Positions 1 through 64,000 of a stretch of DNA of 64,000 nucleotides are shown one piece after another. The notes below the pieces were generated by a model. That model made no database searches. It saw only the letters and a list, made by a program, of their open reading frames with translations, and was not told the origin of the DNA. The stretch comes from Meiothermus sp. (lineage in GTDB: Bacteria > Deinococcota > Deinococci > Deinococcales > Thermaceae): positions 1,094,041-1,158,040 of the forward strand of contig NZ_BPIK01000001.1 of the NCBI RefSeq assembly GCF_026004075.1, given 5' to 3'. The first letter of the stretch is position 1. Each line of letters opens with the position of its first letter. Position numbers and translations under genes: made by a program.

Positions 1-1393
1 CGTAGTCGAGCAGATCCTGGCGGGATTCGAACAGGGGCAGCTTCAGGCCCTTGCGCTCCTTACGCCCCAGGATGCGCTCGGCCTCGGCTTGCAGGTAGGC
101 CACGTTCATATCGTCCTGCCACTCCCGGGCTAGCTCGAGCAGCTCGTAGGCCAGGCCCTGGGTGAGATCGCCCTGCTCGAACGACTGCAGTAGCTCACGC
201 CAGCGCAGCCTGTCCCAGGTGCGCACCACGGTAATGGGTGCTCCCCCTCGAGTGTGCAGGGCTACCGCCAGGGCGTTACGTCCCCCATCCTTGGCCGCTT
301 TTTCGGCGTCTCGAGCCCGCTGCAAAGACTGGGAGAGCGGCTCGCGGTAGTGCACCACCGCTATCCCTGCCGAGAGGGTGCCGCGCACCCGGTGCCGGAA
401 GTTTTCGGAGAGGTCTTGCGCGCAGGCAACGGCCTGGTTCACCGGCAAAAAGGCCAGCACATCGTCGCCGCCGGAGTAGACCATAAAGCCGTGGTGCTCC
501 CGAACGATCCTCTGGGCTTCGCGGGCGAAGTCGTCGAGTGTGTTGGAAAGCGCGCGGTGGGCTTCGGGGTTATCCTGCCGGCTAATCAGCTCGCCCATGC
601 GGTCGCCGTCGGCCACCAGGATGGCGAAGTAGGGCTGGGGTTCTGTGATGTGATCGTCGTCCTCGCCCCAGCGATCTTCGGGCTGGGCTTTGGGGTTTTG
701 GGCCCGGCGGGCCATGGTGCGGGTGTCCACCACTGTCTGGTACATGCCCGCGCCATAGCAGCGCTTGAGCAGCGAGATGGCGTCGAGGTGCTCGGTGGGC
801 TTGATGCGCAGGGGGCGGTGGGCGCCGTCGGGCAGGCGCAGGGTGGCCTCGCCCCACATGCGGGGGTCTATCACCGCTGCGCGGGAAGGGTCGAGGGGCG
901 ACTTGGGTATGCCCTCGTCGTTTTGCTGGGTGGGGGCAAACTCGCGCAGGGCCTTGCGTCCGGCCAGCAGACGCTCCACGCCCTGCCGGGCCTGGGGGTA
1001 GTTGTTTTCCAGCGGAACCCAGGCCGCGTAGAACTCGAGGAAACTTTCAAGCTGAAGCTGCGCCCTGCCCTGGTCAATTTGCTTCTGGTATTGCTCTGGG
1101 AGGCCGTCCATGGCTTCTTGCCAGAGGTACTTCAGCTTTTCCTGAGCGGCTTTGCGGGCCCCCTCGACCAACTGCTGGGGGTCGCCGGTCGCCTCGGCCA
1201 GAATTTTGTTGGCCCCATCGGCTTCCTGGTCGGATGGGAAGATGAGCAGGGCGTTCTGGTCGGCCAGATAGCGGGCCACCACCCGGCTCAGTTCCTGCAA
1301 AATCTGCGAACCGGCGTACAGGTCGGCGGTGCGCCGGGCCGCGACGATGAAGTCCTGTACGGGGCCGATGGAGATGGAGAGCAGGTAGGTCAC
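1..1393 (-). CDS. cmr2: Cas10/Cmr2, type III-B palm subunit (partial, runs off left edge)
   Basis: Large subunit of a Cmr RNA-guided RNA-targeting complex; in this family the GGDD palm makes cyclic oligoadenylates when target RNA is bound. Only about the first 464 residues are inside the window. Visible are GPVQDFIVAARRTADL near residue 10, DGDRMGE near residue 262 and SGGDD near residue 305. The protein starts directly with the first palm-like domain, so the N-terminal HD nuclease domain of many Cas10 proteins is missing. The GTG start is chosen because AGGAGGT lies six bases upstream and the start overlaps the cmr1 stop (GTGA), implying translational coupling. The rest of the Cmr genes probably lie to the left. 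The family call is firm; the activity is inferred from the intact motif. Confidence 0.93.
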   Translation of the reverse strand, partial: MTYLLSISIGPVQDFIVAARRTADLYAGSQILQELSRVVARYLADQNALLIFPSDQEADGANKILAEATGDPQQLVEGARKAAQEKLKYLWQEAMDGLPEQYQKQIDQGRAQLQLESFLEFYAAWVPLENNYPQARQGVERLLAGRKALREFAPTQQNDEGIPKSPLDPSRAAVIDPRMWGEATLRLPDGAHRPLRIKPTEHLDAISLLKRCYGAGMYQTVVDTRTMARRAQNPKAQPEDRWGEDDDHITEPQPYFAILVADGDRMGELISRQDNPEAHRALSNTLDDFAREAQRIVREHHGFMVYSGGDDVLAFLPVNQAVACAQDLSENFRHRVRGTLSAGIAVVHYREPLSQSLQRARDAEKAAKDGGRNALAVALHTRGGAPITVVRTWDRLRWRELLQSFEQGDLTQGLAYELLELAREWQDDMNVAYLQAEAERILGRKERKGLKLPLFESRQDLLDY

Positions 1394-2550
1394 AGGCGTA
1401 CCTCCTCAGTGAAGCCCTCCTTTTGGGCAGCCCGCAAAACAGTTTCTATCAAGTCCTTCCCACCTAGCGCCCGTACCACACGATCGTCGGTGGGCCAGGA
1501 AAGATCGTAGGTCTGGCCTTTCACACTGACCCCCTGGGGTTCGGGCGCGGAAAGCACCAGCACCATCGCCCGCACCGAGCCATCAGCGAAGGCGACCGGC
1601 TTGAGGAGGACGGGTGAGGCCATGCGGCTTCCATCGGCAGGGGTGATTTCCCCTGCGAAGGCGCCGGTGAACTTCTGGTAGATAATGGGCAAGCCCATAT
1701 AAGGCTTGGCCAAGCTGACTTTTTGGCCTGGAGTGAGAGCTTTTAACTTGGCGTGATCTTCCCACATGGCCCCGCCCATCGCGCTGTACTCGGGATACTT
1801 TCCGGTGTAGTGCCCCTTGCGGAAGCGGGCCCAAAAAATGCTCAGGTCTTTCCAGGCCCTTACTCCGTCTTTGTAGGGCTTGGAGAAGGTAGCCCTCGCC
1901 CCAGATAGACACGAGTAGTACCCGTTGGATTGAAGCCCCGCGAACCACCCCTTTAGCTCAGAGAGGTCTTTGGGGTGCCATCCGGTTTGGGATGAAACGA
2001 CTTGCAACGCCCCTAACCCCCGCCGAGTCCGGGCCCCCACCCCGCCAAAAGCCAGCCAGGCTCGGACGGCTGTTTTTACCTCAGCCTCTTCCTCGAGCGT
2101 GAGGGAGTTCGAGAGCCGTAGCTCGAGGCTAAACGAGACCCCGACGAGCCCCGAGGCTTCGGAATCGTTTTTGTTCCTCAAAAAGGGATAGACGAAAAAG
2201 CGCTCATAAGGCTTTACCCTTTCACCCAGGGACGAAGGCTGGAGAGTGTTTTCGTAACCCTGCTCACTGACTGTCAGGGCCACCTGCCCTTGTTTCTTCG
2301 CGCTCCCCCAGATGCGCTCCTCTGCTTCAAACAGCTCCTTGGCGGTGGCATACTGCGCCCCCGCCGTAGCCCGCCACCAGAAACGCAGGTGGCCGCGCAC
2401 GCTGGCTGCCCGCACCGGGTGCTCAGGGTCTACCTGACGCGGTGTGGCGCTGCCGCCAAACATGGGGGTGATGGTGCGCAGCCGGAGCGTCCAGGTTTCC
2501 AGGGCCGGCGCCTTGAGCGGCGGGGGTGGAATCGGAACCGTCCTGGGCAT
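1390..2550 (-). CDS. cmr1: Cmr1, type III-B RAMP protein
   Basis: Predicted 386-residue RAMP-superfamily subunit of the Cmr complex, which caps the 3' end of the crRNA and takes part in target RNA binding. The N-terminal run TITPMFGG followed by RGHLRFWWRA (about residues 25-60) is the classic Cmr1 signature, and GGVGARTRRGLGAL is the glycine-rich RAMP loop. ATG at 2550 is preferred over an in-frame upstream start because it sits two bases after the cas7c stop (TAGccATG) and leaves Cmr1 its normal N terminus. It follows type I-C genes and overlaps cmr2 by four bases, so both systems appear to share one transcript. Confidence 0.92.
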   Translation of the reverse strand: MPRTVPIPPPPLKAPALETWTLRLRTITPMFGGSATPRQVDPEHPVRAASVRGHLRFWWRATAGAQYATAKELFEAEERIWGSAKKQGQVALTVSEQGYENTLQPSSLGERVKPYERFFVYPFLRNKNDSEASGLVGVSFSLELRLSNSLTLEEEAEVKTAVRAWLAFGGVGARTRRGLGALQVVSSQTGWHPKDLSELKGWFAGLQSNGYYSCLSGARATFSKPYKDGVRAWKDLSIFWARFRKGHYTGKYPEYSAMGGAMWEDHAKLKALTPGQKVSLAKPYMGLPIIYQKFTGAFAGEITPADGSRMASPVLLKPVAFADGSVRAMVLVLSAPEPQGVSVKGQTYDLSWPTDDRVVRALGGKDLIETVLRAAQKEGFTEEVRL

Positions 2551-2552
2551 GG

Positions 2553-3530
2553 CTAGGCTCCCATCCAGGCATCCCAACTGGCCTCGTCCCACTCGGAAAG
2601 CTCGAGCATCCGCACCCCTTTGGGCAGTTGGGCGGGGTCGGCGGTAATCCGGTAATCGGAGAAGCTGCGCGGGGGCCTGCTCTCGTCCAACCGCTCCACC
2701 GAGACCACCTGCCCCAGCTCGAGCAGCCGGTGCGCAGGCGCACAGCCCAGCCGGGCCTGGCGCCGGTTCTGCTCGTCGTTATTGGGGTCGCCGTTGCCCA
2801 CGTGCTTGAACAGGTACAGGCGGCGGGTCGCCATGTGGCCCTTGCTGGCGCTGCGGTCGTGCTCGAACATGTTCATGAGGGCTTCCACCAGCAGCTTCAG
2901 GTCGGCCTCGCTAAAGCCGGTTTGCTCGGCCAGGTGGGCGCTGATGAAGCCTTTAGCCATGTACAGCCCATAGGCCACCTGGCTTTTGCGCCCCATGGTG
3001 CGCAGCTTGTCCTCGGGCTGCTCGGCCTCCCAGCGCAGGTAATCTTCCAGGGTTTTGGCGTTTTTTACGTCCTCGGCCACCGCCCCACGGGTAATGCTGA
3101 ACTCCGCCGGAAAGATGGGGTCGAGGCTCCGGGCGAAGGTGATCTGCACCGGCCCCCGCACCTGGCCGGCGTTGGCCCCGGTGCTCATCACCGCGCCAAA
3201 GGTGCGCACGTCGAAGAACTGCTCGCACATCCAGCGCCGCGCGGCCTCTACTTTGTCTTTGGTCTTGCTTCCGGTAAACCCGCCTTCGGTTTTTATGTGA
3301 GCCTCGAAGATGGGCCGGTTCAGGTTGGTGCCGTGCTGCACGAAGATGCTGGCCCCCGCCACCTGGGCGTAGTTACGGAGGCGCCGCTTCAGGGCCACGT
3401 CGCTCACCAGGCCGTGGCCGTCCTCGGGGTCGATGCGCGGGGCGTTGCCGCTGTCGGGGTCGCCGTTGGGGTTGCCGTCCTTGACGTCGAAAAACAGCAG
3501 GAACTCGTAGCGGTTCTGGATAGGGTTCAT
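2553..3530 (-). CDS. cas7: Cas7c (Csd2), type I-C Cascade backbone
   Basis: Predicted 325-residue Cas7 of type I-C, the repeated subunit that coats the crRNA spacer in Cascade. The opening [21 protein letters not shown] is the hallmark of Csd2/Cas7c proteins, and the C-terminal half carries the usual GYGLYM-like and [11 protein letters not shown]-type stretches (here [11 protein letters not shown]). The length is typical. The ATG overlaps the cas8c stop (ATGA), and AAAGGAGA lies just upstream. It is the last type I-C gene before the switch to cmr1. No truncation or missing region is seen. Confidence 0.95.
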
Positions 3531-3916
3531 GTGCTCTCCTTTTCAGAATCAGATTTCTTGCGGCTGGCGGCCATCTGCTGGTAGTAGCCCAGGGCAAAAA
3601 GGCTCTGCTCTTCCAGGCTCAGGGTGCGCGGCAGGTTTTTACCCAGGGCTTTCCAGACCTCGGCGAGCTGGGTGTTGAACCAGTAGGCCAGGCCGGGTGC
3701 GTCTTTAGCCATCTTGGCCAGGTGGTGCTGCGAGAGCCGGGTCAGCCGGCCCAGCACCAGCGAGGGGGTGCTGGAAGCGGCCCCGTAGTAGCGCTGGATC
3801 ACCCCGGCGTTGATCTCGGACTCGCTGGCGGCCTCCTGAATCTGGGCCAGGATGCACATCAAGCGGCCACAGTGGTAGGCCGGGCTGGGGTGGCTTAGGT
3901 CGAGTTCTGCACTCAT
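3527..3916 (-). CDS. cas11c: Cas11c small subunit, internal translation start within cas8c
   Basis: In type I-C systems the small subunit Cas11c is known to be made by internal initiation inside cas8c. Here the in-frame ATG at 3916 (protein [19 protein letters not shown]..., 129 residues) is preceded by AAAGGAGGT with six bases between, a nearly perfect ribosome binding site in the middle of a coding region and better than most gene starts in this window. The product would be an all-helical protein that lines the Cascade belly. The site and spacing are seen; use of the start is inferred from known type I-C biology. Confidence 0.82.
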
Positions 3917-5374
3917 CCGATAACCTCCTTTGCGGTTGTGGTAGGCCTTCAAAAGCCCCATGCGGGCGTAGATGCGCCCAAGGGCAGCAGCGTCGGGTTT
4001 CTGAGCCTTCAAGGCTTCGGTAAAAGCCCCGGTCATCACCTCGGCGGTGTGGGTCTCCATGATTTTGGCGACCGCTGCGTAGGGGATGGGCAGGCGGGGG
4101 TTGAGGGCGGCCCGCCAGAGGGGGGTCTGGAGCTGTTTGATGGGTTTGAGGTAGTCGTCGAAGTTTTGCTCGGGGGTTTTGGGCCGCTGGAGACTGAGGA
4201 AAAGCCGGTTGAGGCCGGGGGGGCTGGCAAGGCTCCCTCCGTCGCGCCGCACGATGGCGAGGTCGGAAAACCAGGCCGCTACTGCATGAATGAAGTCCTC
4301 GAGCTGCCCCATCTGCCAGTCGCGCAGCATCACCCGGCCCGAGGCCGGGCTCATGGCGGCGGAAAAGAAGCGGGCGCTCTGCAGAACGGGCGGGGCCTGG
4401 CCGGTTCGGAGGGCCTGTAAAACCCGACGGGCGCGCTCGAGGGCCTGTAGCTCCTGGGCCTCGTCTGCTGCAGGCGCGAAGAGGTCTTTGAAGAAGTCGT
4501 CTTCTTTTGGAATTTCCCGATCGTACCAGACCACCACCTTCATCTCGCCCAGGATCTCGGCTTTCTCCAGCAGGGCATCCAGCCCGGCCCGGTAGGCATT
4601 GGCGGCCTGCTCCTCCACCGCGGCGTTTTCCCCCTGCGAGAGGCCATAGGACTCAAAAGCCTCCTTGTCGTAGGTGACCAGGGCGTGCCCAAAGGCGCTC
4701 CCACCCAGCTTAGTCACCTTGGGGTGGGTGGAGGCGGGGGTCACCAGCGCACCGCTGGCGAACGAGGGCATGCGCCCTTCTGAGCCCGACTTGGGGAAAG
4801 CCTGGGTTCTGAACTGCCGCCACCAGTCGTGCCAGTCGGGGAAGTCCAGCACGCACCGGCCCTGAAGCCAAAAGGAGACTTTATCGGTGGGTTTGAGCTT
4901 TTCGGCCCCTCTTTTCTGGGCCTGGGCCTCGAGCTTCTGCAAAATTGTCTGCATCTGCTCCGGGTCGGACAGGGCCTGGGCAATGGGTTTTAGGAGCGGT
5001 ACGTCGTTGGCGGCAAGCTGAATCAGCAGACGGAAGGTGGCCTGTTTTTGCAGGTTCCTGGCGTGCTCATCGGGCTTCCTGACCTGGCCGTTAGCGTCCC
5101 GCTCGGCCAGGCCAAACACCACCGCGCAGGTATCGGCCAGGAAGTGAGCGGCCTGCTCTACCGAATGCCCCTGGCCCCGCAGGTAGCCGGGAAGGCTAAT
5201 CATATCGGGCTGGGAAAGGTCGGGCGCGGTTCTGGCCTGGTTTTCCAGCGGAATCAGCTCGGTGAAGGCCCCCTGCGGGCTTACCCCCACCAGCCAGCGG
5301 ATTTCTTTGGTGGTAAAGCCCGGCTCGGCCAGCAACCCTTTTTGCTGGGTGTACGAGACCAACTGCGAAAGCAT
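3527..5374 (-). CDS. cas8c: Cas8c (Csd1), type I-C large subunit
   Basis: Predicted 615-residue large subunit of type I-C Cascade, which recognises the PAM and helps open the target DNA before Cas3 is recruited. The N terminus [15 protein letters not shown], the middle block [18 protein letters not shown] and the C-terminal [10 protein letters not shown] are typical of Csd1/Cas8c. The ATG at 5374 overlaps the cas5c stop (TGATG); a GTG one codon earlier is possible. The last 129 codons can also be read separately as Cas11c from an internal start at 3916. The gene looks complete. Confidence 0.94.
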
Positions 5375-6117
5375 CACCCACCCCCTTTGCGAACCTGTGG
5401 GCTTTCGTAGGGGGGCACCTCGAGCACCCCCTGCACCACCTCGGCCTCGAACAGGCTGATGCTCGGTTTCTCGCCGCGGTCGGTACGCAGCGGGCGGCCT
5501 GGGCGCGAGAGGTCGAAGACGTCGTAAAGCATCCAGCCGATTTTTTCGTTGTAGGGCACCGGGGCGGCCCCTTCATCCTCCACCAGCCGGAAGTAGCCGG
5601 TAAACTCGCGGCAGCCCAGGTAGGGCTGGTAGATGCACTGGCCGGCTCGAGCCCGCCGGAGAAAACTCTGCTCGATTTTTTGCCGCAAAGCGGGGTCTTC
5701 GCGGTAGAGCACGGCCTGGGCGGTCAGGCGGTAGCGCACGTTTTTGAGGGCCATGGTCTGGCGCTGGGTGCGGCCCTTGGCACCACCGCTGGTCTCATCC
5801 CCCGAGGCGTCGGCGTACAGGGGCTCAAAGCGGCTGGGGTCTTTCATCCAGGCCTGGATGTTGCGCACGCTGGCCTTCTCCTTGACCTCGTTGCGCATCA
5901 GGCTGATGTAGCGCACCGGGCTCAGCACCTCGATGCGGCGCACCTGCCAGTACATCAGGGGCGTTTTGTGCTGGGGGTCGAAGTCGAGGTAGATGGCATC
6001 GAAGATACCACGCGCCGCGCTGGGGGTGATGATGGGGTAGCTGAAGCGCTCCACCTTGAACTCGGGCCGGGTGAAACAGGCCAGCTCTCCCCAGACTTCT
6101 AACTGAAAACTTCGCAT
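5374..6117 (-). CDS. cas5c: Cas5c (Cas5d), type I-C crRNA-processing endoribonuclease
   Basis: Predicted 247-residue Cas5c. In type I-C this protein replaces Cas6: it cuts the repeat RNA at the base of the stem-loop and stays on the 5' handle. The start [24 protein letters not shown] and the block [17 protein letters not shown] are highly typical, as is [13 protein letters not shown] in the C-terminal part. ATG 6117 is chosen because AAAGGAGGT lies five bases upstream; a much longer open frame upstream is only a shadow of cas3. It starts 11 bases after the cas3 stop and overlaps cas8c. Confidence 0.95.
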
Positions 6118-6128
6118 CCAACCTCCTT

Positions 6129-9100
6129 TCAGACCACCAGCCCCGCGGCCCCTCCCTCCTGGGGTGTAAAGCCCAGCCGGGCGTCGTAGAGCGCGGGGTC
6201 GGCAGAGAGAAACCAGTCCGGGGCCTCGCCCCGCCCATAGCGCAGGAAGACCGTCTCCAGGAAGGGCGGGGGGCCATCTTGGGGCAGGAAGTAGGGCACG
6301 GTGTAGGGCCGGGCCCGGTGAATCCAGGCCGCGGAAATGCCCTGGTCGCGGGCCTCCTGCATCAGGGCCAGGGCTTCGTCGTTGTAGGGCACCACCACGT
6401 TTACCGCCGCCGACTCGATGATTCGGTAGCGCCGGGCCAGCTCGGCGTAGTTCTGGGTCTGAATCAAGGCCTCGATCTCGGGGTTGCTCACCTGCTGGAG
6501 CGCGTAGAGGCTCTGGTAGTAGCGGCGGAAGGTGGCGGGCTCGAGCGTGAGCGGCCCCTCGGCCTGCAAGGCGCGGGTAAGGGCGGCGGCCCGGCCGTAG
6601 GTCCGGTCGGGGTAGGCTTCCTCCTCGGGCAGGAAGACCACCAGCCGGCCCTGCGGGCGCAGGCCGTGCCGGTTGATGCGCCCGGCGGTCTGGGCGATGG
6701 CCTCGAGCGGCCCCAGGGCGCGATAGCCCACCGGGAAGTCCAGCTCCACCCCGGCTTCCACCACCTGGGTGGCTACCAGGCGGCAGGGCTGGCCCTGCTC
6801 GAGGCGGCGCTGTACCTCCTCGAGCACCCCCCGCCGGTGGGCCGGGCACAGGGCGGTGGACAGGTGGTAGAGCCCCTCGAGGTCGCGCGCCTGGGCCTCG
6901 TGGAACAGGGCGTAGGCCTGGCGCTTGAGGTTGAGCACGGCCAGCACCTGCGGCTCGGCCTCCAGCAGGGTAGCCAGGTGGGGCCAGGGGGTGGGGTTTT
7001 TCAGCCACCACTCGAGTTCTACCCGCTGGCTCTGGGCAAAAAGCTGTTCGGGTTCCGGCAGCATCTCCACCGGCTGCCAGCCCTGGGGCTCACCGCGCCG
7101 GATCTGCTCGTGCAGGGTGTCGAAGGCGGGCTGGGTAGCGGTGGAAAACACCACCACCGCCCCGTACTTCTCGCTGGCCAGGTGGGCCAGGGTTTTGAGG
7201 GTGGGCAGAGCCAGGTGGGTGGGCAGGGTCTGCACCTCGTCGAAAAGCAGCACGCTACCCGCCAGGTTGTGCAGTTTGCGGCAGGCCCCAGGGCGGTTGG
7301 CGTGCAGGCTTTCCAGAAGCTGCACGTGGGTGGTAAGGACGATGGGGGCCTCCCAGTTTTCGCTCAGGAGGCGGCGTTCGCGCTCCTGCAAGTCCTGCTC
7401 GTCGGAGAGTTCTCTGGAGAGGGGCCGGTAGGCCAGGCTGTGGTCTTCCAGGATGTAATGGGGCCCGAAGTCCTGGAACAGCTCGCGGTAGACTTTGGCG
7501 GTCTGGTCGAGGATGGAAAGATAGGGCAGCACCACCACAATCCGGCGTATGCGGGGGTCGCGCACGGCCCGCCGCAGGGCGAAGCGCAGCATGGCCAGGG
7601 TTTTGCCCAGGCCGGTGGGGGCGGTGAGGGTGAAGACCGAGGCGGCCTGTTCTGCTGCGCTTGCTGCGGCCTCGGCCACCAGCCTGCGCAGCTCGCGCGT
7701 TTTCTGGGGGATGTGGCCTGCCTGACCGAGCCGGGCCAGGTGGGCCTCGAGGCGCTCCAGGGCTTCCCTGGCCCGCAATTCCGGGGGTGCAGGACGGGCT
7801 TCAGGGCCTTTGATGTGGGCCTCGGTGTCCAGAAAATCGGCGTCCACCAGGGCCGAGAAGAGCATGCGGGTATCCAGCATGGCGGCCGCGCTGGCCGGCG
7901 GGGTGATGAGGGTACGGCTGGGCGGGGGCAGCTCGAGGCCGTCCTTCTGCAGGCGGGCTTTGAGCACCTCGAGGTCGGGCTCGCTCAGCCGCAAATCGGG
8001 GGGGAAGCCCTTTCCGTCCTCGCGTAGCTTCATCTCCTTCAGGCTTTCCTTAGCCCCGCTCTGCAACCCGATGTGGTGGCCCTGTACGGCCAGGGCCACC
8101 GCGGGCTGGCGGTACTCAAACAAGGCCAGGTGGGCCCCCGCCGACCAGTGGTCGAGGCCCTTTTCCCTGCCCTCGAGCCGGCGCTGGAACAGGTCGCCGT
8201 ACTTGCCCAGGTCGTGCAGGCGGCCCGCCAGCCGGGCGTTTTCTTCCTCGCCAAAGGGCCGGGCCTTGGCCGCCGCCCGTTCGGCCACCTGGTGCAGGTG
8301 TTCCCGCAGGGGCTGCCAGCGGGCGGGGTTGGGGTGGGTGTGGGCCCAGTAGGTTCTGGAAACCAGGCCGGGCTGCCCGTACTGCTCGAGCACCGCCCGC
8401 GCCTCGGCCAGCCAGGCCCGCCGCAGGCTTTCTGGCTCCAGCACCTCCACCCTGGGCCCCCAGCTCTGAATCCAGGGTAGCAGCTCGAGGGGGAATCCTT
8501 CGGTATCGGTGCCAACGGTAATTTGAACGAGAGTGCTACCACCCTCGAGCTGCTCAAGGATCTGCAGGTTGGGGTAACCCCCCTCCCGGATGCGCTCGCT
8601 GGCCTCCGGGTTGAAGCGCAGCCGCACCTGCATGGGCGGTTCGCTGCGCACGATGCCCCAGGCGTTGGAGAGGTACTGGCTGGGGTCGAAGTCGTCGGGA
8701 ATGGTGTAGGTTTCGTCCAGCAGGCGCGGACGCTGGATGCGCTCGAGCTTGTAGGTCTTGAGGTTCTCGAGGTAGTGCAGGCCCCGGCCATACAGCCGGT
8801 CTTTACCGATCACGTAAACCGCCATATTGGCCCGGGACACCTCGATGAAGTAGGTCTCGAGTTCAACCCGGATAACCCGCGCCTGGGGAAGACGGTACTC
8901 GAAGGCCACCACCTGCTGGTTGAGCCAGCCCTGGGTGAGGGTCTCGAGGTTGGCCCCGCTCAGGCTGGGGGGGCGCTGGTTCAGGGCCTCGGTGCTGCGC
9001 AGGGCGATGCTGCGCAGGGGCTCCGGCAGGTGTTTGGATAGTTTTCGCAAGGCTTCCTGGTAGGCTTTGTTGCTACCCGGCGCATGGTGCGCCAGCATAC

Positions 9101-9365
9101 GCAAAGCCGCATGGGCGACCACGGTTTCGGTAAGGCTCAGCCGCTCCCGCACCTCGACCCAGTAGAGGCCCCGCAGCCGGTCGTGCCGGAACTCGAGCCC
9201 CAGCCGCTCGGCCAGGGCCTCGGCCTCGAGCAGGTAATCGAAGATGGCCCGTTCCCCAAGGCCCAGCTCTTTGCGCAGCTCGTGGGGCCGCCAGGCTTTC
9301 TGCTCGAGCAGCTCCAGCAGCCGGAGCAGCCTGTGGGCTTTGTTTTGATGGTACGTTGCTTCCAT
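6129..9365 (-). CDS. cas3: WYL-domain regulator fused to Cas3 HD nuclease-helicase
   Basis: One open frame of 1078 residues holds a complete regulator and a complete Cas3. Residues 1-75 form a helix-turn-helix (LRKELGLGERAIFDYLLEA). Residues about 155-250 are a WYL domain, and about 270-330 match the C-terminal extension of WYL regulators (LLPWIQSWGPRVEVLEPESLR). The HD nuclease follows: YWAH at 339-342, HDLGK at 384-388, H406, H412 and H430-431. The helicase has Walker A APTGLGKT (582-589), DEVQ (709-712), STAT (741-744) and QTAGRINRHG (892-901). No stop, frameshift scar or internal start with a ribosome site is seen at the junction near residue 333. A TAG lies in frame nine codons before the ATG. 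The fusion probably represses or senses at its own promoter, and cuts DNA when recruited by Cascade. Confidence 0.92.
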   Translation of the reverse strand: MEATYHQNKAHRLLRLLELLEQKAWRPHELRKELGLGERAIFDYLLEAEALAERLGLEFRHDRLRGLYWVEVRERLSLTETVVAHAALRMLAHHAPGSNKAYQEALRKLSKHLPEPLRSIALRSTEALNQRPPSLSGANLETLTQGWLNQQVVAFEYRLPQARVIRVELETYFIEVSRANMAVYVIGKDRLYGRGLHYLENLKTYKLERIQRPRLLDETYTIPDDFDPSQYLSNAWGIVRSEPPMQVRLRFNPEASERIREGGYPNLQILEQLEGGSTLVQITVGTDTEGFPLELLPWIQSWGPRVEVLEPESLRRAWLAEARAVLEQYGQPGLVSRTYWAHTHPNPARWQPLREHLHQVAERAAAKARPFGEEENARLAGRLHDLGKYGDLFQRRLEGREKGLDHWSAGAHLALFEYRQPAVALAVQGHHIGLQSGAKESLKEMKLREDGKGFPPDLRLSEPDLEVLKARLQKDGLELPPPSRTLITPPASAAAMLDTRMLFSALVDADFLDTEAHIKGPEARPAPPELRAREALERLEAHLARLGQAGHIPQKTRELRRLVAEAAASAAEQAASVFTLTAPTGLGKTLAMLRFALRRAVRDPRIRRIVVVLPYLSILDQTAKVYRELFQDFGPHYILEDHSLAYRPLSRELSDEQDLQERERRLLSENWEAPIVLTTHVQLLESLHANRPGACRKLHNLAGSVLLFDEVQTLPTHLALPTLKTLAHLASEKYGAVVVFSTATQPAFDTLHEQIRRGEPQGWQPVEMLPEPEQLFAQSQRVELEWWLKNPTPWPHLATLLEAEPQVLAVLNLKRQAYALFHEAQARDLEGLYHLSTALCPAHRRGVLEEVQRRLEQGQPCRLVATQVVEAGVELDFPVGYRALGPLEAIAQTAGRINRHGLRPQGRLVVFLPEEEAYPDRTYGRAAALTRALQAEGPLTLEPATFRRYYQSLYALQQVSNPEIEALIQTQNYAELARRYRIIESAAVNVVVPYNDEALALMQEARDQGISAAWIHRARPYTVPYFLPQDGPPPFLETVFLRYGRGEAPDWFLSADPALYDARLGFTPQEGGAAGLVV

Positions 9366-9449
9366 ATCAGCGCCAGCAGCAAGGCTTGACTAGTAGCGTA
9401 AACCTTGCCGTCCAGCTCTCGTCCAGATGGATTTTTGTGCGCTCATTAC

Positions 9450-9478
9450 TTGATAAAATATGAGTGTATTCATATCAA
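9450..9478 (-). promoter_or_regulatory. Candidate cas operon promoter with embedded palindromes
   Basis: On the minus strand TTGATA (9478-9473) and TATCAA (9455-9450) lie 17 bases apart, giving a plausible sigma-70 promoter about 85 bases upstream of wyl-cas3. The two boxes are inverted copies of each other, so the element also reads as a promoter on the plus strand. Inside it sits ATATGA-N6-TCATAT (9458-9475), a good operator for a dimeric HTH protein, and the WYL part of the first gene is the obvious candidate. Boxes and symmetry are seen; regulation is inferred. Confidence 0.55.
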
Positions 9479-9530
9479 ATAGCAAATAAAACCATCGAGC
9501 CCCTGTTGGCTGCCATCGCACCTGCTGATG

Positions 9531-11123
9531 TTAGATAACGTTCCACTGCTGCCGGTATTCTTCGATCCAGTTGCTGTAATAACCCGGCATGAACTCGAGC
9601 ATCTGCCCCTGGTGGTCGAGGGGAGGCTCGGTTGGGAAGACCCACTCGCTTTCGGGGTCGAGGGTGTACATCCTCCCAGTGCTGCGCACGCTGTCCTTCC
9701 AGCCCAGGGCCATCCGCAGGGAATTGACCACTTCCCACAAGGCTTTACGGGGGTTCTTGCCGGGGGTGGCAATCTGATCCAACAAAACCTCGAGGCTGGC
9801 CGAACCCCCCTTTATCAACAAAAACACCAGCAACTCTCCGGCCTTGCTAACGGCTGGAAGTAGCACAGGCCGGCTATTGACCCGAACCTGCAAACGCCCA
9901 TAGGGGTTCACCTCTACCCGGTAGCTCGCGCGCAAACTGGGTTCCGTACCCTGGATAGCCGATGCCAGCAGGGGAAAACAGCTCAGCTCTTCTCTGAACC
10001 AGAGGTTGTTGGTTTCCACAGAGGCCAGCCGGGCTTTGGCCTGGGCCAGGTCGCCCTTACGCCGCAGCCACTCGGCCTCGAGGATGCCCAGTACAATTTT
10101 ATCCCGATCCCGCAGGGGAATGGTGCGAAGGTAGGGCAGGTTCTGCTCGAGGTACTCGAGGTGGCCCAGCATTAGGTAGGCCGCAGCGATGTCCAGCTCG
10201 AGCCAGCGCACCTCGGGGTTGATCCGGTGAGCCTGCAACAGCTTAGCCAGCCCCTCCTCAACCTGGCCCATAAGACGCAAGGTGTGACCCCAGCCCCACA
10301 GGGCCAGTTGGGTGTCGTCGGTATCGCCCTTGGCCTTGTAGGCCTCCTGGTAGGCTTGCAAGGCCCGCTGCAATTCGGCGAACATGCGCCGCACAATCCC
10401 CAGCCCCAGCAAAGCCCGGCTGCGGAAGCCGCGGGCCGCTTTTTTCTGGCTTATACGGAGCGCCTCTAAAAAATGTCGCTCGGCCTTGCCTGGCTCATTT
10501 TTGAGCAAAAGGTAGCCGATGTTGCTGTGCGTCCAGGCCAGATAATAAGGGTCGTTTTCAAGATAGATAAGGGCTTCGGCCCAGATTGCATGGGCTTGGG
10601 TATGCTGACCGCTGGCGTAAAAGTGCCAGCCATAATCCAGCAGCATGCGTCCCAGGGCGTTGCCCTGCAGATGTGCGCGGGCCTGCTCAAAGCATTTTTG
10701 CCATCCGGCCTGCTTAAGCCGGCCCATGGCCATACCCAGGCAGCGGTAGTAAAGGCCCTTATCGGGCACAGAAGCCTCGCAGAGGCTTTGAAGCACCTCC
10801 AAGGCCTGTTGGTTCTGGTTGAACTGAAGAAGGGCCCAGGCCTGATAAAGGTGCAGGCCATCGGTAGAGGTATTGGACTCGAACCAGGCCAGAACATCCT
10901 TTGGCTTTCGGGCTCGAGCCAGGGTTTGCAGGTAGATGCGCTGAAAGGTCAGCTCTTGCTGTAAGGGTTCCGGCACCCCCTCCAGCAGGTGCAAAAACCT
11001 TTCGGTTTGATAATAGGTTTGGTGCTGCTCGCTGGCATTTTGCAGCAGTTGTAGGGCCAGGTCGGCCCGGCCCTGCTCGACCAGAGCCTCTAAGTTTACC
11101 CTCAACAGCTCCAGATCCCTCAC
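9531..11123 (-). CDS. TPR-repeat protein with C-terminal winged-helix domain (putative regulator)
   Basis: Predicted 530-residue protein. About residues 90-370 are helical repeats of TPR type (for example YYLAWTHSNIGYLLLKNEPGKAERHFLEAL and ARGFRSRALLGLGIVRRMF, read as consecutive units). Residues about 404-500 (YGRLQVRVNSRPVLLPAVSKAGELLVFLL...VVNSLRMALG) look like the OmpR/SARP-type winged helix, here at the C terminus instead of the usual N terminus. Such TPR plus winged-helix proteins are common in Meiothermus, and their ligands are unknown. The GTG start at 11123 has no clear ribosome site. The gene lies between the CRISPR leader and wyl-cas3 on the same strand as cas, so it may feed transcription into the operon. 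A role in CRISPR control is only a guess from position. Confidence 0.75.
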   Translation of the reverse strand: MRDLELLRVNLEALVEQGRADLALQLLQNASEQHQTYYQTERFLHLLEGVPEPLQQELTFQRIYLQTLARARKPKDVLAWFESNTSTDGLHLYQAWALLQFNQNQQALEVLQSLCEASVPDKGLYYRCLGMAMGRLKQAGWQKCFEQARAHLQGNALGRMLLDYGWHFYASGQHTQAHAIWAEALIYLENDPYYLAWTHSNIGYLLLKNEPGKAERHFLEALRISQKKAARGFRSRALLGLGIVRRMFAELQRALQAYQEAYKAKGDTDDTQLALWGWGHTLRLMGQVEEGLAKLLQAHRINPEVRWLELDIAAAYLMLGHLEYLEQNLPYLRTIPLRDRDKIVLGILEAEWLRRKGDLAQAKARLASVETNNLWFREELSCFPLLASAIQGTEPSLRASYRVEVNPYGRLQVRVNSRPVLLPAVSKAGELLVFLLIKGGSASLEVLLDQIATPGKNPRKALWEVVNSLRMALGWKDSVRSTGRMYTLDPESEWVFPTEPPLDHQGQMLEFMPGYYSNWIEEYRQQWNVI

Positions 11124-11168
11124 GCATTTTTCATCATACTAAGCTGTAGCTGGGCTGCCCAGCCCACC

Positions 11169-11318
11169 CTAGCCGCCAGCACAACACTTGGGCTGATCGC
11201 CATTGGCCTGCCAGTACACCGAAGCAGGCACCAAAACGGTTAACCCTCCCAACAACAGAACCAACGCAACCAACCAGCCGATTTGCTTTTTCCCGAGAGC
11301 AGAACGTGTCTTGTTCAT
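11169..11318 (-). CDS. Small single-span membrane ORF with C-terminal Cys-Cys
   Basis: A 49-residue ORF starting MNKTRSALGKK, followed by one clear membrane segment (IGWLVALVLLLGGLTVLV) and ending QPKCCAGG. The positive N terminus predicts the short Lys/Arg-rich end inside and the Cys-Cys tail outside. The start ATG has only a weak G-rich stretch upstream. It lies 45 bases upstream of the TPR regulator gene on the same strand and beside the CRISPR leader. I do not recognise the family. The membrane-protein pattern makes it more likely real than chance; no function is proposed. Confidence 0.5.
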   Translation of the reverse strand: MNKTRSALGKKQIGWLVALVLLLGGLTVLVPASVYWQANGDQPKCCAGG

Positions 11319-11384
11319 GCCCCCAGCCTCGGGGCGGGGTATGCGCGGTTTGTGCAGCCTGAGGTAATCTGATGCCTAGAGAAC

Positions 11385-11522
11385 TGCGCGAACCCCAAGC
11401 AAGTGCCAAAACCCAGGGGGGTTCGCGCAAGCCGAGAAATCGGCTAGGGGACATTGAAAACCCGCTTTCCCTCCACCTTCCCCCACCCCGCGTCGGAACC
11501 CTTTTTGGGGGGGTTCGCGCAA
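11385..11522. repeat. CRISPR leader motif: one inverted and two direct copies
   Basis: The 12-mer GGGGTTCGCGCA occurs at 11418-11429 and 11510-11521, and its exact reverse complement at 11385-11396. The inverted copy and the first direct copy can form a perfect 12-bp hairpin with a 21-base loop; the second direct copy could compete for the same partner. All three lie within 185 bases upstream of the first CRISPR repeat. They may be binding sites for an adaptation or regulatory protein, or an RNA switch if the leader is transcribed. Confidence 0.75.
11421..11461 (+). other. CRISPR-repeat-like hairpin element in the leader
   Basis: The element begins GTTCGCGC, has the hairpin GCCGA-GAAA-TCGGC (11431-11444) and ends ACATTGAAAAC. 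The true repeat begins GTTGCAC, has a longer stem capped by the same GAAA tetraloop and ends GGATTGAAAC. The order and spacing of parts match, although the sequences are well diverged. A shorter partial copy, GTTCGCGCAAACGGCCTATTGAAC, starts at 11513 without the hairpin. It could be a decayed repeat or a crRNA-like regulatory RNA. Confidence 0.5.
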
Positions 11523-11530
11523 ACGGCCTA

Positions 11531-11560
11531 TTGAACCCCGTCCAGTACGCACGCTAGAAT
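11531..11560 (+). promoter_or_regulatory. Predicted CRISPR array promoter
   Basis: TTGAAC (11531-11536) and TAGAAT (11555-11560) are separated by 18 bases. The expected transcription start falls at about 11567, the first base of repeat 1, so the precursor crRNA would have almost no leader RNA. The box quality is good for this genome and the position is right for an array transcribed to the right. Confidence 0.65.
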
Positions 11561-11566
11561 GAGGCC

Positions 11567-12670
11567 GTTGCACTCGGGCGAAAGCTCGAGTGAGGATTGA
11601 AACAATGGCCGGTGGCGCCATATTCCTCTAGCATGGTTGCACTCGGGCGAAAGCTCGAGTGAGGATTGAAACGCGCCTAGGCCTACACATTGCTAGGTCA
11701 GGGTTGCACTCGGGCGAAAGCTCGAGTGAGGATTGAAACCTAGCAAGTGCCTATCGGTTCACTTGCATATGCTCGTTGCACTCGGGCGAAAGCTCGAGTG
11801 AGGATTGAAACCTGACCTGGTGCGCTTCAGTCGCTTCGCCGTTCGTTGCACTCGGGCGAAAGCTCGAGTGAGGATTGAAACACTCGGTCACCCTGCGCTC
11901 GGCTCCACCCGTTGTTGCACTCGGGCGAAAGCTCGAGTGAGGATTGAAACGTAGGCCGGACCAGCCCGTTCAGGCTTGCCCCTCGGTTGCACTCGGGCGA
12001 AAGCTCGAGTGAGGATTGAAACTTCCGGCCCAGCCCTTCCGGGATCAGCCCCTGGATAGTTGCACTCGGGCGAAAGCTCGAGTGAGGATTGAAACCCTAC
12101 CTGCCGTGCACCTTGGTCACACGTGGGCGTTGCACTCGGGCGAAAGCTCGAGTGAGGATTGAAACCAGATCCGCTTGCGCATCCCGACTCAGCACATCTG
12201 GTTGCACTCGGGCGAAAGCTCGAGTGAGGATTGAAACACCTCACTGATCAGCTCCAGTATGCTGTGGGCGGTTGCACTCGGGCGAAAGCTCGAGTGAGGA
12301 TTGAAACGCCTCGGCCTCAGCCCCCACGGTCGAGGCATAGCCAGTTGCACTCGGGCGAAAGCTCGAGTGAGGATTGAAACCCAGATACCTACTTGCCTAG
12401 TTGGCGCCTCTCGAAGGTTGCACTCGGGCGAAAGCTCGAGTGAGGATTGAAACATTCACAATCTGGCAGGGTAGGTGTAGCCAGACACCGTTGCACTCGG
12501 GCGAAAGCTCGAGTGAGGATTGAAACTCCAGACAGCCCGGTCCACTTCACCAGCCGGAGCCGGTTGCACTCGGGCGAAAGCTCGAGTGAGGATTGAAACC
12601 AGATGCTTCATCTCCTTTTACCCGCAAAGCAGGGTTGCACTCGGGCGAAAGCTCGAGTGAGGATCGAAAC
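11567..12670 (+). CRISPR. CRISPR array, 16 repeats of 37 bp and 15 spacers
   Basis: Repeats begin GTTGCACTCGGGCGAAAG and end CGAGTGAGGATTGAAAC. Each forms a 9-bp stem (CACTCGGGC with GCTCGAGTG, one G-T pair) capped by a GAAA tetraloop, leaving an 11-base 3' segment AGGATTGAAAC that would become the 5' handle after Cas5c cleavage. Repeat starts are 11567, 11636, 11703, 11775, 11845, 11914, 11986, 12059, 12129, 12201, 12271, 12344, 12417, 12490, 12563 and 12634. Spacers are 30-36 bases, and all differ. The last repeat has one change (GGATCGAAAC), which marks the old, leader-distal end, so the leader is on the left. The array ends exactly where the lysS stop codon begins. Confidence 0.99.
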
Positions 12671-14179
12671 TTAGTCCTGGTCTGTGGACTCGCTGGGGTC
12701 GGGGGTTTCTTTGCGCGGCTTGAGCAGGGGGAACAGGATCACATCGCGGATGCTCTCCTGATTGGTAAGCACCATCGCTAGTCGGTCTATGCCCAGGCCC
12801 ATCCCGGCGGCGGGGGGCATGCCGTACTCGAGGGCCAGCAAAAAGTCTTCGTCAATTTCCGGCTCTTCGTCGTCGCCAGCTTCACGGCGCTTGGCCTGTT
12901 CCTGGAAACGGGCGCGCTGGTCGAGGGCGTCGTTGAGTTCGGAGTAAATAGGGGAGATCTCGAAGCCCGCCACAAACAGGTCGGCGCGCTCGGTGAGGTT
13001 GGCCTTGCTGGGGTCGCGGTGGCGCTTGACCAGGGGGCTGATGGCGAGGGGCACATCCACCACAAAGGTGGGCTGAATCAGGGTGTGCTCCACGTAGTGC
13101 CCAAACAGTTTGTCCAGCAGCTTATAGCTGGGTACGCTGCGCAGCTCGGGGTGCTTTTGATCGGCCCAGGTACGGAGGCGCTCGAGGTCGGTGGGGTCGA
13201 AGTCGAGGCCGGCTCGTTCCTTCAGCGTACCTATAAAATCGATGCGGCGGAAGGGCTTGGCAAAATCGATCTGGTGCTCACCGTAGCGCACCTGGGTGGT
13301 TCCAAAAAGGTGCTGCACCAGGCCCGAGAGCAGGTCTTCGACCAGGGCCATCATGTCGTTGTAGTCGGCATAGGCCCAGTAGGCTTCCAGCATGGTGAAC
13401 TCGGGGTTGTGCTTGACCGAGATGCCCTCGTTGCGGTAGTTGCGGCCGATCTCGAAGACTTTCTCGAATCCCCCTACCAGCAGGCGCTTGAGGTGCAGCT
13501 CGAGGGCAATGCGCAGGTTGAACTCGTGATCGAGCGCGTTGTGGAAGGTTTTGAAGGGCTTGGCCTCGGTGCCGCCGGCGATGGCCTGCAGGGTAGGGCC
13601 TTCAACCTCCAAAAAGCCCCGCTGGTCGAAGAAATCGCGGATGTAGCGCACCATACGGCTGCGAATGCGAAACACCTCCCGCACCTCGGGGTTCTGGATC
13701 AGGTCGAGGTAGCGCTGGCGGTAGCGGGTTTCCACGTCGCGGATGCCGTGCCACTTGTCGGGCAGGGGGTGCAACGACTTGACCAGGGGGGTAAATTTCT
13801 TTACCTTGATGGTAATTTCGCCGGTTTTGGTGGTAAAAACCGTTCCCTCGACCCCTAAAATATCGCCGATGTCGAGCTTTTTAATCAGGTCGTAGTGCTC
13901 GGTAATGTCGCGGGCCAGGTAGAGCTGAATGCGCCCGCTCTGGTCTTGCAGGTGAGCAAAGCTGGCCTTGCCCATGTGGCGGAAGGTCATCAGGCGGCCG
14001 GCTACGCGCACCTCTTCCTCGGGCCACTCCTGCTGGGGGGCGGCCCCGGCGTGGGCGGCCAGAATCTGGGCGGCGTCGTGGGTCTTGGGGAAGCGGTAGG
14101 GAAAGCGCTCGAAGCCGGCTTCTGCGAGGGCCTCGAGGTTGGCTAGACGTTGTTGAGTTTGTTCGCTGTATTCAGGCAT
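12671..14179 (-). CDS. lysS: Lysyl-tRNA synthetase, class II
   Basis: Predicted 502-residue LysRS that charges tRNA-Lys. An N-terminal OB-fold (about residues 55-145, [23 protein letters not shown]) binds the anticodon; class II motif 2 is at [24 protein letters not shown] and motif 3 at [14 protein letters not shown]. The length is normal. ATG 14179 gives the expected N terminus; a TTG ten codons upstream is also open. The stop codon touches the last CRISPR repeat of the convergent array, leaving no room for a terminator of its own. Confidence 0.97.
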
Positions 14180-14249
14180 AGGCACATCCAGATTTTTCCA
14201 GTTTCGCAAAGCGCGTCATCAAACCTATCCATGGTACTGCTTTGTTAAG

Positions 14250-14308
14250 CTCGGTGGGTTTACCACGATTGAGTTATTTTGCCACCACTCGATGGCACAC
14301 TAACCGAG
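14250..14308 (-). promoter_or_regulatory. Inverted repeats upstream of lysS
   Basis: CTCGGT (14250-14255) pairs with ACCGAG (14303-14308), enclosing a second inverted repeat TGCCA (14280-14284) with TGGCA (14293-14297). If transcribed on the minus strand this would be a nested hairpin in the lysS leader. No T-box or lysine riboswitch consensus could be recognised. The stems are short and may be chance. Confidence 0.25.
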
Positions 14309-14358
14309 GCTGATATTAGAGTCTAAGCCGCGCTATGCCAATTCGCAAAGCACGCCAT

Positions 14359-14388
14359 AAAAAACGCCAACAGCTCGCACTGTTGGCG
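14359..14388 (-). terminator. Rho-independent terminator of gfh1
   Basis: On the minus strand CGCCAACAG and CTGTTGGCG form a perfect 9-bp stem with a six-base loop, followed directly by six T. It begins 15 bases after the gfh1 stop codon. Confidence 0.95.
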
Positions 14389-14402
14389 CAGCAGCCCTGC
14401 CT

Positions 14403-14876
14403 TTAGTGTCGTATGGACTCTATCTTGAACTCTTTTTTGCCCTTGGGGGTTTCGAGCAGTACCTTGGCCCCCACTTTCTGCCCCAGCAGGGCCTTACCCA
14501 TGGGGCTTTCATCGGAGATTTTCATGGGGCGCTCGAGTACGCTGGCCTCGGCGGGGGCCACCACCTGTACCTCCATGTGGTCACCCTCCTTGGACTTCAG
14601 GCTGACCACGGCCCCCAGCGTTACCACACTCGCCTTGGTGCCCTCTTCCTCTATGATCTCTGCACGGGAGAGGGTGTCGGTTAGCGAGTCGATACGGGCC
14701 TCGATACGAGCCTTTTCTCGTTTGGCATCTTCCAGACCAGAATCGTCGTAGTCGTCGGAAGATTCCATGAGTTCCTGCAAAATGCGTGTGGCATCCTGAA
14801 GCCGAGCTCGCTCTTGCTCGAGCTCGGCTACCAATCGCTCATATCCCGATTTTGTCAACTTGACTTCACGTGCCAT
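14403..14876 (-). CDS. gfh1: Gfh1, GreA-like transcription inhibitor
   Basis: Predicted 157-residue Gre-family factor that inserts its coiled coil into the secondary channel of RNA polymerase. The start MAREVKLTKSGYERL and the tip SSDDYDDSGLE (Asp 41, 42, 44 and 45) match the Gfh1 branch known from Thermus, which inhibits polymerase; GreA proteins carry a different tip with the D-L-SENAEY pattern and stimulate cleavage. ATG 14876 is supported by AGGAGG upstream. The gene is a single unit with its own terminator. The Gfh1 rather than GreA call rests on the four-Asp tip. Confidence 0.9.
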   Translation of the reverse strand: MAREVKLTKSGYERLVAELEQERARLQDATRILQELMESSDDYDDSGLEDAKREKARIEARIDSLTDTLSRAEIIEEEGTKASVVTLGAVVSLKSKEGDHMEVQVVAPAEASVLERPMKISDESPMGKALLGQKVGAKVLLETPKGKKEFKIESIRH

Positions 14877-15012
14877 TCGGCCTCCTGACAGGTATCTTCT
14901 TGTGGCGCTATAGGTTTTGCCTGGACGCGCCATTGTGCTGAACGTGTGATGGCCTTTTATGGAAGAGGCCCGGCGTATCCCCAGCCGAGCCCAATTGTTC
15001 GCCTTCCACCCG

Positions 15013-15378
15013 CTAAGGTAGTATACCCCGCAGCAGGATTTCTCTCAAACGCTCCGGCGGGGCAAACCCGGAGCAGCTTTCGGTGTCCCGGCAAAGGGCC
15101 ACATAGCGAAAGCGGCGGCCATCCTGCCCAACCCCAAAGCGAAAAAACTGTGCGGAAGTGCGAGAAATATGTCGCTGGCAGGCCTCACAGATGATGGGCG
15201 TGGCGCTGCTGGAGGGCTCGAGGGGCTCGAGTACCAGACGAAGCGGGCTTTCTTCGATGTACACCCGCCCTTCGTGATCCCGGTAATAAAGCATTTCCCC
15301 CGGAGGCAACAGCTCCGGGGAGGTTCCAGGAAACAGCTCCAAAATGAGCTCCCGCTCTTCAAAGACTTTTTCCCCCAT
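15013..15378 (-). CDS. Zinc-finger protein resembling the FBP (EF-G-binding) C-terminal domain
   Basis: Predicted protein of about 121 residues. The C-terminal half has CEACQRH, then about 27 residues later CRDTESC, with basic and aromatic residues between (FFRFGVGQDGRRFRYVAL). This resembles the treble-clef zinc finger of FusB/FBP-type EF-G-binding proteins, which free stalled EF-G from ribosomes. The N-terminal helical part of FusB is replaced by about 60 unrelated residues. Start choice is uncertain: ATG 15378 or GTG 15387, neither with a clear ribosome site. The zinc-finger reading is fairly safe; EF-G binding is only a suggestion. Confidence 0.6.
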   Translation of the reverse strand: MGEKVFEERELILELFPGTSPELLPPGEMLYYRDHEGRVYIEESPLRLVLEPLEPSSSATPIICEACQRHISRTSAQFFRFGVGQDGRRFRYVALCRDTESCSGFAPPERLREILLRGILP

Positions 15379-15471
15379 GTTGATCACAGCTTACCATGTT
15401 CGAACTCATATTTTGAATCTGGCAGAGTCCCTGCTTGCCTTTTTGTGAAAACTGTAGCGAAGACTGCTTTC

Positions 15472-15492
15472 CTAACCCATTAGTAGGTCTAA
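15472..15492 (+). promoter_or_regulatory. Candidate MarR operator
   Basis: CTAA (15472-15475), TTAG (15480-15483) and CTAA (15489-15492) are inverted copies in alternation just upstream of the marR gene. TTAGTAGGTCTAA lies six bases before the first ATG. Such interlocked half-sites suit a MarR dimer acting at its own promoter, but the half-sites are short. Confidence 0.4.
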
Positions 15493-15498
15493 CATTTC

Positions 15499-15966
15499 AT
15501 GCGTATGAATTTTTTACTAGACGAAACGCTGGACGAGCTGTGGCGGCTGTCCACCCATCTGGTGTGGCAGTTGCGGCTCGACCAGCAAAGGGCCTTTGAG
15601 GGACTGGGGGTCTCGCCGATGCAAGCTTTCGCTCTGATGTGCATCGCAGAAGGCATTGACCAGCCCTCGAGCCTGGCCTTTGTGATGGATGCCTCGCCGC
15701 CGGGGGTGTCGCAGCTTTTAGCGGGCCTCGAGGAGCGCGGTTTGGTGCGGCGCGAGCTTGACGCCAGTGATAAGCGCAAGGTGCGCATTCTGCTGACCGA
15801 ATCGGGGAAAGATTTTCTGGGGCAGATGCGTAAGCACTGGCGGGAGGTCTCGCGCGAACGGTTTGGGCGTCTGAGCCCCGAAGAGTTATCCATGCTTGCC
15901 CAGAGCTACCGCAAGCTGGTTGATTTCAGTCCCAAAGCATCTTGGGAACAGGTGGTGGAACCATGA
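15499..15966 (+). CDS. MarR-family transcriptional regulator
   Basis: Predicted 155-residue winged-helix repressor. Helices and wing are recognisable: SPMQAFALMCI, SSLAFVMDASPPGVSQLLAGLEERGLVRRE (recognition helix) and DKRKVRILLTESGKDF (wing), about residues 38-108. It is the first gene of an efflux operon: the stop overlaps the next ATG (ATGA) and three more transport genes follow. It most likely represses the pump until an inhibitor binds. A second ATG at 15505 could be the true start. Confidence 0.9.
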   Translation: MRMNFLLDETLDELWRLSTHLVWQLRLDQQRAFEGLGVSPMQAFALMCIAEGIDQPSSLAFVMDASPPGVSQLLAGLEERGLVRRELDASDKRKVRILLTESGKDFLGQMRKHWREVSRERFGRLSPEELSMLAQSYRKLVDFSPKASWEQVVEP

Positions 15967-17279
15967 GTACGCGCCTACATAAAACATGGCTGCCGGTCTG
16001 GGGGGTATGGGCCGTTTTGAACCTTGGACTGGCGCAGGGATTCTTTGCGCCGCTGGAAAACCACCCATCGATCTTGCAGGCGCGGTTGGGCCTCGAGGCG
16101 GCCCAGGCCCAGCTTCGGGCCACCTTGAGCCCGGTGAGCTTACAGGCCCAGGGGGGTTTCTCGTTCTTTGAAGTAACCCCACCCCCCGGCGCACCCACCT
16201 GTCCCAACCCCCTCAACCCGCAGTGCGCAAACCTGCCTACCGATGGGCGGCAGATTACCCTGGGCCTGACTTTCACCCCGTTCCCCTTTGGCGATGTATC
16301 CGACGCAGCCAACCAGGCCGCCCTGGGGGTCGAGCAGGCGGCCTTGGGGCTGCGCCAGGCCCGTACCCAGCTCGAGGCCCAGGCGGTGGAGGCGGCGTTG
16401 CGGGTGCGGCTGGCCGAGCAGGGCCTCGAGGTCGCCCGGCTGGGGGTTCGGCTGGCCCAGGCCAGCCTCGAGGCCACCCGGCTGCGCGAAAGCCGCGGGG
16501 CCGCCAGCCAGAGTGAGGTGCGCCAGGCCGAGGCCAGCCTGCGGCAGGCGGCCCTTCAGCTGTCCGACGCCGAGCGCAACCTGGCCCTGGCCCGGCGAAG
16601 CCTTTCGGATCTGATTGGACAGGAGAGCACCACCCCACCCCGACTGGCCGTGCCCACCGGCGGCGTTCCGCCCCAGGTACGGCAGGCCGAGCTACAGCTT
16701 GCCAACGCCCAGATTGCCTACGACCGGGCCCTGCGGGGGGTTTTGCCGGTGGTGCAGGGTAGTTACACCCGCAACACCTCCGACAACGACGCGCTGACCC
16801 TCTCGATTAACTCCCGCACCTTGCAGCCCAGCCTGAGCTACACCAACCAGTCCCAGGGCCGCACCGCGCCCCAGAATCGCATCGTGGGAACGCTCACCAT
16901 CGGGCTTTCGGCCAACATTGCTTTTGGTGTGCTGGATGCCCTCGAGGCCGCCCAGAAGCAGGTAGACGCGGCCCGGCAGGCCCTGGAGGCCGCCCGCCGC
17001 AGCAGCAAACTGCAGGAAGACTTGCTGCGTTCGGCCCTGCAAACCGCCGAGCAAAACCTGGCCAATGCCCTGCAGGCCCGTGCCGATGCCGAGCGCAGCC
17101 TGGCCGAGGCCCGCGAGCGCGAGCGGTTGGGGCTGTCGAGCCCGCTGGCCTCGTTGCAGGCCGAACTGGCCCTGGCCCAGGCCCGGCTGGGCGTCGAGCA
17201 GGCCGAACAGAACCGCATCCAGCGCATTTTAGACCTGTACCGCTTTTTTGCCCTACCCCTGAGTGAGGTGAACCAATGA
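15963..17279 (+). CDS. TolC-family outer-membrane efflux protein (first copy)
   Basis: Predicted 438-residue secreted protein. A signal peptide (about residues 1-25, ending NLGLAQG) is followed by long Ala/Gln/Leu-rich coiled-coil helices in two related halves, typical of the TolC/OEP fold that forms the trans-periplasmic tunnel. The real start is ATG 15963, which overlaps the marR stop. It is coupled to a second TolC-like gene by an ATGA overlap. Two adjacent, different-length OEP genes for one pump is unusual. Confidence 0.85.
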   Translation: MSTRLHKTWLPVWGVWAVLNLGLAQGFFAPLENHPSILQARLGLEAAQAQLRATLSPVSLQAQGGFSFFEVTPPPGAPTCPNPLNPQCANLPTDGRQITLGLTFTPFPFGDVSDAANQAALGVEQAALGLRQARTQLEAQAVEAALRVRLAEQGLEVARLGVRLAQASLEATRLRESRGAASQSEVRQAEASLRQAALQLSDAERNLALARRSLSDLIGQESTTPPRLAVPTGGVPPQVRQAELQLANAQIAYDRALRGVLPVVQGSYTRNTSDNDALTLSINSRTLQPSLSYTNQSQGRTAPQNRIVGTLTIGLSANIAFGVLDALEAAQKQVDAARQALEAARRSSKLQEDLLRSALQTAEQNLANALQARADAERSLAEARERERLGLSSPLASLQAELALAQARLGVEQAEQNRIQRILDLYRFFALPLSEVNQ

Positions 17280-18262
17280 AGAAGGTTGTTGCCCTGCTGA
17301 CCCTGCTATTTTCCTTTGCCCTGGCTCAAGCCCAGACCCTGACCCTCGAGGCCGCGCTATCCAAAGCCACCGTGCAGGCCCCGGTGGTGGCGGCCAAGGC
17401 CGAGCTCGACGATGCCACTGCCAACCTGCAAAGGGTGCTGTCCGACCCCTTGCTAACCCGCCCCAGCCGCGTACAGGCCGAGCAGCGTGCGGCGCTGGCC
17501 CAGGCCAGCTACGAGCGCGCCCTGGCCCAGGCCCAGAGCAGCATTGTGGGGGCCTATGCCCAGGTGCTCGAGGCCCAGGTGCAGGTGCGTCTGGCCCAGA
17601 AGGCCCTCGAGGTCGCGGCCCGCGGCCTGGAAGTTGCCCAGATTCGCCAGCGCAACGGCTCGGGTACAGCCCTGGATGTGCGCAACGCCCAAAACCGCGT
17701 AGACGACGCCCGCAGCAACGCCAGCCGGGCCGAGAACGGCCTGGCCCTGGCCCAGGCCTCGCTGAGGAGCCTGGTGGGGGCGTTTGGAACCCTGGCCCCC
17801 CTGCCCAACCCGCCTGCTTTGCCCGAGGCCAGCGTGGTACAGGGGCTTTTGGGCAAGAACCCCGATGTGCTGCAGGCCCGTCAGCGGGCCGAGCTGGCCC
17901 AGCTTCAGGTTGAACTGCTCGACCCCAGCTATGCGGCCCGGGCCGAGATTGACGCGGCCAGGTCGCGGGCCGAGCAGGCCGTGGCCGGCGCGCGAGAAAT
18001 TGAGCGCGGCCTGGCTTTACAGTACGACTCGCTTTTACAAAACCTGCAGGCCGCGGCCCGCACCCTCTCGGTGCAGCAGGCAGCCCTGGCGAATGCCCGC
18101 GAAGCCCTGGCCAACGACAAAAAGCGCCTGGATGCGGGGCTGATTAGCCAGGTGGCTTACCTTCAGACCGAGCTTTCTTTCATCCAGGCCGAGCTGGCAG
18201 CCCAGCAAGCCCTGGGCAACTACTTCCGGGCCTACTACAGCCTGCTGGCGGGAGGTCGCTGA
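17276..18262 (+). CDS. TolC-family outer-membrane efflux protein (second copy)
   Basis: Predicted 328-residue secreted coiled-coil protein with signal peptide MKKVVALLTLLFSFALAQA. It has the same heptad-rich pattern as the gene before it but is about 110 residues shorter than a usual TolC monomer and lacks part of one hairpin. It overlaps its neighbours on both sides (ATGA at each end). It may form mixed channels with the first copy or act as a periplasmic helper; this is inference. Confidence 0.8.
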   Translation: MKKVVALLTLLFSFALAQAQTLTLEAALSKATVQAPVVAAKAELDDATANLQRVLSDPLLTRPSRVQAEQRAALAQASYERALAQAQSSIVGAYAQVLEAQVQVRLAQKALEVAARGLEVAQIRQRNGSGTALDVRNAQNRVDDARSNASRAENGLALAQASLRSLVGAFGTLAPLPNPPALPEASVVQGLLGKNPDVLQARQRAELAQLQVELLDPSYAARAEIDAARSRAEQAVAGAREIERGLALQYDSLLQNLQAAARTLSVQQAALANAREALANDKKRLDAGLISQVAYLQTELSFIQAELAAQQALGNYFRAYYSLLAGGR

Positions 18263-19476
18263 TGAACGCTTATCGAACCTGGGTCTGGCTGGGCGTGACC
18301 GTGCTGCTGTTGGCTGGATGTGGTCCGCGCCGTGCGGCGCCCAGCGAAAGCCCGGCTCAGGCCGAAACCGCCCCACGCACCACCAAGGTGCGGGTGGTGC
18401 AGCCGGAGCAGGGAATACTCACGGCGGTGCGCACCGCCGGGGCCACTGTTTCGCCGGCCCGCGAAAGCCAGGTGGGGGCCACGGCCTCGGGCAAGGTGCT
18501 CGAGGTGCGGGTGGCCGAGGGGAGCCGGGTGGCCCAGGGGCAGGTGGTGCTGCGCCTCGACCCGGCCAACGCCCAGATTGCCCTGCGCAACGCCGAGCTG
18601 GCCGTGCAGCAGGCCCAGGTGAACCTCGAGCGGGCCCAGCGCTCGACCTCGGGCTCCCTGGCCCCTCTGCAGGCCAGCCTGGAATCGGCTCAGGCCAACC
18701 TTCAGGTGGCCGAGCGGCGCTACCGAGAGGGTAAACAGCTGTTCCAGGCTGGGGCCATTGCCCAGGTGGAGCTGACCGGCCTCGAGGCCGCCTACAACCA
18801 GGCCAAGGCCGCCTTCGACAACGCCCGCGAGAACCTGGCCCGTGCCCAGCGGGCCTCCAGCGAAGACCTGGCCCTGCTGCGCTTGCAGGTGCAGCAAGCT
18901 CAGAACCAGCTCAACCAGGCCCGGCGGGCGGTGGCCGATACCGAGGTAAAAGCCCCCTTTGCGGGTGTGGTGGCCGAGATATTTGTGAACCCAGGCGAGT
19001 TTGTGAGCGCCGGGCAGCGCGCGTTCAGGCTGGCCGATACCTCGAGGCTCGAGGCCAGCTTCCGCCTGCCCCCCGAGGAGGCCGCCTCCCTGCCGCTTGG
19101 TAGCAAGCTCGAGCTGCTCTATGGCGGTCGCAGCTACCCCGCTACCGTTCGCAAAAGTAGCAAGGTGCCCGGCACCGACCGGCTCGTCGAGCTGACCGCG
19201 CAGGTGGAGGGCGACCTGCCCCCCGGTGCCAGCGCACAGGTGCGGTATACCCTCAGCCTGGCCCAGGGCAGCCTGCTACCCGCCGGGGCCCTGCGCACCG
19301 AGGGCCGCAGCACCTATGTATTCGTGGTGCAGGGGGGCAAGGCCGTGCGCACCCCGGTACGGGTGCTGGGCGATACAGGGACGCGCGTAGCGGTGGAAGG
19401 GGTGAGCGGTGGGCCGGTGGTGTTCCCGGTGCCCTCGAGCCTCAGCGACGGCGATGCAGTGGAGGTGGTGCAGTGA
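18262..19476 (+). CDS. RND efflux periplasmic adaptor lipoprotein
   Basis: Predicted 404-residue membrane fusion protein. The lipobox LLAGC gives a lipid-anchored Cys at about residue 20. The first lipoyl half is near residues 60-100 (ASGKVLEVRVAEGSRVAQGQVVLRLD), then a long alpha-hairpin (105-220), the second lipoyl half (VKAPFAGVVAEIFVNPGEFVSAG) and the beta-barrel and proximal domains. It links the RND pump to the TolC-like proteins. A 61-base gap precedes the pump gene. Confidence 0.93.
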   Translation: MNAYRTWVWLGVTVLLLAGCGPRRAAPSESPAQAETAPRTTKVRVVQPEQGILTAVRTAGATVSPARESQVGATASGKVLEVRVAEGSRVAQGQVVLRLDPANAQIALRNAELAVQQAQVNLERAQRSTSGSLAPLQASLESAQANLQVAERRYREGKQLFQAGAIAQVELTGLEAAYNQAKAAFDNARENLARAQRASSEDLALLRLQVQQAQNQLNQARRAVADTEVKAPFAGVVAEIFVNPGEFVSAGQRAFRLADTSRLEASFRLPPEEAASLPLGSKLELLYGGRSYPATVRKSSKVPGTDRLVELTAQVEGDLPPGASAQVRYTLSLAQGSLLPAGALRTEGRSTYVFVVQGGKAVRTPVRVLGDTGTRVAVEGVSGGPVVFPVPSSLSDGDAVEVVQ

Positions 19477-19537
19477 TGGCCTCCCCAACGCTGCTAGGTC
19501 AGAATAGCCCTAGCCAGAGCGCGCTTGCGAGGTGGGT

Positions 19538-22500
19538 ATGAGTCAGCCAGAACTAAAACCCCAACCCCCCGATGACAAACCCGTCAACCCGGTTATCGCG
19601 TTTTTCGTCAAGCGCTTCGTCTTTTCCACAGCGGTCTTTCTGGCGATGGTGCTCTTTGGCCTCATCTCGGGTAGCCGGGTGGGAGTAGACCTCCTGCCCC
19701 GCTTCGAGATTCCGGTGGTGGCCGTAACCACCGCCTACCCAGGGGCCGGGCCCGAGGAGGTCGAGCAGCAAATTAGCCGTCCCATCGAGGACGCGGTCTC
19801 TACCCTTTCGGGCCTCGACCTGATCGCCTCGCTCTCGGGCGAGGGCTTCTCCCAGGTGATCGTTTCCTTCGAGTTTGGCCAGGACATCAACCGGGTAGCC
19901 ACCGATGTTTCACAGCGGGTGGCGGCCGTGCGGGGGCAGTTGCCGCGCGAGGCCCAGGCCCCGGTGGTGCAGCGCTTCGACCCCGGCGCGGCGCCCATTC
20001 TCTTCATTGCGCTCTCGGCGGATGGGCGCGATTTGCGTGAGGTGGCCAAGTACGCCAACGACGTGCTCAAACCCCGCCTGCAGCTCGTCACCGGCGTAGC
20101 CGATGTGCAGGTACAGGGGGCCCCCGAGCGGCAGGTGCAGGTCTTGCTCGACCCCTACAGGGTGGCTTCCTACAACCTATCTCCAGCCCAGGTGGTGGGG
20201 GCCATTCAGGCCTCGGCCCTGGCCGTGCCTGCCGGAACCCAGAGCGACCAGGGGCAGCGCCTGCTCTTCACCCTGCGCAACACCCCCACCACCCCCGAGG
20301 AGGTGGGCAACATTCTGGTAGACCCGGCCCGCGGCCTGCGGGTGCGGGATCTGGGTGTGGTGCGCGATGCCCAGGCCGAACCCACCCGCCTGACCCGCCT
20401 GAACGGCCAGCCGGTGATACCGCTGGCGGTGCGCAAAACCCCCGACTCCAACGCGGTGGCAGTTGCCCAGGGCATCAAGCGAACCCTGCAGGAGGCCCGG
20501 CTGCCGCAAGGTTACCAGGCCCGCATCGTGGGCGATACCACCACCTTCATCGAAAACACCGTCAACGACACCTTCCGCGAGGTGTTGCTGGTGGCCGCCA
20601 TCGTCTCTTTTATCACCCTGATCTTCCTGGGCAAGCTCAATTCGGTTTTTAGCGTGGTGCTGGCGATTCCCATCACCATGTCGGGGGCCTTGATTGTGTT
20701 TGGCCTGCTGGGCTTCACCTTCAACGTGATTAGCCTGCTGGCCATCATTGTGGCGGTAGGCATCGTGGTAGACGACTCCATCGTGCTTTCGGAGAACATC
20801 GAACGCTACCGCCAGATGGGCTACGACAACCTGCAGGCCGTGCTCAAGGGCTCCACCGAGGTGCTCTCGGCGGTCTCGGCGGCCACCCTCTCGCTTCTGG
20901 CAGTCTTCCTGCCCATCAGCTTTCTGCCGGGAATCATCGGTGAGTTCTTCCGGCAGTTCGGCATCGTGCTGGCCGCGGCCATCGCGGTGAGCTGGCTCGA
21001 GGCCCTCTTCTTCCTCACGGTGCGGCTGGCCTACTTCCCCGACCCCGAACCCCCCACCTGGCGGCAGCTCGGCCAGCGGCTCTTGGGCCTGGGCCAGGAT
21101 CTGCGCTGGGGTTTAAGGCTGCATGTGTACCAGCAGCCCGACCTGAGCCCCGCCCGCCGGCTGCTCAACATCCTGATTACGCCCCTGACCCTGCTGCTGG
21201 CCCCGTTGCGCTGGCTGTTCTCGATGGTGTTTGGCCTGGCTGGTGCTATCACGGGTAGCCTGCACGGGGTTTCCGAGGGCGTTTTCCTGACCCTGCGCGA
21301 GCTTTACGCACGCAGCCTGGCCGCGGCCCTGAAGCAAAGCGGCCTGGTGCTGCTGGTGGGGCTGGGCTTCTTCCTGAGCATCGGCTACGTGGCCCCCAAG
21401 ATCCCCTTCAACTTCACCGCTAAAAACGACAACGGGCAGATGAACGTAGACCTGGTGCTCCCCAAGGGCACCGCCCTGTCCGAGACCGACGCCCTGGTGC
21501 GCCGTCTGGAGGCCTGGCTGCTGGCCCGCCCCGAGGTGAAAGCCGCGCTCAACACCGTGGGTAGCTCACAAAACGTTTTGGGTGCAGGCAACCCCGAACG
21601 GGCCCGTATCGTGGTTGAGCTGGTGGGCAAAGAGGAGCGCCAGGACGTCTACGACCTGCTGCCCATCTACCGCGAGGCCCTTCAAAAGCTACTGGCCGAC
21701 CGGCCCGAGGCCGACCTGCGCGTAACCGTGCCGGAAGGGGGGCCTGGTGGGGCCGCCGACCTGCAGTTCACCCTGACTGCACCGACCCCCGCGCTGCTGG
21801 CCGAAAAGAACCGGCAGGCCCTCGAGGTCATGCGCAGCCTGCCTTACCTGATCGACGTGCGGAGCAGCCTCGAGGAGACCGCGACCGAGCGGGTGTTGAT
21901 TCCCGACCCCAACAAACTCGTCGGCACCGGCCTCACCCCCAACGACCTGGCCCAGACCCTGCGTATCTACAACGCCGGTACCGAGGCAGGCAATGTGCGC
22001 TCGGGTGGTGACGATATTCCCATCGTGGTTCGAGCTGACCCCCGCTTCGTGCCCGACCAGTCCAGTCTGCTTTCGCTGCCGGTTGCCGCGCCCGCTTTGC
22101 GGAGTACCCTGCCCATCGGCAGCCTGGGACAGTTTGAAAACCGCCAGACCCCGGCGCAGCTTTCCCGCACCAACCAGGCTTTTTCTACCGGCATTAACGC
22201 CAACCGGGCTCCCAATGCCGAAATTGGCACCTTCCAGCTATCCAGCCTGGTGCGCCAGGAACTGGAGAAAGCCGGGGTTTTTACTGACGGCGTGCAACTG
22301 GAAACTCAGGGCTCCACAGCGTTTGTGGGCGACCTGGCCCGCAGCGCCCCCATCGCCTTTGGTCTGGCTCTGCTGCTCAACTTTTTGGTGATCTCGAGCC
22401 AGTTCAACACCTTCCGCTACCCCCTGTACCTGCTGCTCCCGGTGCCGCTGGCCCTGGTGGGGGCGTTCTGGTTCCTGTACTTCTTCCAGAGCGGCCTGGA

Positions 22501-22888
22501 TGTGATTTCCGTGCTTGGGGTGGTTATTCTTATTGGTCTGGTGACCAAGAACGCCATCCTGCTTTTGGACTTTGCTGTGCGGCAGGCCCGCGAAAAGCCA
22601 CTCTACGACGCGCTGGTAGAAGCCGGGCGCCTACGCCTGCGCCCCATCCTGATGACCACCCTCACGGTGCTGATGATCTCCATTCCCCTGATTGCGGCAG
22701 CAGGGGAAGGCTCGGAGTTCCGCCGCCCGCTGGGAATTATCATCCTGGGTGGGGTCTCGGTCTCGATGCTGCTGACGCTATACGTCGTACCGGCTGCATT
22801 TTACCTGTTTGAGCGACGGCGCTACGACAAAGTCCGCAAGGAAAAGGAACAGGAGCCTGTGAGCGCAGCCCCGGCCCTCGCCGACTAG
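19538..22888 (+). CDS. RND-family efflux permease
   Basis: Predicted 1116-residue inner-membrane proton antiporter of the AcrB/HAE group. Features: N-terminal span FFVKRFVFSTAVFLAMVLFG, porter domain with GPEEVEQQISRPIEDAVSTLSG, transmembrane segment IIVAVGIVVDDSIVLSENIERYRQ carrying the acidic relay residues, and a second half with VVILIGLVTKNAILLLDFA. Between the halves (about residues 505-600) is an extended loop and amphipathic stretch (TWRQLGQRLLGLGQDLRWGLRLH) longer than usual. ATG 19538 has GAGGT upstream; a GTG two codons earlier is possible. Substrate unknown. Confidence 0.94.
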   Translation: MSQPELKPQPPDDKPVNPVIAFFVKRFVFSTAVFLAMVLFGLISGSRVGVDLLPRFEIPVVAVTTAYPGAGPEEVEQQISRPIEDAVSTLSGLDLIASLSGEGFSQVIVSFEFGQDINRVATDVSQRVAAVRGQLPREAQAPVVQRFDPGAAPILFIALSADGRDLREVAKYANDVLKPRLQLVTGVADVQVQGAPERQVQVLLDPYRVASYNLSPAQVVGAIQASALAVPAGTQSDQGQRLLFTLRNTPTTPEEVGNILVDPARGLRVRDLGVVRDAQAEPTRLTRLNGQPVIPLAVRKTPDSNAVAVAQGIKRTLQEARLPQGYQARIVGDTTTFIENTVNDTFREVLLVAAIVSFITLIFLGKLNSVFSVVLAIPITMSGALIVFGLLGFTFNVISLLAIIVAVGIVVDDSIVLSENIERYRQMGYDNLQAVLKGSTEVLSAVSAATLSLLAVFLPISFLPGIIGEFFRQFGIVLAAAIAVSWLEALFFLTVRLAYFPDPEPPTWRQLGQRLLGLGQDLRWGLRLHVYQQPDLSPARRLLNILITPLTLLLAPLRWLFSMVFGLAGAITGSLHGVSEGVFLTLRELYARSLAAALKQSGLVLLVGLGFFLSIGYVAPKIPFNFTAKNDNGQMNVDLVLPKGTALSETDALVRRLEAWLLARPEVKAALNTVGSSQNVLGAGNPERARIVVELVGKEERQDVYDLLPIYREALQKLLADRPEADLRVTVPEGGPGGAADLQFTLTAPTPALLAEKNRQALEVMRSLPYLIDVRSSLEETATERVLIPDPNKLVGTGLTPNDLAQTLRIYNAGTEAGNVRSGGDDIPIVVRADPRFVPDQSSLLSLPVAAPALRSTLPIGSLGQFENRQTPAQLSRTNQAFSTGINANRAPNAEIGTFQLSSLVRQELEKAGVFTDGVQLETQGSTAFVGDLARSAPIAFGLALLLNFLVISSQFNTFRYPLYLLLPVPLALVGAFWFLYFFQSGLDVISVLGVVILIGLVTKNAILLLDFAVRQAREKPLYDALVEAGRLRLRPILMTTLTVLMISIPLIAAAGEGSEFRRPLGIIILGGVSVSMLLTLYVVPAAFYLFERRRYDKVRKEKEQEPVSAAPALAD

Positions 22889-23006
22889 GGGGTTGTTGTC
22901 CAGGTGCGTGAGAGGGCCTGTATTCTGCAATCTAGACGCCAGGCGGGTATGCTCTACCGAGCAGCCCGCTTGGTGGGTGCACTTAGAATAAAAAAGTTGG
23001 CTGTTT

Positions 23007-23750
23007 ATGGGTAAACAACGTGTTTTTTGGCTGGTTTTTCTGGGTGGGTTGCTGCTATTCGCCAGTGCCACGGTCTGGTACACCCAGCGGGCCCTGACCC
23101 CTTATCCGCCGGCCCAGGCCGCGCTCGAGGCCCTGGTCTCGGACGCCGGGATACGGGTGCTGGAGACCCCTTACGGTTGGGTTTTTATCCCCCAGGGGGC
23201 CATCAAAGGGGGCCTGGCCTTTTATCCGGGCGGGCTGGTGGAACCCCAGGCCTATGCGCCAGTTTTGCGCATGATTGCAGCTGGGGGTTATCGGGTGGCC
23301 CTGCTGCGTGTGCGCTTCAACCTGGCCGTTACCGAGCAGGGCAAAGCCCGACAAGCCATCGCCGAGGCTTCCACGCTCCCGTGGGCGGTGGGAGGGCATA
23401 GCCTGGGTGGCGTGGTGGCTTCCAACTTTGCCCAGAGCAACCCGGAGGTCAGGGCGCTGGTTATGTGGGCCGCGTATCCCCAGAACGACCTTTCAGGGAA
23501 AGATCTGCCCACCCTGGCCTTATTTGGCGAACTCGATGGAGTAATTCGAGCAGAACAGCTCGAGGCCAGTCTAAGCAAGTTTCCCAAAAATACCCAAACA
23601 GAGACCGTTCCCGGCCTCAACCATGCTGGATTTGGGGCCTATGGCCCCCAGCGGGGAGATCGACCGGCCACCATTCCTGCTGAAGAGGGCTGGCGACGGG
23701 TAGCCCAGAGAACCCTGGACTTCCTGGAGAAAAATCTGGTCAACCCCTAA
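23007..23750 (+). CDS. Membrane-anchored alpha/beta hydrolase
   Basis: Predicted 247-residue protein with an N-terminal membrane anchor or signal (VFWLVFLGGLLLFASATVWY). The nucleophile elbow GHSLGG is near residue 130, an acidic residue in FGELDG near 177 and a histidine in GLNHAGFG near 206, the order expected of a Ser-Asp-His triad. The GGLVEPQAYAPVLRMIAAGGYRVALLRV block places it in the alpha/beta hydrolase fold. It probably acts outside the cytoplasm. The substrate cannot be told. Confidence 0.85.
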   Translation: MGKQRVFWLVFLGGLLLFASATVWYTQRALTPYPPAQAALEALVSDAGIRVLETPYGWVFIPQGAIKGGLAFYPGGLVEPQAYAPVLRMIAAGGYRVALLRVRFNLAVTEQGKARQAIAEASTLPWAVGGHSLGGVVASNFAQSNPEVRALVMWAAYPQNDLSGKDLPTLALFGELDGVIRAEQLEASLSKFPKNTQTETVPGLNHAGFGAYGPQRGDRPATIPAEEGWRRVAQRTLDFLEKNLVNP

Positions 23751-23796
23751 GGCCGGGTATCCCACATCAACCGAATGCGCCTTATCATGGGGCGGT

Positions 23797-25239
23797 ATGC
23801 TGGCGCACGAAATTGTGGAGGATATTCAGTCTGGTCGGGTTTCGCCCCGTGAGGTGGTGGCAACAGGTTTGCAGCGCATCGCGCGGCTCGAGCCCCATCT
23901 CCATGCTTTGATCCGCTTGAATCCCCAAGCCGAGCAAGAAGCTGCCCGAGCTGAGGAGCGACTCGCCCGCGGTGAGCACCTACCCCTGGCTGGGGTTCCA
24001 GTTGTCCTGAAGGACAACATCTGTACCCAGGGTCTGGAGACGACCTGTGGCTCAAAAATGCTGGCCTCTTTTGTGCCACCCTACAGTGCGACCGTGGTGG
24101 AAAAACTGCGTCAGGCTGGGGCTGTTGTGGTAGGGAAGGCTAACATGGACGAGTTTGCCATGGGCTCATCCACCGAGTATTCGGCGTTTGGCCCTACTCG
24201 AAACCCCTGGGATTTGGAGCGGGTACCCGGCGGTACCTCCGGCGGTTCGGCGGCTGCTGTGGCGGCAGACATGGCACCCCTGGCACTGGGAACCGACACC
24301 GGGGGAAGCGTGCGTCAGCCAGCTGCGCTGTGTGGGGTGTATGGTTTCAAACCCACCTACGGCCGGATCTCACGCTACGGCGTGGTGGCAACAGCCAGCA
24401 GCCTGGATCAGGTGGGTACCATGGCCCGCTCGATACGGGATCTGGCGCTGCTAAGCGAGGCAGTAAGCGGTTACGACCCTATGGACAGCACCAGCTTGGA
24501 GGCAAAGCCGCAGTTTATGACCGCTTTGCAAGACTCTGCCAAAGGCCTCACCATTGGTATCGTCAAAGAGGCCCTGGCCGTGGGTAATTCGGCAGGTGTC
24601 CTGGAAGCCATTGAGCGCTTTCGGAATGTAATGGAAGCCCAGGGGGTGCGTTTTGTGGAGGTTAGCCTGCCCACCCTCGAGTATGCCCTGGCTGCTTATT
24701 ACATCGTTAACACCGCGGAAATAAGCTCCAATCTTGCGCGCTACGATGGCACTTTATATGGCCTGCGGGTGCCTGCTGAAGACAGCATTGCTACCATGAT
24801 GCAAAGTCGTGAACACGGCTTTGGCCCCGAGGTGCAGCGGCGCATACTGATGGGCACTTTTGTACTATCCTCCGGATACTACGATGCGTACTACGGCAAG
24901 GCGCTCCGGGCACGGGCTAAAATCAAGGCCGACTTCGACGCGGCGTTTTCCAGGGCCGATCTCTTGCTGACTCCAACCAGCCCATTTCCAGCCTTCCGCT
25001 TCGGGGAAAAAACCGCCGACCCACTTTCGATGTACCTGGCCGACATCGACACCGTAGCCGTAAACCTAGCTGGTCTTCCCGCGATGAGCATTCCAGCAGG
25101 ATTCGAGGGTCACCTGCCGGTTGGAGTACAGCTTATTGGCAAAGCGCTGCACGACGAGCAGATTTTTACGGCAGCAAACGTATTCGAACAGGCTACCGAG
25201 CGAGTCTTTGTACGCGTGGCTAAGTTGAACGGGGTGTAA
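23797..25239 (+). CDS. gatA: Glutamyl-tRNA(Gln)/aspartyl-tRNA(Asn) amidotransferase subunit A
   Basis: Predicted 480-residue amidase-signature protein that releases ammonia from glutamine for GatCAB. The catalytic Lys72 (VVLKDN) and nucleophile Ser171 (TDTGGS) are present. The position of the usual cis-serine (first Ser of GGSSGGS) is Thr147 here (GGTSGGS). A TATCAT box ends eight bases before the ATG, consistent with a leaderless message. gatB and gatC are not next to it, which is common in this lineage. Confidence 0.93.
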   Translation: MLAHEIVEDIQSGRVSPREVVATGLQRIARLEPHLHALIRLNPQAEQEAARAEERLARGEHLPLAGVPVVLKDNICTQGLETTCGSKMLASFVPPYSATVVEKLRQAGAVVVGKANMDEFAMGSSTEYSAFGPTRNPWDLERVPGGTSGGSAAAVAADMAPLALGTDTGGSVRQPAALCGVYGFKPTYGRISRYGVVATASSLDQVGTMARSIRDLALLSEAVSGYDPMDSTSLEAKPQFMTALQDSAKGLTIGIVKEALAVGNSAGVLEAIERFRNVMEAQGVRFVEVSLPTLEYALAAYYIVNTAEISSNLARYDGTLYGLRVPAEDSIATMMQSREHGFGPEVQRRILMGTFVLSSGYYDAYYGKALRARAKIKADFDAAFSRADLLLTPTSPFPAFRFGEKTADPLSMYLADIDTVAVNLAGLPAMSIPAGFEGHLPVGVQLIGKALHDEQIFTAANVFEQATERVFVRVAKLNGV

Positions 25240-25329
25240 CCAACCACCCCTCCAGAGCTGGGAGAGGAGACTGCTTTTAATGTTATTGCGTAACGCTTAA
25301 CAGCCCTGTCATATCTGCGTAAGCTGCGG

Positions 25330-25400
25330 TATACTCCCTCCGAGACCGTGGTTTCAGTTGTGAACTTGTAGACAACATTTGTTCGCCGTTTTGGTCTCGG
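25330..25400 (+). promoter_or_regulatory. Promoter and structured 5' leader of the exonuclease gene
   Basis: TATACT (25330-25335) is a strong -10 box. The predicted transcript would start at about 25342, where a stem begins: CCGAGACC (25340-25347) pairs with GGTCTCGG (25393-25400), enclosing 45 bases that contain GTTGT (25357-25361) with ACAAC (25371-25375). The stem closes 24 bases before the coding start. This may be a regulatory leader, and I do not recognise the class. Confidence 0.45.
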
Positions 25401-25424
25401 CTATAACCTCGAGGTTTCGTGCTT

Positions 25425-26234
25425 ATGATGCACGCACCACCAAAGTCTACTTCCCAGCACATGAGCCCTACCCACTACCGTCTTTCTACCCGACTGGCCC
25501 GTCACCTACGCAGCACAGGCTGCCGCTTGCCCGAGCACGCCCTAGCTGAGCAAGTGCTGGCGACGCAGGGTCTGCCCAAAGGTTCCTGGGCCAGCGATCT
25601 GCTGAAAAGCCTGCTGGATGGACGCTTTGAACGGATCGAAACCGAAGTTGGTCTGTGGGAGTGGAAGTACGACTTTCCGGCGCGAGACGAGGCAGTGGTG
25701 GTACTGGATTTAGAGACCACTGGACTATCCCCGGATAACAACGAAATTATCGAGCTAGCCATGATTCGTTTAGAGAACGGTAGCCGCACGACCTTCGAGC
25801 GTCTGGTGAATCCGGGCACGCCAATCCCAGCCTTTATTAGCCGCCTGACCGGGATTCGCAACCAAGACGTGCGAGAAGCCGCCGATATCTACACGGTACT
25901 AAGCGAAGCCCTGCCGCTCCTGGATAACGCTACTCTGATCATTCAAAATGCAGGCTTTGACCTGGGTTTCCTTCAGCCTCGGCTCAAACGACTGGGATAC
26001 CGGCTAGATAATCCAGTTGTGGACACGATACACTGGGCCCGTAAGGCCCTGCCGGGACTCTCCAAGCGTGGACTGGATGCCCTGGCCTGGGCCTTCGATC
26101 TAGGGCCCATTGCCGGGCGACATCGTGCAATGGGAGACGTGGAAACCACGCTTCAGGTTGCACGCGAAATGTACTTCATGCTTACCGCAGGCCGTCCTAC
26201 TCCGACCAGCCAGTTGGCCTTCAGGGCCCGTTAG
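25425..26234 (+). CDS. DnaQ-like 3'-5' exonuclease (DEDDh family)
   Basis: Predicted 269-residue protein. Residues about 90-250 are the exonuclease: DLETTGLS (Exo I, Asp and Glu), the middle NAGFDLGFLQ (Exo II) and HRAMGDVETT (Exo III, the His and Asp of DEDDh). The N-terminal 80 residues look like a small helical or winged-helix domain. It could be the proofreading epsilon activity of DNA polymerase III or a repair nuclease. ATG 25425 is chosen from GAGGT upstream; a second ATG follows directly. Seven bases separate it from the next gene, so the two are probably cotranscribed. Confidence 0.88.
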   Translation: MMHAPPKSTSQHMSPTHYRLSTRLARHLRSTGCRLPEHALAEQVLATQGLPKGSWASDLLKSLLDGRFERIETEVGLWEWKYDFPARDEAVVVLDLETTGLSPDNNEIIELAMIRLENGSRTTFERLVNPGTPIPAFISRLTGIRNQDVREAADIYTVLSEALPLLDNATLIIQNAGFDLGFLQPRLKRLGYRLDNPVVDTIHWARKALPGLSKRGLDALAWAFDLGPIAGRHRAMGDVETTLQVAREMYFMLTAGRPTPTSQLAFRAR

Positions 26235-26241
26235 GAAACTT

Positions 26242-27474
26242 ATGATCGCGCGCTACGTCCTCACCAGTACCTGCCTCAACACCGGAACCATGAGCCTAAC
26301 TCAGCCGCTGCGGGTTTTTTTGCAAGGCAAAGACCGCGTCACCCTGAAGGACGAGGAGGGTGAGACCTATGATGTTGGCGTTAACTGGGCCAAAAACCGT
26401 ATCGAGGGCCTCGAGCCCTACTACACCAAGCGGCGACTGGGTGTAAACGACAAAATCCTTTTGCATCTGGAGGGTAACCAGATTGTACTAGAGGCGCTTA
26501 CGCCTGCAGCCAAACCAGCTCGGCCCCGTCACGCAGAGGCCAAGTCGCCGTCGGCTGCTCGGTCGTCCGCTGCCGGTGCGCCAACGGGCGAGCGATCCGC
26601 CGGTGAACAGCGGCCCTGGCCGTCTGTCCCTACTGGGGATCGTCCGGCCGGTGAACAGCGATCCTGGGTCTCTGGGGAGGAGTCCCTGCCAGAGAAGCCC
26701 GAAAAGCGGGTGAAGGTCACACCCTACCCGAAAGAAGTCATTTTCCCGCATAAGCCCGTTGCTAGCGAGACGCCTGCCTTTTCGGCTGACCTCGAGGCCC
26801 TGGGGTTTTCGCGCGAATCGAGCAGCGCACCCTGGGTATTTCGAGCTGCGCTTGGCCGCCGAACCTTCCATCTGGCGCTGGCCAAGTTTGGTGAGATGGA
26901 AGCCAAAGAACTGCTGGCCTATCGCCAGCAAGGCCGGGTACAGTATGCCGCTATCGTGGCGGGAGAGTCCTCCAAGCCCGAGGCTCTGGCAGAGATTGCT
27001 GCCGTGCGACCCTCGGGTCTAGCACAGACTGGCCTGGGCTTCGTCTCGCCCGAAGCCTTGCAGCGGCTGGTCAAGCTGCACAGCGTTTTCCCGGTAGGGC
27101 CCTTGGATATCGAGCGCCTCTTGCGAGAGGGCCGGATCGATCTGGAAGCCATTCAGAACCTCGAGCAGGAAATTTCGGGTGCGTTGCGCGAGCGCAGCCA
27201 CTTCTCGGCGGTGCTTACCCTGCTGGCCGACCAGCCGCCCCAAAAAGTTTTTTTGCTGGCTGACCTGATGCCCATGGCGCGGGAGATGAACCTCGAGGCT
27301 GACCAACTGCAAAAAGTGCTCGAGAGCCTTAGCAAACCGCCTTTCCTGCTTTTGAAGCGTCTTTCGCCGGGTGAATTCTTGATGCGTCAGTCGGTTGAGC
27401 AGACGCTGGCCGACTGGATTGAATATGCCCAGGTAATGACCCGCCGCCTGCAGGGAGTTCTGCGCGAGCCATAG
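26242..27474 (+). CDS. Unknown protein with tandem 16-residue repeats
   Basis: Predicted 410-residue protein that I do not recognise. Residues 1-90 are a compact beta-rich block (PLRVFLQGKDRVTLKDEEGETYDVGV...KRRLGVNDKILLHLEGNQ), perhaps a nucleic-acid-binding barrel. Residues about 95-165 are low complexity and include two copies of a 16-residue unit (PTGERSAGEQRPWPSV and PTGDRPAGEQRSWVSG). The C-terminal 240 residues are mixed alpha-beta with long helices (RIDLEAIQNLEQEISGALRERS) and FGEMEAKELLAYRQQGRV. ATG 26242 has AGGAAA upstream; longer upstream frames only overlap the exonuclease gene. Its position next to an exonuclease suggests DNA metabolism, but this is only context. Confidence 0.75.
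   Translation: MIARYVLTSTCLNTGTMSLTQPLRVFLQGKDRVTLKDEEGETYDVGVNWAKNRIEGLEPYYTKRRLGVNDKILLHLEGNQIVLEALTPAAKPARPRHAEAKSPSAARSSAAGAPTGERSAGEQRPWPSVPTGDRPAGEQRSWVSGEESLPEKPEKRVKVTPYPKEVIFPHKPVASETPAFSADLEALGFSRESSSAPWVFRAALGRRTFHLALAKFGEMEAKELLAYRQQGRVQYAAIVAGESSKPEALAEIAAVRPSGLAQTGLGFVSPEALQRLVKLHSVFPVGPLDIERLLREGRIDLEAIQNLEQEISGALRERSHFSAVLTLLADQPPQKVFLLADLMPMAREMNLEADQLQKVLESLSKPPFLLLKRLSPGEFLMRQSVEQTLADWIEYAQVMTRRLQGVLREP
26581..26676 (+). repeat. Two tandem 48-bp coding repeats
   Basis: Units at 26581-26628 and 26629-26676 encode 16-residue segments that both contain AGEQR. They differ at many bases, so the duplication is old or conserved at protein level. Confidence 0.7.
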
Positions 27475-27515
27475 GAACAACGATACAGTGCCCCTAAATA
27501 CGCCCAGGAACCTCG

Positions 27516-27956
27516 CTAGGTGAATAGTGACTTAAGGCGGGCCTCGAGGCTATCTGCTGCTTTTTGGCTCATGGTGAGCCTGAGCTTGAGAATCAGTTTA
27601 CGGCTCCACTCTTCCAGCGCCTTTATATCCTCTTTGTGCTCGACCTCCAATACAAACTGGGAGGCCTGCTCTCCAAGTTCTTCCTGAAGGATGGTTAGCA
27701 GTCGGGCTTTGGTTATGGTGAGCGGATTGGGCGAATCTATGAGTGGGCGGGCTGGTTCCTGGTTTGTGCTTACCTTTTCAATCAGGCCTTGCTCGAGCAG
27801 GTGGGTCAGTAATTGCTGCTGAATCTCTGGGGCGAGCTGGGTTCGCTGGGCCAGAACTAGATCGCTGACCGCTTCCTGACAAAGGGTACAGACCAGCCGC
27901 TCCTCCCGATTAAGGAAGATATCCAGGACTTTGCTGGTCTGGCGGTAGAAGTGCAT
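27516..27956 (-). CDS. Hypothetical helical protein
   Basis: Predicted 146-residue soluble protein of unknown family. It is strongly helical, with CTLCQEAVSDLV near residue 23, a central DSPNPLTITKARLLTILQEELGEQ stretch and a charged C terminus (KAADSLEARLKSLF). It overlaps the upstream membrane protein gene (ATGA), so translation is coupled and the two probably act together. An open frame extending upstream is only the other frame of that gene. Confidence 0.75.
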   Translation of the reverse strand: MHFYRQTSKVLDIFLNREERLVCTLCQEAVSDLVLAQRTQLAPEIQQQLLTHLLEQGLIEKVSTNQEPARPLIDSPNPLTITKARLLTILQEELGEQASQFVLEVEHKEDIKALEEWSRKLILKLRLTMSQKAADSLEARLKSLFT

Positions 27957-28258
27957 CAGCCCTCGAGCGCCTTCAATATGGCCTGCACCAACCGCAGCAC
28001 CAGCAACACAAAGACCGCTCCAAAAAGCAGTATCAAAGCCATGATGACCAGCAGGGTATCGGTCGGGCGGCTCCAGGTCAGGATACCCACCAGCAGGTAC
28101 CCCAGCGTAAAGAAGACGACCAGGGCGTTGAGCTGGGTCAGCCGCTCCCCGATAATACCCCCCGGTGCCTGGCCCTTGACCTGAAAGCCGGTGTAGGTGT
28201 TGTATACCATTAAGAGTAAGCCCAGCACTAAAAGAACCTGTACCGTCGAACCCCCCAC
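27956..28258 (-). CDS. Small membrane protein, three predicted spans
   Basis: Predicted 100-residue protein with hydrophobic segments VLLVLGLLLMVYNTYTGF, LVVFFTLGYLLVGILTW and LLVIMALILLFGAVFVLLVL. The GTG start has no clear ribosome site. A perfect TATAAT lies 31 bases upstream on the minus strand (28295-28290), although no good -35 box is seen. Family not recognised; paired with the overlapping downstream gene. Confidence 0.75.
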   Translation of the reverse strand: MGGSTVQVLLVLGLLLMVYNTYTGFQVKGQAPGGIIGERLTQLNALVVFFTLGYLLVGILTWSRPTDTLLVIMALILLFGAVFVLLVLRLVQAILKALEG

Positions 28259-28331
28259 AATGCCGCTGACGAAAGGTGTTTATACGAACATTATAAAGCA
28301 TCGGGGCCTGCTTTTTGGTGTGGACGTAACG

Positions 28332-28357
28332 AAAAACCCACCGGATGACCCGGTGGG
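28332..28357 (-). terminator. Rho-independent terminator of icd
   Basis: On the minus strand CCCACCGG and CCGGTGGG form an 8-bp stem around a five-base loop, followed by five T. It begins 18 bases after the icd stop. Confidence 0.92.
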
Positions 28358-28375
28358 CGGCCTGGGTGGTGCAGT

Positions 28376-29650
28376 TTACATATTTTCGATCAGGGCCTGG
28401 CCGAACTCACTGCACTTGAGCAGCGTTGCGTTGCGGCCTTCGGCCACCATCAGACGATGGAAGTCGTAGGTAACCCGGCCCTGTGCGATGGTTTTGGTCA
28501 TGGCATGGATAATCAAATCGGCGGCCTCTGTCCAGCCCAAATAGCGCAGCATCATCTCGCCGGAAAGAATCACCGAACTGGGGTTGACTTGGTCTTTGCC
28601 CGCATACTTGGGGGCAGTGCCGTGGGTAGCCTCGAAGACAGCATGTCCGGTGTAGTAGTTTACGTTAGACCCTGGCGCAATCCCGATACCGCCAACCTGA
28701 GCAGCCAGGGCGTCGGAGATGTAATCACCGTTCAGGTTGAGGGTAGCAATCACGCTATACTCGGAAGGCCGCAATAGAATCTGCTGTAGGAAATTGTCGG
28801 CGATCATGTCCTTCACCACGATTTGCTTGCCGGTTTTGGGGTTGGTGAAGGTTTGCCAAGGGCCACCGTCCAGATCTACAGCACCGTACTTGTTCTTGAC
28901 TAGAGCATACCCCCAGTCACGGAAAGCCCCCTCGGTAAACTTCATAATGTTGCCCTTGTGCACCAGCGTTACCGAGGGTAGGTCGTTGTCAATAGCGTAG
29001 TTGAGGGCGGCTTCCACCAGGCGATGCGTACCCTCTTCCGATACCGGTTTGATACCGATGCCGGAAGTTTCGGGGAAGCGAATTTTGCTGTAAGGCTTGG
29101 GAAATTCGGCTTTGAACCACTCGAGGAATCTCTTAACTTCGGGGCTGTCCTTGGGAAACTCGATGCCAGCGTAAATGTCTTCGGTGTTTTCCCGGAAAAT
29201 TACCATGTTGACTAACTCCGGGTGGCGCACCGGGCTGGGCACCCCCTCGAACCACTGCACCGGGCGCACACATGCGTAGAGGTCGAGTTCCTGACGCAGG
29301 GCTACGTTGATGGAGCGAATACCACCCCCAACCGGTGTGGTGAGCGGCCCTTTAATGGCGACCAGATACTCGCGGATGAACTCGAGGGTCTCTTCCGGGA
29401 GCCAGATGGCCTCACCATAAACCTCATTGGCTTTCTCGCCTGCATAAATTTCCGCCCAGGCGATTTTGCGCCTGCCGCCGTAGGCTTTGGCTACCGCGGC
29501 GTCTAGTACGGGTTGCGCGGCTCGCCAGATATCGGGGCCGGTGCCGTCGCCCTCGATGAAGCCCACAATGGGATGGTCGGGTACGCGGAGCTTGCCATCG
29601 TGGATGGAAATCTTTTCGCCAGCAGGAACCGAGATTTTTTTGTATGCCAT
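28376..29650 (-). CDS. icd: Isocitrate dehydrogenase (NADP type)
   Basis: Predicted 424-residue enzyme of the citric acid cycle, converting isocitrate to 2-oxoglutarate. The substrate loop [22 protein letters not shown] carries the key Ser and Arg residues; [12 protein letters not shown] opens the fold, [14 protein letters not shown] holds the metal aspartates and HGTAPKYAG contacts the cofactor. The length and order resemble the E. coli-type homodimeric enzyme. Stands alone with its own terminator. The NADP preference is assumed from overall similarity. Confidence 0.95.
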
Positions 29651-29805
29651 AGCTCTAAAAGCATATCAGAATGGGAGTTCTTACAGTGACCCGGATGGTA
29701 CGGAATTTTGAGCGCTTCTCGGAAGGAAGGCTGCCATGCCGGATTGAAAAAGATGGCCTCATACGAAAAATGCCATTTTGAATCGCGAAGCGCCCGGGCC
29801 CGAGC

Positions 29806-30066
29806 TCACAGCTTCCAAACCGCAACCACACTGGGGTCAATGGGCGTTATCTGATGGGAGCCCTGGAGGTGTGCCCCCTCGCCTTTGCGCAGGTGGAGGT
29901 AGCTGCGATCGGGAAGATCAATGACCACCTCGCCCTCGAGCACCACATACAGGTGTGGTTCATCCACCTGGCGCGGTTCGGCGAGCAAAAGGGTAGTAAA
30001 ATCCTCCAGACCCGGAAAGCGCGCCTGTCCTTGATGCTTGGCAAGCCGCACGAGGTGGAGTTTCAT
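29806..30066 (-). CDS. Small cupin-domain protein
   Basis: Predicted 86-residue single cupin barrel (HLYVVLEGEVVIDLPDRSYLHLRKGEGAHLQGSHQI). The motif has His residues at the expected ends but is short. It starts five bases after the topA stop on the same strand, so it is the tail of a topA transcript. Ligand or enzymatic role cannot be told. Confidence 0.8.
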   Translation of the reverse strand: MKLHLVRLAKHQGQARFPGLEDFTTLLLAEPRQVDEPHLYVVLEGEVVIDLPDRSYLHLRKGEGAHLQGSHQITPIDPSVVAVWKL

Positions 30067-30071
30067 GCTCG

Positions 30072-32570
30072 CTAAGCTCCTACGGTTTCGGCTTCTTTGC
30101 GGGCTTTGCCGTACTCCATGCGCAGCTTGAACATGGCCTGGCGGAAGAGCTTCAAAACGGCTTCTTCAGGCTGATTGAGCGCTTTGGCTACGGCAGCCAC
30201 CTGCTTTTGCTGGCCCTGGGTGCGGCGGGCTACTTCGGCCTGCTCAGAGGTGAGACCCACCTTGCTGATTAAGGGCTCGAGGTCAGCCCAGGTTGCCCCA
30301 GACTTGGTGTTACTTTTGGCCTTGCCTTTGGCTTTACGGGTGGTTTTGGCGCTGCTTTTGGAGCCACGCTGGCCCAGGGTCTTTAGATCGGGCCCGCCGT
30401 AGCGCTCGCAGCCCGGGTTGGAGCAAGCCCGCTTGCCCGAGCGGCCTTTGGCTACCTCGTTCCAGCCACACAAAGGACACTTGTCGGGCAGCAAGGGGTC
30501 GAACGACAAAAAGTCACAGGCTGGACTGTTACAGCGGAAGTAGGGCTTGCCCCGCTTGCTGGTTTTTTGCACGACCTCGCCCGCATGGCATTTGGGGCAT
30601 TCGATCCCGGTGGAAGGGGCTTCGTCGCGGGTGTATTTGCACTCGGGGTAGCGGCTACAGCTAATAAAGCTGCCATAGCGGCCATGCCGGCGTACCAACT
30701 GCCCTACCTGGCAGGCGGGACAGGCTTCTCCTAGAGGCTCAGGTTCTTTTTTGAGCTCGAGCCGCTCGGTGTGCTTGCATTCGGGATAGCCAGTGCAGCC
30801 CAAAAACTGACCAAACCTCGAGACCTTGAGCTCCATGGGCCGCCCGCACTTGGGGCAGAGCTTCTGGGGAACCTTGGCAAAGTCTTTGAGGAAGGGCTCG
30901 TAAAACTCCCGCACCACCTTGGGCCAGGCAGCTTTGCCCTCTTCGATTTCGTCGAGGCGAGACTCGAGCTGGGCAGTAAAGTCGTAGGCCACCACGTCGG
31001 GGAAGCTCTTGACCAGATAGCCTGTTACCTCGCGGCCCAGTGGGGTGGGTTTCAGCGATTTACCGGCACGCTCGAGGTAACCCCGGCGCTCGAGGGTATC
31101 AATGGTGGGGGCGTAAGTGGAGGGCCGTCCAATGCCCATCTCCTCGAGGGTTTTAACCAGACTGGCGTCGGTATAGCGCGGAGGCGGTTCGGTGAAATGT
31201 TGCTCGGGGGTTACTTCCAGCAACCTGGCCAGTGCATTTTCCTGCAGAGGGGGGAGCTGATTCTCGGCATCGTCACCTTCTTCACGCCCGTACACCCGCA
31301 AGTAGCCATCGAACTTGAGCACCGACCCCACGGCCCGGAAGACTAGGTCTTGGCCGCCGATATTCACCGTAGTTTGGTCAAAGATGGCAGGGGTCATCTG
31401 GGAGGCTACAAAACGCTGCCAGATAAGCTTGTAAAGTTTGTACTCTTCCTCGCTAAGGTGCTTGCGCAGCGCGTCCGGGGTGCGCTGGGTGGAAGTGGGA
31501 CGGATGGCTTCGTGTGCTTCCTGCGCATTGGCGGCTTTTTTGCTGGCAAAAAAGTTGGGTTTCTCGGGTAGATAAGCCGGGCCAAAATGGTTCGGAATGA
31601 ACTCGCGTACTTCGGCCAGGGCCTCTTGTGAGACTCGAGTGGAGTCGGTGCGCATGTAAGTGATGAGGCCCACGGTGCCCTCGGGCAGATCTACCCCTTC
31701 ATAGAGCTTCTGGGCTACACGCATGGTACGGCTGGCCGTCCAGCCCAGCTGGCTGCTGGCAGCCTGCTGTAGGGTGGAAGTAATGAAGGGTGGGGGGGCA
31801 TTGCGGCGCCGCTCGCGTCGCTCGATGCTGCTGATACGGTAATTTTGTAGGGCCTTCGCCTGCTGTACGATATCCTGGGCTTGCTGCTCAGTGGTAATCA
31901 GGAATTTCTCGCCAGACTGAACCCGCTCCTGGCCCACGCTGTAAAGCATGGCCTTGAACTGCTGGTTCTCCGACTCAAAGAGACCCTCTATACTCCAGTA
32001 TTCCTGTGGAACAAAGGCCTCGATCTCCTGTTCCCGTTCGACCAAAAGCCGTAGCGCAACCGACTGTACCCGGCCCGCCGATAGGGCCCGGCGCCTGAAT
32101 TCCATACTGAGCACTGGTGAGAGCTGATAACCCACCAGTCGGTCGAGCACCCTGCGGGCTTGTTGGGCATCTACCAGGCTCAAATCGATGGGGCGTGGGT
32201 TCTGCACAGCAGCCCGAACCACCTTGGGGGTAATTTCGTGAAACTCCACCCGCAAGGGGGTTTGGGGGTCGAGGCCCAGCAGTCGAGCTACATGCCAGCC
32301 GATGGCTTCGCCCTCGCGGTCGGGGTCAGTTGCGATGAGCACCCGTTTGCCTCGAGCGGCCCGCTTGAGCTCGTTTACTACCGGCTGCTTATCTTTTTTA
32401 ACCTCGTACTGGGGCGTAAAATCTGCCCGAATATCCACACCTAGCTCGCGCTCGGGTAAATCGGCCACATGGCCCTTGCTGGCCCGCACCTCATACCCAG
32501 CCCCCAGCATTTTTTGAATGCTTTTTGCTTTGGCGGGTGATTCCACTACAATTAAGGTTGAATCCGGCAT
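30072..32570 (-). CDS. topA: DNA topoisomerase I
   Basis: Predicted 832-residue type IA topoisomerase that relaxes negative supercoils. The TOPRIM domain opens VVESPAKAKSIQKML and contains the acidic triad DPDREGEAIGWH; the active tyrosine is in GLITYMRTDSTRVS. The C-terminal part has four Cys4 zinc ribbons (for example CPKCGRPM...CTGYPEC, and CPLCG...CSNPGC) and ends in a Lys-rich linker and a helical tail. ATG 32570 matches the usual PDSTLIVVESPAK start and lies seven bases after a TATACT box, pointing to a leaderless message. Confidence 0.96.
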   Translation of the reverse strand: MPDSTLIVVESPAKAKSIQKMLGAGYEVRASKGHVADLPERELGVDIRADFTPQYEVKKDKQPVVNELKRAARGKRVLIATDPDREGEAIGWHVARLLGLDPQTPLRVEFHEITPKVVRAAVQNPRPIDLSLVDAQQARRVLDRLVGYQLSPVLSMEFRRRALSAGRVQSVALRLLVEREQEIEAFVPQEYWSIEGLFESENQQFKAMLYSVGQERVQSGEKFLITTEQQAQDIVQQAKALQNYRISSIERRERRRNAPPPFITSTLQQAASSQLGWTASRTMRVAQKLYEGVDLPEGTVGLITYMRTDSTRVSQEALAEVREFIPNHFGPAYLPEKPNFFASKKAANAQEAHEAIRPTSTQRTPDALRKHLSEEEYKLYKLIWQRFVASQMTPAIFDQTTVNIGGQDLVFRAVGSVLKFDGYLRVYGREEGDDAENQLPPLQENALARLLEVTPEQHFTEPPPRYTDASLVKTLEEMGIGRPSTYAPTIDTLERRGYLERAGKSLKPTPLGREVTGYLVKSFPDVVAYDFTAQLESRLDEIEEGKAAWPKVVREFYEPFLKDFAKVPQKLCPKCGRPMELKVSRFGQFLGCTGYPECKHTERLELKKEPEPLGEACPACQVGQLVRRHGRYGSFISCSRYPECKYTRDEAPSTGIECPKCHAGEVVQKTSKRGKPYFRCNSPACDFLSFDPLLPDKCPLCGWNEVAKGRSGKRACSNPGCERYGGPDLKTLGQRGSKSSAKTTRKAKGKAKSNTKSGATWADLEPLISKVGLTSEQAEVARRTQGQQKQVAAVAKALNQPEEAVLKLFRQAMFKLRMEYGKARKEAETVGA

Positions 32571-32577
32571 ACGGCTA

Positions 32578-32609
32578 AGTATATGGAGGAGGTACGGTCT
32601 GTTTGTCAA
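32578..32609 (-). promoter_or_regulatory. Candidate topA promoter (leaderless)
   Basis: On the minus strand TTGACA (32609-32604) and TATACT (32583-32578) flank a 20-base spacer, longer than the ideal 17. The -10 box ends seven bases before the ATG, so transcription would start at the start codon. No ribosome binding site is present, which agrees. Confidence 0.5.
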
Positions 32610-32683
32610 GTGCGCTCCCGACACAAAGCCTCGAGCCTAGTATGAAAATGATCAGTACCAGTCGGGTTTTTGGGCCTATTTTA

Positions 32684-32734
32684 GCTCTTAGGGGTGATGG
32701 TCTCCAAAGAGCCAAATTGTGAGAAAAGACTCAC
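32684..32734 (+). other. Two adjacent inverted repeats in an intergenic region
   Basis: GCTCTT (32684-32689) pairs with AAGAGC (32707-32712), and the stem can extend inward with one mismatch. GTGAG (32719-32723) and CTCAC (32730-32734) pair around AAAAGA. They lie between divergent topA and a small gene. They could be part of an untranslated RNA or operators; no T run follows. Confidence 0.3.
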
Positions 32735-32804
32735 GAAAGTGCGGCTACGCCTGATAACGCTCGCGTTTACGCGTGTTGCACGGAATTTCCAGCTATCCTG
32801 AGGT

Positions 32805-33113
32805 ATGTCCATCGAAGTGCGGATTCAAAAACTACTGGTGCAGATAGAAACGGAAAGCTTTCGTCTGTGTCGGGTTGAGTCCCACCCGGCTTTTAAGTCA
32901 TGGTTGAGCAAAGAACCTCGGCTAGGCGAAGGTCTGGTCAGCGTGCGCAAGTTCTGGAAAATCTTTTGTGATGACGCAAGCCATAACGACCCCCTTATAC
33001 CCCAATACATCGAACAGCTCGAAAAGGCCACCTCTGACCTCGCTCAAAGTCTCGACCTGATGTACACGGCACTGGGCTTCGAAGAGCCCAACTGTGCGCA
33101 GAACCCTAACTAA
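32805..33113 (+). CDS. Hypothetical protein
   Basis: Predicted 102-residue soluble, largely helical protein (IEVRIQKLLVQIETESFRL, VSVRKFWKIFCDDASH, YIEQLEKATSDLAQSLDLMY). Two cysteines and several tryptophans but no known motif. TGAGGT before the ATG and a TATCCT box just upstream support the start. Convergent with the CoA-transferase gene. Family not recognised. Confidence 0.65.
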   Translation: MSIEVRIQKLLVQIETESFRLCRVESHPAFKSWLSKEPRLGEGLVSVRKFWKIFCDDASHNDPLIPQYIEQLEKATSDLAQSLDLMYTALGFEEPNCAQNPN

Positions 33114-33137
33114 GCGCCTTCTGGTAATCGCGCCGAA

Positions 33138-34505
33138 CTAGTGCGGGGCTGAAAATCCGGGGTAGCTTTTGGGTAGCAACCCCCGTTCGTAAGCAGCCCG
33201 GCTTAGCTCCTCGCGGAAGTTGGGATGCGCGATGCTAATAAGGGCCTGAGCGCGCTCACGCAGGCTTTTGCCGAAGAGTTCGGCTACGCCATACTCGGTT
33301 ACCACATAGTGTACATCGGCCCGGGTAGTTACAACGCCAGCGCCGGTTTTGAGCAACGAGACGATGCGACTAAAAGCACCGTTCTTGCCGCTGCTGGGCA
33401 AAGCAATAATCGGCTTACCCCCATTGCTGGCCGCGGCTCCGCGAATGAAGTCGAGCTGACCGCCAAAACCGGAGTAAATACGGGGGCCGATGGAGTCGGC
33501 GCAGACCTGCCCGGTGAGGTCGACCTCGAGCGCCGAGTTGATGGCAATCATATTGTCGTTTCGGGCCACGTTAAAAGGATTGTTGACCCAGTCGGCGGGC
33601 CGCATCTCGAAGAGGGGGTTGTTATGCACGAAGCGATACAACCGCTCGGAGCCCAGCACAAAAGTACCCACCACCTTACCGGGCAACAGGGTTTTCCGTT
33701 GTCCAGTTACAATACCCTTTTCCAGGGCTTCCATCACCCCATCTGATACCATCTCGGTGTGAATGCCCAGGTCCTGGCGACCAGATAGGTTGGCCAGAAC
33801 GGCATCGGGGATGGCCCCAATGCCCATTTGCAAAGTACAGCCATCGTCGATGAGGTCGGCTACGTACTTACCAATTTTAGCTTCGACTTCCCCATAGGTG
33901 TCTCGGGGTAGCACTGGAAGCGGAAAGTCCACTTCTACGAAGGCCGCAAACTTCGAGACGTGCACAAAGGTATCGCCCAACGTGCGTGGCATCTGTGGAT
34001 TGACCAGCGCAATAACCCGCCGAGCGGTTTCTACTGCAGCCTTGGCCGCAATTACCTCTACACCCAGGCTTACAAAGCCAAACTCATCCGGAGGTGAAAC
34101 CTGCACCAGCGCATAATCCAGGGGCAGTACGCCCCGCTTGAACAACCAGGGCACCTGGTGTAGCGAGATGGGTACGTAATCTGCCCGGCCCGAGTTGACG
34201 GCCTCCCGGTCGGCAGGGCCTACAAACAGTGAACGCCGACGAAAGTGTCCTTCCATCTCGGGGGCCAGAAAAGGGTCTGAGCCAAGCTGCAGCACATGCA
34301 CCAACTCGACGTTTTCCAGCTCGTCCTTACGCTGGGCCAGCGCCTCCAGCAGGGGTGTGGGGGTAGCGGCGTTGCCCGAGACAAAGACCCTCGAGTGGCT
34401 TTTAATCATGCCGGCAGCCTCCTCCAAGCTGGCTAGCTTGCTTTGATAGACCTTCTCGACCGCACTCCTGCCAAGGGCCTTCCCAGTTCGTGAAATCGCT
34501 TCCAT
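33138..34505 (-). CDS. Acetyl-CoA hydrolase/transferase family protein
   Basis: Predicted 455-residue CoA-transferase of the Cat1/Cat2 type, which moves CoA between acyl groups or hydrolyses acetyl-CoA. Conserved pieces include FVSGNAATPTPLLEALAQR, MGIGAIPDAVL, the catalytic-glutamate region NSALEVDLTGQV, GFGGQLDFIRGAA and the C-terminal VVTEYGVAELFGKSLRERA. ATG 34505 is preferred: TACTAT ends seven bases before it (leaderless), while a second ATG at 34514 sits inside that box. Substrate could be acetate, 4-hydroxybutyrate or succinate. Confidence 0.88.
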   Translation of the reverse strand: MEAISRTGKALGRSAVEKVYQSKLASLEEAAGMIKSHSRVFVSGNAATPTPLLEALAQRKDELENVELVHVLQLGSDPFLAPEMEGHFRRRSLFVGPADREAVNSGRADYVPISLHQVPWLFKRGVLPLDYALVQVSPPDEFGFVSLGVEVIAAKAAVETARRVIALVNPQMPRTLGDTFVHVSKFAAFVEVDFPLPVLPRDTYGEVEAKIGKYVADLIDDGCTLQMGIGAIPDAVLANLSGRQDLGIHTEMVSDGVMEALEKGIVTGQRKTLLPGKVVGTFVLGSERLYRFVHNNPLFEMRPADWVNNPFNVARNDNMIAINSALEVDLTGQVCADSIGPRIYSGFGGQLDFIRGAAASNGGKPIIALPSSGKNGAFSRIVSLLKTGAGVVTTRADVHYVVTEYGVAELFGKSLRERAQALISIAHPNFREELSRAAYERGLLPKSYPGFSAPH

Positions 34506-34545
34506 AACCCTCATAGTAGCGCGGTTTGCTCAGGACAGATGCCCG

Positions 34546-34569
34546 TGGGCGTATAGACCGTAACGCCCA
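34546..34569. promoter_or_regulatory. Inverted repeat upstream of the CoA-transferase gene
   Basis: TGGGCGT (34546-34552) and ACGCCCA (34563-34569) are perfect inverted 7-mers with ten bases between. It lies about 40 bases upstream of the predicted start, where a repressor or activator could bind. Nothing else was recognised between 34506 and 34764. Confidence 0.4.
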
Positions 34570-34764
34570 TATAACGCTCGAGCCGCTACCCTCTTACCAG
34601 GTTCGTTTAGTGGTGAAGAGCTTGAGCGAAGGAAGAAGGAAGATGTTATTTTCGCCTAGCGTAGCCAGGGGGTGCTTTGGGTTTAAAAAAGAAAGCCTTT
34701 CGAAGATCTTAGTTTGACGATTAGCTTTATTTGAACCAGGTATTAAGCCATGAAAGGGGGCGTC

Positions 34765-34956
34765 GTGAACCCAAAAGCGGTGACACTGATTGTTCGCATT
34801 TGGCAAGGCCCTGACGGCGCCGCCAAAGTTTCGGTCAAACCCACCGAGGGTGGGCCAACCCAATACTTCCCCAGCCTGGAAGCGCTCATGCGCTACCTCG
34901 AGCAGGCCCAAGAAAAAATTGAAGCAGCCCCCGAATCGTCCGACGGATTGCGCTAG
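34765..34956 (+). CDS. Small hypothetical protein
   Basis: Predicted 63-residue protein starting MNPKAVTLIVRIWQGPDGAAKVSVKPTEGG and ending in a helix (LEALMRYLEQAQEKIEAA). GTG 34765 is chosen because AAAGGGGG lies six bases upstream; an ATG five codons earlier overlaps that site. The stop codon shares bases with the stop of the convergent DUF502 gene (CTAG). The beta-sheet then helix pattern suggests a small folded domain, family unknown. Confidence 0.65.
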   Translation: MNPKAVTLIVRIWQGPDGAAKVSVKPTEGGPTQYFPSLEALMRYLEQAQEKIEAAPESSDGLR

Positions 34957-35609
34957 TGTGGATCGGAAGACAAAGGGCCTGTTTCAATTAATTGCTTTAC
35001 TCGGTTGTTGGGCAGAATAAAGCCTGCTGAAACGACGTACTTGAGAGCGTCTTCGATGCTCAGGTCCAAAGGAATCACATCTGCGGTAGGAACTATGATA
35101 GCCATTCCAGAAGCCGGAACAGGGCTGGTGGGTACTAGTACCACGGTGTAGCCTTCTGGCAGGGGTGAAAGCCGCTTGCCCACTTCTGGACTGGCTATAA
35201 AACACAATGTATACAGGCCCTTGCGGGGGTACTCGATAAGTGCAGCGCGCTGAAACTGCACTTCGGGCTGGCCCAGCAAAGTGTGGGCGATTTGCTGGAC
35301 CGCATTGTATACCTCGCGCACCAGAGGGATGGTTTTGATACTGCGGTCGATCGCTCCTAGAATGAGCCGTCCCACATAGTTGCCGGCCAGCGCACCTACT
35401 AGGGTTACAAGGCCAAGTGTGGCGAGGATGCCCAGAATGGGCAGAAAAGGCAAAAGCCAACGGGAAGGTTCGGCGTCGATGGTTCTCAGGATGCCCCCAA
35501 TGAAATTGTTCGACCAGCTGTATACCCACCACAAGAAGTACATCGTTACCGTGATGGGTAGCGTGGATAACAAGCCGGTAAGAAAGTAGCGGCGAAGTCG
35601 AGCGGCCAT
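34953..35609 (-). CDS. DUF502 membrane protein
   Basis: Predicted 218-residue protein. Two membrane spans near the N terminus (LLSTLPITVTMYFLWWVY and LPILGILATLGLVTLVGALAG) are followed by GAIDRSIKTIPLVREVYNAVQQIAHTLLG and a soluble domain with SPVPASGMAIIVP, all characteristic of DUF502. Function of the family is unknown. ATG 35609 has TTGAGGT just before it. Confidence 0.92.
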   Translation of the reverse strand: MAARLRRYFLTGLLSTLPITVTMYFLWWVYSWSNNFIGGILRTIDAEPSRWLLPFLPILGILATLGLVTLVGALAGNYVGRLILGAIDRSIKTIPLVREVYNAVQQIAHTLLGQPEVQFQRAALIEYPRKGLYTLCFIASPEVGKRLSPLPEGYTVVLVPTSPVPASGMAIIVPTADVIPLDLSIEDALKYVVSAGFILPNNRVKQLIETGPLSSDPH

Positions 35610-35797
35610 ATACCTCAAGAGTGTAATGGCCAGAGCTGGTTTGAAAAGGGTTGGCTAACCTATGCACTATCTAAGAAACTATCCTGATAGCTGATACCGA
35701 AAACAACCAGCACACCGCAGAGAATAGGCTTTGGCAGACACTCAGTTCCTTCACCGGATGAAACCAAGAAGTGCTATGAGTTAGGATGTGAGGGGCT

Positions 35798-36277
35798 GTG
35801 AATACTTTTGCAGATTGGCTGTTTGTGGTGGTGTGGGTAGTGGCATTGCTGGCGACCTTTATTCCGGTGGTGCCAGCTGGGTTTGTTATTGTTGGGATGG
35901 CCCTGCTGCATGAACTGCTGGTAGGGTTTAGGGAAATCACCCTGGCGATCTGGATTATTCTAGGCGTACTGACTGTGCTTTCCTCGTTGGTGGACAACAT
36001 AGCGGGAGCCATAGGGGCCCGGCGTTACGGTGGTAGCCGCCAGGGCATCTGGGGTGCTTTTGTTGGGGGCCTTCTGGGCATATTTGTTCTGCCCCCGCTG
36101 GGTTTGTTTTTGATGCCGCTTGTGGGGGCCTATGTGGGGGAATTGATAGCGGGCCGCTCGATGCAAGGGGCCTTGCGGGGGGCATGGGGGGCTGTTGTGG
36201 GATTACTGGGCGGCATGGCAGGTAAGTTTTTAATCCACCTGCTCATGGGCATTGCGGTAATTCAGGCCATCTTTTAA
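35798..36277 (+). CDS. DUF456 membrane protein
   Basis: Predicted 159-residue protein with four to five membrane spans. The middle block DNIAGAIGARRYGGSRQGIWGAFVGGLLG and the Gly-rich repeats GAYVGELIAGRSMQGALRGAWGAVVGLLGG are typical of DUF456. The GTG start has GAGGGG upstream. Function unknown. Confidence 0.92.
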   Translation: MNTFADWLFVVVWVVALLATFIPVVPAGFVIVGMALLHELLVGFREITLAIWIILGVLTVLSSLVDNIAGAIGARRYGGSRQGIWGAFVGGLLGIFVLPPLGLFLMPLVGAYVGELIAGRSMQGALRGAWGAVVGLLGGMAGKFLIHLLMGIAVIQAIF

Positions 36278-36331
36278 CCACCTGCTATCTCAGGGTGCTG
36301 CGTTGCTTGTTGACAACGTAGGATAGGGTTT

Positions 36332-37602
<1,271 letters not shown>

Positions 37603-37604
37603 GT

Positions 37605-38303
37605 ATGGCCGTCTACCGACTGGATGAATGCATACCCCAGATTCACCCGACTGCTTTTATTGCCCCGAGTGCGCTGATTGTGGGGCAGGCCGAAATCGGT
37701 GAGAACGCCTCGGTCTGGTTTGGTGCGGTGGTGCGTTCGGATACCGAAAAGGTGGTGATAGGTGCAGGCAGCAACGTGCAGGACGGCGCAATTCTGCACG
37801 CCGACCCCGGCGACCCCTGCATTCTGGGCCAGAACGTGACGGTGGGCCACCGGGCGGTGGTGCACGGGGCTGTGGTGGAGGATGGGGCCCTGATTGGGAT
37901 TGGTGCAGTGGTGCTCAACCAAGCCTGGATAGGGAAGGGGGCCATGGTGGGGGCGGGGGCGGTGGTGCCGCCAGGTATGGAAATTCCGGCGGGTATGCTG
38001 GCCATTGGTATCCCGGCCAAAGTGCGTGGCCCGGTGGAGCCTACCCAGAACGCTGAGCGCTACGTGGAACTCTCGCGCCATTACCTCGCCCACCTCGCCC
38101 CCATTGCCCCAATAGGCCGGTACCAGATAACCCTGCGCGGACAGGATGCCCTAAATCCTTTTAGCGATTTACATTTGCAACTCAAGCGGGGTGAGCCCGA
38201 AGCCCTTTCGGCGCTCAAGGCCATTGCAGAGGGGCGTGTGGGGGACGCCCGGCCCGAGATGCTGAACGAACTGGTGCGCGAGGGGCTGATTCGGCCTATT
38301 TGA
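37605..38303 (+). CDS. Gamma-carbonic-anhydrase-like left-handed beta-helix protein
   Basis: Predicted 232-residue hexapeptide-repeat protein. Residues 12-150 form the beta helix (ASVWFGAVVRSD, VQDGAILHADPGDPCILG, VTVGHRAVVHGAVVEDGALIGIGAVVL); the metal-ligand histidines are H85 or so in ILHADP, then VGHRAVVHG. A C-terminal helical tail of about 80 residues follows. Family members include carbonic anhydrases and acyltransferase-like proteins such as PaaY, so activity is uncertain. AAGGAG precedes the ATG. Confidence 0.85.
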   Translation: MAVYRLDECIPQIHPTAFIAPSALIVGQAEIGENASVWFGAVVRSDTEKVVIGAGSNVQDGAILHADPGDPCILGQNVTVGHRAVVHGAVVEDGALIGIGAVVLNQAWIGKGAMVGAGAVVPPGMEIPAGMLAIGIPAKVRGPVEPTQNAERYVELSRHYLAHLAPIAPIGRYQITLRGQDALNPFSDLHLQLKRGEPEALSALKAIAEGRVGDARPEMLNELVREGLIRPI

Positions 38304-38366
38304 ACCTGGCCTGTGTGCAAAGCGGGCTACCTCGAGCCCGGCCTTGCCGTAGAGTAGGCCCTTAAG

Positions 38367-38708
38367 ATGGGTGCGCGTAACCGCTGGGTGAACCAATCCT
38401 GTGTAGTGGGCTTGGGGCTGGCGGCATTGCTGGTTGCGCTGCTGTTTGGGCTGCGTGGCGTGGTGATGATTCACCCCGAACCCTTGCAGGTGCAGGCGCA
38501 CGGGGCAGCGCACCCGCACGTTCCCGACCATCCCGACCACCAAGCACACTGTCCGCTGTGCTTTTTGCAGATGCCGCTTCCCGACCTGGCGCCCCAACTG
38601 CAAGGGGCGTGGGCGAGCTCTTTTGTAGGGCCGCTCTGGCTTGCCGATCAGCGGGCCAGCGACGAGTTCTTCAAGGCTTTTGGGGCTCGAGGGCCCCCAG
38701 CAGGCTAG
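38367..38708 (+). CDS. DUF2946-like protein
   Basis: Predicted 113-residue protein with one membrane span (VVGLGLAALLVALLFGL) followed by a His-rich stretch (HGAAHPHVPDHPDHQAH) and HCPLCF, the hallmark of DUF2946. Members often sit with copper transport genes, and this one is directly upstream of copC and copD. The His and Cys cluster could bind a metal outside the membrane. The start has no strong ribosome site. Confidence 0.75.
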   Translation: MGARNRWVNQSCVVGLGLAALLVALLFGLRGVVMIHPEPLQVQAHGAAHPHVPDHPDHQAHCPLCFLQMPLPDLAPQLQGAWASSFVGPLWLADQRASDEFFKAFGARGPPAG

Positions 38709-38791
38709 GGTGTAATCCAGACCTCAACCTTTGAGCTGTGCCGACTAGGCGCTTGCCTGCCACTGGCGCGGAGTTCCTCTAAGGAGCGAAT

Positions 38792-39229
38792 GTGAATAGA
38801 ATTTTTCTCCTTTTCTTGTTGCTGTCGGGTATGGTGCTGGCCCATGCCGAGTACAAAAGCTCCACTCCGGCGGCCAACGCTACCATCAAAACCATGCCCA
38901 AAACCGTGGTGGTCAACTTTAGCATAGCGGTGGAGACACGCCTTTCGACTTTCAAGGTGTATCCCCTCGAGGCCCCCCCGGAAGCCTGGGGCAGTCCAGC
39001 CCGCCTGCGCCGGCTGGCGGGGCCCCTGGTGCGTCAGGTTTTGCCGCTCAAAAACGATGCTGCCCGGCGGGCAGATACCGGGATCACCACCACCGCCCGC
39101 ACCAGCAAGACCGTAACCCTGGCGCTCAAGCCTGGCCTGCAGCCGGGGGTCTATGTGGTGATGTGGAAAAACCTGGGGGTGGACGGCCACCCCGAGACCG
39201 ACTTCTTTGTATTTGTGTACAAGCCATGA
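38792..39229 (+). CDS. copC: CopC-domain periplasmic copper-binding protein
   Basis: Predicted 145-residue secreted protein. The signal peptide ends at about residue 17 (VLA), leaving His as the mature N terminus (HAEYKSSTPAAN), as in copper-binding CopC proteins. VVVNFSIAVE and the C-terminal VDGHPETDFFVFVY (second copper histidine) complete the immunoglobulin-like fold. The GTG start has AAGGAGC upstream. It likely hands copper to the next gene product. Confidence 0.93.
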   Translation: MNRIFLLFLLLSGMVLAHAEYKSSTPAANATIKTMPKTVVVNFSIAVETRLSTFKVYPLEAPPEAWGSPARLRRLAGPLVRQVLPLKNDAARRADTGITTTARTSKTVTLALKPGLQPGVYVVMWKNLGVDGHPETDFFVFVYKP

Positions 39230-39323
39230 AGGCGCTGGGTGGCGTAAGCTATCTGCGGCCTGATTTGAGGGGTTATACCCATCTGCGGCGTTTAGTCTGG
39301 CAAACCTGTACCCGGTAGCAACC

Positions 39324-40475
39324 ATGCCCCACGAACACGACAGCACCCAGTCTGTCCTGCGAGCCCTTCTGTATGTGGGGGTGTTCATGCTCTTGGGGGG
39401 TGGGGTCTTTGCTCGCTACATTGGGCTCGAGGTGGCTAGAGCCCAGCGCTGGCGGCTGTGGTACCTGGTTTCGGGCGGCTTTTTGCTGGCCCTGGGCGCC
39501 ACCCTCTATGGCGTGTACCACCTCACCTGGATGCTGGGCGATACCTCGCTGCTGCTCAGCTACCTGCTCGAGACCTCCCAAGGCCACTGGTTGTTGCTGC
39601 GGATGGGTTTGTTGCTGGGTTTGTTGCTTCTGTCCCTGGGCTGGTTCCGTCTGGATCGCTGGCTCTATCCCCCGCTGGCGCTGGGGCTTCTTTTTACCCT
39701 CACCCTCACCTCGCATGCTGCCGGGGGCGGGCTTGTGCAGATGTTGGCCGGGCTTTTGCACCTGGCATCTGGGGCGGTTTGGGGTGGGAGCGTGCTGGCG
39801 CTGGCTGTGGCCTGGCCGGGCAGCCGCTACGATGCCATTCTGCGGGCCATCCAGCGCCTTTCGGCCCTGGGCCTGGGCGCGGTGGTGCTCCTGTCACTGA
39901 TGGGTTTGTACCTGTCCTGGGTTCGCCTGGGCGAGGTAGCCAACCTGTGGAGCACCGCCTACGGCCAGCGCCTGCTCCTCAAGCTGGGGCTGGTGGGGCT
40001 GGTGGTGGGGCTGGCGGCGGTGAACCGGCTGTGGCTTCTGCCTCGCTTGCAGGAGAAGCGGGCTAAGGGCCTGCAGACGGTGAGCCTCGAGGCCGCCTTG
40101 CTGCTGGGGGTGATTCTGGCGAGTGGTTTTCTGGCTACCACCGAACCACCCCCCCCGGCCAGCCAGGCCGCACCCCGCCTCATCAACATCGCCGAGGTCC
40201 AGGGGAGCCGGCGCTACGTCGGCCAGTTGTTTAGCCAGGGCGGCCTGATTCACCTCTACCTGGACCTGCGCGATGCGGAAGGCAGCCTCCTGGAGGGTGG
40301 CCCCAGCCTGCGGCTTCAGGCCCAGCAGGGGACGCAAATTTTGCAGGAGGCGCGGGGGCCTTTTTACAGGTCGCAGTATCACCTGGCCTTCATCGCCGAA
40401 GCGCCCGGCGAATGGGTGGTGCGCCTCGAGCTGCCTGAAAAGACCCTCGAGTACATCCTGAGCGTGGCCCCATGA
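39324..40475 (+). CDS. copD: CopD-family copper transport membrane protein
   Basis: Predicted 383-residue inner-membrane protein with about eight spans, including LRALLYVGVFMLLGGGVFARY, VSGGFLLALGATLYGVYHL and LHLASGAVWGGSVLAL (the conserved His and Trp region). The last 100 residues form an extracytoplasmic beta-rich domain (INIAEVQGSRRYVGQLFSQGGLIHLYLDL) that is not always present in CopD. With CopC it probably moves copper across the membrane. Confidence 0.9.
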   Translation: MPHEHDSTQSVLRALLYVGVFMLLGGGVFARYIGLEVARAQRWRLWYLVSGGFLLALGATLYGVYHLTWMLGDTSLLLSYLLETSQGHWLLLRMGLLLGLLLLSLGWFRLDRWLYPPLALGLLFTLTLTSHAAGGGLVQMLAGLLHLASGAVWGGSVLALAVAWPGSRYDAILRAIQRLSALGLGAVVLLSLMGLYLSWVRLGEVANLWSTAYGQRLLLKLGLVGLVVGLAAVNRLWLLPRLQEKRAKGLQTVSLEAALLLGVILASGFLATTEPPPPASQAAPRLINIAEVQGSRRYVGQLFSQGGLIHLYLDLRDAEGSLLEGGPSLRLQAQQGTQILQEARGPFYRSQYHLAFIAEAPGEWVVRLELPEKTLEYILSVAP

Positions 40476-40532
40476 GTGCCGGTTCACACGAAAGTTGCAG
40501 GGGTTCTGCTAACCTTCAAAGAAGGAGTAGTT

Positions 40533-41276
40533 ATGAGAAAAAGCTGGCTGGTGTTTTTGTTGAGCATTAGCGCCTATGTGCTCGCTGCACCTGTCGAACT
40601 GAAAGTGAACCTGCGGGTGGGCAATCAACCTTTGCAGTGGGGGCAGACCTACCAGACCCCCCAGGGCCAGCGCTACCAGATAGACCTGCTCAAGTTTTAC
40701 ATCTCCGAGGTGGCCCTGGTGCGCCCGGATGGCCGCGAGGTGCGCGTAGATGGCCTGGCCCTGGCCGAGTTCAAACGGGATGGCCCCACCCAGGGGGTGA
40801 GCGTCATGAAACTGGACGTGCCGGCAGGGCAGTACCGGGGCCTGCGCTTCAATGTGGGCGTGCCGCGCGAGCTCAACCACCTCGACGCGGGCACCCAGCA
40901 GCTACCCCTGGGGGTGAACTCCGGCATGTACTGGGCCTGGAACCCCGGCTACATCTTCTACAGGCTCGAGGGCACCGCCGCACTCCCCGAAGGCAACCAA
41001 AAATGGGTGATCCACATGGGCACCGACGCCTTTCGTATCCCGGTGCGCCTGCACGACCTCCAGACCCGGCGGGTGCAGATCAACATCCCGCCCGGTGGGG
41101 GGGGTATCGCGCTCAACCTGGATGTGGCCCGGGCTTTTGAGCCGGGGCCGGGCGGGGTTTTTGTGGACTGGCGCAAGCAGTCCCTGCGCCAACTGCACGG
41201 CCTGAGCCCCGAGACCAGCCTGCTGATGTCGGTGGTGTACTTCAACATGCAGTCGGCCTTCTCGCTGGCCCAGTAG
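40533..41276 (+). CDS. MbnP-like copper-cluster protein
   Basis: Predicted 247-residue secreted protein (signal MRKSWLVFLLSISAYVLA). It has the MbnP-family features QIDLLKFYISEVALV near residue 50 and GVNSGMYWAWNPGYIFYRLEG near residue 130. In methanotrophs MbnP is modified by the dihaem partner MbnH, which turns a tryptophan into kynurenine to make a copper site. The partner gene follows 16 bases downstream. ATG 40533 is supported by AAGAAGGAG. Several Trp residues (in MYWAWNP and NQKWVIH) are candidates. Confidence 0.85.
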   Translation: MRKSWLVFLLSISAYVLAAPVELKVNLRVGNQPLQWGQTYQTPQGQRYQIDLLKFYISEVALVRPDGREVRVDGLALAEFKRDGPTQGVSVMKLDVPAGQYRGLRFNVGVPRELNHLDAGTQQLPLGVNSGMYWAWNPGYIFYRLEGTAALPEGNQKWVIHMGTDAFRIPVRLHDLQTRRVQINIPPGGGGIALNLDVARAFEPGPGGVFVDWRKQSLRQLHGLSPETSLLMSVVYFNMQSAFSLAQ

Positions 41277-41292
41277 CCTCGAGGTGATGTGT

Positions 41293-42363
41293 ATGCGACG
41301 GCGGCCAATGGTCTGGGTGGGGCTCCTGCTGGGGGTGGGCTTTGTGGGCTGGTACTTCTGGCCCCGCTCCGCCCCCCCGCCCCCCGTGGCCGAGCCGCCA
41401 CCCTCCCCGTCCAGCCCCCGTATTCTTTTTGCCGAGCGGAGCGTGCCCATCCCCGAGGACAACCCGCAGACCCCGGCTAAGGTGGCCCTCGGGCGTAAGC
41501 TGTTCTACGACACCCGGCTTTCCAAGGACAACACCATCGCCTGTGCGAGCTGTCACAGGCCCGAGTTTGCCTTTAGCGATGGGGGCAAGCCGGTGAGCAC
41601 CGGCATCTTTGGCCGCAAAGGCAGCCGCAACGCCCCCACCCTGACCAACGTGGGCTTCCGCCGCCACCTGTTCTGGGAAGGGCGTTCCCCCCGGCTCGAG
41701 CTCCAGGCGGTAGGCCCCCTCACCGCCCACGACGAGATGGGCCTCGAGCCTGAGGAACTCGCCCAGCGGCTCCAGGCCATCCCCGAGTACGTCCAGGCCT
41801 TTCAGGAGGTCTTTGGCGAGCCCCCCAGCCTGAGGGCCGTCACCTATGCCATTGCAGCTTTCGAGCGCACCCTGGTTTCCTACAATAGCCCCTTCGACCG
41901 CTACCAGGCTGGCGACGACCAGGCCCTGAGCCCGGCGGCCCTGCGCGGGATGGAACTCTTCTTTAGCGAAAAGGGGGACTGCTTCCACTGCCACGTGGGC
42001 CCCGACTTCACCGACGACGAGCCCCGCAACACCGCCCTTTACACGGTCTACAAGGATATCGGGCTGGCCCGCGCCACCGGCAAGGACGAGGACGTGGGCA
42101 AGTTCAAAACCCCCACCCTGCGCAACGTTGCGCTTACCGCCCCCTATATGCACGACGGCTCCATCCGAACCCTGCGGGAGGTTGTCCAGCACTACAACCG
42201 CGGTGGTGAACCCAACCTCAATGCCGACGCCCTTATCCGGCCCCTGGGCCTCACCGACCAGGAAGTGGACGACCTGGTGGCCTTCCTGGAGGCGCTTACC
42301 GACACGAGCTTTACCACCAACCCGGCCCTGCTGCCCCCTGGTGGGCAAGGGGGTGCGCCATGA
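41293..42363 (+). CDS. MbnH-like dihaem cytochrome c peroxidase family protein
   Basis: Predicted 356-residue protein. The N-terminal hydrophobic segment MVWVGLLLGVGFVGWYFW anchors or exports it. Haem motifs are CASCH (residues 84-88) and CFHCH (230-234). The surroundings, GRKGSRNAPTLTNVGF and KFKTPTLRNVALTAPYMHDGSI, match the MauG/MbnH group, whose high-valent irons oxidise Trp residues of a partner. Start 41293 has GAGGTG upstream; 41287 is also possible. It overlaps the following gene (ATGA). Coupling with the MbnP-like gene is the strongest clue to its job. Confidence 0.9.
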   Translation: MRRRPMVWVGLLLGVGFVGWYFWPRSAPPPPVAEPPPSPSSPRILFAERSVPIPEDNPQTPAKVALGRKLFYDTRLSKDNTIACASCHRPEFAFSDGGKPVSTGIFGRKGSRNAPTLTNVGFRRHLFWEGRSPRLELQAVGPLTAHDEMGLEPEELAQRLQAIPEYVQAFQEVFGEPPSLRAVTYAIAAFERTLVSYNSPFDRYQAGDDQALSPAALRGMELFFSEKGDCFHCHVGPDFTDDEPRNTALYTVYKDIGLARATGKDEDVGKFKTPTLRNVALTAPYMHDGSIRTLREVVQHYNRGGEPNLNADALIRPLGLTDQEVDDLVAFLEALTDTSFTTNPALLPPGGQGGAP

Positions 42364-42794
42364 GGTACGCCCGGATTGGATGGCTTGTTCTGCTGCTGGG
42401 CCTGGGATGGGCCTGGGGGCATCCTTTTGAGGGGAGTGGGGGTTATGTGCAGGGCCAGGTGGACTTTGAACCCAACGATGCCCCGCCCATCGCCGGCAAG
42501 GCCACGGTGGCCTGGATTGAGTACATCCAGGTGGGCGGCCTGCCCATCAACCCGCAGGACTGCTTCTGCACGCTGCTCTTTTACCAGGGCCGGGTGAGCG
42601 CCACCGCCCAGCCCGATGCCCAGGTGCGCTTGCAGCCCAACCCGCGCACGGGGCGCGTGGAAGGGGTGGTGACCTTCCCTAAACCCGGCCCCTACTTTCT
42701 GGTGCTCATGGGGCGGCCCCTGCCCGGTAAGCGGGTTCCGCCTTTCATCATGTATAGCATTATCCAGGTCTTGCCGCGCCCGGCGGGGCGGTAG
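42360..42794 (+). CDS. Unknown secreted protein with predicted N-terminal histidine
   Basis: Predicted 144-residue protein with signal peptide WLVLLLGLGWAWG, likely cut before His (HPFEGSGGYVQG). The mature part looks beta-rich (KATVAWIEYIQVGGLPI, CFCTLLFYQGRV, GPYFLVLMGRPLPGKRVPP) with a CFC pair. A mature N-terminal His is a copper ligand in CopC and in LPMO-like proteins, and this gene overlaps the MbnH-like gene, so copper binding is plausible. I do not recognise the family. Confidence 0.7.
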   Translation: MRYARIGWLVLLLGLGWAWGHPFEGSGGYVQGQVDFEPNDAPPIAGKATVAWIEYIQVGGLPINPQDCFCTLLFYQGRVSATAQPDAQVRLQPNPRTGRVEGVVTFPKPGPYFLVLMGRPLPGKRVPPFIMYSIIQVLPRPAGR

Positions 42795-42907
42795 GGTGGG
42801 CCTCGGCTACTCCGCAACGGGCCGATCCAACTGTAGACCTTCCTTCAGTCTGGACGCGGAATTTGCGGCGTAATGGTAACGACGCTAGTAACGCACGGGA
42901 GGACACG

Positions 42908-44389
42908 GTGAGAAGACTGGTCTGGTTGCTCTTGCTGGTGCTGCTGCTGCCAGGGGCTTTGGCCCAGCAGCTCCGTGAGCAGATCCGCAAATACACCCTC
43001 GAGAACGGCCTGCGCGTGCTGATGGTGCCCGACAAGACCGCCCCGGTGATCCACTTCAACCTGATGTTCGACGTGGGCGGGGTGGACGAGGCCCCCGGCC
43101 TGGGGGGGATCGCCCACATGGTCGAGCACATGGCCTTCAAGGGTACGCCCAGCATTGGGAGCCTGGACTGGCCCAGGGAAAAAGCGGCCCTCGAGGCTAT
43201 TGACAAAGCCCGTGCCGAGCTGGATCGGGCCATTGCCAACCGGGCTTCGCAGGGGGAGATAGAGCGCCTGACCGCCGCGTTCAACCAGGCCCGCGAGGAA
43301 GCCAAAAAACTGGCCCTGCCCAACGCCATTGACCAGCTCTTCACCAACAACGGCGAGCAGGGCCTGAACGCCTCCACCGGCTACGACCGCACCGACTACC
43401 GGGTCTCGCTGCCCTCTAATCGCCTCGAGCTCTACCTGCGGGTCTATGCCGATGTGCTGCTCAACGCGGTCTTCCGCAGCTTCTACGAGGAGGTCGACGT
43501 GGTGCTGGAGGAGCGCCGCCAGCGCAGCGAGAACGACCCCAACGGGGCCTTGAGCGAGGCCTTCCTGCGAGCGGCCTTCCAGGTGCACCCCTATGGCCGC
43601 CCCCTGATTGGCAGCCGCGAGGAGATTCAGGGCTACCGGGTGGACAAGGCCATGGAGTTCTGGAAGACCCACTACCACCCCAACCGGGCGGTGCTGGTGC
43701 TGGTGGGGGATGTGGAGCCGGAGCGCGACATCCAGTTGGTGCGCCGCTACATGGGGGCTGTGCCCAGAGGCCCTGAGCGGCCCAACCTGAACATCCCCGC
43801 CGAGCCGCCCCAGACCGCCGAACGCCGCACCAGCATCGAGTACAACGCCCAGCCCAGCCTGCTCATCGGCTTCCACAAGCCCACCTATCCCAACCGCGAG
43901 GCCTACGTGATGGACGTGATCGACTCCATCCTCACCGAAGGCCGCACCAGCCGGCTCTTCCGCCGCCTGGTCATCCAGGAGCAGGCGGCCCTGAACGTGA
44001 GCTCGAGCTCGGCCTCGCCAGGTTTCCGCTACCCCAACCTGTTTACCATCTCGGCCCAGCCCCGCGCCCCCCGCACCACCCAGGATCTGGAGCGCCTGAT
44101 TTACGAGGAGCTCGAGCGGCTTAAGAACGAGCCGGTGAGCCCCCAGGAGCTGCAAAAAGTGCGCAACCAGACCCGCGCGGCCTACCTGCGGGTGCTGCAA
44201 GGTGGGCCGGGGCTGGCCCAGGCCCTGGCCTTCTACGAGCTGTTCTTTGGCGGCTACCAGCGCATCTTCGAGGAGGAGGCCATCTACAACACCATCACCG
44301 CCGAGGAAATCCAGCAGGCCGCCCGCAAATACTTCACCCCACAAAACCGCACCGTGGCCACCCTCATTAGCCGGGGAGGTAGCCGATGA
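42908..44389 (+). CDS. M16-family zinc peptidase, catalytic subunit
   Basis: Predicted 493-residue secreted peptidase. A signal peptide (about 1-20, LLLLVLLLPGALAQ) precedes the inverted zinc motif H70-x2-E73-H74 (AHMVEHMAFKGT) and a downstream glutamate in EEVDVVLEERRQ. A helical insertion of about 80 residues (83-160) separates them. The GTG start has GGGAGGA upstream. It overlaps a second M16-like gene that lacks the zinc motif, as in two-chain bacterial M16 enzymes. Confidence 0.92.
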   Translation: MRRLVWLLLLVLLLPGALAQQLREQIRKYTLENGLRVLMVPDKTAPVIHFNLMFDVGGVDEAPGLGGIAHMVEHMAFKGTPSIGSLDWPREKAALEAIDKARAELDRAIANRASQGEIERLTAAFNQAREEAKKLALPNAIDQLFTNNGEQGLNASTGYDRTDYRVSLPSNRLELYLRVYADVLLNAVFRSFYEEVDVVLEERRQRSENDPNGALSEAFLRAAFQVHPYGRPLIGSREEIQGYRVDKAMEFWKTHYHPNRAVLVLVGDVEPERDIQLVRRYMGAVPRGPERPNLNIPAEPPQTAERRTSIEYNAQPSLLIGFHKPTYPNREAYVMDVIDSILTEGRTSRLFRRLVIQEQAALNVSSSSASPGFRYPNLFTISAQPRAPRTTQDLERLIYEELERLKNEPVSPQELQKVRNQTRAAYLRVLQGGPGLAQALAFYELFFGGYQRIFEEEAIYNTITAEEIQQAARKYFTPQNRTVATLISRGGSR

Positions 44390-45786
44390 AAGCGATATGG
44401 AGTTTGTTGCTGGCGCTTCTGACGCTGGGCCTGGCCCAGGGCGTACCGGCCGACTGGCCCGACCCCTTCAAGATGCAGTTCCAGCGCTTGCAGCCGACCG
44501 CCATCCAGCCCACCCGCGTCCAGCTTTCCAACGGTCTGACGGTCTTACTGATTGAAGACCGCAGCCTGCCCTTCGTAAACGGGCGCATCTACCTGCGAGC
44601 CGGCTCGATTTACGAACCCGACGACAAAGTGGGCCTGAGCGGGATTTTCTCCGCGGTGATGCGCACCGGCGGGGCCGGTGAGCGCACCCCCGACCAGGTG
44701 GACGAAACCCTGGAGACCCTGGCCGCTTCGGTGAGCGTGAGCACCGACAACCTTTTTACCTCGGTGGCCTTCAACACCCTGACCGAGAACCTCGATCAGG
44801 TCTTGCAGATCTGGGCCGATGTGCTGCTGCGTCCGCGCTTCGCCCAGGATCGGGTTGACCTCGAGAAGGGCCGGGCTTTGGAGGCCATCCGCCGCCGCAA
44901 CGACCAGCCCACCCAGATTGCCGTGCGCGAGTTTTTGCGCCGCATCAACGAGGGCCACCCCGCGGGACGCATCAGCAGCGCGGCCTCGATCCAGTCCATC
45001 ACCCGTGACGACCTGCTGGCCTTCCACCAGCGCTACTTCAAGCCCAACGGGGCGGTGCTGGCCATTACCGGCGACTTCAACACCCAGGAGATGGTAGCCA
45101 GGCTCGAGCGCACCCTGCAGGGCTGGGCGCGGGGCGAGGTCAACCTGCCCACCTTTGCGCCGCCCAGCCCCAAGCCCAGCATTTACTTTTTGCAGAAGGA
45201 GACCAATCAGAGCGTCATCTACATGGGCAACCCCACGGTGACGGCCTTTGCCCCTGGCTATAGCGAGCTGGATCTGGCCAGCCGGGTGCTGGGGGATGGC
45301 TTTAACAGCCGGCTCTTCCTGGAAGTCCGCACCAAGCGCGGCCTGGCCTACGCCACCGGTGGGGCCCAGACCCAGGGCTTCGGCTGGCCGGGCTTCTTCT
45401 ATGGGGCCTCTATTTCCCGCGTCGAGAAGACCGCCGAGGTCATCGAGCTGATGCTGGCCCAGTTCCGCGACCTACGCGAGCGCCCGGTGAGCCAGGAGGA
45501 GCTCGAGCTCTTCCGCAACAACATCCTCAACGCCGAGGTCTTCCGCTTTACCTCCAAGCAGGCGGTGGCCGAGCGCATCGCCCGCACGCAACTGCTGGGC
45601 CTGCCCGACGACTACTACGAGCAGTACGTGCGCCAGATTCAGGCCGCCACCCCGGCCGATTTGCAGCGGGTGATGCAGCAGTACGTGCGCCCGGAGCAGT
45701 TTGTGATTGTGGTGGTGGGCGACCGGCGCCAGTTCGACAAACCGCTCTCGAGCCTGGGCAACGTAATTGAGGTGCCGCTGGAATAG
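44386..45786 (+). CDS. M16-family partner subunit, non-catalytic
   Basis: Predicted 466-residue secreted protein (signal to LAQG). It has the M16 fold signatures LSNGLTVLLIEDRSLP and NSRLFLEVRTKRGLAYATGG (with the conserved Arg and Tyr), but where the zinc motif should be it reads GIFSAVMRTGG, so it cannot bind zinc. It probably completes the peptidase chamber with the upstream product. Translation is coupled by ATGA. Confidence 0.9.
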   Translation: MKAIWSLLLALLTLGLAQGVPADWPDPFKMQFQRLQPTAIQPTRVQLSNGLTVLLIEDRSLPFVNGRIYLRAGSIYEPDDKVGLSGIFSAVMRTGGAGERTPDQVDETLETLAASVSVSTDNLFTSVAFNTLTENLDQVLQIWADVLLRPRFAQDRVDLEKGRALEAIRRRNDQPTQIAVREFLRRINEGHPAGRISSAASIQSITRDDLLAFHQRYFKPNGAVLAITGDFNTQEMVARLERTLQGWARGEVNLPTFAPPSPKPSIYFLQKETNQSVIYMGNPTVTAFAPGYSELDLASRVLGDGFNSRLFLEVRTKRGLAYATGGAQTQGFGWPGFFYGASISRVEKTAEVIELMLAQFRDLRERPVSQEELELFRNNILNAEVFRFTSKQAVAERIARTQLLGLPDDYYEQYVRQIQAATPADLQRVMQQYVRPEQFVIVVVGDRRQFDKPLSSLGNVIEVPLE

Positions 45787-45807
45787 CCGCCCCTATCCAA
45801 AGACCTA

Positions 45808-45830
45808 TTGATAGCGTATTATCAGTAGAT
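45808..45830 (+). promoter_or_regulatory. Promoter and palindrome before the metal ABC transporter
   Basis: TTGATA (45808-45813) and TATCAG (45820-45825) are inverted 6-mers with one mismatch. The palindrome overlaps TATTAT (45817-45822), a -10 box ending eight bases before the ATG. A metal-responsive repressor at this site would block the transporter genes; the regulator is not known. Confidence 0.4.
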
Positions 45831-46601
45831 ATGGCCGCGCCGGCGGTGGAGATTGAGCAGTATTCGGTGCGCTTTGGCGAGTTCCAGGCGCTGCAAGAGG
45901 TGAGCCTCGAGGTGCCCGAAGGGGCCTTCGTGGCCATTGTGGGCCCCAACGGGGCCGGCAAGAGCACCCTGCTCAAGGCCCTGCTGGGCTTGGAGCGGGG
46001 CTCCATGCGCGACGGCCCCACCCGGGTCACGGGCCGCATCCGGGTCTTTGGTCATCCCCCCCGCGAGGTGCCGCCCGGCTGGGTGGGCTATGTGCCGCAG
46101 GTCAAGGGCTTCGACCGCAGCTTTCCGGCCCTGGCGATCGAGGTGGTGGTCTCGGGGCTGCGGCGGCACTGGCCCTTTCGGATTGGCCGCGAGGAGCGCC
46201 GGCAGGCCAGCGAGGTGCTGGAGAAAGTGGGGGCCCTGCACCTGGCCAACCGCCGGCTGGGCGGGCTCTCGGGGGGCGAGCTACAGCGGGTCTACCTGGC
46301 CCGGAGCCTGATCCGCCAGCCCCGGCTGCTGCTGCTGGATGAGCCCGCCACCGGTGTGGATGTGGTGGGGGAGGCCGACCTGTACCGGCACCTCGAGGCC
46401 TACCAGACCGAGCGCGGCGCTACCATCCTGATGATCACCCACGACTGGGAAGCCGCCCAGCACCACGCCTCGGCGGTGCTGGTGCTCAACCGGCGGGTGG
46501 TGGGCTACGGCCCGCCCGAAAAAGTACTCTGCCACGAGTGCCTGAGCCAGGCCTTTGGGCACGTAGGCCACTCCCATCAGATGGTCTTGGGGGGGCGCTA
46601 G
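45831..46601 (+). CDS. Zinc/manganese-type ABC transporter ATPase
   Basis: Predicted 256-residue ATPase. Walker A is GPNGAGKSTLL (about residues 38-48), the ABC signature LSGGELQRV (near 146) and Walker B LLLLDEPATG. The C-terminal CHECLSQAFGHVGHSHQM is Cys and His rich and could sense or bind the metal. Upstream of a permease gene by one base. No solute-binding protein gene is next to it. Confidence 0.9.
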   Translation: MAAPAVEIEQYSVRFGEFQALQEVSLEVPEGAFVAIVGPNGAGKSTLLKALLGLERGSMRDGPTRVTGRIRVFGHPPREVPPGWVGYVPQVKGFDRSFPALAIEVVVSGLRRHWPFRIGREERRQASEVLEKVGALHLANRRLGGLSGGELQRVYLARSLIRQPRLLLLDEPATGVDVVGEADLYRHLEAYQTERGATILMITHDWEAAQHHASAVLVLNRRVVGYGPPEKVLCHECLSQAFGHVGHSHQMVLGGR

Positions 46602-46602
46602 G

Positions 46603-47394
46603 ATGCTCGAGGCATTTCAACTGCCCTTTATGCAACGGGCCCTGCTGGCCGGCCTGCTGGTGGGCGGGTTGGCTGGTTACCTGGGGGTCTTGGTGGTGCA
46701 GCGCCGGCTCTCCTTTCTGGGGGATGGGCTGGCCCACGCAGCCTTTGCAGGTGTGGCCCTGGGCCTGCTGCTACACCGCGAACCTCTTTGGGTAGCGATT
46801 CCATTTGCGGTGGCCATTGCCCTGCTTATCACCTGGGTTCGGGAGCAAAGCAGCCTGGGCGACGACACCGCAATCGGAATATTTTTTGCGGTCTCGGTGG
46901 CGCTGGGGGTGCTTTTTATGTCCCTGCGCCAGGGCTTTGCGCCGGATGCGGTAGCTTACTTGTTTGGCTCCATCCTGACCGTGACACCCACCGACCTACA
47001 GGTCATGGGGCTGCTGGCCCTGTTGATGCTGTTCCTGGCCCCGCTGTGGCGCTACTGGGCTCATGCCACCTTCGACCGCGAACTGGCCCTGGCCGATCGG
47101 CTGCCGGTACTCTGGCACGACTACCTGCTTTCGGCTCTAATTGCCCTGGTGGTGGTGGTCTCGGTGAAAGTGGTGGGGATTGTCTTGATCGCTGCGCTGG
47201 TCGTGATTCCGGCGGCGACGGCCCGATTGCTTAGCCAGACTTTTGCTGCTATGACCGTGCTTTCTATCCTAATCGGCACGCTCACCGTACTTCCGGGATT
47301 GGTGGCGGCCTACCTGTTCGACGTACCTGCAGGCAGTGCCATTGTCTTGGTGCAGGCTCTGCTGTTTGGCCTGGCCTTGCTAAAACGCCGCTGA
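46603..47394 (+). CDS. Zinc/manganese-type ABC transporter permease
   Basis: Predicted 263-residue membrane protein with about eight spans, ZnuB/MntB family. Family features: FLGDGLAHAAFAGVALG near residue 40, GILF-like IGIFFAVSVALGVLF and VKVVGIVLIAALVVIPAATARL near residue 190. It pairs with the ATPase just upstream. The specific metal cannot be read from the sequence. Confidence 0.9.
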   Translation: MLEAFQLPFMQRALLAGLLVGGLAGYLGVLVVQRRLSFLGDGLAHAAFAGVALGLLLHREPLWVAIPFAVAIALLITWVREQSSLGDDTAIGIFFAVSVALGVLFMSLRQGFAPDAVAYLFGSILTVTPTDLQVMGLLALLMLFLAPLWRYWAHATFDRELALADRLPVLWHDYLLSALIALVVVVSVKVVGIVLIAALVVIPAATARLLSQTFAAMTVLSILIGTLTVLPGLVAAYLFDVPAGSAIVLVQALLFGLALLKRR

Positions 47395-47433
47395 AAGTGA
47401 AATCCCCCCTTTTTCACACGGGTTTTAGGTATT

Positions 47434-47439
47434 TATACT
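47434..47439 (+). promoter_or_regulatory. TATACT -10 box, leaderless start of the Rrf2 gene
   Basis: TATACT is followed by six bases and then the ATG, so the message would begin at the start codon. A TTTTCA candidate -35 lies 17 bases upstream. No ribosome site is present. Confidence 0.55.
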
Positions 47440-47445
47440 ACCCCT

Positions 47446-47913
47446 ATGTGGGTTTCGACGAAGGCGCAGTATGGGCTGCGGGCCCTGGTGGAGATTGGCT
47501 TGCGTCAAGCGCAGGCTGTGCCGCTAAAGGATGTGGCTGAGGCACAGGGTATTAGCCAGCACTACCTCGAGCAGATTGCCGCCCAGCTTCGCCGGGCGGG
47601 GTTTATCCGCAGTGTTCGAGGGGCGCGCGGTGGCTATAAGCTGGGCCGCCCGAGTGAGAAAATTAATGCCCTGGAGGTGGTGGAGGCATTGGAGGGGAGC
47701 CTGGCCCCGGTGGTCTGTCTGGATGATCCTGAGTCGTGCTGGCAGACCGGCCACTGCTCTACCGAGAACCTCTGGAAGCGAGTGGACGAGGCCATGCGAG
47801 AGGTTCTGCGAAACACCACCCTAAAAGACCTTATCGAAGAACGACGGCTCATCGAATCCCGCAAGCTGGTACAGCTCGAGCCCGCCGTGCCCGCAGAACT
47901 GGGAGGGGGTTAG
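47446..47913 (+). CDS. Rrf2/IscR-family regulator with cluster cysteines
   Basis: Predicted 155-residue winged-helix protein. Cys91, Cys98 and Cys104 with His103 (CLDDPESCWQTGHC) are placed as in IscR, where they hold a 2Fe-2S cluster. The DNA-binding helices are VAEAQGISQHYLEQIAAQLRRAG with wing SVRGARGGYKLGRPS. It lies nine bases upstream of a cysteine desulfurase, so it probably regulates iron-sulfur cluster assembly and its own operon. Confidence 0.92.
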   Translation: MWVSTKAQYGLRALVEIGLRQAQAVPLKDVAEAQGISQHYLEQIAAQLRRAGFIRSVRGARGGYKLGRPSEKINALEVVEALEGSLAPVVCLDDPESCWQTGHCSTENLWKRVDEAMREVLRNTTLKDLIEERRLIESRKLVQLEPAVPAELGGG

Positions 47914-47922
47914 CCCCAGACC

Positions 47923-49047
47923 ATGATCTACCTCGATTACGCAGCCACCACCCCCCTGGATCCCGAGGTCAGGGCGGCGATGGAGGGGGTGCTGGAGGAG
48001 TACGGCAACCCCAGCTCGATCCACCAGCTCGGCCGACGGGCCCGCAGCCTGCTCGAGGAAGGGCGTGAGCGGCTGGCCCGGGCCCTGGGTGCCAGACCCC
48101 GGGAGATGGTGCTCACCGCCAGCGGCAGCGAGGCCGATGCCCTGGCGCTGTATGGCGTGGCTCTGGCCCGAGGGCGGGGACACCTGGTCAGTACTGCGGT
48201 GGAGCATTCGGCGGTCTTGCAGGCCCTGAAGAACCTCGAGCGCCTGGGCTTTGAGGTTACCCTGCTTCAACCCGACCGGCAGGGCCTCATCTACCCCGAG
48301 CAGGTGGCCGAGGCCCTGCGCCCCGAGACCATCCTGGTTTCGGTAATGGCCGTCAATAACGAACTGGGAACCCTCTACCCGGTTCGGGAGATCGCCGAGG
48401 TCTGCCGTGCGCGGGGCGTGCTTTTGCACACCGACGCCGTGCAAGCCTTGGGCACCGTACCCTGCCAGGTGGAGGCCCTGGGGGCCGATCTTATCTCCCT
48501 GGCCGCGCACAAGTTTTACGGCCCCAAAGGAGTGGGGGCCTTATATGTGCGCAAAGGGGTTGAGCTATTTCCGATCATCCCGGGCAAGCAGGAGCAGGGG
48601 TATCGGGGCGGCACCGAGAACCTGCCAGCGGTGTACGGCCAGGGGCTGGCCGCAGAAAAGGCAGCGGCGCGGCTGGCCGAAGAATCGCGGCGGCTTCTGG
48701 CTTTGCGTGAGCGGCTCGAGGCCAGGCTTCTGGCTGTGCCCGGTGTGGTGCTCAATGGACACCCCACCCTGCGCAGCCCTAAGCACGTCAACGTAACGGT
48801 GCGGGGGGCCGATGGAGAGGGCTTGTTGCTCAACCTGGATCTGCTGGGGGTGGCGGTGTCTTCAGGCTCGGCCTGTAGCAGCGGGAGCCTCGAGCCCTCC
48901 CATGTGCTGCTGGCAATTGGACGTGACAAGGAAGAGGCCAAAGCCTCGGTGCGCTTTAGCCTGGGGCGCTATACCACCGAGGCCGAGATAGACCAGGCGG
49001 CCCAGGCCTTTGCCGAGGCTGTGGGGCGCTCGAGGGTTTACACATAG
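47923..49047 (+). CDS. Cysteine desulfurase (NifS/IscS family)
   Basis: Predicted 374-residue PLP enzyme that takes sulfur from cysteine. The PLP lysine is K197 (AAHKFYGPKG), the catalytic cysteine C318 (SGSACSSGS) and PLP contacts TEHSAVL-like VEHSAVL and HTDAVQALG. Length and order are normal. Cotranscribed with the Rrf2 regulator. A hairpin follows the stop. Confidence 0.94.
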   Translation: MIYLDYAATTPLDPEVRAAMEGVLEEYGNPSSIHQLGRRARSLLEEGRERLARALGARPREMVLTASGSEADALALYGVALARGRGHLVSTAVEHSAVLQALKNLERLGFEVTLLQPDRQGLIYPEQVAEALRPETILVSVMAVNNELGTLYPVREIAEVCRARGVLLHTDAVQALGTVPCQVEALGADLISLAAHKFYGPKGVGALYVRKGVELFPIIPGKQEQGYRGGTENLPAVYGQGLAAEKAAARLAEESRRLLALRERLEARLLAVPGVVLNGHPTLRSPKHVNVTVRGADGEGLLLNLDLLGVAVSSGSACSSGSLEPSHVLLAIGRDKEEAKASVRFSLGRYTTEAEIDQAAQAFAEAVGRSRVYT

Positions 49048-49051
49048 CAAC

Positions 49052-49081
49052 CCCCTTGCCACCGACCCTGGCGGCAAGGGG
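49052..49081. terminator. Hairpin between convergent nifS and fadD genes
   Basis: CCCCTTGCC (49052-49060) and GGCAAGGGG (49073-49081) form a perfect 9-bp stem with a 12-base loop. No T run follows on either strand, so it may be a weak or factor-dependent bidirectional terminator. Confidence 0.55.
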
Positions 49082-49099
49082 CCTATCCCGGGACAAGCG

Positions 49100-50785
49100 C
49101 TAGCTGCCCACCTTCTGGCGCTCCTTGAGGGCGGCCTCGCGCAGCTCGCGACGCAGCACCTTACCCACTGCGCTCTTGGGCAGTTCGCTGCGGAACTCGT
49201 AGATGCGCGGAACCTTGTAGGCCGCCAGGTTCTCGCGGCAGTATTTGTCCAGCTCTTCCTGGGTAAGGTTGACGCCGGGCTTGGGCACGACAAAAGCTGC
49301 CACGGTCTCGCCGCGGTACTCATCGGGCAGCCCCACCACGGCGGCTTCGGCCACACCGGGGTGGGCAAACAGCACCTCTTCCACCTCGCGCGGGTAGATG
49401 TTATAGCCCCCTGCGATAATCATGTCCTTCTTGCGATCCACGATGTAAAAGTAGCCATCCTCGTCCATGCGGGCCATGTCGCCGGTCAGGAGCCAGTCGA
49501 TCTTGATGGTTTTGCTGGTCTCATCGGGGCGCTGCCAGTAGCCCAGCATGATATTGGGCCCTCGAACGGCCAGCTCACCCACCTCGCCCGGGGGTAGTTC
49601 GTGTAGGTTCTCGTCTAAAATCTTGGCATCAATGCCCGGCATGGGAATGCCGATGCTGCCCATTTTCCGCTGCCCGGACAGGGGGTTGCAGTGGGTGCAG
49701 GGGGCCGCTTCGGTGAGGCCATAGCCTTCCACCAGCTTGCCGCCGGTGAGGGCCTCGAACTTTTTAGCCACCTCCACCGGCAGCGCCGCTGAGCCAGAGA
49801 TGCAAACCTTGACCGTGCCCACCTTGCGCTTCTCGATGCCGGGAAAGTTGATGAAGCCGATGTAGAGCGTGGGGACGCCGGGGAAGTGAGTCACCCCGTG
49901 CTTTTCGATGGCCTCGATGCAGGGCTTGACCTCGGGGCGCGGCAGCAGCACGATTTTGTACCCAGCAGCCAGGCCGTAGTTCATGGCCACGGTCATGCCG
50001 TAAACGTGGAAAAAAGGGATGGCGCCCAGCATAACCCCCTTGCCCTCAAGCGCCTTTACCTCGTCGCCGCCCCAGGCCAGGCTCTGGTAGGTGTTGGCGA
50101 CCAGGTTGCGGTGGGTGAGCATGGCCCCCTTGGAGAGGCCCGTCGTACCCCCGGTGTACTGCAGGAGGGCCACATCGTCGGGTTTGGCGGGGTAAGGCTC
50201 GGTAAGTGGGGTGGCGCTGCGCAGGGCTTTGCTAAAGTCCAGCCGCTTGGGGTGTTGCGGCAGGTTCACCCAGCGTTTTTCCCGCCGGGCCTTAAGCGGG
50301 AAAAGCAGGTTTTTGGGGAAGGGCAGGTAGTCCTGGATGCCGGTGGTAAAGACGCGTTTGACCGGTACTTCGGCCTCTATTTCGGCGTACCGGGGCCAGA
50401 GCAGATCCAGAATTACCAGGGTTTCGGCCCCGGCATCGGCGAGCTGGTGGCGTAGTTCGCGCGGTGTGTAGAGCGGGTTGATATTCACGCACACGCCGCC
50501 GGCAACCAGGGTGCCGTAAAAGGCGATCACAAACTGGGGGCTGTTGGGCAGCATGATGGCGACCCGGTCGCCCGGGCCCACCCCCTGGGCCTTGAGCGCC
50601 CCGGCGAACTTCAACACCGATTCCCACAGTTGCCGGTAGCCGATGACCTTGCCCATGAACTCGAGGGCCACATGGTCGGGGTATTTCTGGACGCTGTCGG
50701 ACAGTAGACGCCAGAGGGGCACCTCGGGCACCTGCACATCCGCGGGGACGCCTTTGTCGTAGTGTTTTAGCCAAGGTTTGCTCAT
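49100..50785 (-). CDS. fadD: Long-chain fatty acid-CoA ligase (FadD-like)
   Basis: Predicted 561-residue AMP-forming acyl-CoA synthetase that activates fatty acids. Motifs: YTGGTTGLSKGAM (ATP loop, near residue 215), GYGLTEAAP, LTGDMARMDEDGYFYIVDRKKDMII and the late lysine in PKSAVGKVLRR. ATG 50785 has CAGGAG ten bases upstream; longer upstream frames lack a site. A palindrome overlaps its promoter, suggesting repression by a fatty-acid-responsive regulator. The chain length preference is unknown. Confidence 0.92.
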   Translation of the reverse strand: MSKPWLKHYDKGVPADVQVPEVPLWRLLSDSVQKYPDHVALEFMGKVIGYRQLWESVLKFAGALKAQGVGPGDRVAIMLPNSPQFVIAFYGTLVAGGVCVNINPLYTPRELRHQLADAGAETLVILDLLWPRYAEIEAEVPVKRVFTTGIQDYLPFPKNLLFPLKARREKRWVNLPQHPKRLDFSKALRSATPLTEPYPAKPDDVALLQYTGGTTGLSKGAMLTHRNLVANTYQSLAWGGDEVKALEGKGVMLGAIPFFHVYGMTVAMNYGLAAGYKIVLLPRPEVKPCIEAIEKHGVTHFPGVPTLYIGFINFPGIEKRKVGTVKVCISGSAALPVEVAKKFEALTGGKLVEGYGLTEAAPCTHCNPLSGQRKMGSIGIPMPGIDAKILDENLHELPPGEVGELAVRGPNIMLGYWQRPDETSKTIKIDWLLTGDMARMDEDGYFYIVDRKKDMIIAGGYNIYPREVEEVLFAHPGVAEAAVVGLPDEYRGETVAAFVVPKPGVNLTQEELDKYCRENLAAYKVPRIYEFRSELPKSAVGKVLRRELREAALKERQKVGS

Positions 50786-50808
50786 GGTCTTGCTCCTGAA
50801 AGGTACAG

Positions 50809-50850
50809 CTTGGTTTTTACCAAGTCTAGCAAATGCTATACCGAGTTCAA
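50809..50850 (-). promoter_or_regulatory. fadD promoter with perfect operator palindrome
   Basis: On the minus strand TTGAAC (50850-50845) and TAGACT (50828-50823) are 16 bases apart. The perfect palindrome CTTGGT-N4-ACCAAG (50809-50824) overlaps the end of the -10 box and the expected transcription start. This layout suits a TetR-type repressor that is released by acyl-CoA. Regulator not in the window. Confidence 0.65.
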
Positions 50851-51026
50851 GCTGTGCCTGTAAAGTTCGTTGGGGACAGGATTTTAGCAGTTCAGGGCGT
50901 TTTGGCTGGGGGCCTTTCCCGGCCAAAGCCCCACCCCCTTCCCGGGCACTGGCCCCGTGTCCCTATGGCTAATGTCAATCCATGCACAGTTGACGGGCCT
51001 TGGCCGGAATGTTTGACTAGAGCGGT

Positions 51027-52196
51027 ATGAACCTACAAGAAGCCATTGCAGCGATCACCCCCAGTCTGATTGAGATGCGCCGGGACTTTCACCGCCATCC
51101 AGAGCTTGGTTTTCAGGAGGTGCGCACCAGCGCCAGGCTGGCCGAGTTTCTGGAGGGGCTGGGCCTCGAGGTAACCCGGGGCGTGGCCCAGACCGGGGTG
51201 GTGGCCCGGCTGCGGGGGGCGAATCCCGGAAAAACCGTGCTGGTGCGGGCGGACATCGACGCTCTGCCGATACAGGAAAACTCCGGGGTGCCCTACAGCT
51301 CCCAGACCCCCGGTGTCATGCACGCCTGCGGCCACGACGGCCACGCGGCCATTGCAGCCCATGTGGCAGCGGTGCTGGCCCGCTTCAAGGATCAGATAGC
51401 TGGTGAGGTGCGCTTTGCCTTCCAGCCCGCCGAAGAGATTGTATCGGGCGCGAAGCCCATGGTGGAGGCCGGGGTGCTGGACGGGGTGGACTCGGTGGTG
51501 GGGCTTCACCTGTACAGCCTGATGCCAGCGGGTAAGGTGGGGGTGCGGCCGGGCCCCTCCATGGCCGCCGCCGATGCTTTTACCATCCAGCTACAGGGCA
51601 AAGGGGCCCATGCAGCCATGCCCCACGAGGGCGTGGATACGGTTTTGATGGCGGCCCAGCTCACGGTGGCGCTGCAAAGCCTGGTCAGCCGCGAGACCGA
51701 CCCCATCCAGACCGCTGTGATTACCATTGCTACGGTTACGGCAGGGGAGGGCGCCCACAACATCATCCCCGAGACGGCCACGCTCAAAGGCACCCTGCGC
51801 ACCTTTGATGCAGGCCTGCGGGAAAAGCTCATGCGGCGCATTGGCGAGCTTTCGGAAGGAATTGCCGCGGCCATGGGTGGGCGGGCCGCTGTAACCTGGC
51901 TACCCGGGTCGCCGGCGGTGGTCAACGACCCCCAGATGGTCGAACGCTTCCGGCGGGTGGCCCAGCAGGTGGTAGGGGAGGCCTCGGTGCTGGAAGTACC
52001 CCCTGTGATGGGGGGCGACGATATGTCGGAGTTCCTCAACCGCCGCCCCGGGGTGTACTTCTGGCTGGGGGCCGGCGACCCCGACCCCAGCAAGAACCGA
52101 CCCCACCACCACCCGGGCTTCTGGATTGACGATGAGCGGTCGCTGCCCCTGGGTGTTGAGCTGATCACCCGTACTGTGCTGGATTTCCTGTCCTAG
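51027..52196 (+). CDS. M20-family N-acyl-amino acid amidohydrolase
   Basis: Predicted 389-residue metallopeptidase of the hippurate hydrolase/IAA-amino acid hydrolase group. It has the N-terminal MRRDFHRHPELGFQE, metal motif HACGHDGH near residue 100, FQPAEE near 134, the dimerisation insert QGKGAHAAMPHEGVD and the last ligand in HHHPGF. It removes acyl groups from amino acids. Substrate unknown. The ATG has no clear ribosome site. Confidence 0.92.
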   Translation: MNLQEAIAAITPSLIEMRRDFHRHPELGFQEVRTSARLAEFLEGLGLEVTRGVAQTGVVARLRGANPGKTVLVRADIDALPIQENSGVPYSSQTPGVMHACGHDGHAAIAAHVAAVLARFKDQIAGEVRFAFQPAEEIVSGAKPMVEAGVLDGVDSVVGLHLYSLMPAGKVGVRPGPSMAAADAFTIQLQGKGAHAAMPHEGVDTVLMAAQLTVALQSLVSRETDPIQTAVITIATVTAGEGAHNIIPETATLKGTLRTFDAGLREKLMRRIGELSEGIAAAMGGRAAVTWLPGSPAVVNDPQMVERFRRVAQQVVGEASVLEVPPVMGGDDMSEFLNRRPGVYFWLGAGDPDPSKNRPHHHPGFWIDDERSLPLGVELITRTVLDFLS

Positions 52197-52212
52197 CAGC
52201 TGATAGTAACAG

Positions 52213-52239
52213 CGCTGGGTGTCTTGAGGACACCCAGCG
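52213..52239. terminator. Hairpin between convergent genes
   Basis: CGCTGGGTGTC (52213-52223) and GACACCCAGCG (52229-52239) form a perfect 11-bp stem with a five-base loop, 16 bases after the amidohydrolase stop and 28 bases from the convergent stop. T content downstream is modest. Probably a bidirectional terminator. Confidence 0.65.
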
Positions 52240-52266
52240 GCTTGATTTGCTTGCAGGTGGGATGCG

Positions 52267-52701
52267 CTACGTGAGCCTCAGCAAGGCCCATAGGTTCAGA
52301 AGGCCTCGAGCCGTCCAGGCCAGGGTGCGGATCCAGTTGGTACCCACCAGCAGGGCGTGGGCCTGGGCCTCGAAACCCCCGGCCAGCCGTGCGTGCAGCG
52401 GCACCGATACCAGCAGGGTGGTGAGCCAGATCACCCCCAGCAGCGCCAGGCCCAGCCACCCCATCCAGCCTGGTAAGCCGGGCGGCCACTGGGTGAGCAG
52501 AAGGAGGGCCGTGCACAGCTCGAGCAGCATCAAGGGCCCGACCACCCAGGTAATGAGGCTCGAGTGGGCCGCATGATAGGCCGGAAACTCCGCCGGGCCC
52601 ACCCGTGCAAACAGGGGGTAATGCACCACCTGCACCATCCAGATCAGGCCCACCAGAAACCAGGTGGCCGCCACCTGCACCACCAGCAGTTCTTTGTACA
52701 T
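52267..52701 (-). CDS. Four-span membrane protein
   Basis: Predicted 144-residue integral membrane protein. Spans: LLVVQVAATWFLVGLIWMVQVV, LITWVVGPLMLLELCTALLLL, WLGLALLGVIWLTTLLVSVPL and WIRTLAWTARGLLNLWALL. HYPLFARVG and VPLHARL sit between spans. The start could be ATG 52701 or GTG 52713 (both near AGGTGAG). Family not firmly recognised; function unknown. Confidence 0.8.
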   Translation of the reverse strand: MYKELLVVQVAATWFLVGLIWMVQVVHYPLFARVGPAEFPAYHAAHSSLITWVVGPLMLLELCTALLLLTQWPPGLPGWMGWLGLALLGVIWLTTLLVSVPLHARLAGGFEAQAHALLVGTNWIRTLAWTARGLLNLWALLRLT

Positions 52702-52819
52702 GCCCTCACTCACCTATTGGTAGTCTTGCTGAGGGTTGCCGAGAAAAAGTGTCTCCAGGGTATGTTTGGCGGAGGGCGCCATAGCCCGGGTTCCTGGATT
52801 CGGGTAAGCTACCCCAGGT

Positions 52820-53713
52820 ATGGAAGCCCTGCTCAATACCGTTGTCCCCGTCGCGTTCATCGTGCTCATGGGCTACCTGGTGGGCAAGCGCATCGACTTC
52901 GACCTGCAAACCCTGTCCAAACTCTCGATTTATGTGCTGGTGCCGGTGCTTATCTTCGACGCCATGCTCAGGGCAAAGCTTACCGGGGCCAGCGTGGTGG
53001 GCATTACCGCGGCCTTTTTTATAGCTTCGGCAGGGCTCTATGGGGTTGCGCTGGGGCTGAGCCGGTGGTTGCGCCTGGATAAGGGCGCAACCAAAACCCT
53101 GATTGCCTCGGCGACCTTCCCCAACTCGGGCAACATGGGCCTCTCGCTCACCTTCTTTGCCCTGGGGCAGCCCGGCCTGGATCGGGCCATTGTTTTTTTT
53201 ATCGCCAGTAGCGTGCTGATGTTTGGGCTGGGGCCGGCTTTTTTGCGCGGGGGTGGTTTTCTACAAAGCCTGGCCTTCACCCTGAAACTGCCGCTGTTCT
53301 GGGCCCTGGCCGGGGGGTTGCTGGTGCGGGGACTGGGCATTCCCTTGCCGCTGGGGCTGGATGAGGGAGTACACCTGCTGGGCCAGGCCTGTATTCCCGT
53401 GATGCTGCTGACGCTGGGCATCCAGATTGCCCGCTCGAGGCCCGAGTGGGGCCGTTTTGAGCTGCAGGCCAGCGGCTTGCGGCTTCTGGTGGCTCCCTTG
53501 CTGGCCGGGGTGGCGGGCTGGGCGCTGGGCCTCGAGCGGCTGGATATTCAGGTTTTGGTGCTCCAGAGCGCGATGCCGATTGCGGTCAATGCTTTTTTGA
53601 TGGCAGGGGAGTTTGGCGGCGACGGCCCTCGAGCGGCCCGGGCGGTGGTGGCCTCGTCGGTGCTGTCGTTCGTTACAATTCCTCTGGTGCTTTTGCTGAT
53701 TGGGGTGGGATAA
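52820..53713 (+). CDS. AEC-family transporter
   Basis: Predicted 297-residue permease of the auxin efflux carrier family, with about ten spans in two repeats. It opens MEALLNTVVPVAFIVLMGYLVGKR; the conserved break motif is SATFPNSGNMGLSL near residue 95. Each repeat has an unwound helix. Substrates in bacteria include malate and amino acids, not decidable here. Confidence 0.88.
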   Translation: MEALLNTVVPVAFIVLMGYLVGKRIDFDLQTLSKLSIYVLVPVLIFDAMLRAKLTGASVVGITAAFFIASAGLYGVALGLSRWLRLDKGATKTLIASATFPNSGNMGLSLTFFALGQPGLDRAIVFFIASSVLMFGLGPAFLRGGGFLQSLAFTLKLPLFWALAGGLLVRGLGIPLPLGLDEGVHLLGQACIPVMLLTLGIQIARSRPEWGRFELQASGLRLLVAPLLAGVAGWALGLERLDIQVLVLQSAMPIAVNAFLMAGEFGGDGPRAARAVVASSVLSFVTIPLVLLLIGVG

Positions 53714-53723
53714 TACTGTTTCC

Positions 53724-53845
53724 GCTTGAATCCTTCACTGTTGGGTTTAGTCAAAGGTGAAGGATTCAAGCCGACCGAAGGGAGTAGAAAAGCATTTCGG
53801 CAGTATCGTTTAGGCTTTCAAAAGCGAACGATACTGCCGGAATGC
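53724..53845. repeat. Two long adjacent inverted repeats in a convergent intergenic region
   Basis: First: GCTTGAATCCTTCAC (53724-53738) with its exact complement at 53757-53771, an 18-base loop. Second: GCATTTCGGCAGTATCGTT (53792-53810) pairs with 53827-53845 (18 of 19, the other a G-T pair), and the loop carries a further GCTTT/AAAGC stem. Neither is followed by T. They fill almost all of the space between the AEC transporter and the lipoprotein gene. They could be terminators, a repeated palindromic element or a small RNA. Confidence 0.7.
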
Positions 53846-53855
53846 GTATAAAGTT

Positions 53856-54239
53856 CTAAGGTGTAGGGGGCGGGGGCAGCAGGGGCGAGCCCAGCTCGAG
53901 CTGCAACAAAGGGCTATTCTGCACCAGCACCACCAGCCGGTAATAGCCGTCGTCGAGGCGCTCGAACCGGGCCTGGTAGGTGCCGGGCTTTTCTACCCAG
54001 ATGGAGCGCTCCTGAAAGAGCTGATCGCCCTTATACCAGCGCAGCTCGAGGTAAGCGGGCTCGGCCATGCGCCGGACGGTGAGTCTGGCTACCGCGCCCC
54101 GCTCGATGGTTTCCAGGCTTCCGCTTACGCTAAAGCGCTCCGGCAGGGTGGCCCGGCCGGGGTCGAGCGGCAGAAAGGTATAGCGGCAGGCTGGCAGCAG
54201 CAGCAACCAGCCCACCAGCAACACACGCAGGACGCTCAT
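53856..54239 (-). CDS. Hypothetical lipoprotein
   Basis: Predicted 127-residue lipoprotein. LLLLPAC gives a lipid-modified cysteine near residue 18. The mature part is beta-rich (FSVSGSLETIERGAVARLTVRRM; PGTYQARFERLDDGYYRLVVLVQ), perhaps an immunoglobulin-like domain. It overlaps rsmE (ATGA). A longer upstream frame is only the other frame of rsmE. Family unknown. Confidence 0.8.
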   Translation of the reverse strand: MSVLRVLLVGWLLLLPACRYTFLPLDPGRATLPERFSVSGSLETIERGAVARLTVRRMAEPAYLELRWYKGDQLFQERSIWVEKPGTYQARFERLDDGYYRLVVLVQNSPLLQLELGSPLLPPPPTP

Positions 54240-54934
54240 AAGCCAAAAGCCGCCGTCACCAGGCTCAATAGCACAACCGGCGCAGTTTCTGCCCGCAGGA
54301 TACGCGGCCCCAGTGTGACCGGGGTGAAACCCCGTTGCAGCAGGAAATCCACCTCGGACTCGCTCAGGCCCCCCTCCGGGCCGGTGAGTAGGGCCGTGGG
54401 TTTTTCGGGATTGTAATAGTCCTGCACCAGGGCCGAGACCCGGGGCTGGGCCACGAAACCCTGCTCGACCGGGGGAATCTGGCCGAGCGGCAGCAAGGGC
54501 TTCACCTCGGGAACGATGCTGCGCTCGCACTGCTTGGCGGCCTCGAGCACCACCCGGCAGAGGCGCAGGCGCTTGTTCTCGCTTAGCTCCCGCACCACGC
54601 AGTGCTGGGTGAGGATGGGCACAATTGCACTCACCCCCAGCTCGGTGGCGGCCCGTGCCACCTCGGCCAGGTGGTCGCCTTTGAGCAAGGCCACATACAG
54701 GGTGATGGGCTGGGGGGGCTCTTTGCTGGCCGGCCAGGTCTCTTCGACCTCCAGGCGCACCCAGCCGGGTTCGGTTTGCAGCACCCGGGCGCGGCCTTCC
54801 AGCCCCTTGCCATCGAAGACCGTGAGCCGGTCACCCTCCCGAGCCCGCAGCACATCCCGCAGGTGGTGGGCCTCGCGCCCGGTAAGCTCGAGCTGGGGCT
54901 GGATAGTTTCAACAAAAGCGCGGTGGGGACGCAT
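54236..54934 (-). CDS. rsmE: 16S rRNA (uracil-1498-N3)-methyltransferase RsmE
   Basis: Predicted 232-residue SPOUT-fold methyltransferase. The N-terminal PUA-like domain (HRAFVETIQPQLELTGREAHHLRDVLRAREGDRLTVFDG) is followed by the knotted catalytic domain with KQCERSIVPEV, LTGPEGGLSESEVD and LGPRILRAETAPVVLL. ATG 54934 lies five bases after the prmA stop, and rsmE is a usual neighbour of prmA. Confidence 0.94.
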   Translation of the reverse strand: MRPHRAFVETIQPQLELTGREAHHLRDVLRAREGDRLTVFDGKGLEGRARVLQTEPGWVRLEVEETWPASKEPPQPITLYVALLKGDHLAEVARAATELGVSAIVPILTQHCVVRELSENKRLRLCRVVLEAAKQCERSIVPEVKPLLPLGQIPPVEQGFVAQPRVSALVQDYYNPEKPTALLTGPEGGLSESEVDFLLQRGFTPVTLGPRILRAETAPVVLLSLVTAAFGL

Positions 54935-54939
54935 ACAAC

Positions 54940-55767
54940 TCAGCGGGCGGCGTAGGTCAGGCAGACCCACTCGCCTTCCTGCCGCCGGGCCAGCAGCCCA
55001 AAGCCAGCGGCCTCGAGGGCGCTCTTCACAATTCCCTCCCGCTCGGCCAGGATGCCGGTGAGAATCAGGGTTCCGCAGATGCCGAAAAGCCCCCGGTATT
55101 TTTGGGCGAAGTAGGTGTGTAGCTCGGCGTAGAGGTTGGCTACCACTAGGTCGAACGGGCCCTGCACGAGGGGCGTTGGAACCGGCTGGGCGAGGGGGGC
55201 TTGCGGTGCGGTTTCGGCCAGGGGATCGTAGGCCTCGTCCAGGCTGCCCACCTGGAACTGCACCTTAACCTGGTTGCGCCGGGCGTTCTCGATGGCCTGG
55301 GGGATCACCGCCGGGTCGATGTCGATGCCCAGTGCCTCGGCCCCCAGCAGCGCGGCCCCGATAGCCAGAATGCCCGAACCGGTGCCCAGATCCAGCACCC
55401 GCATCCCGGGTTCAACCCGCTCGGCCAGGGTTTCCAGGGCCATGCGGGTGGTCTCGTGGTGGCCGGTGCCAAAGGCCATACCCGGTTCGATGACGATACG
55501 CTTTTCCGGGCCCTCCCAGGTATGCCAGGGGGCCAGCACCACAAAGGGCCCGGCCCGCACCGGCTTCAGGTCGCGCTTGTAGGCCTCGAGCCAGTCGGTA
55601 TCGGGGAGCTCCTGCCACTCCCCCGGAAACGGCAGCTCGATGCGCTCGGGGAAGTAGGCCCAGACCTCGCCGGGTTTTTCCTCCAGACCCCGCGCGCCCA
55701 GCTCAAACAGCGCCGCTGAGTAGATATCGAGGGTTTCGAAGTTGCCACGCAGGCGAAAAACGTGCAT
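54940..55767 (-). CDS. prmA: Ribosomal protein L11 methyltransferase PrmA
   Basis: Predicted 275-residue enzyme. The N-terminal region (residues 1-70) binds L11, and the SAM site is MRVLDLGTGSGILAIGAALLGA near residue 122, with GIDIDP and VVANLYAEL as later motifs. TAAACT ends six bases before the ATG, consistent with a leaderless message. A proline-rich insert (about residues 190-205, ETAPQAPLAQPVPTPLV) is longer than usual. Confidence 0.93.
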   Translation of the reverse strand: MHVFRLRGNFETLDIYSAALFELGARGLEEKPGEVWAYFPERIELPFPGEWQELPDTDWLEAYKRDLKPVRAGPFVVLAPWHTWEGPEKRIVIEPGMAFGTGHHETTRMALETLAERVEPGMRVLDLGTGSGILAIGAALLGAEALGIDIDPAVIPQAIENARRNQVKVQFQVGSLDEAYDPLAETAPQAPLAQPVPTPLVQGPFDLVVANLYAELHTYFAQKYRGLFGICGTLILTGILAEREGIVKSALEAAGFGLLARRQEGEWVCLTYAAR

Positions 55768-55810
55768 AACCGTAGTTTATCGCTTTTTCTGTGAATCGCT
55801 GCTCGGCCTG

Positions 55811-56728
55811 CTACCCGCCGGGCAGTAAGCTCAGGCGCAGGCGGCCCGAAATCTCTTCGCCCGGCTCCAGCACCCGCACCCCCGTATTGTCCCAGCCCTG
55901 GCTCATCAGATTGAAACCATCGGTGGCGTGGGTGACGGGCTCCAGGGCCACGCTGCCATCGGGTGCGGTGAAGACCACCAGGTGCGAGAAGATGGGGTCG
56001 GCCTCGAGCACCATCTGCCAGCCCGAACCCGGCCAGTCCAGCTGCAGCCGCCCTTTCCAGCCAGCAAAAACATGGTCTAGCTGGGTAGCGCCCAGCGGCC
56101 TTGGACGCGAGAAATCAAACTCCGGTTGGATGGCCTGGGCGGGCTGGCTGGGGAGGCAGCTTGCATCGGTCAGGTAGACGCCCTGGGCCTCGAATGACAG
56201 CCGGGCTTCGTCCGAGAGGCCCAGGTGACGCATGAAGTATGGGTGGTGCCCGAAACCCGCCGGCATGGGCTCAGTCCCCACATTCGCCAACGCCGTCGAG
56301 ATTTCCAGGCCATCCCCCTGCAGCCGGTAGGCTACTTCCACCCTGAAAGGGAACGGGAAGTTCAGGTCTTGGAGGCCGGAAGCGTCGAAAGCGCAGTGCA
56401 GTGTATGCCCGTCGAGGCGCTGTGCGCTCCAGGGCCGACCGTGTACCTCGCCGTGGATGGTCTGCCGGCCATCGGGCCAGTTGGGGCGAAGCTGGTAGGT
56501 TTTGCTGCCAAAGCGAAAGCGCCCGTCCCGGATGCGGTTGGAGTAAGGGGCCAGGACGTAGCTCGAGGTCTCGGGGGAGTGCTTCTGCGCCAGGGCCGCG
56601 GGCGGGGTAGGGCGCAGGATGGGCAGCCAGAAGCCCGCCTGGTAGAGCTCGAGGCCCACCACGCTGGCCCCCAGCTCGGGGGCAACCGTGAGGCGCAGGC
56701 GCTGGTTTTGCAGGATCTCCAGGTTCAT
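55811..56728 (-). CDS. Aldose 1-epimerase family protein
   Basis: Predicted 305-residue galactose mutarotase-like protein. Family features include YSNRIRDGRFRF near residue 65, the catalytic histidine regions IHGEVHGRPW and GFGHHPYFM, and a late glutamate in SVALEPVTHATDGFN. It interconverts sugar anomers or reads a related sugar phosphate. Lies in a minus-strand gene run, 43 bases upstream of prmA. Confidence 0.9.
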   Translation of the reverse strand: MNLEILQNQRLRLTVAPELGASVVGLELYQAGFWLPILRPTPPAALAQKHSPETSSYVLAPYSNRIRDGRFRFGSKTYQLRPNWPDGRQTIHGEVHGRPWSAQRLDGHTLHCAFDASGLQDLNFPFPFRVEVAYRLQGDGLEISTALANVGTEPMPAGFGHHPYFMRHLGLSDEARLSFEAQGVYLTDASCLPSQPAQAIQPEFDFSRPRPLGATQLDHVFAGWKGRLQLDWPGSGWQMVLEADPIFSHLVVFTAPDGSVALEPVTHATDGFNLMSQGWDNTGVRVLEPGEEISGRLRLSLLPGG

Positions 56729-56752
56729 CGGCCTTAGTCTGAGGGTTGAAGG

Positions 56753-57547
56753 CTAGAAAGCCAAGCCCCGTATCTGCCCGGCCAGGGCTTCCAGGTATGC
56801 GAAGAACAGCGGGCCGTAGTGGGCCAGCTCGTCGCCTCCCGTGACCACCAGCGGGTACTTCCAGCCCCGCTCGGCCAGGAGGCGCTGGGCTTTTTCCAGG
56901 GGCCTCGAGCGGTGGGGCTTGGGCTCGTAGATGACCAGCTCCGGCCCCCGGCGCAGCACCTCGGCCAGATCGGGCTGGAAGTAGCTCTGGGGATGCTCGG
57001 CAAAGATGTTCTGCAAACCCAGGTGCCGCAGCGCCTCGTCCACGTAGCTGCCCCGGCCCACTGTGATGGGGCCGCCCAGGTCGAACTCGAGGTAGACCCG
57101 CCGGGGCGGCAGCGCCCGGTACAGGGCCTGGTAGCGCTCGCTTAGCCGGGCGCAAAGCCCGGTGGCCGCCTCGTTCACGCCCAGCAAGGCCCCCAGAACC
57201 GCGATGTTCTCCAGGATGCCATAGGGGCTCTGGGGCAGGGGCACGGGAAAGACGGGCAGCCCCCGCCGGTGCAGCTCAAAGAGCAGCTCGCGCTGTACGC
57301 CGGTGCTGATGAGCACCAGGTCGGGCTGAAGGCTTTCCAGTAGCTCCCAGCGCACCCGGGTGTAGCTCGAGACCACCGGCAGGGAAATCGTAGCAGCGGG
57401 CCGGTAGCAGAAAGCACTCCGCCCCACCACCCGCTCACCCAGGCCCAGGGCAAAGAGGGTCTCGGTCACGTTGGGGGCCAGCGATACGATGCGCCGGGCA
57501 TTATCGGGCAGCTCGAGCGGCCCCAGCCAGTCGTGGGTGAGCTTCAC
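56753..57547 (-). CDS. BtuF-like helical-backbone metal receptor without signal peptide
   Basis: Predicted 264-residue protein of the cobalamin/iron-siderophore binding fold. RRIVSLAPNVTETLFALGLGERVVG near residue 18 and LLESLQPDLVLIS near 70 are typical, with the second lobe ending in GWKYPLVVTGGDELAHYGPLFFAYLEAL. There is no signal peptide or lipobox, unlike transport receptors, so it may be cytoplasmic. GTG 57547 overlaps the coaE stop (GTGA) and has GGGAGG upstream. Confidence 0.87.
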   Translation of the reverse strand: MKLTHDWLGPLELPDNARRIVSLAPNVTETLFALGLGERVVGRSAFCYRPAATISLPVVSSYTRVRWELLESLQPDLVLISTGVQRELLFELHRRGLPVFPVPLPQSPYGILENIAVLGALLGVNEAATGLCARLSERYQALYRALPPRRVYLEFDLGGPITVGRGSYVDEALRHLGLQNIFAEHPQSYFQPDLAEVLRRGPELVIYEPKPHRSRPLEKAQRLLAERGWKYPLVVTGGDELAHYGPLFFAYLEALAGQIRGLAF

Positions 57548-58122
57548 CCGGCCACCTCCCGGTACCAGGCCTCCACCCGCTTGTGCAGGGTGTCCAGGTC
57601 GGCGTCGTTCCAGATCACCCAGGTGGCCCGGCGCACCTTTTCTTCCTGGGGGAGCTGGCTTTGGTCGCGGGCCTCGAACTCGGCCTCGCTGAGGCCGCTG
57701 CGGGCCATCACACGTGCCTTGCGCAAAGCGGTGGGGGCGGCCACCACCAGCACCCCGGCAAAATCCGCTTCGCGCCCGGCCTCGAAAAGCAGGGGGATAT
57801 CCTGCACCACCAGGCGATGCCCGGCCTGCCGGGCCTTTTCGGTTTCTTCCTGCATCCGCCGGCGCACATAGGGGTGAAGGAGGGCCTCGAGCCGCCGGCG
57901 GGCCGCTGGGTCGCTGAACACCAACCGCCCCAACACAGCCCGGTTGACCTCTCCACCCGCGCAGGCCTCGGGAAAGGCCTGGCAAATCTCCGACTTTAGC
58001 ACCAACGCTCCTTCGCGGGCATATTCGTCGGCGTCCAGAACTGTCACGCCCAGGGCCCGCAACAGCTGGGCCACCGTGCTCTTGCCGCTCCCAATGCTTC
58101 CGGTTAGGCCAATCAGGCGCAT
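57544..58122 (-). CDS. coaE: Dephospho-CoA kinase
   Basis: Predicted 192-residue kinase for the last step of coenzyme A synthesis. P-loop GLTGSIGSGKSTV at residues 5-17, LDADEYAREG for substrate binding and LLHPYVRRRM in the lid region. Length is normal. First gene of a run that continues through the overlapping receptor gene. Confidence 0.94.
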   Translation of the reverse strand: MRLIGLTGSIGSGKSTVAQLLRALGVTVLDADEYAREGALVLKSEICQAFPEACAGGEVNRAVLGRLVFSDPAARRRLEALLHPYVRRRMQEETEKARQAGHRLVVQDIPLLFEAGREADFAGVLVVAAPTALRKARVMARSGLSEAEFEARDQSQLPQEEKVRRATWVIWNDADLDTLHKRVEAWYREVAG

Positions 58123-58202
58123 CAGGGCATAGCATACCGTTTGTAACGCCCCAGGGTGATTTCTTCACCGGCCTATTGCTAAAACCCTGGCAGACTGAGG
58201 CC

Positions 58203-58682
58203 ATGCGCCTGCTATTGAGCGCCGCCCTGATGGTTTTAGCAGCCTGCACCCCCAGCCCAGGGGTTTCCTACACCCCGGACGATTATCAACTGGCGCTGGA
58301 GGCCGTTAATCAGGCCCGCGCCCAGGCCCGCACCTGCAACGCCACCCCTTACGCTGCGGCCCCTGCACTTAGCTGGAATGGTTTGCTGGGAGAAGTGGCC
58401 CGCCAGCGGGCCGAGTACCTCCAGCAGAGCGGTGTGTTGAGCCATTACGAGGGCTCGAGCACCACCCCCGCGGTTGCCACCCGCAGTCTTCAGAACGGCT
58501 ACCACTTCCTGGAAATTGGCGAGAACCTGGCCCAGGGCTACGAACAGGCGACCGAGGCGGTAGCAGCCTGGCTGGCGAGCACCCAGGGCCACTGCGAGAC
58601 CCTGATGGCCCCCCACCTGCGCGAGATGGGCATGGTCAGGCGGGGGGATTACTGGGTGCTGGTGGTAGCCCAGCCCCGCTAG
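58203..58682 (+). CDS. CAP/SCP-domain lipoprotein
   Basis: Predicted 159-residue lipoprotein; LAAC places the lipid cysteine near residue 15. The CAP domain is seen in LSWNGLLGEVARQRAEYLQQSGVLSHYE and IGENLAQGYEQATEAVAAWLAS, with the GHCETLMAPHLREMGMVRR ending typical of the family (YkwD-like). The role of bacterial members is mostly unknown. ATG 58203 is supported by TGAGG upstream. Confidence 0.9.
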   Translation: MRLLLSAALMVLAACTPSPGVSYTPDDYQLALEAVNQARAQARTCNATPYAAAPALSWNGLLGEVARQRAEYLQQSGVLSHYEGSSTTPAVATRSLQNGYHFLEIGENLAQGYEQATEAVAAWLASTQGHCETLMAPHLREMGMVRRGDYWVLVVAQPR

Positions 58683-58711
58683 GCGAACCTGCCCTGCTTC
58701 CGGTGAGGTAT

Positions 58712-61159
58712 CTAGCGGCGGCGGCGCTTTTTCTTACCGGACTTCTCTGCCTGGCTGGATGGGGCCTGCTCCTGGTCGCCCCCCCACGAGCCAAAGTAGA
58801 TTTTCTGCGCCCTGACCTTGACCGGCTTCTGGAAGCCCCCGCGCTCGTCGGGGGGGCCCACCACCCGCCTCGAGCGGGCCCGAGCGTGGGGAGCCGGGCT
58901 TTTGGGTTCGGTAGCCACCACCTTGCGCGCCGGTTTGCTGGGCGTTGCGGCCTGGGGTTCGGCGGCTTTCCCACGCTTACCCCTGCGGCGTTTTTTTCTT
59001 TTTTGCTGCTCGGGTTCGGGTTGGGTTTCTGTCTGGTAAAACTTTTCGGTCGGCACCAGGTCAATCTGCCGGGCCGAAGGGTTGGCTCCTTCTATCTTTA
59101 CTTCCATCTCGTCTCCTATGCGAATGCGGCGCTTGGTGCGCAGGCCTTCCAAGGCCAGCAGCTCTTCGATGTACTCGTAGTGGTCGTCCTCGAGGGCCCC
59201 CAGCCGGATCATGCCCTCCACCCCGTTGTCCAGGCTCACGAACACCCCAAACCCGGTTACGCCCGAGACCGTGCCCCGGAAGGTTTCGCCCTGGTGCTTT
59301 TGTGCCCACAGGCACTGGTAGTACTTGGTCAGCTCGCGCTCGGCGTTCTCGGCTGCCCGCTCCCGCTCCGAGGCGTGCTCGGCAATTTTGGGGAAGCGCT
59401 GGGCCCAGTCGTCCTTGCGGGCCTGGGTCACCCGGCGCCTCAGGAGCGTGCGCAGAACCCGGTGCACCACCAGGTCGGGGTAGCGCCGGATGGGGCTGGT
59501 GAAGTGCAGGTAGTGTTCGGCGGCCAGGCCGAAGTGCCCCAGGTTTTCGGCGGCGTAGCGGGCCAGGCGCAAGGAGCGCAACAGCAGGGTCGAGACCACG
59601 GCCTCCTCAGGGCGGCCCTCGGCCTGCTTCAGGATGCTTTGCAGGGCTTTGGGGCTTAGTTCACCGCCCGGCAGGCTATAACCCAGCCGACCCAGGGCGG
59701 CCACCAGCTTGTTGTAGGCCTCCTCGCTGGGGTCTTCGTGGACGCGGAAAAGGGTGGGAATCTGTCGCTCGGCCAGGTGTTTGGCAACCACCCGGTTGGC
59801 CAGCAGCATCAGCTCCTCAATCAGGCTGCGGGCCCTGGGTTCTTTCTGGGGTAGCAGGTGCAGGTTGCCGTCTTCGTCCACCTCCACCTTGACCTCGGTA
59901 AAGCGGAAATCCAGCGCGCCCTGTTCCAGGCGGCGGGCTTTGAGGGTCTGGGTGAGGGTGAGGAGTTGCTTCAGGTCGTTCTGGAGCTCGAGGCTCCAGT
60001 CGGGGGGAACCGGGGCCGGGGCCTTTTCAGGGGCCTCGAGCGCCTCGGCGAAAGCCTCCACCTCGGTGTAGGTCAGCCGGGCCACGCTGCGGATCACCCC
60101 TTCGGCGAAGCGGTAGTCCTTGACCCGGCCCTTGGGGGTCAGCTCCACCAGCACCGAGAGCACCAGCCGATCCTCGTAGGGCTTGAGCGAACAGATGCCG
60201 TTGGAAAGCTGCTCGGGCAGCATGGGCAGCACCCGCCCCGGCAGATAGACGCTGGTGGCGCGGGCATAGGCTTCGTGGTCGAGGGGCGAGAACTCCCGCA
60301 CGTAGTGCGAGACGTCGGCGATGTGAATGCCCACGCGGTAGTTGCCGTTGGGGAGCTGCTCGAGGTGGATGGCGTCGTCGAAGTCCTTGGCGTCGGCCCC
60401 GTCGATGGTAAAAACCCGCAAGGCCCGGAAGTCCTCGCGGCGGGCAACTTCTTTGGGGTCCAGATGGGCCACTTTCTCGGCTTCGGCCAGGGCTTCGGGC
60501 GGGAAGACGCTCCTCAGCTCGTACTTGGCGATGATGGCCTCGGTCTCGACCTCGGGGCTGTCCCCCTGGCCTAAGTAGCCCGCAAACTCCCCATAGGGTT
60601 CCTGGGGCTTGCGCCCGCTGGGGTAGGTGACCCGCACCACCAGCCGTGCCCCGCTTTCCAGGCCCTCCAGGCCCTCCGGCTTGAGCTTGAGCGCGGGCAG
60701 CCTTGGGTCGTCGGGTTTGAGCCAGGCAAACCCCTGCTTGAAGTACAGCCGCCCCACCACCTGATGATGGGCCCGCTCGAGTACCTCCACCACCACGCCC
60801 CAGGGCTTGCCGTCGCGGCCCGGTGGGCGTGGCTCGGCCCGTACTAAGTCGCCGTGCCAGGCCCCGCCCAGGTGGCCCTTGGGAATGTAGAGGTCGGGCA
60901 GGTCGGGGTGGGTGGGAATCACAAAAGCAAAACCCGCTGCATGGGCTTGCAGGCGGCCCTCGAGACCCTTTTTCCCCAGCCCCTCGGGGAGCTGGTAGAG
61001 CTTGCGCCGTGGCTCAACCACTTTGCCCTCGGCCACCAGCAGGTCCAGGGCTTCCTTGGCCTCGTCCTTATCGAGCCGCAGGCTCCGCACCAGCTCGCGC
61101 AGGCTAAAGCGCTTTTTGGGGTACTTTTTGAGGTGCTCGTAAATCTGCTGTTCTAGCAT
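58712..61159 (-). CDS. rnr: Ribonuclease R
   Basis: Predicted 815-residue processive 3'-5' exoribonuclease. It has an N-terminal winged helix, cold-shock-like domains, the RNB catalytic motif DGADAKDFDDAIHLEQ near residue 258 (acidic metal ligands), and an S1 domain near residue 640 (GTVSGVTGFGVFVSLDNGVEGMI). The last 110 residues are Lys/Arg-rich and unstructured (KKRRRGKRGK), ending KSGKKKRRRR. Long basic tails of this kind help ribosome or RNA binding. Confidence 0.95.
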   Translation of the reverse strand: MLEQQIYEHLKKYPKKRFSLRELVRSLRLDKDEAKEALDLLVAEGKVVEPRRKLYQLPEGLGKKGLEGRLQAHAAGFAFVIPTHPDLPDLYIPKGHLGGAWHGDLVRAEPRPPGRDGKPWGVVVEVLERAHHQVVGRLYFKQGFAWLKPDDPRLPALKLKPEGLEGLESGARLVVRVTYPSGRKPQEPYGEFAGYLGQGDSPEVETEAIIAKYELRSVFPPEALAEAEKVAHLDPKEVARREDFRALRVFTIDGADAKDFDDAIHLEQLPNGNYRVGIHIADVSHYVREFSPLDHEAYARATSVYLPGRVLPMLPEQLSNGICSLKPYEDRLVLSVLVELTPKGRVKDYRFAEGVIRSVARLTYTEVEAFAEALEAPEKAPAPVPPDWSLELQNDLKQLLTLTQTLKARRLEQGALDFRFTEVKVEVDEDGNLHLLPQKEPRARSLIEELMLLANRVVAKHLAERQIPTLFRVHEDPSEEAYNKLVAALGRLGYSLPGGELSPKALQSILKQAEGRPEEAVVSTLLLRSLRLARYAAENLGHFGLAAEHYLHFTSPIRRYPDLVVHRVLRTLLRRRVTQARKDDWAQRFPKIAEHASERERAAENAERELTKYYQCLWAQKHQGETFRGTVSGVTGFGVFVSLDNGVEGMIRLGALEDDHYEYIEELLALEGLRTKRRIRIGDEMEVKIEGANPSARQIDLVPTEKFYQTETQPEPEQQKRKKRRRGKRGKAAEPQAATPSKPARKVVATEPKSPAPHARARSRRVVGPPDERGGFQKPVKVRAQKIYFGSWGGDQEQAPSSQAEKSGKKKRRRR

Positions 61160-61420
61160 GATGTTTTCAGAACGAGGCGCTCAGGCTTCGGGGCCGTACG
61201 CTCAGTGCTCCTGACACTATCATAGAGCACCCGCGCTGGGTTACACCTTGTTTGAATTCCACGAGCACAGAACGCTTCCCGTTCTGCCTGGCAGAGAAAA
61301 CCTTACCCTTCTAAGAAAAGCTGTAAATAGCATTGGGGTCAGTTTGCCGATGAACTATATCGAATCTGTGCGCCTGAATTGCTCGGGGTGGACACAGGGA
61401 ATCTCTACCCAAGCTGGACA

Positions 61421-62659
61421 CTAGCGTGACAGCAGGCTCAGCACCTCTACGTGGTGCGTGAAAGGGTAGAAGTCGTAGGGGCGAACAAAACCAAGCTGGT
61501 AGCCTCCCTGCACGAGCCGGCCTACGTCTCGAGCCCAAGTAGCCGGGTCGCAGGCAATGTACAAAATCTGTTGGGGCTTTCCTTGCAATAGGCCAGCCAA
61601 AACTTCGGGAGCAAGGCCCGAACGGGGTGGATCAACCATTACCAGGTCGGCAGGGAGGTGCTTGCTTAGCACCCTGGCATCGTCCTGCTTGAACAGCAGG
61701 TTCTGCACCCCCAGCCGGTCGCGATCAGACTCACCACGCCTGACCGCGCTGCGGTTGATCTCAATGGCCACAATCTCAGCAAAGCGCTGGGCTAGGTGCA
61801 GGCTGAGCACACCGCTCCCTGCATACAACTCCACGGCTTTGCGACCCGGCGTCACGATTTGCCTGGCTTCCTGCAACAAAAGCCCTGCAGCCTTGGGATT
61901 AATCTGGGCAAAACTCTGCACATTGACGGTAGAAAGCAGGCCACCGAAATCCTCGAGCAAATGGGTAGCCCCGGCCAGATGCTGAACCTGACCCCGGAAA
62001 CGGCCCTTGGGGTTTTGCTCACCCCAGACCACACCAGCGATGCCTTCTTGCACCAGGGCCTGGGCGGTTTTTTTGAAATACCGGGCAGCCCCCCCAATAA
62101 ACCCGACCTGTACTTTGTTTTCGTACACCGAGCCCCGCAATACCACCTCCTCGAGGCTGGCCAGTGGCCAGCTGCTCAAAAGTTCGAAAGCAGGCTGGAG
62201 CGGCTCTGCAATCAGAGGGTCGTAGCTGATACGCACGAGCTCGTTGGACTGTGGCAGGCGATAGGCTAGGCCACCCAGGGGATGCAGGGCATACTGGGCG
62301 GCGGTGCGGTAGTGCAGGCCAGCCCGCTCGCCGTAGCTAGGGGAAGGCTGTATTGGGGCCACCTCAAAACTTAGCTTCGCGATACGCTCGAGCGATTCTT
62401 GCACGAAGCTCTGTTTGATAGGTAACTGGGCTTCGTACTCCAGCGGCAGGTCGGCTGAAGGGGGTAGGGGCTCTGGGTAACGCGCAGGATGCGGTTTTAG
62501 TATCCGTGAAACCTGGCCCTCGAGGTGGTTTTTTCGGGGTGTCAGATGGGCCTCAACCACCTCGCCCGGAAGCCCGCCACGTACCAGTGCGGTGCCCTGC
62601 GGTGTTCGCGCAAGCCCCAACCCACCTACCACCAGCTTTTCGATTTCAATCCATGCCAC
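61421..62659 (-). CDS. RlmD/TrmA-family uracil-5-methyltransferase
   Basis: Predicted 412-residue RNA methyltransferase. N-terminal TRAM domain (residues 1-55, [14 protein letters not shown]), SAM motif [18 protein letters not shown] near residue 283, MVDPPRSGL near 340, catalytic cysteine in [12 protein letters not shown] and the base glutamate in HHVEVLSLL. The cysteines that hold an iron-sulfur cluster in E. coli RlmD are not seen. The target base in rRNA or tRNA cannot be assigned. It ends about 260 bases from rnr. Confidence 0.9.
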
Positions 62660-62700
62660 ACTTCACCATACCCTAACCCAGGGCAAGCTATCCACGGAGG

Positions 62701-62729
62701 TTGACGTGGTGCTCAGGCTGGGGAATAAT
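62701..62729 (+). promoter_or_regulatory. Promoter of the TAXI gene
   Basis: TTGACG (62701-62706) and AATAAT (62724-62729) are exactly 17 bases apart, each matching five of six consensus bases. AAGGAGGAGA sits 15 bases further, then the ATG at 62760. Confidence 0.8.
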
Positions 62730-62759
62730 CAACCCGGTTAGCACAAGGAGGAGACTGGG

Positions 62760-63707
62760 ATGAAAAAGACGTTGTTGCTGCTGGCCTCGCTCGCTTTAGC
62801 GGGTTCTGCCGTTGCACAGACCTTTGTCACCATCGGTTCAGGCGGTACTACTGGGGTTTACTTCCCCGTGGCTACCGGGATCGCCAAGCTGGTGAACGAC
62901 GCCAACATCGGGGTAAGGGCCAACGCTCGCTCTACTGGTGGTTCGGTATTTAACATCAATGCCATCGCATCGGGCGAGCTTCAGATGGGCCTGGCCCAGA
63001 ACGACATCGCCTACTATGCCTATAACGGGACGGGGATTGCTGCCTTTGACGGCAAGCCCGTGAAGAATATCCGGGCGGTGGGTATCCTGTACCCCGAGGT
63101 GGTGCACGTGGTGGCCCGCGCCGGGGCTGGTATCAACACCGTCGCCGATCTTAAAGGCAAGCGGGTTGTAATTGGCGATGTGGGTTCTGGAACAGAGCAA
63201 AATGCCCGTCAGGTGCTCGAGGCCTACGGACTCAGCCTTAGCGACTTGCGCGAAGCCATCCGGGTCAACCCCAACAACGCCCTGGCCCTCATGCAAGATG
63301 GCCGCGCCGATGCCTTCTTCTTTACCGGAGGATTGGGGGCTTCAGTGATCAGCCAGGCAGCCCAGACCCTCCGCATTCAGCTTGTTGAGGTAGAGTACCG
63401 CCGGGTACAGGAGCTGGCCAAAAAGTACCCCTTCTATCGGGCTTTCAATATCGACGGTGGAATCTACCGAGGCGTGGACGTGACCACCCCTTCCGTGGCC
63501 GTTCTCTCGATGTGGATTGCAGCCGAAAGTCTGAGTGCCGATGTGGTCTACAACATGCTCAAGGCCACCTTCGATAACCCCGAGTTCAAGTCCATCCACC
63601 CTAACCTGCAACGCTTCTTCAACGTTAACTCGGCTGCCCGCAACCTTCCGATTCCACTGCACCCAGGCGCCGAGCGCTACTACCGCGAAAAGCGCATCAT
63701 CCGCTAG
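62760..63707 (+). CDS. TAXI-family TRAP solute-binding protein
   Basis: Predicted 315-residue periplasmic receptor. Signal peptide MKKTLLLLASLALAGSAVAQ, then TIGSGGTTGVYFPVATGIAKLVN and RANARSTGGSVFNINAIASGELQMGLAQND, the family hallmarks. LKGKRVVIGDVGSGTEQNARQVL and FFTGGLGASVI follow. TAXI proteins feed fused TRAP permeases; glutamate or related acids are known ligands in Thermus. No permease gene is visible before the right edge. A terminator follows the stop. Confidence 0.94.
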   Translation: MKKTLLLLASLALAGSAVAQTFVTIGSGGTTGVYFPVATGIAKLVNDANIGVRANARSTGGSVFNINAIASGELQMGLAQNDIAYYAYNGTGIAAFDGKPVKNIRAVGILYPEVVHVVARAGAGINTVADLKGKRVVIGDVGSGTEQNARQVLEAYGLSLSDLREAIRVNPNNALALMQDGRADAFFFTGGLGASVISQAAQTLRIQLVEVEYRRVQELAKKYPFYRAFNIDGGIYRGVDVTTPSVAVLSMWIAAESLSADVVYNMLKATFDNPEFKSIHPNLQRFFNVNSAARNLPIPLHPGAERYYREKRIIR

Positions 63708-63721
63708 GTTCTAAACTATAT

Positions 63722-63753
63722 CAAGGCCGACCATCGCGTCGGCCTTGCTTTTT
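63722..63753 (+). terminator. Rho-independent terminator of the TAXI gene
   Basis: CAAGGCCGAC (63722-63731) and GTCGGCCTTG (63738-63747) form a perfect 10-bp stem with loop CATCGC, followed by CTTTTT. It begins 14 bases after the stop codon. Confidence 0.97.
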
Positions 63754-63796
63754 GCAGAACCAAAACTACGTCGGTCTGGAACGGTTTAAAGGAAGA

Positions 63797-63979
63797 ATGG
63801 TACAATCCCAATCACAAGAAATGTTTTCCCAAGCTTATTTTTTGCCGCCGTACGAAAGCGAGCATGCGTCTGATGCCTTCGAGTTATCTAGCGACAAAAA
63901 TAGTGAAGATCGCTGTGGAGGCGTGGAAGGCTTGTGGCTCTGGGCATGCGCTAGCGCTGCGCCTCGAGCAGACAGATAA
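63797..63979 (+). CDS. Doubtful small ORF at right edge
   Basis: A 60-residue ORF (MVQSQSQEMFSQAYF... ending SAAPRADR) with AGGAAG before its ATG. No motif, poor codon pattern. The same stretch contains TGGTACAAT (63798-63806), a possible extended -10 promoter for a gene beyond the window, which may be the real meaning of this region. Confidence 0.25.
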   Translation: MVQSQSQEMFSQAYFLPPYESEHASDAFELSSDKNSEDRCGGVEGLWLWACASAAPRADR

Positions 63980-64000
63980 GACCCACGTCAAGACATGACA

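Follow-up and report, generated by a model that had tools for sequence, protein, structure and literature searches.

The Meiothermus sp. genome segment described here (a window of 64,000 nucleotides) carries a cas3 gene whose product is, on balance, probably a dual-function protein in which an N-terminal DNA-binding co-regulator of cas transcription is joined to an ordinary type I-C nuclease-helicase. The likeliest role of the N-terminal half is that of a functional co-regulator of the cas operons, modular with respect to the nuclease.

The fusion itself is already in print. Makarova et al. (2014; PMC4012209) reported that the Cas3 of certain type I systems carries a fused WYL domain, PADLOC models the full-length WYL-Cas3c protein (PDLC01766, 1009 positions), and the Allomeiothermus silvanus fusion is present in RefSeq (WP_013159711), labelled simply as Cas3. 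It also recurs in two phyla, and the view that such a fusion is undescribed is not supported. A literature search did not recover a paper studying a WYL-Cas3 protein. What seems to be undescribed is a conserved tpr-wyl-cas3 cassette in type I-C and I-E loci, a composite promoter before the fusion and the free I-E wyl gene, covariation of the promoter repeat letters with the TPR recognition helix and not with the WYL protein, and four WCX-only relatives of Cas3 under purifying selection.

Domains of the fusion protein and its operon

The WYL-Cas3 gene is a single uninterrupted open reading frame of 1078 codons (positions 6129-9365, minus strand), with the frame and coordinates originally predicted. 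It is the first gene of a type I-C operon, and profiles identify cas5c (5374-6117), cas8c (csd1; 3527-5377) and cas7c (csd2; 2553-3530) on the same strand. A type III-B module opens with cmr1 (1390-2592, minus strand), which profiles also recognize and which is annotated likewise in A. silvanus; this module follows the I-C genes directly, in the same orientation, and may be transcribed from the I-C promoter as well. The module (1390-2592; L006:9656-15434) includes a putative CARF-type protein (L006:9656-10789), and beyond it are cas4-, cas1- and cas2-like genes, as judged by reading frames, and a 62-copy array. Another CRISPR array with 16 repeats (GTTGCACTCGGGCGAAAGCTCGAGTGAGGATTGAAAC) occupies positions 11567-12670 on the plus strand.

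The regulator half begins with a winged helix-turn-helix (HTH) domain (residues 5-72; 9150-9353, minus strand, as for all domains below), recognized from the secondary structure of the model and from HTH_11 matches in 4 of 10 homologues. It continues with a helical linker resembling a three-helix bundle in the fold model (residues 78-148; 8922-9134), a module also present in DriD and PafBC, and with a WYL domain (residues 139-219; 8709-8951) supported by PF13280, by alignment to DriD and by invariance. On the fusion protein the PF13280 match (residues 139-214, E 0.002) falls slightly short of the curated cutoff, and the profile matches 8 of 10 homologues (best E 4.7e-9). A WCX domain (residues 243-326; 8388-8639; Pfam PF25583, E 2.3e-13) completes this half. 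After a junction (residues 327-345; 8331-8387) come the Cas3 HD nuclease domain (residues 346-520; 7806-8330; TIGR01596 E 3e-20; HD match at residues 355-435) and the SF2 helicase (residues 555-910; 6636-7703), which profiles detect and which has the motifs APTGLGKT (Walker A), DEVQ and QTAGRINR. Within the latter, the DEAD match covers residues 569-746 and the Cas3 C-terminal domain match residues 807-900, with the C-terminal region running on to residue 1078. The HD residues H384, D385, H430, H431 and D508 are invariant, and the HD and helicase motifs are intact and without variation, in eight aligned Thermaceae fusions.

PDLC01766 spans residues 7-1026 (profile positions 4-967 of 1009, E 8.6e-217), and the protein is 93% identical to that of Meiothermus taiwanensis, a close relative of the source genome. 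The structure model of the fusion is only fair (mean pLDDT 62) and so served for domain order only; in a Foldseek search it matched type I-C Cas3 with E 4e-24 and DriD with E 6e-12, and PafBC and BrxR ranked lower. Profiles and fold model bear out the predicted architecture of a whole HTH-WYL regulator (to about residue 333) followed by a whole HD-helicase Cas3.

Type I-C Cas3 proteins of known structure (PDB 8zns, 8g9u) have the HD and SF2 helicase domains in common with the fusion (profile E about 1e-132), but they begin at the start of the Thermaceae Cas3 half and lack the WYL part. Conversely, DriD of Caulobacter and PafBC of mycobacteria share the winged HTH, helical linker, WYL and WCX with the N-terminal half, but are free, ssDNA-activated factors of DNA-damage genes. 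The basic pair K206/R209 occupies the position of the ssDNA-binding RxxR pair of PafBC (R211/R214 in PafB) and is invariant across the eight aligned Thermaceae fusions, although it reads KxxR, with the first arginine of the PafB pair replaced by lysine. WCX is the dimerisation domain in both PafBC and DriD. BrxR/CapW and Sll7009 are winged HTH-WYL proteins encoded beside defence genes and, unlike the fusion, are not joined to an effector; BrxR binds inverted repeats, and Sll7009 represses a type I-D locus. The structural match of BrxR to the fusion is weaker (Foldseek E about 1e-5).

Purifying selection has acted on both sides of the junction: almost all pairs and domains give a dN/dS far short of 1 (values for single domains reach 0.7 where synonymous counts are tiny). 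In the fused genes, dN/dS is 0.05-0.41 for the HTH and 0-0.44 for WYL. The junction is the fastest-changing stretch: among the more distant Meiothermus members its identity is 37-58%, versus 65-87% for the WYL-half domains and 70-82% for Cas3. The frame is nonetheless no sequencing accident, since 16 Thermaceae genomes, source included, carry it without a stop. These genomes were assembled separately, and the nearest are 91-97% identical per half, which refutes an artefact of sequencing or assembly at the junction.

It is very improbable that the gene yields two separate proteins in practice, whether through an internal start codon or through cleavage of the linker by a protease. GTG codons with weak Shine-Dalgarno matches do recur 31-33 codons before the YWAH motif, but no internal start at the junction, and none with a good Shine-Dalgarno sequence, is conserved across the 16 genes, and a junction ATG occurs in only two of them.

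Origin, exchange and loss of the regulator half

A survey of Cas3 proteins for N-terminal WYL domains, as the original prediction proposed, found the full fusion in 16 of 50 Thermaceae genomes (Meiothermus, Calidithermus and Allomeiothermus, with named species of the first two among the carriers). PDLC01766 matches were found in 10 of 251 sampled Chloroflexota genomes, nine being intact full-length fusions and one having a broken 5′ part; these ten have the highest scores (1100-1700 bits). The fusions described by this profile share with ours full length, the HTH-WYL-WCX then HD-helicase order and location in I-C loci. Among plasmids, a single-piece fusion over more than 80% of the query is present only on A. 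silvanus pMESIL01, and no relatives of the WYL-HD part were found in viral contigs. Chloroflexota also have a second class of WYL-Cas3 fusions (1155-1162 amino acids; L182, L185, L188 and L189), and I-C cas5, cas8 and cas7 were not recognizable in the DNA around these four. A WCX-like extension of Cas3 in Thermus thermophilus HC11 proved to be a read-through of CRISPR repeats and was discarded as a remnant.

Separate, overlapping wyl and cas3 genes occur elsewhere in Deinococcota and in Chloroflexota, and Deinococcus radiophilus has the two as split genes. The fused WYL halves of Thermaceae form one clade (SH-aLRT 100) that adjoins the free WYL proteins of Thermaceae I-E loci. The best-scoring PDLC01766 members are those of Chloroflexota, and a single clade of all fusions is rejected for both the WYL half (AU p 2e-70) and the Cas3 half (AU p 2e-81) in trees that are quick and include some long branches. 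As judged from these sequences, the Thermaceae and Chloroflexota fusions are of independent origin, and converged from overlapping wyl-cas3 pairs. The fusion of the source genome would have arisen by loss of the stop codon between overlapping, co-transcribed genes.

Such an origin invites the explanation that fusion was neutral, the halves working just as the two proteins did and gaining nothing from being joined. The split, overlapping pairs in the same phylum and in Chloroflexota fit this explanation, as does the rapid change of the linker. However, the fusion is kept in 16 Thermaceae genomes and was gained independently in Chloroflexota, and WCX persists after loss of HTH-WYL, making neutrality distinctly unlikely.

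The two halves do not always share a history. In Calidithermus chliarophilus (G003), the WYL half is of the Calidithermus type, the attached Cas3 half belongs to another lineage, and cas5 and cas8 are foreign. This combination would be expected if the halves are separable modules, and implies that in Thermaceae the host retains the regulator end and can acquire a different effector operon by exchange at the junction.

Four shortened relatives (G006, G008, G011 and G015) encode WCX-Cas3 proteins of about 850 amino acids that lack HTH and WYL (L092:2917-5481, L093:4982-7552, L094:7080-9623 and L095:3654-6197), WCX being the sole piece of the regulator retained. Its dN/dS in these proteins (0.16-0.30) is somewhat greater than that of their HD and helicase domains and far below 1, so that WCX seems important to Cas3 itself, perhaps, by analogy with PafBC and DriD, as a dimerisation module. 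The I-C tpr gene is missing from all four genomes as well, whereas their I-E tpr-wyl pair is retained. In Chloroflexota, genome G277 likewise keeps an open WCX-Cas3 frame. The Chloroflexota WCX-Cas3 frame at L186:2156-4879 (minus strand) has its 5′ part broken off, with repeat-like DNA upstream. WCX is not essential, since the Cas3 of a genome from another genus of the same family (G023), 75% identical to that of the source, has neither HTH-WYL nor WCX.

These shortened proteins bear on the possibility that the N-terminal half acts on the enzyme, with WYL and WCX binding ssDNA or dimerising Cas3 to tune loading, unwinding or nuclease activity, and with the HTH as an extra grip on DNA. The constrained WCX of the four Meiothermus-group genomes, the open G277 frame and the dimerising role of WCX in PafBC and DriD all favor this possibility, and the WYL domain of Thermotoga elfii PIF1 is reported, as cited in PMC9122601, to couple ATPase activity to unwinding. 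On the other hand, the HTH is constrained in intact fusions, the related WYL proteins of I-E loci are unfused, the halves recombine apart, and the close relative G023 manages without any WYL or WCX. We regard action on the enzyme as possible but somewhat unlikely, and favor co-regulation of transcription.

The tpr-wyl-cas3 cassette and its promoter

A gene for a TPR protein of 530 amino acids with a probable C-terminal OmpR/SARP-like winged helix (PADLOC C3a198) lies at 9531-11123 on the minus strand. It precedes wyl-cas3 in most I-C loci, those with separate genes and those with the fusion alike, as well as in many I-E loci; in G007 and G018 it is elsewhere in the genome. Of 14 homologues, 5 match Trans_reg_C, the best of them with E 3e-4, and the model (pLDDT 91) has the order strand-strand-helix-strand-helix-helix-strand-strand. 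A Foldseek search with this model matched TPR folds alone, and neither profile searches nor the fold model revealed a BTAD domain. The protein would resemble SARP activators (OtcR, AfsR, EmbR) in its putative OmpR-like winged helix and, as the likely binder, in the 11-bp-period repeats near the -10 element, but the winged helix is C-terminal, after the TPRs, whereas SARP proteins have an N-terminal DNA-binding domain followed by BTAD. Sequence matches to EmbR and AfsR are weak (E 0.12 and 0.87).

On the second replicon of the same genome, a free WYL protein is encoded (L005:10026-11021) directly before I-E cas3 (L005:7326-10022). This free protein is 46-49% identical to the fused WYL, and its gene has the same promoter layout, with no adjacent tpr gene.

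The promoter of the fusion gene contains a direct repeat with an 11-bp period (TGGACG-N5-TGGACG; 9409-9425, minus strand) and, about 8 bp past the 3′ repeat, the -10-like sequence TACGCT (9395-9400, minus strand), which is conserved as TA..T in the alignment. The sites of SARP proteins are likewise 11-bp-period direct repeats about 8 bp before the -10 element (PMC4393881). TGGAYG-N5-TGGAYG at this distance from TA..T precedes 16 of 16 fusions, a few with one degenerate half-site, and is also found before most I-E wyl genes. It is absent before tpr genes and cas5 controls, save for one match at the G003 tpr gene that lies inside the coding region. The perfect repeat with a -10 TA occurs exactly twice in the source genome, and twice each in the near relatives G009 and G021, always before the fusion and the I-E wyl operons. 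Allowing one mismatch adds further, probably chance matches, with similar numbers for a reversed control in some genomes, and conclusions are therefore confined to perfect, promoter-placed sites.

The letters of the repeat identify its likely reader. In I-E promoters, TCGAYG is present in both repeats of G006, G013 and G019 (TCGACA/TCGACG in G013), and exactly these three genomes have glutamine in the TPR recognition helix, the others having lysine or arginine. This covariation involves at least two independent changes. G011, whose TPR protein has arginine, has TCGACG in one repeat only, and in G006 the I-C promoter of the shortened gene is shifted in the same way as the I-E promoter, as if the I-E regulator serves it. 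The covariation and the G006 shift make the TPR protein the likely binder of the direct repeat. That its letters go with the recognition helix of the TPR protein, and not with the WYL protein, spoke against taking the repeat primarily as the WYL operator. Thermus genomes with a free I-E WYL, mostly without a close TPR homologue, were also set against it; such a repeat was not seen in two inspected Thermus promoters.

An AT-rich imperfect palindrome (CTCATATTTTATCAA here; 9450-9464, minus strand) lies upstream of the direct repeat, at a centre distance of 32 bp, and is a candidate WYL site; with the direct repeat it makes up the composite promoter found before the fusion and before the free I-E wyl gene. 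Its symmetry is modest, with a complementarity of 0.48 at this centre compared with about 0.2-0.38 elsewhere. Since the best-defined operator tracks the TPR protein, it is from this weak palindrome that a WYL operator would have to be argued. The original prediction proposed 9440-9490 as the DNA on which to test binding by the N-terminal part; conserved, probably regulatory elements do lie nearby, but the strongest of them (9409-9425) most likely belongs to the TPR protein.

Two further loci resemble parts of the cassette. In G016, a lone WCX-like remnant (L116:2823-3038), perhaps a decayed I-E wyl gene, has a near-perfect direct-repeat promoter just upstream (G016:C2:952777). In G012, which was inspected out of sample, an I-E-type tpr gene lies beside a polysaccharide chain-length-like gene rather than wyl (L151:600-900), with TCGACG-N5-TTGATG after tpr and between the two, and the TPR family may also act on genes unrelated to CRISPR.

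A proposed circuit for type I-C and I-E operons

We propose that residues 1-333 make up an entire regulator akin to DriD, PafBC and BrxR that would still bind DNA and help to control cas transcription, and that the C-terminal 740 residues act as an ordinary type I-C nuclease-helicase. The SARP-like winged helix of the TPR protein would bind the direct repeat, which takes the place of a -35 element, and recruit RNA polymerase; roughly three helical turns further upstream, the WYL part would probably bind the AT-rich palindrome as a dimer. There it may modulate activation by the TPR protein in response to a ligand, plausibly ssDNA or another nucleic-acid fragment. As this promoter layout recurs at the free WYL gene of the I-E locus, the I-C and I-E operons are probably cross-regulated.

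Several observations argue for this co-regulator role. The HTH and WYL domains of fused genes are under purifying selection, and the tpr-wyl-cas3 order is conserved, with split, overlapping genes in other Deinococcota and free wyl genes before I-E cas3. The composite promoter stands before every fusion and most I-E wyl genes, and perfect sites with the -10 TA are confined to two CRISPR operons in the source and two near relatives. The G003 half on an unrelated Cas3 and operon, and the structural matches to DriD, PafBC and BrxR, point the same way. Against the co-regulator role, four relatives dispense with HTH-WYL, yet each keeps a free I-E WYL, and the RxxR of PafBC is KxxR here. Domains, selection, cassette, promoter elements, covariation and half swapping are read from sequence comparison; that the WYL half binds DNA, as activator or as repressor, with what ligand and as a dimer, and that Cas3 is active, is inferred. 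Control of its own operon and nucleotide sensing by the WYL half, both raised in the original prediction, are putative as well. A feedback switch, in which the WYL half would bind ssDNA released by its own nuclease-helicase half and, together with the TPR activator at the composite promoter common to both, raise the I-C and I-E operons, is an unlikely extension of this circuit.

The means by which type I CRISPR operons detect infection and tune their own expression are largely open. Here a single polypeptide unites regulator and effector, its likely partner activator has been identified along with the promoter letters, and relatives provide natural controls in the form of split genes, module-swapped fusions, WCX-only forms and loss of the whole regulator. 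A control circuit common to two CRISPR systems looks new and easy to test, and feedback of Cas3 products on cas expression becomes directly testable in non-pathogenic thermophiles.
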